From IMG/VR virus record IMGVR_UViG_3300025869_000087, positions 1-25,558 of that record: a stretch of 25,558 nucleotides of DNA; one strand, 5' to 3'. The stretch's first letter is position 1, and each line of letters opens with the position of its first letter. Below the pieces are notes generated by a model. It was not told the origin of the DNA. It made no database searches and saw only the letters and a program-made list of their open reading frames with translations. Below are positions 1 through 25,558 of this stretch, piece by piece. A program made the translations under genes and the position numbers. The DNA is from a virus.

Positions 1-2224
1 TGAATGATGTAGCTTCTCTGAACACACCAATGTCAGGCTGCTTTGCATAGGTTACATCTAGTGCATTGTTAGTAGCATCAGCTACCAGTTCATTGAATGA
101 CCTAGCACCTTTAGGTCGTACCGTAGTTGAATCATTTAACAAGTCTTTAATCTTGCCCTCATTCAACGTGTCAATTAAATCAATCTTATACTCACGCTTA
201 ACTAGGCGTTCTAGTTCACCAAGGAATGCACCCCTGCGTACAAGGTATTCTTGCCAGCGGTTAGCACTGTTGAGTACACTGACACCATCCTCTAGTTCGG
301 ACAACACAGTATCTACACCCTTGCCTATCTTAGTAGTTGCCTGTCCACGCCCTGTTGCTTGCTGAAGTTCATTAAGCTGATTGAACATAAGGTCAAACTG
401 CTTGGATAGTTCAGGTCTGTCTAAGATAAAGTCAACATACTCCTTAGTATCTAATCTGCTTTCAGGCCCAAACATATACTTCATGTTGGCAAAGCTATCC
501 TTCCAGTTTTCTTTACTGATAAGAGACTTAGCACCAGCAGCAGCCTTACCACCTACGCCCTTTGCTTCACCCATGTTATACAAGGCAGTGTCCATTACGT
601 TACCTAGCGAATCCATAGGTGAACGAATGCCAGCAGACTGTAGGTTACGTGCAGCAGTAGCAAGCTGAGACACTAGACCACCACGGCGTATACCTTCTAA
701 GCGCATAATGTTATTACGTATGTTACTCTGACGTGCCTGTGTAGCTGCACGTTGTAAGTCTTGCATCTCATTGAGTGGCCTCGCACGTTTAATCTGAGAC
801 AGCTTGTTGAGTACCTTACCTGCCTCTGAGCCAGAGCCTACAACAGTAAGGATGTAGTCCTCAAAGGATACATTGTACTTGTTTAGTGTGTCGATGAGTT
901 CATCACCAGCTATTAATTCTTTATTGATGGTCAGGTCAAGTAAGTTATCAATTACAGTCTTATCATTATCAAACGCTGTAGGATACTTAGTCTTTAGGTC
1001 TGCTGCTGCAGCAACTAGACCATCTAGCTTCTCTGGCTTGAGTATAGGTGCAGTAAGTGTATCGCCAAGACCAGCCAGTTTAGCTGCATCATCAGCCTCT
1101 ACATCACTAATACCTAATGCTTTAGCAGTTTCACTTCTAGTATCTTTGAAGTCTATCTCTTCAGCAGTTTCTCTACCTGCCTTACGTGCTAGTTCATCAT
1201 CGACTACACGCACACCGTCTACTACAGTTGATATAGTCTTACCTGTCTGCTCCTCAAAGCCTAAGATAAGTTCATTCTTTAAGTCTACATTCTCTGCAGC
1301 TACCTGTTCAGCCCTTGTTGTCTTAGCTGCTATCTCTTCTGCTGTAGCTTCCTTGGCCTTGTTGATATTCATCTTACGGTCAAGTAGTTCAGCACGGGCT
1401 TTCTCACCTCTTTTTTGTAGCTTAGCTGTTTGTTTAGCTTCTCTAAATAGCTTTCTTACAGGACGCATAGCCGCTGAAGCACCCGGAACCATATTCTCCA
1501 TCATCTCCAACATCATACCCATATCACCAGCAAACTTCTCACCGCCTACTCTGTCCTCAAAGGGTATGTCAACTCCAACAGCTTTTAATCCTTTAGTTAA
1601 GGCTACTCCAACATTGGCGGTGGTATCAGACACAGCTTCCATAGCTACAGCTAAATTTCTAATGTCTTTACCTGCTGCTTTACCAATCCATTCTACAATA
1701 GGCTGGAAGGGTTCTGCTATAGATTCCTCTATAAAGTCTTCTGGTATCACACTGCCAAGATTACTAAACTCCTCTGCTTTTTTTGCAGTGCTGGCATAGT
1801 TAAACGCAGAGTCAGTTTGTTCTGACACTGTTGGTGTAGGCTCATCAATGGGTTCTAGCTTTATTCTATCAACTTCTGCGTCACCTGTAGGCACAGAAGG
1901 TACATACCTGTACCCTTCAGGCACTTCACCTGTACGCACGAATGTTTCTTCTGGTGTTTCTGGTTTTTCTATAGGTGATGTTTCAACCTGTTCGATACCA
2001 TCTTCTTCTTCAAGCGCATCTAACTTACTAGCAAAGCTACTAGCTTGCTCAGTATCTTCCTCTACTAAAACAGCCTCTTCTTCTTCATCCTCTCGTTCAA
2101 GAGAATCAAGTTTACTGGCTATGTCATTAGTTGTTTCTACATCCGCTTCATCTTCTAAAGAAACAAATTCTTCGTCTTCGTTCTCTAGTTCATCAAGTTT
2201 CTGCAAGAGACTGTTAGCTTGCAT
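1..2224 (-). CDS. Large virion-associated protein, partial (C-terminus beyond the window)
   Basis: An open frame starts at the ATG at 2224-2222 and runs off the left edge without a stop, giving 741 visible codons. The start overlaps the preceding stop as TAATG. Residues 1-87 are very acidic and hold three copies of a 29-residue unit with K-L-D-x-L-E cores beginning at K9, K38 and K67. A proline-rich linker follows, then a long Ala/Lys/Glu-rich helical part with coiled-coil character around residues 240-350. Near residues 480-520 there is a basic stretch containing RRGGLVSQLATAARN, a type of segment I associate with large virion proteins of marine phages. No enzyme motif is visible. Its place as the last visible gene of the tail block, after other large helical proteins, suggests an internal or ejected virion protein. 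That role is inference from context. Confidence 0.75.
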   Translation of the reverse strand, partial: MQANSLLQKLDELENEDEEFVSLEDEADVETTNDIASKLDSLEREDEEEEAVLVEEDTEQASSFASKLDALEEEDGIEQVETSPIEKPETPEETFVRTGEVPEGYRYVPSVPTGDAEVDRIKLEPIDEPTPTVSEQTDSAFNYASTAKKAEEFSNLGSVIPEDFIEESIAEPFQPIVEWIGKAAGKDIRNLAVAMEAVSDTTANVGVALTKGLKAVGVDIPFEDRVGGEKFAGDMGMMLEMMENMVPGASAAMRPVRKLFREAKQTAKLQKRGEKARAELLDRKMNINKAKEATAEEIAAKTTRAEQVAAENVDLKNELILGFEEQTGKTISTVVDGVRVVDDELARKAGRETAEEIDFKDTRSETAKALGISDVEADDAAKLAGLGDTLTAPILKPEKLDGLVAAAADLKTKYPTAFDNDKTVIDNLLDLTINKELIAGDELIDTLNKYNVSFEDYILTVVGSGSEAGKVLNKLSQIKRARPLNEMQDLQRAATQARQSNIRNNIMRLEGIRRGGLVSQLATAARNLQSAGIRSPMDSLGNVMDTALYNMGEAKGVGGKAAAGAKSLISKENWKDSFANMKYMFGPESRLDTKEYVDFILDRPELSKQFDLMFNQLNELQQATGRGQATTKIGKGVDTVLSELEDGVSVLNSANRWQEYLVRRGAFLGELERLVKREYKIDLIDTLNEGKIKDLLNDSTTVRPKGARSFNELVADATNNALDVTYAKQPDIGVFREATSF
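1964..2224 (-). repeat. Three 29-residue acidic repeats at a protein N-terminus
   Basis: Three in-frame 87-bp units encode L-x-K-L-D-E/S/A-L-E followed by a run of Glu and Asp. The conserved Lys falls at residues 9, 38 and 67, exactly 29 apart. The linkers between cores differ in sequence, so only the K-L-D-x-L-E core is well kept. Confidence 0.7.
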
Positions 2225-3729
2225 TAAAGGTAATCCCTACCTGTCCATAACCTAGTTATAATTTTACCTTGTGCATTGGTATATTTAATAACATCACCCG
2301 GTTTCAGCCCCGCTATAAACGCACTAGAACTTGCCTGTTGTTTTGTGGTACTTTTAGCCGTTGCCGCATTTTTAAATGCTTTAATATCCGCTTTAAGAGA
2401 ATCCTTTTGCGATTTAATAAGAGCGTCCATCATAGGGTCTTCTAAATCTTTTGTCTGTGCGGTTACATTATTTAACGCACGTGTCATACTTTCAAAGTAC
2501 AGAGGTTTGTTGCCTTCAATTTTAAAAGTAATCTTTCCCTCTATGTCTTCTACTAGTCCAACAGGCTGAAGAGTTCTTTTAATTTCGTTGTTCAGAATAG
2601 TTTGTCTATTAGGTTTGGAGAAAGACACGCCGCCAGCAGCCTTTGTATCTTCCGCATTAGCAATTTCAGAAACTCCTGCCATACCTGCTATATATAAATC
2701 TTTATAGTCTTGCTCTGTGTAACCCGGTTTAAAATCTTTCGTGGCTAGAGCATTTGATGCAAACACAGCCATGTTTTCGTAGCTCTTAAACGCAGGGAAT
2801 TTCTTTTCTTTAGCGATTGCTAATTTCCTTTCCTCTATGGATAAATCGGTAGACTCCATATTTTTTACGTGTGCTTCAGCATCTTGTATTAACTGTGATT
2901 GTGTTTGCAAATCTTTTATTGCGTCTCTAGTACGATCATATATTTTTTGTTCTTTAGCATCAAGTTCACCACGCTTTGCACGTGCTTCTTGGTCAGCAAT
3001 TTGTTGTGTTAATGCCTTAACTCTTTTTTGATTTGTGTCGAAAGCCGTTATGTCTCTCTCTACCTTCGCATCTTGCTGTTCCTCCACTGTTTTTTGACGA
3101 GCATAAGTTTCTGCAGCACTAAGTCTTGACCTATCCACAGAACCAAACGAACCTGTACTTGCGGCAGGTGCAGTGGCAGGTTTTGCATCAAAGCCTACAT
3201 TCATTTGTTTCTCAAGACGTGCAGTATCTGTGTCATCACCATCACGCCCGAAGAACTCGTCTATCCTAGATGTACCTACACCATAAGTAGCAGCTTTAAA
3301 CTGTGTTCCTTTATACTCAGGCATAAGAAGTCCAGCTTCGCCGCCTGTGTAAGCAGTATCGCCTTCTTTGAAATCTTTAAAGTCTGAGCTTATGTCATAA
3401 CTACCTAACTGATCTGCACGTTCTCTTGCTTTAGTTAAATAAGAAGTCACACCAGCAACACCACCACCTGATTCAGCCAAGCTATCAAAAGCAGCTTTAG
3501 CTTTAGTAGCATCTCCATTAAAACCCTCTAATAAAGATCGGTATCCAGCAAGAGCCTCTTCATCTGTCTTTTCTTTTTTGGCTTCATACTTTTCTCTTTT
3601 AGTAGCTTCTCTCTGCATCCAAAACTTTTTAGCAGAGCTAAGTTCACCTTGCCTTTTTTCGATGGCAGACTGCAAGCCTTTGTCTATACTACTAGCTAAT
3701 CCTGTTGAAAACCCTGTCCAAAAACTCAT
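2224..3729 (-). CDS. Helical virion protein, function unknown (501 aa)
   Basis: The 501-residue protein starts MSFWTGFSTGLASSIDKGL, a Gly/Ser-rich amphipathic start followed by a Lys/Glu-rich helical stretch at residues 20-60. Residues about 205-310 are charged and probably coiled coil. The C-terminus contains a small beta-like segment, AGLKPGDVIKYTNAQGK, reaching almost to the end. No catalytic motif is visible. Start and stop both use TAATG overlaps, with the upstream 167-aa gene at 3729 and the downstream large gene at 2224, so translation is probably coupled across all three. The company of other large helical late proteins suggests an internal virion or tail-associated component. I do not recognise a defined family. 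Confidence 0.75.
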   Translation of the reverse strand: MSFWTGFSTGLASSIDKGLQSAIEKRQGELSSAKKFWMQREATKREKYEAKKEKTDEEALAGYRSLLEGFNGDATKAKAAFDSLAESGGGVAGVTSYLTKARERADQLGSYDISSDFKDFKEGDTAYTGGEAGLLMPEYKGTQFKAATYGVGTSRIDEFFGRDGDDTDTARLEKQMNVGFDAKPATAPAASTGSFGSVDRSRLSAAETYARQKTVEEQQDAKVERDITAFDTNQKRVKALTQQIADQEARAKRGELDAKEQKIYDRTRDAIKDLQTQSQLIQDAEAHVKNMESTDLSIEERKLAIAKEKKFPAFKSYENMAVFASNALATKDFKPGYTEQDYKDLYIAGMAGVSEIANAEDTKAAGGVSFSKPNRQTILNNEIKRTLQPVGLVEDIEGKITFKIEGNKPLYFESMTRALNNVTAQTKDLEDPMMDALIKSQKDSLKADIKAFKNAATAKSTTKQQASSSAFIAGLKPGDVIKYTNAQGKIITRLWTGRDYL

Positions 3730-4232
3730 TACTTTCTCCGTGCCATTAAGCCTGTTGGCTCTTCTTCTTTAACTTCAATTTCTTCAACGTCAGTTTCGGT
3801 TACTTCATCTTTGTTTTTTAAGTCTGCTTCATACTCTGCAATAGCTTTAGCCATAGCTGAATCTCGTAGTATAGGCTTATTAGGATTTTCTAAACCTGTT
3901 TCATACTTAACACCTGCACTGTCACCTATCATCATAAGCATTTCCATGATCATAGGCAGTACAAGCATACCCACATCTACCGTATGTATACCTTCCATAA
4001 CACTAGACAATTGAATAGTATTAGCAATAGATGTAACAGGCACACCAGACTCTAGCACTTCAGCTAGTTGAACCATAAAATCTTCACTACTCATACGTTC
4101 CATGTAGTAGTCAATAGTATCATCTACTGTACTAAATCTAGAAGGAGTTTGCCACGGTCTAGAACCTAACTCAGCAGTTAAAGACTGGCCCGGAATAGGT
4201 GCATCAAAGCTAGGTTGATTCGTTATTGCCAT
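3729..4232 (-). CDS. Conserved phage structural-cluster protein (167 aa)
   Basis: The 167-residue protein opens with an N-terminal segment containing APIPGQSLTAELGSRPWQ. From memory this type of start recurs in a small protein found near tail and internal protein genes of many marine phages. A hydrophobic Met/Leu-rich stretch at residues about 88-101 (VGMLVLPMIMEMLMM) could be a buried or membrane-active helix. The C-terminal 35 residues are strongly acidic and end in a basic RRK. The start overlaps the 79-aa gene by 23 nt, and its stop overlaps the next gene as TAATG. A structural or chaperone role is inferred only from position. It could also act in membrane passage during DNA entry, given the hydrophobic helix. 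Confidence 0.7.
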   Translation of the reverse strand: MAITNQPSFDAPIPGQSLTAELGSRPWQTPSRFSTVDDTIDYYMERMSSEDFMVQLAEVLESGVPVTSIANTIQLSSVMEGIHTVDVGMLVLPMIMEMLMMIGDSAGVKYETGLENPNKPILRDSAMAKAIAEYEADLKNKDEVTETDVEEIEVKEEEPTGLMARRK

Positions 4233-4449
4233 TTATTTCATCCCTGTATTTTCTTATGACTTGCATTTGTTTAGCTACACGAACAGCAGGATTATTGTAG
4301 TCAAGACCATCTGTTTCTTTAGACATATTATTAGACCTAGTTAATAGGCCACCTGTCTTTTCTGGTTTTTTTACAGTCTTTAAGTTTTCAAATCCTTCAA
4401 TATCCATACGTTTGTAGGCTTCTCTAGCAGCATTAAATTGTCTGGACAT
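4210..4449 (-). CDS. Small basic helical protein, function unknown (79 aa)
   Basis: The 79-residue protein is charged and helical and has no membrane segment. It is squeezed between two larger genes: it begins 17 nt inside the end of the 861-aa gene and ends 23 nt inside the start of the 167-aa gene. Such a tight nested position on the coding strand supports a real, translationally coupled gene. The sequence opens MSRQFNAAREAYKRMD. I see no domain that gives a function. Membership of the internal-virion cluster is inferred from its neighbours. Confidence 0.65.
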   Translation of the reverse strand: MSRQFNAAREAYKRMDIEGFENLKTVKKPEKTGGLLTRSNNMSKETDGLDYNNPAVRVAKQMQVIRKYRDEINGNNEST

Positions 4450-7018
4450 TATGCTTTCTCCGTTTCTTGTTTACTACTATATCCATGAATTGTTTTGTGG
4501 CCCATTTTAATGGCGGTACTTTAGCAATTAGTTTAGCATAATTTTCACCATGTGTCATGTATAATTTTTTAAACCAACTAGGAGCATCATATTGTAGCCA
4601 AGTACGGAACACAAACCATTCAGCATTTTGTTTGCCATATACTTCACGTGCTACCCAGCAAGCACCAAATAAATATGCACTACCTAATGTGCCAATTAAG
4701 CTACCGATAGCATTACCTGCTGCTGACTTACCTGCTGCAGCAGAAGCAGCTTGAGATGTTGCAGCATCTAGTTCAGCAATCGCCATAGCACTGTATCTGT
4801 CTAGTTCACCTTCTGCTGATTCCCATGCCCACTCCATAGTATCAGCATAAAAACCCCACAAATTACTGTAAGCTTGTTTACTCATATCAAGAATAGCATT
4901 AGCATTCAACTCATTAGCACGATTAACTGAAGCAGTATCTGCTGTAGCTATCTGCCTACGCCACTGTGCATTACTCTGTGCAATCACTAGCTGGTTCTGT
5001 GCATTAAACTGATCACGTTGATTGTTTAGTTCTGCGTTAAAACGATTTACTGTATTAGCCTGACCAGCATTGTACTGTGATTGTGCATTAGCTTGCGTTG
5101 CATTAAATTGAGATACTACTGCGCCAAGGTTCTGAAAGAACTGCTCTGTTTGGTTTTCACTAGATGCATTAAACTGTGCAGCCGCATTGGTTGCAGCTTG
5201 ATCTGTAAACATAGACTGAACACGTTGTTGTGCTTTAAATAATTCTGTCTGTTGCTCGTTAGATAAATTAGCCATATCCATCTGCAAGAAGTTCTGTGCA
5301 TTTTTTACAGACTCTTGTTGCCTATTATTTAAGTTAGACAAATCTAATCCTGCCAAAGCACTTGCTTCCGCAATAACTAAGGCTTGTTTGTTAGATACGT
5401 TATTTAACTCCATAGTATTTACAGCACGAGAGTTTTCAAGCTGTATACTTTGTTCATTAGTAAAATTTGAATTAGCTATGTCCCCAATACGGGCAGAATT
5501 TTTTACTCGTGCTTCAAATGCCTGATCAAATTCTTGACCCATAAATGTAGCACGTTGCTGTGCCGCAAGTATTGCTCGTTGTTGGCGATTTGATAAATTC
5601 TGCTCTTCAAAAGAAGCCACTATAGCAGCATCAGCCTGTGCAATAGGCAAGGCTGACTCCATAGCTGCTTGTATGATAGCCTGACCAGCAAGAGAAGATG
5701 CACCTAAGCCACGAGCAGCCATTGTAGCTGTAGCCTTACGCATGGCACCAGCAGCCCAAGCAGGTGTAGCACCGCCATCAAACTGCTGCATTAAGCCATC
5801 CAGCTGACCTGCTACAGTGGCTTTCTCAGAAGGTTTAGCTGTTGCAGCCTCAATTTGTTCGGTAAACTTAGCAGCCTTTTCTGCATTAGCAACACCGTCA
5901 ATAATTTCACCTTCTTGTATTTCACGCACTACTTTATTGTCAATTAAATGTGCATTACCCTGTGCAGCGGTTAGATCACCTACAGATGAAGCAGTCTGTT
6001 GTGCAGCCGTAACTTTAGCACGTGGATCATCCTCATTTGTTTGTGCTGCAGATACAGCGTCCATTGCAGTAGTTACTGCAGTCTCTGACATTGCTACATT
6101 ATCCATCGTGTTTGCTTGTGATGGTGTAATCTTTTCAGCTTGATACGTATTTGCAGTAGCAGTCGGTACTTGTACAGCACCTGCTGAAAAGTCATAGCTA
6201 ATAGGAACTTCAAATCGTGTACCATCTGGCATAAATGCAAATTTATTACCTTCTTGCGGCATTACTGCTGCACGTGGTACGCCGGGGGTAGGATCACTTT
6301 CAAGATACGGACCTGTCAGTGTACCTGTACCGGGAGCAACCATTTGACGTGGGTCTTCTTGAATGCCTGCAGCAATTGTTGTGCCACCAATAGGAACACC
6401 CGGCTGATACATTTGTTCTACATTAAACTGTGCTACACCGGGAACTGGAGTTTTAATTTCTGGTGTTTTCTCATCACCTACATTCACACCTTCAGGTAAC
6501 TCATCTCCTTCTTGATAATACGTAGCAGGAGTTATATTATACTGTGTAGGACTAGCACCTGTAAAAGTAGGTGTACCAGCTTGTGTTCCTGCTGGATTAG
6601 TTACAACGCCTCTGTTTGAAGGGGGTTGAGGCTGCACAGGAGGCTGCGGGTCAGGCTGTGGCGGCAGTCCACCTTCCTCTTCTCCTGCAGCCATTGTGGT
6701 CAACATAGGCGGGCCATCATCCAGTGGAGGCCCTACAGGTGGATTAGTTTCTGGAACACGAACTTCTGGTACTTTAGTAATTCCTCCTAGATTTCCGGGT
6801 GAAGAACCTATATTGTTTGCTACACCACCAGTATTAAACCGTGGCACGTATCCACCTGCCGCCATCATACGTGCGGCATTCGTATACATATTCATCTGTT
6901 GTTGCCGTGCAGGGTCTTGGTCAACGTACTGCTGAAACTGGTTCATATCACCTTGATAGCCCATAGCCCCTGCAATCTTATTCATTGCTTGAGGTTTAAA
7001 TCCTTTGAACATTGCCAT
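4433..7018 (-). CDS. Large coiled-coil virion protein with hydrophobic C-terminal domain (861 aa)
   Basis: The 861-residue protein has four visible parts. Residues 1-75 are Gln/Met-rich and carry two GG motifs (MMAAGGYVPRFNTGG). Residues about 75-300 are Pro/Gly/Thr-rich and likely extended. Residues about 400-470 hold a conserved-looking helical segment including TPAWAAGAMRKA and AARGLGASSLAGQAI. Residues 474-690 form an Asn/Gln/Ala-rich array with exact 11-residue spacing, predicted as a long coiled coil. A Gly/Ala hydrophobic stretch near residue 770 is followed by a tail containing CWVAREVYG and aromatic pairs. From memory these elements recur in marine phage virion proteins. Place and composition suggest an internal, ejected or tail-tip protein rather than an enzyme. 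It starts 1 nt after the stop of the upstream small gene. Confidence 0.8.
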   Translation of the reverse strand: MAMFKGFKPQAMNKIAGAMGYQGDMNQFQQYVDQDPARQQQMNMYTNAARMMAAGGYVPRFNTGGVANNIGSSPGNLGGITKVPEVRVPETNPPVGPPLDDGPPMLTTMAAGEEEGGLPPQPDPQPPVQPQPPSNRGVVTNPAGTQAGTPTFTGASPTQYNITPATYYQEGDELPEGVNVGDEKTPEIKTPVPGVAQFNVEQMYQPGVPIGGTTIAAGIQEDPRQMVAPGTGTLTGPYLESDPTPGVPRAAVMPQEGNKFAFMPDGTRFEVPISYDFSAGAVQVPTATANTYQAEKITPSQANTMDNVAMSETAVTTAMDAVSAAQTNEDDPRAKVTAAQQTASSVGDLTAAQGNAHLIDNKVVREIQEGEIIDGVANAEKAAKFTEQIEAATAKPSEKATVAGQLDGLMQQFDGGATPAWAAGAMRKATATMAARGLGASSLAGQAIIQAAMESALPIAQADAAIVASFEEQNLSNRQQRAILAAQQRATFMGQEFDQAFEARVKNSARIGDIANSNFTNEQSIQLENSRAVNTMELNNVSNKQALVIAEASALAGLDLSNLNNRQQESVKNAQNFLQMDMANLSNEQQTELFKAQQRVQSMFTDQAATNAAAQFNASSENQTEQFFQNLGAVVSQFNATQANAQSQYNAGQANTVNRFNAELNNQRDQFNAQNQLVIAQSNAQWRRQIATADTASVNRANELNANAILDMSKQAYSNLWGFYADTMEWAWESAEGELDRYSAMAIAELDAATSQAASAAAGKSAAGNAIGSLIGTLGSAYLFGACWVAREVYGKQNAEWFVFRTWLQYDAPSWFKKLYMTHGENYAKLIAKVPPLKWATKQFMDIVVNKKRRKHNVQTI
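4949..5599 (-). repeat. 11-residue (hendecad) repeat array
   Basis: From residue 474 to about 690 of the 861-aa protein, N-[LFV]-[STN]-N-x-Q motifs recur at spacings of 44, 22, 22 and 22 residues, all multiples of 11. They are followed by Q/R-F/Y/S-N-A motifs at exact 11-residue steps (QFNATQANAQS, QYNAGQANTVN, RFNAELNNQRD, QFNAQNQLVIA, QSNA). An 11-residue period is the known signature of right-handed or straight coiled coils. Confidence 0.8.
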
Positions 7019-7019
7019 A

Positions 7020-7226
7020 TTAATTAATTCCCATAACTACTGTAACTACCATAGCTACTACCATTATAGTGCTACCCATTATCATTGCTTCTAAACGCCA
7101 CATGCGTTTGTCTAGTGCTTCTAGTTTCTCACCTACAGCAGCGTAACGCACTGCACATTCTTTTTCGTGTGCTTCTAGTTCTAATGCCACACGAAGTTCA
7201 GGGGTTACAGACTGCTCTAGTTTCAT
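7020..7226 (-). CDS. Small coiled-coil plus C-terminal membrane helix protein (holin-like candidate)
   Basis: The 68-residue protein has a charged helical N-terminal region (residues 5-48, with heptad-like LEALDKRMWRLEAMI) followed by one C-terminal hydrophobic helix (about residues 50-67, Met/Val rich). This layout, a short coiled coil then a single C-terminal membrane segment, resembles XhlA-type (haemolysin XhlA) holin partners and some small membrane proteins of phage lysis or tail clusters. No endolysin lies nearby in the window. The gene starts 4 nt after the stop of the 84-aa gene with a purine-rich GAAGGTGAG upstream. A lysis role is inference. It could instead be a membrane anchor used during DNA entry. 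Confidence 0.6.
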   Translation of the reverse strand: MKLEQSVTPELRVALELEAHEKECAVRYAAVGEKLEALDKRMWRLEAMIMGSTIMVVAMVVTVVMGIN

Positions 7227-7230
7227 TTAT

Positions 7231-7485
7231 CTACTCACCTTCTTCAATTCTTGGGTCTATCCAATCAGAATTTAAAGACCACGCTGTTCCATCATAAAAG
7301 TATTTATGGCCCATAAAGTCGTCTGGCGTGCTTACCCCCTCGTGTAACACTACATTTGAACTGTTGCAATCATCTATGATAAATTGGGCGGGTTCACCTA
7401 CAGTAATGTTTTCTTCGGTAATGGTAATAGCCACACTATCTTCAAATAGGTAAAGAGATACATTGTTTTTGGTTATAGTTTTCAT
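7231..7485 (-). CDS. Small beta-rich conserved phage protein (84 aa)
   Basis: The 84-residue acidic protein has alternating hydrophobic strands (VSLYLFEDSVAITIT) and a segment, MGHKYFYDGTAWSLN, that looks like a small beta domain with exposed aromatics. From memory, similar short proteins lie downstream of tail fibre genes in marine phages, but I cannot assign a function. It begins 5 nt after the stop of the 80-aa gene and has only a weak Shine-Dalgarno (GGTTAA), so it probably relies on coupling. An accessory or assembly role for the fibre is a guess from position. Confidence 0.65.
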   Translation of the reverse strand: MKTITKNNVSLYLFEDSVAITITEENITVGEPAQFIIDDCNSSNVVLHEGVSTPDDFMGHKYFYDGTAWSLNSDWIDPRIEEGE

Positions 7486-7490
7486 ATCAT

Positions 7491-7733
7491 TTAACCTGCT
7501 ATGGCAGCATTGCCAGCGGTAATTGCAGCATTAAGAGGTGTCATATCTTCTGTTGTCCAATAAGTTTGTGGCACCATAATTTCTAAATGTCCTACGTTAC
7601 GCTGCAAAACAGTTTCATCATCTGTGTAATCATCAGGCGCAGCGATGACTGCGTTGATAAGATTTACGCTATCCATACATGCACTATAGTGCTGTGCAAT
7701 TTCTTCGGCTGTAATTGTATTTTCTTCAGACAT
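7491..7733 (-). CDS. Small acidic phage protein next to the tail fibre (80 aa)
   Basis: The 80-residue acidic protein has an N-terminal helix (residues 8-30) and a motif around HLEIMVPQTYWTTEDMTPL, ending in an Ala/Gly-rich helix. It follows the fibre gene directly; its Shine-Dalgarno AAGGAG (7742-7747) overlaps the fibre stop codon, 8 nt before the ATG. That strong site and coupling suggest expression in step with the fibre. A fibre-assembly or attachment role is possible from position only. I do not recognise a named family. Confidence 0.65.
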   Translation of the reverse strand: MSEENTITAEEIAQHYSACMDSVNLINAVIAAPDDYTDDETVLQRNVGHLEIMVPQTYWTTEDMTPLNAAITAGNAAIAG

Positions 7734-7745
7734 TAAATATTCTCC

Positions 7746-8054
7746 TTATTTAATTTGGGATTCAAGCTCGTTTACTTTAGCAGACAAATCTTTAATTGCC
7801 TGCACTAACACTGGAACCAACTTACCATAGGCTGCTTCTAGTTTTTCTGGATTTTCATCATAAACTAATCCGGGGATATTTACTCCAGTATCTTGCTGTA
7901 CTTGTTGCAAGTCTTGAGCAATAAAGCCAGTGTCTTCTATATCAATTTTACCACCATCACGCATGTTCCAAGTAAACGATACTGGATTTAAGTGTTCTAC
8001 AAAATCAAGTCCAGCTTGTAACGGTGCTATATCTGTTTTGTCACGAGAATCTGA
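7746..8054 (-). other. Peptidase S74 intramolecular chaperone domain of the fibre
   Basis: Residues 1735-1836 begin at SDSRDKTDI and contain LNPVSFTW, DTGFIAQDL and a final heptad helix (LVPVLVQAIKDLSAKV). This matches the order of conserved blocks in S74 chaperone tails. In that family the Ser at the start of the domain performs the self-cleavage, here Ser1735. Confidence 0.88.
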
Positions 8055-11000
8055 TAACGATGTAATAGATGTAACTTGACAACGAAGTGCAGTAATACTT
8101 GTGTTTCCTAAGGTAACTTCATTAGAAGCTGTCGCTGTAGAGGCTTTTGCAAAATTTCCTAGTGAGCTATTATTATCTCCGGTTGTTGTTGTGTAACCCG
8201 CAAGAAATCCGACGCCAGTATTCCTAACCCCTGTCGTTACACTGGATAAAGCACTACCACCAACCCCTGCATTAAAATCGCCTGTGGTCAAAGAACCAAG
8301 AACTTGTGAACCAAGTGCAGTATTAGTTTGTCCTCCGTCTACTACATACAACGACTGATAGCCTACTGCTACATTGTAACTATTACTATTACTTGAATTT
8401 GCCGCAGTTCCCATCGCCAAGCTACCGACAGAAACATTATATGAGCCAGCAGTGCCATATCTGTTGCCTGATTGATATCCAAGAGAAGTATTCTCAGTAC
8501 CAGTAGTTAAATTTCGGCCTGCTTCAAAACCAACAATAGTATTCTCAGGGCCAGTTGTAATGTGATAGCCAGCGTTATCTCCCAAAGATATATTGTAACT
8601 TCCCGTAGTATTTGAATATAAAGAACTATTTCCTAAAGCAAGATTTTTAATTCCTGTAGTTATAGTTCTAGCAGTTTGATATCCAATACCAATATTATGA
8701 GTGCCTTCAGTAACTGCTTTAAGAGAATTGACGCCAATAGCTATATTCCAATCGGCTGTAGTGGCAGTATTTAAAGCGTAAGCACCTACCGCAACATTGC
8801 TTTCACCAGAGGTCAAATTGGTGCCAGAGTTATACCCTACAAAAGTATTGTATTCGGCTCTGGGAGAGCCAGTTAAGAATGAAGTGCCTGAATTAGTTCC
8901 TAAAGCTACATTTTCATAAGAGTTTGAAACCGCATCTGAAAGCCCGTTAATATCGGAAGCACCACCGCTAGCAGAAGCCCAAGTTAAACCACCAGTATTG
9001 CCGGATTGTGCTGTAAGAACATAGCCGTTGGTTGGGCTGTTTGATACTTTGAGATTAGCTTCATCGACAACATTATCAGCAATTACAGTTGCGCCATCAG
9101 CCGTTGATGTGACTTCTCCGCTGTGGTTTGGATGGACGTAATTGTTTGCTTCAGCCCAAGTTAGACCACCAGTATTACCAGATTGTGCTGAAAGAAAATA
9201 CCCATTACTAGGACTGTTACTAACTTTTAAGTTGGCCTCATCAACAATGTTATCTGCAATAACAGTAGCACCATCTGCTGTACTTGTTACTTCACCTGTG
9301 TGATTAGGGTGAACATACACAGTGTCTTTTTCACTGATTACAATAAGTTTACTAGATGAAACTGCTATACCCGCAAGTACAGGAATAGTATCGGCAGTAG
9401 TTGCCAAAGTTCCATCGCCCTGTACAAAATATCTTTGACCCGCTGTTAACCCAGACTGAGCATCATCAACAGAGCCAGTAATTTGAATAGTAGCAGTAGC
9501 ACCATTTGAATACGCAGCATCTGATATACCTATATAATTTTCGGCAGATATATTAGAAGAGCTTCCAATAACAACAAGGTCACCCGTTTTAGTATAATTT
9601 GGCGCACCACTATTGCTTGTAATAGTAACAACAGTTGCATTAGCATTACTGTCAAAAACAGGAAAGACTGCATCCGTTCTTACTGAATTAAAAACAGACG
9701 CACCGCCATAACTAATAGATGTACCACTTACAGTACCCTCTACGAAAGTACCGTAATCACTGTTACCTGAATCTTGGTAAACAACAATAACTTTGTTAAG
9801 ATTGCTATCAAAAACAGCAGATGTTTCTGATATACTATTAGAACTAATTGTAACTTTACTGCCAAAACTAATAGATGTACCACTTACAGTACCTACGTAA
9901 GAGCCGTTAGTATAACCACTGTCGTTAAAAACATAAACAACTTTATTAGAATTGCTATCAAAAACAGCAGCACTACTATTAGCGTAATAACTATGAAACG
10001 CATTAGCAGTGCCATAGCTAATACTGGTACCACTTACAGTACCCACTCTAGCAGTTATGTTATTCCCAGTATTTGAGTCATAAAAAACAACAACTTTATT
10101 AGAATTACTGTCGAAAGTACATTGAGTATAATAAGTATACGTGCTTGTACCAAATAGTACTTCAGAACCAAAACTAATACTGGTACCACTTACAGTACCG
10201 ACTTTAGAGTAGCCACCGTCAATGCTATCAGAACTATAAAAAACAACTACTTTGTTACTATTACTGTCAAAAGTAGTTGCAATCCATTTTGTAACCGCAG
10301 AATTAAAAACAACTGCGGAACCAAAACTAATACTGGTACCACTTACAGTACCGACTTTAGCAGTACCATAGCTGTTATTGTTTTCGTCTTGATAACAAAG
10401 AACCACTTTGTTACTGTTACTGTCAAAGGTAAGAGTTATATATTCTGGTTTTTCATGGGCAATGGAAGGGGTATGAAAAGTAACTGGCGTACCAAAACTA
10501 ATACTGGTACCACTTACCGTACCAACAACAACTTTACCATTTTTCGATGCGTCTTGGTAAGCCAGAACAACTTTATTAGAGTCACTGTCAAAAGTACTTC
10601 CAAAATTACTAATTGTTTCATCAAGAAGGTCAACTATACTACCTGCACTAAGCCCAACACCAATAACACTTACAGTACCATCTGAGTTAATAACAACTTT
10701 ATCACCATTACTTAGAGAACCAGATGCGGTTGCTTCTAGTGTTGCTCCACCACTAGCTGCATCAGCAAAAGATAATGCACCTGAACCGTTTGTAGTTAGG
10801 AATTGTCCACTAGAACCATCTGCCGCAGGTAAAGAAAAAGATAAATTACCACTATATGCACTATGTGCCGCAGACTTTAATTCAGTGTAGTGTGCATTGC
10901 TTGACTCACAATAGAACCGCATAGCTGCAACACTACCTGTTCCTGTGCGAATACTTACAAGACCATCTTGTAGGGTTACACCACCACTAGAACCATTACC

Positions 11001-13256
11001 ACCAAATGTTGCACTACTGCTATTGCTTAATGCAACTGTACCTGTAGCATTAGGGAATGTAATTGTATGGTCAGCCGTAGGGTTTGTAAACGCTACAGTA
11101 GTTTCATTGCCATCCGCACCAGAACCCTCTACAGTAAAGCCTGAGTCGTTAAGATGCATACCTGTTACAATAGGACTTGTTAGCGTTTTATTAGTAAGTG
11201 TTTTAGTTGTACCTGAGAAGTACGTGTCTAGTAAATCTACATCACGATAGCCTATTTCGTTACCATTATCAAATACTAATAGGGCATCATTATTGGCTAT
11301 TGCAGTGCTTGTGTCTACACTTACAGCAGAAAAATCAGCTACAGTGTTTATTTCTGCACCTGTAGAATTAAGACCTGTTACGTTATTAGATGTTGCAGCT
11401 ACACTATCTACATAAGCTTTTACAGATTGTTGTGTTGGAATAAGTGTGGCACTATTAGAAGACATGTTATCTTCATCTACAAATGCAGTAGCGGTTATAG
11501 CACCATCCGTAATACTACCAAATGATACCGTGCCACCAGTAATAGTGCCTGTAGTTGTAATAGCACTTGAACCATTATCAATAGCTCCAAAGCCGCTCGT
11601 GATACTACCACTATTAAGTGCGCCTACCGCTGTAGCAGGAGCATTAAAGTATGTAGCTAGGTCTGTTACAGCAACCTGTACCATAGTGCCATCATCATTC
11701 ATTACAACACGGTCAGCGTCAACTACGGTTGTTGACGTTGCAGATGTACCACCATCTATAATGTTTAGTTCAGCAGGTGTAGCTGTAATAGCTGTATTAC
11801 TTGCTGCAGCTAATACAGGAACAGTACCTGACTGATTAGGAAGATTGATTGTGCGGTCTGCTGTTGGGTCGACAATAGTTAGAGTGGTCTCATGGTTATC
11901 TGGTGTAGCACCCTCAAATACAATAGCATTCTGGGCATTAATAGTTACCGTATCTACAACAGTCTGTGTACCTGATACTGTCAAGTTACCTGAAACAATA
12001 AGGTCTTGCGATACAGTTACGTTACCACCAGCAGCAATAGACATTGCATCAGTATCACTAGCGGAACCAATATTACCACCGTCACCGATAATAATATTAC
12101 CACCCGTAATATTGCCAGTAGTTGTGATTGTGCTAGAGCCGTTATTTATTGCACCAAAACCACTTGTGATGCTACCACTGTCTAAGGCACCGACAGCAGT
12201 CACGCTACTAAGAATACCTAAGTTACCACCTAAATATGTAGTTAAATTAGTTATGGCAACTTGTTTCATAGTGCCATTGTCGTTGATTATGACTCTATCT
12301 GCATCTGCAAGAGTAATAGTAGAAGCTGACGTATCACCATCTACAATATTTAGTTCAGCGGCGGTACTAGTAACTGCAGTGCTAGCAATAGAAAGTGCAT
12401 CCGTTTCTAAAGTAGCGGCATCTAGTTCACCAGTAATTGTTATGTTTCTTGCACCAGTAAAATCTTTATTGCTATCTACAACTATTGCTTTAGAAGCTGC
12501 AACAGTTCCTGCTGTTACGCCATCTATAGTTTCTAATTCGGCTTCATTAATATCAGCAGAACCAATTACAAAACTTGTACCTGTAATTGTTGTACCAGTT
12601 ATAGCTGCTGCACTAGCACCACCGATAACAGCACCATCTACTGTACCGCCATTAATATCTGCAGTATCAGCTACTAGGGCATCAATATTAGCTGTACCGT
12701 CAATGTACAGATTACGCCACTCAGAGCCTACAGCACCTAAGTCGTATGTATCATCAGCCGAAGGTATTAGGGGAGAGGCTACATCTGCAGTAACTGTAAC
12801 TGTGTCACTTGCAGCATTACCAAGAGTAGTATTCCCATTTACAGTAAGATTACCTGTAAGGGTAGAGTTAGTGTCTACTTGCAATACGTCTATTGTGGCT
12901 GTACCATCAAGATACAAATCTTTAAACTGCAGGCTAGATGTACCTAAGTCAATATCATTAGTGGTAACAGGAACTACTGCACCGTCTTGAATACGTATCT
13001 GTTCAACAGCAGCACTAGACACTTCTACAAAGACACCAACACGATTGTTTGATGTATCTATAGCTACTTTGTTCAGTGCGTCTGAGTCAGCAATTAAAGG
13101 TACATACGCACCTTCTGCTGTAGTACCATCGTGCTTATGCCCTGTGCTTGCGCTAAAGGCATCCCGAAGAGCATTGTATTCTACGTTAAGCGGATTAGCA
13201 CGTACAACAGCCGTTGCAATAATATCCGCTGAAGATTGTCTTGTATATCCTGCCAC
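7746..13256 (-). CDS. Giant tail fibre / receptor-binding protein with S74 chaperone domain
   Basis: The 1836-residue fibre starts at a GTG chosen because AGGAGA (13263-13268) lies 6 nt upstream. Modules in order are: an N-terminal segment with GHKHDGT near residue 40; stacked L-T-G-N-L-T-V and Y-D-L-G beta segments typical of phage fibres, including a duplicated unit of about 195 residues; a block of seven FDSN repeats (about 885-1225); two tandem 59-residue HPNH repeats; a strict 17-residue repeat array (1448-1717); and a C-terminal S74 peptidase/chaperone domain (1735-1836) with S-D-S-R-x-K, L-N-P-V-S-F and D-T-G-F-I-A-Q-D, ending in a coiled coil. S74 domains in known fibres fold the trimer and then cut themselves off. 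The product is inferred to be the main host-binding fibre, trimeric, with a mature chain of about 1734 residues. Confidence 0.9.
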   Translation of the reverse strand: MAGYTRQSSADIIATAVVRANPLNVEYNALRDAFSASTGHKHDGTTAEGAYVPLIADSDALNKVAIDTSNNRVGVFVEVSSAAVEQIRIQDGAVVPVTTNDIDLGTSSLQFKDLYLDGTATIDVLQVDTNSTLTGNLTVNGNTTLGNAASDTVTVTADVASPLIPSADDTYDLGAVGSEWRNLYIDGTANIDALVADTADINGGTVDGAVIGGASAAAITGTTITGTSFVIGSADINEAELETIDGVTAGTVAASKAIVVDSNKDFTGARNITITGELDAATLETDALSIASTAVTSTAAELNIVDGDTSASTITLADADRVIINDNGTMKQVAITNLTTYLGGNLGILSSVTAVGALDSGSITSGFGAINNGSSTITTTGNITGGNIIIGDGGNIGSASDTDAMSIAAGGNVTVSQDLIVSGNLTVSGTQTVVDTVTINAQNAIVFEGATPDNHETTLTIVDPTADRTINLPNQSGTVPVLAAASNTAITATPAELNIIDGGTSATSTTVVDADRVVMNDDGTMVQVAVTDLATYFNAPATAVGALNSGSITSGFGAIDNGSSAITTTGTITGGTVSFGSITDGAITATAFVDEDNMSSNSATLIPTQQSVKAYVDSVAATSNNVTGLNSTGAEINTVADFSAVSVDTSTAIANNDALLVFDNGNEIGYRDVDLLDTYFSGTTKTLTNKTLTSPIVTGMHLNDSGFTVEGSGADGNETTVAFTNPTADHTITFPNATGTVALSNSSSATFGGNGSSGGVTLQDGLVSIRTGTGSVAAMRFYCESSNAHYTELKSAAHSAYSGNLSFSLPAADGSSGQFLTTNGSGALSFADAASGGATLEATASGSLSNGDKVVINSDGTVSVIGVGLSAGSIVDLLDETISNFGSTFDSDSNKVVLAYQDASKNGKVVVGTVSGTSISFGTPVTFHTPSIAHEKPEYITLTFDSNSNKVVLCYQDENNNSYGTAKVGTVSGTSISFGSAVVFNSAVTKWIATTFDSNSNKVVVFYSSDSIDGGYSKVGTVSGTSISFGSEVLFGTSTYTYYTQCTFDSNSNKVVVFYDSNTGNNITARVGTVSGTSISYGTANAFHSYYANSSAAVFDSNSNKVVYVFNDSGYTNGSYVGTVSGTSISFGSKVTISSNSISETSAVFDSNLNKVIVVYQDSGNSDYGTFVEGTVSGTSISYGGASVFNSVRTDAVFPVFDSNANATVVTITSNSGAPNYTKTGDLVVIGSSSNISAENYIGISDAAYSNGATATIQITGSVDDAQSGLTAGQRYFVQGDGTLATTADTIPVLAGIAVSSSKLIVISEKDTVYVHPNHTGEVTSTADGATVIADNIVDEANLKVSNSPSNGYFLSAQSGNTGGLTWAEANNYVHPNHSGEVTSTADGATVIADNVVDEANLKVSNSPTNGYVLTAQSGNTGGLTWASASGGASDINGLSDAVSNSYENVALGTNSGTSFLTGSPRAEYNTFVGYNSGTNLTSGESNVAVGAYALNTATTADWNIAIGVNSLKAVTEGTHNIGIGYQTARTITTGIKNLALGNSSLYSNTTGSYNISLGDNAGYHITTGPENTIVGFEAGRNLTTGTENTSLGYQSGNRYGTAGSYNVSVGSLAMGTAANSSNSNSYNVAVGYQSLYVVDGGQTNTALGSQVLGSLTTGDFNAGVGGSALSSVTTGVRNTGVGFLAGYTTTTGDNNSSLGNFAKASTATASNEVTLGNTSITALRCQVTSITSLSDSRDKTDIAPLQAGLDFVEHLNPVSFTWNMRDGGKIDIEDTGFIAQDLQQVQQDTGVNIPGLVYDENPEKLEAAYGKLVPVLVQAIKDLSAKVNELESQIK
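8106..8915 (-). repeat. 17-residue repeat array in the fibre (16 motifs)
   Basis: Sixteen N-x-x-hydrophobic-G motifs run from residue 1448 to 1717. Twelve of fifteen intervals are exactly 17 residues; the others are 21, 18 and 21. The loops are rich in T-T-G. This is a beta-roll or beta-helix type stack, comparable in style to YadA-head repeats but with a different period. Confidence 0.85.
8964..9311 (-). repeat. Tandem 59-residue duplication in the fibre
   Basis: Two adjacent units (9311-9135 and 9134-8964) each start HPNH and continue GEVTSTADGATVIADN, then VDEANLKVSNSP and SGNTGGLTWA. The amino acids are nearly identical while many third positions differ, so the copies are old and the protein sequence is conserved. 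Confidence 0.85.
9582..10604 (-). repeat. Seven-copy FDSN / GTVSGTSIS repeat block in the fibre
   Basis: Seven [TV]-F-D-S motifs lie between residues 889 and 1201, about 52 apart, separated by six GTVSGTSIS[FY]G motifs whose DNA starts at 10492, 10321, 10168, 10012, 9862 and 9706. The spacing and beta-strand pattern would fit a seven-bladed propeller, which is inferred. The DNA of the GTVSGTSIS core is nearly identical between copies. Confidence 0.85.
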
Positions 13257-13259
13257 TTG

Positions 13260-15392
13260 TTATCTCCTATCCCCTGTTCCATACAATATTGATACAGCCT
13301 GTATGGTATGGCTGGGGCTTGTACTGTTGGTAACATAAGATACTGAAATAGAATCACCTGAGCCACTTATGTTAGTACTACGAATTGGTGTAGGGTTTCC
13401 GTCATAGATGTCTGTGTCATCATAGATAGTTGAAGTTGCATCAAAGAAAGATGCTGCACCTGCTGTAGTTAACTCTACGTTTGCAGGTGTAAAAATTTCT
13501 GCATCACCAAAATTATACTCTAAGCCTACAGCTATTGTTGACTCACCCTCTGATTTAAGAAAGGTTTTAACTCTGTAAAATACTTTACGTAATTCTGGGT
13601 CTTGCATAAAGTAAAAAGGAGTTTGATAAACGCTTAATATATCACTCCCGCCGAACGAGTTACCCTCTTCTTGCTTGTACACTTTACCAGCGGTATCTCC
13701 ATGAAGCACAAACTCAAACTGTCCTACATATCCACTGGCTACTGCTGTTGCTTCAATACCTACAAGCTGACTATATTCAAATGTAGACTGCGCTGAAGAA
13801 CTTTTACGTATGGCTGCTAACAAAGATAAAGAAGTATTGTTTTCAAAAAATAATCTAAACTGAGATTTTCTACGAAGTATTAAGGCTTTTAATTTAGTTA
13901 CGTCTTCGTTTTCTGTATAGTTTTCAAATGTTTTTTGTATCTCACGTGATACTGTTTCAAGTTCAACGTCACCAATCCTAGAGGTTCCTGAAATTGGTCT
14001 AATGCCATCTGGACCAAGAAAGATAAGATCGCCACCAAATTCTACTACGGTATCGGGTGCAACGCAACCTAAGTCATTAGTAACGCTTTCTACAGTAAAA
14101 TTAGAGTAGTTATCACCAATAATGCGTTTAATTTGATTTTGACCAAATACATACAGTTGATTACGAAAAGACTTTATTTGTGTTATCGTAAAGCCTATGT
14201 TAATAACACCTGCTCCATTTGCCGGATCATAATCTGTATCTGCATTAGGAGAAGAAAAATAAATATTAAAAGGTTCGTCAGGATCACCAGCTAACCATAA
14301 ATGATTTGCAAAAGCAGTAGCAAACTTAGGGTTGTTAGGAGCATTAACATGTGTTATCTGTTTGTACGTAGTTCCATTATATGTAGCTGCAAAATTAATA
14401 CCGTCTGTTAGTACTAATGTTTCTTCAAACCAATTATACTTTTCAAAGCGTATAGTGTCAACGCCTGTCATAGTAGGGTTATTTGGTCTGTATTCTCCTG
14501 CACCTGAACCTACAGTAATGGCTGCTGAAGTTCCAGCAGATACAGCTATTTGTGTAATAGTGTTAAAGTATCCGGTACTATTTACTGTGTTATTATTTGG
14601 CCCTGCTACAATTTCTACTAAAGCTACCCCTGAAGAGTTTGTTCCTGTTATAGTAAAGTTTTTACCGGACTCATCTGCCGTACCTGTAATAGTAACTTGT
14701 CTAGGTTGTTGTGCAGCAGAAGTTGTGAAGTTTACACTGCCACCATCTGCTAAAGCACCGTTTATAGTTAGATTAACAGCACTACCCGGAGTTTGAGATG
14801 CACATACACCATCAGGATCGTTAGCAACTAAGTCGGTATTTACAGTAGTCCAACCTATAACAGTAGGGGTACTTGCTACAGTGCCTGTTGCACTAGATGT
14901 ACCACCCGTGATTACGTTAGCTGTAGCAAAAATATTAGTAGGTAATCTGCCAAAGTTTACCACAATAGAATTTGCTGCTATAGATATTACTGTGCCTGTC
15001 GCAGCTACAGCAGTATCATCTGATGAACTAACTACGCCTGTAACAGTTTCTCCTACACTAAAACTAGAACCTTGTCCTGTTCCTAAAGCTACAGTATAGT
15101 AGTGGTTGTAAAAATGCAGGTATTTATTTCCAGAAGAAGGTGTTCTGCTGCCAATTATACCTTGATTTATTTGACCATTTACAGTTAAACCTAAAACTTT
15201 ACCCGTACCCGGTAATGTGCCGTAAGAGTTTTCATAACCGCTTATCCGTCTGTACCCACCCTCAAGTGATGGTTCCATATTAACTAATCTAATAGCACTT
15301 CCGGGTAAATTACCACTTTGGGTAATAGGGTCAACATTAGTGACAAGTCCCCCTGCACAAACAGAGACAAAGGTTTGTAGATTGTCTGCCAT
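13260..15392 (-). CDS. Tail nozzle / tail tubular protein B-like
   Basis: The 710-residue beta-rich protein has an N-terminal segment GGLVTNVDP and EPSLEGGYRRISGYE, typical of phage tail hub or nozzle proteins that read out the head contents. Residues about 90-170 look like an inserted Ser/Thr/Val-rich beta domain (FSVGETVTGV). Residues 405-480 contain FRNQLYVFGQ, GCVAPDTVVEFGGDLIFLG and DGIRPISG, the blade-like repeats seen in T7 gp12-type nozzle proteins. It follows the adaptor gene after 2 nt and precedes the giant fibre by 3 nt, the standard place for this component. It would close the short tail and hold the fibres. Family assignment is by pattern and context. Confidence 0.78.
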   Translation of the reverse strand: MADNLQTFVSVCAGGLVTNVDPITQSGNLPGSAIRLVNMEPSLEGGYRRISGYENSYGTLPGTGKVLGLTVNGQINQGIIGSRTPSSGNKYLHFYNHYYTVALGTGQGSSFSVGETVTGVVSSSDDTAVAATGTVISIAANSIVVNFGRLPTNIFATANVITGGTSSATGTVASTPTVIGWTTVNTDLVANDPDGVCASQTPGSAVNLTINGALADGGSVNFTTSAAQQPRQVTITGTADESGKNFTITGTNSSGVALVEIVAGPNNNTVNSTGYFNTITQIAVSAGTSAAITVGSGAGEYRPNNPTMTGVDTIRFEKYNWFEETLVLTDGINFAATYNGTTYKQITHVNAPNNPKFATAFANHLWLAGDPDEPFNIYFSSPNADTDYDPANGAGVINIGFTITQIKSFRNQLYVFGQNQIKRIIGDNYSNFTVESVTNDLGCVAPDTVVEFGGDLIFLGPDGIRPISGTSRIGDVELETVSREIQKTFENYTENEDVTKLKALILRRKSQFRLFFENNTSLSLLAAIRKSSSAQSTFEYSQLVGIEATAVASGYVGQFEFVLHGDTAGKVYKQEEGNSFGGSDILSVYQTPFYFMQDPELRKVFYRVKTFLKSEGESTIAVGLEYNFGDAEIFTPANVELTTAGAASFFDATSTIYDDTDIYDGNPTPIRSTNISGSGDSISVSYVTNSTSPSHTIQAVSILYGTGDRR
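13263..13268 (-). promoter_or_regulatory. Shine-Dalgarno deciding the GTG start of the fibre
   Basis: AGGAGA lies 6 nt before the GTG at 13256-13254, inside the last codons of the nozzle gene. No ATG in this frame has a comparable site, so GTG is the likely start. Confidence 0.75.
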
Positions 15393-15394
15393 TC

Positions 15395-16111
15395 CTAAAT
15401 TCTATCAACAATTGCACTAGAAGTAGATCGTTGTAACATGGTAGATATAACATTAATATGTTGATCTAAAACTAATCTACGCATCATTTTTATACCGTCT
15501 TCAAATTTTACACTATGCATATTTGCACTTTGCTCATTTGATCTAAATATCATCATATACATCATAGCACCATCAAGAATTACATGTTTAAATCTATCTG
15601 GTACAATTGATACATCACTATGTAAAACTAAATCAGCAGGGAACTTAAAATATCTATATTCAACTACGTAAGCTGCATCAGGAACAGGAGTAACACCAAA
15701 CTTTGTATCCTGTGTTGTATATACATATTCAGGATCGCTTCTTCCACCCTCACCACTTACTTCTTCATTGCTTCTATACTTGGTTAAATATTGATCATAA
15801 GTAAGCAGTTTTAGTTTTTTAGGTATGTTATTTTTTGATGTAAGTCGTTTAATAAAAAAAGTATCCCAGTCTGCTTTTGAATAATCGGCAGGAAAAGAAT
15901 ACACACCAGTACCTGCAGTTAACGTCTGCTCATGGGTAACTAAAAGAAAAGGCCACTCTTGTGCATCTTGGAGCGTTTGTCTAATAGCAGAATTAATTGC
16001 ATCTTTAGCTAGTGCTTGCACGTTTTTAGCAGCAGCAAAACTAGACTCATCTATTTGAACTTCGTTTAATCTACGCAATAGTTCATTAGTAAGATTGATA
16101 AATGTACTCAT
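15395..16111 (-). CDS. Head-tail adaptor / tail tubular protein A-like
   Basis: The 238-residue helical protein starts STFINLTNELLRRLNEV and has ALAKDAINSAIRQ, then EWPFLL, a strand-rich middle (GVYSFPADYSKADWDTFFIKR) and a C-terminal helical part with DRFKHVILDGAMMYMM. This pattern is the one I know from phage adaptor or tail tubular A proteins (gp11-like in T7, gp4-like in P22), which form the ring beneath the portal. It sits just before the nozzle gene, separated by 2 nt. The length is within the usual range for these proteins. Role is inferred from both pattern and order. Confidence 0.75.
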   Translation of the reverse strand: MSTFINLTNELLRRLNEVQIDESSFAAAKNVQALAKDAINSAIRQTLQDAQEWPFLLVTHEQTLTAGTGVYSFPADYSKADWDTFFIKRLTSKNNIPKKLKLLTYDQYLTKYRSNEEVSGEGGRSDPEYVYTTQDTKFGVTPVPDAAYVVEYRYFKFPADLVLHSDVSIVPDRFKHVILDGAMMYMMIFRSNEQSANMHSVKFEDGIKMMRRLVLDQHINVISTMLQRSTSSAIVDRI

Positions 16112-16113
16112 TG

Positions 16114-16500
16114 TTATAGCCTTTTAGCAGGTGTAAAATATAGTCTGGTAGAAAGAGTAGCGTCAAAGTTTTGACTAGATGTATGTCTGAATACTAATAC
16201 CTTATCTCCAGCGTGTAAGAATAAAGGGCCGCTGCTGATAATCTGTATACTGCTATGTCCAGCTATAGCTTCTTCACCTACAAGAAAATGATAAGTATTG
16301 TCATCGGCATGATATACTTGAATGCCTATATTAGAAGTAGAGTTATCTTCATTGGCAACCATAAGAAAAACAATTTCAGCTTCGTGATTATCAGGACAAG
16401 TAAATAATAGTGTAGCGTTGTTTGGGTTGCTAGTTGTACTAGCTGAGTTGCCCGTTACTTCAACAAACTTAGTATCTGTTCTAAAATTAGCACCTGCCAT
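16114..16500 (-). CDS. Small beta-sandwich virion protein, function unknown (128 aa)
   Basis: The 128-residue protein alternates hydrophobic strands through its whole length (ATLLFTCP, EIVFLMVAN, IGIQVYHAD, DKVLVFRH) and ends in a basic AKRL. There is no signal peptide. This is the look of a small beta-sandwich head or tail completion protein. It abuts the 71-aa gene with no spacer (TAA then ATG) and is 2 nt before the adaptor gene. A connector, stopper or decoration role is possible; I do not recognise a named family. Confidence 0.7.
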   Translation of the reverse strand: MAGANFRTDTKFVEVTGNSASTTSNPNNATLLFTCPDNHEAEIVFLMVANEDNSTSNIGIQVYHADDNTYHFLVGEEAIAGHSSIQIISSGPLFLHAGDKVLVFRHTSSQNFDATLSTRLYFTPAKRL

Positions 16501-16716
16501 TTACTTATTCTTTTTACGTTTTAAATTATCTACAAAAGTTACAGGATTAACATAATTCTTTTTGACTAGGCCACCAGCAAATAATCCCATAGCTGCAGAT
16601 GTACCCCTAGAGGACATCATGCCTTGTGGCGCACGTATAGCAGATGGACGGTACTTACTGTCTTCTTGTTCAGGAGTTCCCATACCACCAAAAGCATATT
16701 TTTTAATTTTGCGCAT
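16501..16716 (-). CDS. Small basic Gly-rich protein, function unknown (71 aa)
   Basis: The 71-residue basic protein begins MRKIKKYAFGGMG and ends with a Lys/Arg-rich tail. Residues 47-49 form AGG within GLFAGGLVKKNYVNP. The same small GG-plus-hydrophobic motif also occurs in the 861-aa and Hint-domain proteins of this window. AGAGGA lies 9 nt before the ATG. It is the first gene after the hairpin at 16741-16770. The very basic ends could bind DNA or the acidic inside of another protein, but this is a guess. Confidence 0.65.
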   Translation of the reverse strand: MRKIKKYAFGGMGTPEQEDSKYRPSAIRAPQGMMSSRGTSAAMGLFAGGLVKKNYVNPVTFVDNLKRKKNK

Positions 16717-16740
16717 TTATATTAATCCTCTAATATGTAA

Positions 16741-16770
16741 CTAAAGGGCCACCCGAAAGCAGCCCTCTAG
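16741..16770 (-). terminator. Strong UUCG hairpin after the head genes, terminator-like
   Basis: On the transcribed strand CTAGAGGGCTGCT pairs over 13 positions with GGTGGCCCTTTAG around a UUCG loop. All 13 pairs are canonical or G-U in RNA, while the opposite strand would carry A-C mismatches. It lies 8 nt after the stop of the small head protein gene. The downstream U run is weak (UUACAUAUU), so it may act as an attenuator or an RNA-end stabiliser instead of a full terminator. Confidence 0.6.
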
Positions 16771-16778
16771 TGTTTTAT

Positions 16779-17258
16779 TTACGCAAGTGCGTCACGGGAA
16801 ACTTCAGCAGCTTCCATCTCACCAAGTGAGCTTACATCCATCAGTACGGCGAAAACACGAATTTCACCAGCAGTAAAGGATGCGCCACCACCCGCAAGGG
16901 TAAGGTCCAGAGTATCCGCAGAACCGATAACAAGATCAGCAGAGACAGTTACGCTAGGTGCATAAGCACCATCAGCAGCACCGTCAATGTCAAACGCTGT
17001 TACGTATTCATTGTCATCTGCGCCAGTACCAAGAGCAGCGGTTGCGTCAGTACCAGTATTCTGAGTTGCACTGGAAGTTACCTGAAAACCAGCAGCAATA
17101 ATCTTGGTGTTCGCAGGAACAGTGATACACTGTACTACGTCACCATTTGGATTGATGCTGTTAGCAGTAAGGTCAACGACCTGCTCAACCATATACGGAT
17201 TGCGTCCACGCTGGGAATTACCCATAGCAGGAGCAAGAGTAGCAGTAATTGTAGCCAT
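16779..17258 (-). CDS. Small beta-rich head protein, probable capsid decoration (159 aa)
   Basis: The 159-residue acidic protein is rich in Ala, Thr, Val, Gly and Asp with strand-like stretches (VVQCITVPANTKIIAAGFQV and EIRVFAVLMDVS). It lies 12 nt after the coat gene with Shine-Dalgarno GGGGAA, and before a strong hairpin. Its place and composition fit a capsid decoration or minor head protein made in large amounts. No enzyme motif is present. The coat gene and this gene lie between the promoter at 18549-18576 and the hairpin at 16741-16770, so they may form a high-expression unit. Confidence 0.7.
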   Translation of the reverse strand: MATITATLAPAMGNSQRGRNPYMVEQVVDLTANSINPNGDVVQCITVPANTKIIAAGFQVTSSATQNTGTDATAALGTGADDNEYVTAFDIDGAADGAYAPSVTVSADLVIGSADTLDLTLAGGGASFTAGEIRVFAVLMDVSSLGEMEAAEVSRDALA

Positions 17259-17270
17259 TGTTTATTCCCC

Positions 17271-18347
17271 CTATGCTAAATGGTAAATGGCGTTGACAAG
17301 AGCTTCAGGACGAAGAATCTTGCGGCCGTACAAATGCATACCCCGAACAATGTCGGCGAAGCTGTCTGGATCACGGTAAGTTTCAGTCTTATTGATCTGC
17401 TCTGCAGTAGCAACAGCAGATGAATGTCCTGCAACAATCACACCATAGCTGGATGAACTGTTTGTGCCAGCGAATGACGGGCCAGTACCAACTGAAGGTA
17501 GGTTGTTTGACTGATAGACTTTGAAGCCGTGGATTTGTGTGGACACTTGACCGTTTTGCAGTCCTGAACCACCAAAATCTGCATTGAACAAACGAGAATC
17601 TTCGTCTTTCAATACTTCCATGAACACTGGATCAAGGATCAACCAACGACCTTGTGAGTCCACGTTCTGCTGGTCAAGAAGACGAGCCATACGTGCAATC
17701 AAAGTCAGTGGGTGAGTGTCACCAGCAGCAGGAGTTGCGTCAGTTGCGCCACCAGTACGAGGCTGGATAGCAATAGCGTCACCTGCAGAGCCTGCAGAAC
17801 CTGCACCATCAGTAAAGTCTGATGCGTCCAGTTTCATGCTTGCAAGCAATTCGTCTGTACCAGCAGTTGCAACAGCAACGGAACCATTTACGGTTGTGTT
17901 AGCTGTATTGGCTGCACCATGCAGAGCAGATTGCTTAAAGCCTGACATATAACCAAGAACGTCTTGGTCAAATTGGTCAGCAAGGCGATACGCAGCACGG
18001 TCACTTGCCAGAGACTGGAAGTTTACGTGTGAGTGTGCCTCTTCAATGTCATCAACCTTAAATGCAAAGTAGTTAGCTTTGTCAATTGTCAGGCTGAAGT
18101 CTTCGTCATCAAGGTCTTGCGGCGTGATGGTTGTACCACGGGCGTAAGCCTTAACTGTAATTTCGGGTTCCTTGATAATCTTAACGGAATCACCCATTGC
18201 AGCAATCTCACCGAAGTAATCGGAATTAGTGATTGCCTCAGCAACAGCAGACTTGCGGAAAGCAAGTTGCACCTGTTTGCTGTAAATTACGGGAGAAAAA
18301 TTACCGTTAGGAAGATTACCATAACCACTAGCAGTAGTAAATGCCAT
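17271..18347 (-). CDS. Major capsid protein
   Basis: The 358-residue protein has the composition and order of an HK97-fold coat protein: an N-terminal arm (YSKQVQLAFRKSAVAEAIT), an EPEITVKAYARGTTIT strand region, a spine-like helix with DRAAYRLADQFDQDVL, a variable middle (residues about 130-190), then RWLILDPVFMEVLKD and a C-terminal ILRPEALVNAIYHLA. It sits after the scaffold gene and before the small head protein. AGGAGA (18355-18360) lies 7 nt before the ATG. It has its own promoter and a leader of about 195 nt, as expected for the most abundant virion protein. The middle region is Ala/Gly-rich and may be an inserted loop. The exact coat subfamily cannot be named from sequence reading alone. 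Confidence 0.88.
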   Translation of the reverse strand: MAFTTASGYGNLPNGNFSPVIYSKQVQLAFRKSAVAEAITNSDYFGEIAAMGDSVKIIKEPEITVKAYARGTTITPQDLDDEDFSLTIDKANYFAFKVDDIEEAHSHVNFQSLASDRAAYRLADQFDQDVLGYMSGFKQSALHGAANTANTTVNGSVAVATAGTDELLASMKLDASDFTDGAGSAGSAGDAIAIQPRTGGATDATPAAGDTHPLTLIARMARLLDQQNVDSQGRWLILDPVFMEVLKDEDSRLFNADFGGSGLQNGQVSTQIHGFKVYQSNNLPSVGTGPSFAGTNSSSSYGVIVAGHSSAVATAEQINKTETYRDPDSFADIVRGMHLYGRKILRPEALVNAIYHLA

Positions 18348-18354
18348 GTTAAAA

Positions 18355-18360
18355 TCTCCT
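18355..18360 (-). promoter_or_regulatory. Strong Shine-Dalgarno of the coat gene
   Basis: AGGAGA is 7 nt upstream of the coat ATG, an optimal site at the end of the leader. Confidence 0.8.
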
Positions 18361-18440
18361 ATGTAGCATTTTACAGATACAAACTCGCAAGACTAATTAG
18401 GAGGCTGCTTCACTTGGGTGCGTGTTATAACAAGGTGGCC

Positions 18441-18459
18441 GCCCTGTTATTCAACGGGC
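18441..18459 (-). promoter_or_regulatory. Second stem-loop in the coat-gene leader
   Basis: In the transcript GCCCGTT pairs with AACAGGGC around a GAAT loop, with a single bulged A. The stem is short and stable, about 95 nt before the coat start. Its role is unknown. Confidence 0.5.
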
Positions 18460-18504
18460 CATGTTCGTCAGGTAATCCGTAAGACTTGGCTGTTTGCAAA
18501 ATTC

Positions 18505-18536
18505 GGTATACCTACATTGCGCTTAGTAGATATACC
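18505..18536 (-). promoter_or_regulatory. Stem-loop near the 5' end of the coat transcript
   Basis: The transcribed strand has GGTATATCTAC, a 10-nt loop, then GTAGGTATACC. All 11 positions pair, one as U-G in RNA that would be a mismatch on the other DNA strand. It begins about 6 nt from the predicted +1 of the promoter at 18549-18576. Such 5'-end stems are known to protect mRNA from decay. A read-through or pausing role is also possible. Confidence 0.6.
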
Positions 18537-18548
18537 TATATGACTATA

Positions 18549-18576
18549 GTTATACTTAAAAATAACTACTTGTCAA
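18549..18576 (-). promoter_or_regulatory. Sigma70-type promoter for the coat gene
   Basis: TTGACA (18576-18571) and TATAAC (18554-18549) are separated by 16 nt, directed towards the coat gene. The -35 box starts 7 nt after the scaffold stop codon, in a gene-free stretch. A host-type promoter here implies that host RNA polymerase reads the late head genes. No phage-type single-subunit promoter was recognised. Confidence 0.72.
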
Positions 18577-18583
18577 CCCTTTT

Positions 18584-19450
18584 TTATCTAGCAGAGCCAG
18601 AAACATCATAGATGAACTTACCACTACGGATAGCTTCCATGATTTCATCTGCCACCTTCTCATATTGTTGTGGTGACATTTTCTGCACTTCGGACTCTTT
18701 TAGATACCCAGAAGCCTCATTATTCTGTGGCTTACTGCGTGAGTTCTTTGTAGACACAGACTTAGCTGCATCTCTATCTGACTTAGGTTTTTTATTAGAA
18801 ATACCCATATCAGCTTTATATAAATCAATTGCTCGTGCTGCAGAACGTGCATCATTGTCATTGTCATACAATGCGTCCTGTACCCACTTAGGCTGTTCTT
18901 CTGCCCAGTTGTGAAAGTCATCACTGTCTCTAATCTCATCAAAGTCAGGATGTATCTGCATCAATGCTGCTTCAGCTTTTTCTTTAGTAGCATTAAGCTG
19001 CATCTCATCAATGAATTTTACACGCTCTTCTAAAGCACTGGATTGTTCACGTGCCTTCTTCATTGCGATTGTTTCAACGATAGCTGCTACATCTGGGTAG
19101 TCTGCTGCCCACTGCTCAATGTCTTCATCAGACTTAGGCAGTTTCATTTCTTTCTTAGTGGCTGACTCAAGCTGCTTTTTCATTGCATCTAGTTCAGTCT
19201 TAAACTCTTCAGCTTGCTTTTGCTGGTGTCGGCGCAGATCAGAGTAACGCTTCTTAAATGTTTTCTCTTCAGCGGATGTAGGCTCTGCTTCTTCAGGTTC
19301 AACAGTTTCTGCCTCACCCTTTTGTTCTTTCATTAGTTGCTCTAGTTCTTCTTCTTCAATCTGTCGTTTTTCTTCGTTAGTGTATTTACGATTAGCAAAT
19401 GCAACTTTCTTTGGTGTCTGCATTTCTTCTGCCATAATTGTATCGTTCAT
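18584..19450 (-). CDS. Capsid scaffolding protein
   Basis: The 288-residue protein is highly charged, with a Glu-rich N-terminus (EEEELEQLMKEQ), a coiled-coil stretch at residues about 68-105 (YSDLRRHQQKQAEEFKTELD), a central acidic helical domain, a Lys/Ser/Asn-rich linker (residues about 225-250) and a short C-terminal helix with EKVADEIMEAIRSGKF. This acidic, coiled-coil, low-complexity form with a basic linker and terminal helix fits podoviral scaffolds, where the C-terminus binds the coat. It lies directly upstream of the coat gene. No separate prohead protease is visible. The ATG at 19450 is preceded by AAAGGA; a second Met at residue 6 is an alternative start. Confidence 0.82.
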   Translation of the reverse strand: MNDTIMAEEMQTPKKVAFANRKYTNEEKRQIEEEELEQLMKEQKGEAETVEPEEAEPTSAEEKTFKKRYSDLRRHQQKQAEEFKTELDAMKKQLESATKKEMKLPKSDEDIEQWAADYPDVAAIVETIAMKKAREQSSALEERVKFIDEMQLNATKEKAEAALMQIHPDFDEIRDSDDFHNWAEEQPKWVQDALYDNDNDARSAARAIDLYKADMGISNKKPKSDRDAAKSVSTKNSRSKPQNNEASGYLKESEVQKMSPQQYEKVADEIMEAIRSGKFIYDVSGSAR

Positions 19451-19463
19451 TATTTATTCCTTT

Positions 19464-19538
19464 GTTGGGGCCGCTGTAGCCACACTGTCGGGTGTGGGGA
19501 GTGAGTAGCCAACTAATTGTAAGATTTAAGCCTCTTAC
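19464..19538 (-). promoter_or_regulatory. Hairpins in the gap before the scaffold gene
   Basis: Two stems are visible. GTAAGA / TCTTAC (19538-19519) encloses the stop codon of the Hint-domain gene. CCACAC / GTGTGG (19497-19480) is enclosed by a GTTGG / CCAAC outer pair (19513-19464). Neither is followed by a U run. They may be processing sites or translational controls for the scaffold. Pairing is by eye. Confidence 0.45.
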
Positions 19539-19915
19539 GCAGCTTCTTGACGTACTTCCTTATATCTACCGTGTACTGTGTAGATATTGTTTTCTGTGTG
19601 TACATCAAAGCTTTCACCATCAATAACGATAGATACTGTTGGTGTTAACTGTTCTACATACTCAAGTGATAATACAGGAATACCATTAATGCTATCGCCG
19701 ACTACCAAGTCTTCTGGACGTGTCCATGTGCCATTTGCTAGTACAGGGTGGTCATTACTAATCTTGAGTTCATTATTGATTGCGTAATAACCGCTACGCA
19801 TATGCTTGTGTAGAACTTCCTTGACCCTGTAGTTATCAATCATGTCACCAACTTTGATATTAGTAACAAAATCAATTACGCCGTTAAGTTTAATCTTCAT
19901 GTCTTCGGTTAGACA
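19535..19915 (-). other. Hint (hedgehog/intein) domain
   Basis: Residues 688-813: Cys688 is the potential N-terminal nucleophile, His743 is in the block B-like NDHP, TWTRPEDLVVGDSI is the later conserved strand, and ENNIYTVHG is the final block. The usual C-terminal His-Asn pair is replaced by His-Gly, followed by RYKEVRQEAA. By family knowledge this fits N-terminal cleavage without full splicing. Confidence 0.85.
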
Positions 19916-21976
19916 GTCCGTGCCGCCGCCGTAGCCGCCCCCTTGATTACCACTAGATGTACTAGCGTCTCCATCATTACCTGCATCATCTCTATCGCCA
20001 TCTGGGCCGAAAGCTGACCCAAGATCAAAACCTGCGTCATTATAGCTTCCATCCTTTTGCACTCCTCCGGGTCTACTTTCATAACCCCTATCGGCTCTTG
20101 CCGCATCAACTGCTGCTTGTGATGCGCCTCCTGATACTTTACCGCTTGGGTCACTGGCTAAACCTCTTTCTGCCAGCATACCACTTTCACGCATTTCTTC
20201 TTCTAAAGTTGTTCTACGAGCTTGTTCTTCTGCTTCATTTAATGGCCCTAAATGATCTGTATAACCTAAAATATCTGCAAAATTATTGTACTTGCTTTTA
20301 GCAGCATCTGATAAATTAGAATAAGACTCTGCTCCTAGTTTACCGCCTCGCCAACCTGATTTGTTACCAGCAGAAAGAGCCTCTTTAAAATCAGAAAAAG
20401 AAGAATAATTAAAAGTACCTGATTCATTTTTACTTTGATCGCCTGTTCTTGGGTCTACGGCAATACCATTTTTATCAAAAAACCCGCCAGAGTTAGGGTC
20501 TAAGTCACCCTTTTGAAAACCTACATATGCACTAATTACAACACCTAAAGATTTCTCAAGTTCACTACGAGATTGCAAAGCAGTTGCTAATGTGCCTTCC
20601 TTTGTTGGCTCTGTTCCAAAAATATTTAAAGCTGTATCAGGCAATAAATTTTTAATAAAAGTACCTCCCGGAAGTACATTCAATAAATCAAATCCACGAT
20701 TACCTGTTATTGCATACCTGTCTTTAGCTGACGTTACTCCCGTTTTAATTTCTTCAGGAGAGTAACCAGCAATCTTTTCTCCTGTAATTAAAGAAGTGCC
20801 GCCTCCATAATCAGGACCATCTCCTTCTTCACTTTCAAAATCAGTTGGTCCAACCGTACTTTTAGGCGAAGTAGTCTGTATAGCATTATTTTGTTGTAAT
20901 GTATATCCTTCAGGAATAGGATAAAGAGGCTGACCATTCTTAAAAGGTATTCGTAGAGTTTGTCCTGAACTATTTACATAAGTTCTAAACTCATCATACT
21001 GACCGGGATTGTTTCCTACAGTCTGACCAAAGGTAGGTATATTAGTTGTTTGAGTTGCTCCTATAAATTGAGTACCCGGAAGCTGCGACCCTTGAAATTG
21101 TGGACCTTGTTGTACAGGTTGCGTAGCATAGTCTGGTATTGTTGGTGCTACATATGGTCTAAATCCTGTAGTTGGTCCGGGGTTAGGTGTTGTAGTAAAG
21201 TTAGTACCCGGCATTTGAACTACACCACCGTATGCAAACTCTTGAGGAGTATTATACTCGCCTTCATCTTCCATGTCAAGGTCTTCTATAGAAAAAGGTA
21301 TATCATCAGGAAGAGTAGCTTCTTCACTATTACCCATCTGCCCCATAGCTTCCATACGTGCAAGTCCCGCTTTAGCTTCTTGGCGCATCTCCATAAGTTT
21401 TTCTAATCCAATAAAACGTACTACGTCTGCAGGAAAAACAAATTCACCCTCACTTAGTTGTGCAGGAATGTCATCACGAACTTCTTCTTGAGTGGAACCG
21501 GGCGGTACATCATTACCAGATACAGGGTCAACAGTGCCACCCTCATCCATAAGACCACCTTCTTCAAACATATCCATTTGTTTAGCCATGCTATTCATTG
21601 GTACTGCTCCACCTTTTGCAAATTCTTTAGCCGCCGATGCGGATTCTCTAACTTCTGCTTCTTCAAGAGCCGCCGCTGCGGATTCTGCAGATATAGGCTT
21701 CATATCTTCGTGAATTTTAATATCAAATTTTCTAAGTTCAGCATGAGTTTTTGCCGTAGGCCATTTTTTGCCACTAGCTTTAGCTTTTTTGGCGGCTTCT
21801 TCTTCAGACAACATTTTTCCATTCCAGATAGAAGGTATTAAAGTTGGTACTCTTTTGCCTGTTTTATCTGGTAAATCAACCTGTCTAGTAGACACGGTGG
21901 ATAAAGAACCGTCTTTATTTTTTTTAGCATTTCCAGTTGCTATATTACGATAATGATGTTTAGTAATTTCATCCAT
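19535..21976 (-). CDS. Virion-type protein with C-terminal intein-like Hint domain (813 aa)
   Basis: The 813-residue protein has an N-terminal block (residues about 1-95) with PTLIPSIWNGKMLSEEEAA and SGKKWPTAKTH, then a segment QLSEGEFVFPADVVRFIGL (near residue 180); both are signatures I associate with phage virion proteins. Several GG motifs follow (EFAKGGAVPM, FEEGGLMDEGG, FAYGGVVQMPG). The middle is Pro/Gly/Gln-rich, and a Gly/Asp/Asn-rich linker ends GGGYGGGTD. From C688 there is a Hint domain with CLTEDMKI, NDHPVLA (H743), WTRPEDLVVGDSI and ENNIYTVHG. Unlike a standard intein it does not end in His-Asn followed by an extein, and only ten residues follow. It lies between portal and scaffold, overlapping the upstream small gene by 8 nt. 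Self-cleavage is inferred. Confidence 0.82.
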   Translation of the reverse strand: MDEITKHHYRNIATGNAKKNKDGSLSTVSTRQVDLPDKTGKRVPTLIPSIWNGKMLSEEEAAKKAKASGKKWPTAKTHAELRKFDIKIHEDMKPISAESAAAALEEAEVRESASAAKEFAKGGAVPMNSMAKQMDMFEEGGLMDEGGTVDPVSGNDVPPGSTQEEVRDDIPAQLSEGEFVFPADVVRFIGLEKLMEMRQEAKAGLARMEAMGQMGNSEEATLPDDIPFSIEDLDMEDEGEYNTPQEFAYGGVVQMPGTNFTTTPNPGPTTGFRPYVAPTIPDYATQPVQQGPQFQGSQLPGTQFIGATQTTNIPTFGQTVGNNPGQYDEFRTYVNSSGQTLRIPFKNGQPLYPIPEGYTLQQNNAIQTTSPKSTVGPTDFESEEGDGPDYGGGTSLITGEKIAGYSPEEIKTGVTSAKDRYAITGNRGFDLLNVLPGGTFIKNLLPDTALNIFGTEPTKEGTLATALQSRSELEKSLGVVISAYVGFQKGDLDPNSGGFFDKNGIAVDPRTGDQSKNESGTFNYSSFSDFKEALSAGNKSGWRGGKLGAESYSNLSDAAKSKYNNFADILGYTDHLGPLNEAEEQARRTTLEEEMRESGMLAERGLASDPSGKVSGGASQAAVDAARADRGYESRPGGVQKDGSYNDAGFDLGSAFGPDGDRDDAGNDGDASTSSGNQGGGYGGGTDCLTEDMKIKLNGVIDFVTNIKVGDMIDNYRVKEVLHKHMRSGYYAINNELKISNDHPVLANGTWTRPEDLVVGDSINGIPVLSLEYVEQLTPTVSIVIDGESFDVHTENNIYTVHGRYKEVRQEAA

Positions 21977-22196
21977 CTGCGTTAGCTACGTCCTCACGTA
22001 ATCGTTTAATCTTACGTAGTACATCTATAGCACCCTGTGCTTTGTGTACCGTTATCATATTCTCTGATTGTTCTAGCACCTTATGATGCTGGTCTACCAT
22101 GTTATCCAAATACTTACTGAAGTGGTCCCATTGGCGGTTGTTGCCCACCAACGGCTTGAGCTTGCTGAGGAGTTCCCGGCTGTTGTCCTTGTCCAT
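21969..22196 (-). CDS. Small helical protein overlapping the portal gene end (75 aa)
   Basis: From the ATG at 22196 the product is 75 residues: an N-terminal helix (DNSRELLSKLKPLVGN), then RQWDHFSKYLDNMVDQHHKVLEQ and a last part with QGAIDVLRKIKRLREDV. From memory, small proteins with this Trp, YLD, LEQ and QG pattern lie next to portal genes in several phages. A GTG at 22217 would add seven residues, but AAGGA lies 10 nt before the ATG, so I prefer the ATG. The gene overlaps 83 nt of the portal's disordered tail and 8 nt of the next gene. It is likely a helical accessory of head assembly; function unknown. Confidence 0.7.
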   Translation of the reverse strand: MDKDNSRELLSKLKPLVGNNRQWDHFSKYLDNMVDQHHKVLEQSENMITVHKAQGAIDVLRKIKRLREDVANADG

Positions 22197-24264
22197 TTGC
22201 ACTAAATCCTTGTTCACCCGGCACAGGAGCCTGTCCTACGCCTATTGAGCCACCCCCAGCACCTGTAGGGTCCATTGCATCAGCACCCGCTGGTGAGGCT
22301 CCTACACCCCCTTGCGGAGCTTCTTGCTGAAACCCTTTCATAATCTCTGCCTGTAAAGCGGCTTCGTCCATATTGTTGGTAACTTTATCGGGGTCTAAGT
22401 CCATTGACTTTGCAATCTCACGGATTACATACTGGAACTTAGCAAAGGGTGCTAATGCTGGGCTGCTTGCAATTTGTAAGAACTGCATCAAACGCTGACT
22501 GCGTACTTCATTAGCCATGAGGCTTTCAGTACCACGTGCCTTAACTTCTAAGTCTCCTTTGATTTCTTTATCAAAGTCAAACTGCATGTTAAAGCGGAAG
22601 AAACCCTCACCAAGAGGACGCAGCAGATAGTCGTCTACGTTCTTAATGATTGTCTTAGTGCTTCCCTGTGCAGCACCCATAAGCATTGAGATGCCAGATG
22701 CAGTACGACCTACACCAGACACACCTGTCTGTCCATGAGCGAATGATGGGAAACCTGTGCTTTCATCTGCTAGTACACGTGCCTTATCAAACAGCATCAT
22801 GTTCTCGCTGGATACGTTAGGAAACTTTGTACCGAAGATTGCCTGACCCGGTGCGCCACCCTGCCTACGGAATACCTTGCCCGGATACAGTGACAAGTCT
22901 TGACCGGGTACTAGGTTTGTCTCATCTACTTCTACAATCAAGTTACCTGACAGTACAGCATTGTCTACAGCCATACGCATAAAGCCATTCATCAATGTCT
23001 GTGTATCATCCATGTTCTCAGCAATACCTACACCGAAGAATGAGTATGGGTTTAGCTCATATGGTGCAGCATGGTATGGAATTTTAGCTGGTTTGAATGG
23101 GTTAAGAACCATGCGAAGCAGACGGTTATTACAGACCCACACGTTAGCTTGCAGTTCATCAAAGTCATTTAGTTCTTTTGGAATGTCTACGCCTTGCTCT
23201 TCTAGCAACTCAACGTCTACCATGCCCCAATACTCAAGCACTTCAAAACGATCAATGCCATGCTCTGGTGCATAGTCAGTCAGATCATCTTCCCAGTATT
23301 TCTTAGTATAGTTTTCGCCCATAGCGATAGCTTCATTGATAACTTCACCACGGAAGTATGGACGCTTCTTTAGATTGCGTAACTGGGTACGTGACATTTT
23401 GTGGCGTTCAATTACAAACTGTGCCTCATCCATATTGTTTGCATCTGGGTCTGGATAGAAATTCCAAACAGATACATGGTTTACTTGCGGTACAGTTTTA
23501 AAGGCTGGGTCATATTCACCCTCATCGTTCCAGCTAGGATACTCTTTATCAATAGCAAACGGACCTTTCATTACGCCTGTACCAAACAGTGCCATCTCAA
23601 ATGAAGCATTACGTAAATGTTTAGATGCACCTGACTCTTCTAACTGGTCATGTATTTTTTTCTGCATCTTCTTAGCTGCAATCATAGCAGGGCTAAAGGT
23701 GATTGCTGTAGGAGTCTTACCCGGACCAGCTTTTACTTTGTCGTTAATAGGGTCTAGCTTGTTCTCCATAACACCAAGCTTATCTTGTAGGCTTGCCGCT
23801 GTAGCACCTGCTGGTAGGTCATTGCCATCCCCAGCAAACCCATAAGGGCTTAGTGCGCTAGTATCGTCACGTAACTGATCCGGCTCATTAGGATCAAAGT
23901 GTACATCTTCTACTACACCTTCTGGTAATTCCGTAGGTTCAACAGATAAAGGAAAACGCTGGTTAGCAAACAAAACATCTACAATCTGCCCATATGCTGC
24001 CAGCGTTTTAGTTTTTGTGACTTTAATAAAGACACGAGACTTTTCTGTTTCTGTAAATTGAACATCAGGTCCGTACAAACCACGGTAATTGCGGTAGGCT
24101 TTTAGCCAACGATCTTCGTCCTGATACCTATAATCTTCGGATCGCTTATAGCGTTCCATAATAAATGGTATAATCTTGCTTACGTCTACGTCAGAAACAG
24201 ATGTATCGTCACTGTCTTCTAGTGCGATAGCATCATCTTCAATCATCATTTCATCTTCATTCAT
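22114..24264 (-). CDS. Portal protein
   Basis: The 716-residue protein sits next to the large terminase, as portals do. It opens with an acidic tail and an early MERYKRSEDYRYQDEDRWL segment. The core contains VNHVSVWNFYPDPDANN, AQFVIERHKMS, PYHAAPYELNPYSFFGVG and MNGFMRMAVDNAVLSGN, a pattern of podoviral portal proteins. A helical region near TASGISMLMGAAQGS may correspond to the part close to the channel. The last 75 residues are Gly/Gln/Pro/Ala-rich and likely disordered. The length is usual for large portals. AAGGAAA lies between the terminase stop and the ATG. It would form the 12-subunit ring for DNA entry and exit; that number is family knowledge. Confidence 0.85.
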   Translation of the reverse strand: MNEDEMMIEDDAIALEDSDDTSVSDVDVSKIIPFIMERYKRSEDYRYQDEDRWLKAYRNYRGLYGPDVQFTETEKSRVFIKVTKTKTLAAYGQIVDVLFANQRFPLSVEPTELPEGVVEDVHFDPNEPDQLRDDTSALSPYGFAGDGNDLPAGATAASLQDKLGVMENKLDPINDKVKAGPGKTPTAITFSPAMIAAKKMQKKIHDQLEESGASKHLRNASFEMALFGTGVMKGPFAIDKEYPSWNDEGEYDPAFKTVPQVNHVSVWNFYPDPDANNMDEAQFVIERHKMSRTQLRNLKKRPYFRGEVINEAIAMGENYTKKYWEDDLTDYAPEHGIDRFEVLEYWGMVDVELLEEQGVDIPKELNDFDELQANVWVCNNRLLRMVLNPFKPAKIPYHAAPYELNPYSFFGVGIAENMDDTQTLMNGFMRMAVDNAVLSGNLIVEVDETNLVPGQDLSLYPGKVFRRQGGAPGQAIFGTKFPNVSSENMMLFDKARVLADESTGFPSFAHGQTGVSGVGRTASGISMLMGAAQGSTKTIIKNVDDYLLRPLGEGFFRFNMQFDFDKEIKGDLEVKARGTESLMANEVRSQRLMQFLQIASSPALAPFAKFQYVIREIAKSMDLDPDKVTNNMDEAALQAEIMKGFQQEAPQGGVGASPAGADAMDPTGAGGGSIGVGQAPVPGEQGFSANGQGQQPGTPQQAQAVGGQQPPMGPLQ

Positions 24265-24275
24265 ATTGCTTTTCC

Positions 24276-25558
24276 TTAGTATCCAAAGGTTGCGTCTGCT
24301 ACTCTCATGCCACCGCCGGGTCTACCCATAGGGTCATAGTCAAACACACTAAACTTTGGCCTAGACATTATACCATACCTTAACGCATCGTACAAGTGAT
24401 CTTCCGAATGTGTGTCAATATCCTCTGGATTTTTCTTGTCAAGAGGAATGGACGGTAGTTGGGCAACGATGTTTGTGCAGTTATTAAAGAAAACAAGTCT
24501 AGGTTCCTCTGTAAATTCATCTATCTGTAAACGTCTGTGTATTTCGTTTTTACCAGCTACACGACTGCCTCTACTACGATCTGATGGCCTCCAGCGACAT
24601 CCCTTACTTACCATTTGCTCCGCAAGAGAAGGGCCAGTATCACCACGCTTATGCCACAAACTGCTATCCAAAACACCATACTTAATAGTCCCGTCACCAG
24701 CTTCTAAGTCAAGGATCATATCTGCCAAATCTGTGGCAAGGACTTTAGATACGTATAGTTCTCTATATACCACAAGTTGTTCATTAGGTGCAACAGCAAA
24801 CCAGACAACGCCAGACTTGCTGCCGTAACCGTAATCGCAAGCCCTAAACTTAACCCAGTTATGAGGAATATCAAAAGGCTCAACAACGTGAATATTGCGG
24901 TCAAACTCTGTAAAAGCCGCACCTTCTTTAATATCCCAGTCTCCGTCAAGGAGTTGTCTTCGTTGCTGCTCTGGCATTGAGAGTAGCATTGCTTCGTAGT
25001 CACCTGACTCCGCAAGGTATGGATTATCAGAAAGTCTTGCGGGTATAAATCTCCTTTTGTATAAAGGTCTTCCAGCCTTTGCGTGTCCTGCTGGGTATTT
25101 AAGGATTTCTCCTGTTTCAATATCGGTTGCATCGTAGGCTCTATTATAAGGCGCAGGGTCAATAAACATTTTCTTAACCCAATGATGACCTCTACCGCCG
25201 GGGTTAGTCGTAGCCCTCATATAAATTGGCAAGTCAGGTGCAGTGGACCTAAGACGACTTCGCATGTAGTTCCATGCGTATGGTGTGGCCCATTGTGTAA
25301 GTTCGTCAAAACCTATCCAGCTAAACGCTAGACCCTGATAACGCAAGACATCATCATCTCTGTCAAGATAAGACATCCACAACCTTGCGCCAGATGGTGC
25401 AGTCCACTGCATCTTTCTTTCTGACCACTTAATACCGGGCCAGATTTTTGGGTATAACTCCTGCGATTTAAATACAAGCTCTCTTAGCTCTTCTGTTGTA
25501 TGTCGCAAAAGCAACCCACTAAATGCGGGATGCCCCATGTAACGTAATGGATCAGAGA
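24276..25558 (-). CDS. terL: Terminase large subunit, partial (N-terminus beyond the window)
   Basis: The frame is open to the right edge; the first visible residues are SDPLRYMGHPAFSGLLLRHT, so the Met inside this stretch is not the true start. The ATPase part shows the Walker B-like FSWIGFDELTQW (D-E). The C-terminal nuclease half has the RNase H-like acidic residues in FRACDYGYGSKSG, KYGVLDSSLW and EDHLYDALRYG. The visible part is about 427 residues; the missing N-terminus should carry Walker A. The enzyme cuts concatemeric DNA and drives it through the portal with ATP. A small terminase gene, if any, would be to the right. The stop is 11 nt before the portal start. Confidence 0.93.
   Translation of the reverse strand, partial: SDPLRYMGHPAFSGLLLRHTTEELRELVFKSQELYPKIWPGIKWSERKMQWTAPSGARLWMSYLDRDDDVLRYQGLAFSWIGFDELTQWATPYAWNYMRSRLRSTAPDLPIYMRATTNPGGRGHHWVKKMFIDPAPYNRAYDATDIETGEILKYPAGHAKAGRPLYKRRFIPARLSDNPYLAESGDYEAMLLSMPEQQRRQLLDGDWDIKEGAAFTEFDRNIHVVEPFDIPHNWVKFRACDYGYGSKSGVVWFAVAPNEQLVVYRELYVSKVLATDLADMILDLEAGDGTIKYGVLDSSLWHKRGDTGPSLAEQMVSKGCRWRPSDRSRGSRVAGKNEIHRRLQIDEFTEEPRLVFFNNCTNIVAQLPSIPLDKKNPEDIDTHSEDHLYDALRYGIMSRPKFSVFDYDPMGRPGGGMRVADATFGY

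Follow-up and report, generated by a model that had tools for sequence, protein, structure and literature searches.

Gene content of the window and its phage group

The window analysed here is a virus fragment of 25,558 bases from IMG/VR, and sequence comparison identifies it as a fragment of an HMO-2011-type phage, a group with a dominant and broad distribution in the ocean (PMC9038755). Its coat protein shares 79% identity with that of Roseobacter phage CRP-345 and 78% with that of Puniceispirillum phage HMO-2011, its terminase and portal have PHROG matches, and its minus-strand genes run in the order terminase, portal, large ORF, scaffold-position ORF, and coat, as they do in HMO-2011. A sequence-only reading of this DNA had labeled the ORF before the coat gene as the scaffold; the position agrees with that label, but the PHROG matches of this ORF, all to families of unknown function, do not provide the function, and we therefore name it by position. 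An ORF of 813 aa (window 19535-21976, minus strand) had no PHROG match, and its C-terminus (CLTEDMKIKLNGVIDFVTNIKVGDMI ... VHTENNIYTVHGR) resembles a Hint (intein/hedgehog) domain. A coat-alignment scan of genome contigs for host or prophage copies yielded no clear prophage and returned viral contigs binned in metagenome assemblies together with distant coat relatives. The features of the locus are collected in Table 1.

Table 1. Features between the scaffold-position ORF and the coat gene of the window (RNA elements are written 5' to 3' on the minus strand)
Feature	Position	Strand	Basis
Scaffold-position ORF	19450-18584	-	named by position
-35 box TTGACA	18571..18576	-	sequence; same box across 80/80 parsed leaders
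-10 box TATAAC	18549..18554	-	16 nt after -35 box
Predicted transcription start	about 18541-18544	-	from spacing
P1 hairpin, 11 bp including one U-G	18505..18536	-	compensatory changes
P2 closing helix, GCAAAC (18497-18492) with GUUUGU (18384-18379)	18379..18497	-	consensus fold, clade A and C leaders
Leader core: P3, P4, P6, P5, P7 and two CC / (N)NAC internal loops	18397..18482	-	covariance model, pair counts
P3, GGA (18478-18476) with UCC (18402-18400)	18400..18478	-	covariance model, pair counts
Internal loop UUAC / CC, adjoining P3	18475-18472 / 18404-18403	-	
P4, CUG (18471-18469) with CAG (18407-18405)	18405..18471	-	pair counts
P6, UGG (18461-18459) with CCA (18417-18415)	18415..18461	-	covariance model, pair counts
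Internal loop CC / CAC, beyond P6	18458-18457 / 18420-18418	-	
P5, CGU (18456-18454) with ACG (18423-18421)	18421..18456	-	pair counts
P7 hairpin, 9 bp, loop CGGCCA (18441-18436) with self-complementary GGCC	18427..18450	-	relatives' loops, pair counts
Anti-SD strand CUCCUA	18398..18403	-	overlaps P3 3' strand (UCC 18402-18400)
Coat Shine-Dalgarno (SD) AGGAGA (18360-18355); UAGGAG (18361-18356) complementary to 18403-18398	18355..18361	-	
Coat (major capsid) gene, HMO-2011/P22-coat type	17271..18347	-	ORF listing, protein and PHROG matches

A conserved host-type promoter precedes the coat gene

The -35 box begins 7 nt past the stop codon of the scaffold-position ORF, so that the TTGACA and TATAAC boxes, which the sequence-only reading had described as facing the coat gene at 16-nt spacing just after the scaffold stop, lie where that reading put them. 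We fetched 80 close relatives by their coat protein and parsed 80 leaders, 79 from relatives and one from the window. The promoter occupied the same position in all of them, with a spacer of 16 nt in 79 and 17 nt in one. For perfect matches to TTGACA-16..18-TATAA[C/T], the expectation is 0.05 per window. Three were observed, all on the coding strand, of which the match at 18576 alone was followed to a constant position in relatives. Because of this low expectation and the shared place in relatives, the coat promoter is not a chance match. The other two (TTGACA-17-TATAAT at window 21279-21251 and 14461-14433, minus strand) are located inside ORFs and are possible internal late promoters.

In a larger set of leaders, the motif was found before the coat gene in 72/72 of the window type, 112/114 of the CRP-9 type, 18/18 of the CRP-1 type, 12/13 of the CRP-345 type, and 52/78 from freshwater phages. 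CRP-2-type leaders have TAAAAC in place of the -10 box, and CRP-3-type leaders showed no match to the coat promoter motif. The hexamers are near the sigma-70 consensus, stand 16-18 nt apart, and are fixed in place, and the proposal that the coat gene has a host-type promoter of its own extends to the whole of the window's clade and most of the wider group. Since HMO-2011 has no annotated RNA polymerase gene, use of the host RNA polymerase, also proposed earlier, would be the natural reading. In HMO-2011 (L082), a perfect TTGACA-17-TATAAT with an SD close behind stands just before gp42 (31754, minus strand), and the coat gene is therefore not the sole late gene with a host-type promoter.

The leader RNA is a nested fold that begins with P1

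P1 is formed by GGTATATCTAC (18536-18526) and GTAGGTATACC (18515-18505), which make 11 pairs and enclose a loop, UAAGCGCAAU, that includes GCGC. Its U-G pair would be A-C on the opposite strand, in agreement with the earlier view of a stem functional on this strand only. Among 15 distinct leaders of the window's clade, two-sided changes were seen at 8 of 12 pairs, and 92.8% of the cells were paired, compared with 79.5% after shuffling and 20-57% with slid partners. Such compensatory changes mark P1 as a genuine RNA helix, and about 5 nt separate it from the predicted 5' end of the transcript, in line with the closeness that the sequence-only reading had supposed; boxes and stem alike are thus conserved in relatives.

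Comparison with relatives further indicates that P1 is the first element of a structured leader RNA of about 200 nt, present in a single copy and ending at the coat SD. Read against the relatives, the nested fold that follows consists of P2, P3, the UUAC/CC loop, P4, P6, the CC/CAC loop, P5, and P7. The pairs of P4, for example, are CUG/CAG, CUA/UAG, CAG/CUG, and others in different relatives. The rod P3-P4-P6-P5-P7 contains a single type of asymmetric internal loop, CC facing (N)NAC, twice and in opposite orientations; this module is probably a protein-binding or tertiary-contact motif. The folding energy of the leader is by itself unremarkable; in the window, the sense strand folds slightly better than its shuffles (z of -1.95) and the antisense strand does not (+0.21).

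To test the fold independently, we built a covariance model (R1) solely from 15 leaders of the distant CRP-9 type. R1 matched the window once, at 18482-18397 on the minus strand (43.5 bits, E=3.8e-11), and HMO-2011 once, at 37521-37436 and likewise on the minus strand (E=2.4e-9), both directly before the coat gene. In an alignment of 62 distinct R1 matches, which, having been fitted to R1, favors it, 24 of 26 core pairs had two-sided changes, 88.6% of the core cells were paired (69.1% shuffled, 34-41% slid), and double-change cells numbered 260 vs 83. A structure-free alignment of 15 sequences gave 90.0% paired cells against 77.6% shuffled and 34-42% slid, and motif-anchored counts over 181 leaders returned the same helices.

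These counts bear on two other accounts of the locus. The sequence-only reading was right about the stem but missed the core (18482-18397), which is far more conserved than the stem. Its simple 5' hairpin stabilising the coat mRNA fits the conservation of P1 and its place near the predicted 5' end, yet it does not account for why the core is so much more strongly conserved, why the internal loops are invariant, or why the P7 loop, described below, is palindromic, and we regard it as highly unlikely. Because the core is so much more conserved, and because the leader also has a loop that probably pairs with itself and a strand complementary to the SD, a stable 5' hairpin is at best part of its role. 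The palindromes could also form a DNA-level operator bound by a dimeric regulator, and the P7 stem and loop sometimes make one continuous palindrome (AGTAGGCCTACT in L107). However, the stem sequences vary freely with compensation, G-U pairs occur on one strand only, and the bulges and asymmetric internal loops are invariant, which makes an operator scarcely credible.

Three further candidates were rejected. A small ORF in the window leader, ATGGCCCGTTGA (M-A-R-stop), is absent from other subgroups; an attenuator would need a terminator-like site, and none was found on the minus strand between the promoter and the coat gene; and an intramolecular pseudoknot between the GGCC of the P7 loop and that of P6 is not a general rule, because GCGC, GUAC, GAUC, and CUAG loops occur while the P6 strand stays (A/G)GCC.

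The leader RNA is retained in relatives and linked to the coat gene

R1 matches recurred at the same place in relatives, with a single copy in every complete genome matched. R1 misses subgroup B of the window's clade and several freshwater, CRP-3-type, and rhizobial leaders, in which the same or a related architecture can be recognized by eye. By these comparisons, the leader RNA is retained by evolution in hundreds of relatives. The divergent leaders of subgroup B (L019, L024, L027, and similar) have the same promoter, an almost invariant GAATGGTCCTTATAAAGTAAAATGACTAAA block, and P7-like UAGCUA/UCGCUA loops, whereas those of rhizobial phages (L472-L489, L091, L092) show by eye a short nested fold, P3 - CUAC/CC - P4 - P6 - CC/NUAC - P5, without a palindromic P7 loop. 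In three marine coat relatives (L492, L499, L505), with about 55% identity to the Rhizobium phage coat, the leader has TTAGCCGATGACGAGTAAA as a conserved block upstream of the coat SD, which sets these leaders apart from the other subgroups. In another phage (L086, ctYwJ313), an HNH endonuclease gene (1315-1884) lies inside the leader region between promoter/P1 and core, and L393 has similar sequence at the place of the insertion; it seems that the leader serves as the site of a mobile gene.

Because the relatives had been sampled through their coat protein, we scanned a viral collection with the RNA pattern alone, which removes that bias. Among at least 80 distinct places listed, a coat start followed 61-140 nt downstream of the RNA in 79 of the 79 that were testable; at the 80th, the sequence ends 32 nt past the RNA. 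The spacer is too short to hold the leader RNA in some coat relatives, namely those in SAR11 phages HTVC033P and HTVC115P and in Vibrio phage CHOED, so a coat gene can function without it.

The position of the leader, just 3' of a host-type promoter and at the head of a same-strand gene block of about 20 kb in HMO-2011, would also suit a nascent-RNA antiterminator that binds the host RNA polymerase and permits read-through of the long late operon. HK022 put, a cis-acting RNA with stem-loops, acts in this way without a phage protein (PMC9378689). Antitermination by put goes through the zinc-binding domain of RNA polymerase beta-prime. However, put is about 70 nt long, consists of two stem-loops, and occurs in two early copies, at both early promoters (PMC9378689), while the leader is single-copy, nested rather than tandem, and found only at the coat gene, and the other strong promoters of these phages have no copy of it. 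We thus consider antitermination distinctly unlikely.

A search of Rfam 15 with the window and 20 divergent loci gave no family above the gathering threshold. The GOLLD, ROOL, and OLE profiles, which are included in Rfam (PMC12286853), had no match in this search, and a relaxed search with the leader only gave chance-level matches (best E 0.68). The paper on the HMO-2011 group makes no mention of promoters or noncoding RNA, and in the literature searched we found no matching coat-gene leader RNA in phages and no regulatory RNA for HMO-2011-type phages. Judged by its sequence features, the coat leader probably represents a new family of cis-regulatory leaders that are structured and likely pair with themselves.

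A usually self-complementary P7 loop whose palindrome switches identity

A self-complementary tetranucleotide was present in the P7 loop of 122/167 non-redundant single-hairpin leaders. Counted as distinct loops, 37/61 had a 4-nt palindrome, where within-loop shuffling predicts 16.7 +/- 3.2, and none of 5000 shuffles exceeded 29, a comparison that treats related sequences as independent. As a control, P1 loops from three further subgroups were treated in the same way and had no palindrome excess (6/42, 5/23, and 5/17). The tetranucleotide switches among GGCC, GCGC, GUAC, GAUC, UGCA, CUAG, and AGCU. In OLE and GOLLD, whose multimers have been visualised by cryo-EM, palindrome switching in one loop is taken as evidence for intermolecular kissing (PMC12286853). 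Because the palindromes switch identity, we infer that P7 pairs with itself: the simplest reading, and a well-supported one at the sequence level, is that two leader RNAs would kiss through this loop, which has the symmetric, self-covarying palindrome of a homo-multimer-like kissing loop. Self-pairing would not be universal, because GGCA and GGCG, the main non-palindromic P7 loops, occur in about 28/167 leaders and the rhizobial members are non-palindromic as well.

Part of the P3 strand is complementary to the coat SD

P3 has a nearly invariant 3' strand (GCCUCU), which is complementary to the SD; in the window the two complements make 6 bp and share UCC 18402-18400 with P3. The predicted pairing between SD and P3 strand was 0.92 in CRP-2-type, 0.73 in CRP-9-type, 0.65 in freshwater, and 0.12 in window-clade leaders. 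In CRP-2-type leaders it covaries, including the matched indels CUUUA/UAAGG, CUUUCA/UGAAAGG, and CUUUCAA/UUGAAAGG. Against a shuffled segment, anti-SD pairing was good in most groups, but a stricter partner-swap test removed the window's clade: own duplexes won in CRP-2-type (0 of 5000, P<0.0002) and freshwater leaders (P 0.007), the result was marginal for the CRP-9 type (0.08), and own partners were not better than swapped ones in the window's clade (P 0.37). A switch in which the P3 strand masks the SD is therefore supported by sequence in part of the family and is only possible in the window itself.

The same results weigh on the idea that the leader works as a functional RNA in its own right, such as an oligomer of the kind of GOLLD/ROOL or the phi29 packaging RNA, which is processed off the coat promoter transcript and linked to the coat gene for co-expression only. 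Its elaborate conserved fold and single copy would suit this idea, as would the self-complementary apical loop, which recalls OLE and GOLLD. However, it always lies 61-140 nt before a coat start (79/79 among the matches listed), an SD follows directly with no terminator-like site on the leader strand, and the SD complementarity of the 3' strand covaries in two subgroups; we judge an independent RNA unlikely.

Proposed role of the leader RNA

Taking these results together, we favor, as a fairly probable reading, a sigma-70-type promoter that gives rise to a coat mRNA with a structured 5' leader of about 200 nt, which would combine cis-acting control of the coat gene with self-pairing. The sequence comparisons demonstrate the conservation of the promoter, the fold by covariation, the single copy, and the strict coat linkage; the SD switch and its trigger are hypotheses, less well supported than self-pairing of the loop. 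In the proposed mechanism, the host RNA polymerase would initiate at the coat promoter and produce a leader in which the P1 hairpin is followed by the rod with its two inverted internal-loop modules, ending at the SD. Because the strand that completes P3 is also SD-complementary, the SD would be free when the core is folded and masked when it is not. Kissing between the P7 loops of two transcripts may then favor the folded state as coat mRNA accumulates; alternatively, a protein bound to the internal-loop modules may stabilise the folded rod, so that the P3 strand stays away from the SD. That the coat mRNA dimerises through its leader, senses its own abundance (or a module-bound coat- or scaffold-type protein), and only then releases the SD is conceivable, though we are doubtful of it.

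If true, the dosage of capsid protein in one of the most abundant marine phage groups would be controlled by a new class of RNA. The deep conservation of a single-copy RNA at this gene, in phages that range from marine roseophages to those of rhizobia in soil, suggests that capsid expression includes an essential step, and with palindromes that switch, homo-dimerisation of such an mRNA leader is open to direct testing.

Comparison with known systems

The coat leader resembles translational-control leaders and riboswitch-type 5' UTRs in having a structured leader that extends to the SD and a strand that, as proposed here, could either complete the core or mask the SD. It differs from riboswitch-type 5' UTRs in having two inverted internal-loop modules, a self-complementary apical loop, and a phage coat gene downstream, with no Rfam match. 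Like HK022 put, it would be a cis-acting RNA just downstream of a phage host-type promoter, but it is one rod without put's tandem stem-loops. With the HIV-1 dimerization initiation site (DIS) it shares a palindromic apical loop in a structured 5' leader, through which two transcripts kiss in HIV-1 and may do so here; the DIS, however, is a packaging signal of a retroviral genome without homology to the coat leader, and a DNA phage is not expected to package RNA. The likeness to OLE, GOLLD, and ROOL lies in the apical-loop palindrome, which switches among GGCC, GAUC, and AGCU across relatives and is read there as a kissing bridge (PMC12286853). Those are large stand-alone RNAs of several hundred nt, often near tRNA islands, whereas the coat leader is about 200 nt long and part of an mRNA. 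A leader dimer would be a further natural RNA multimer beyond those of retroviruses, phi29, and OLE/GOLLD/ROOL.
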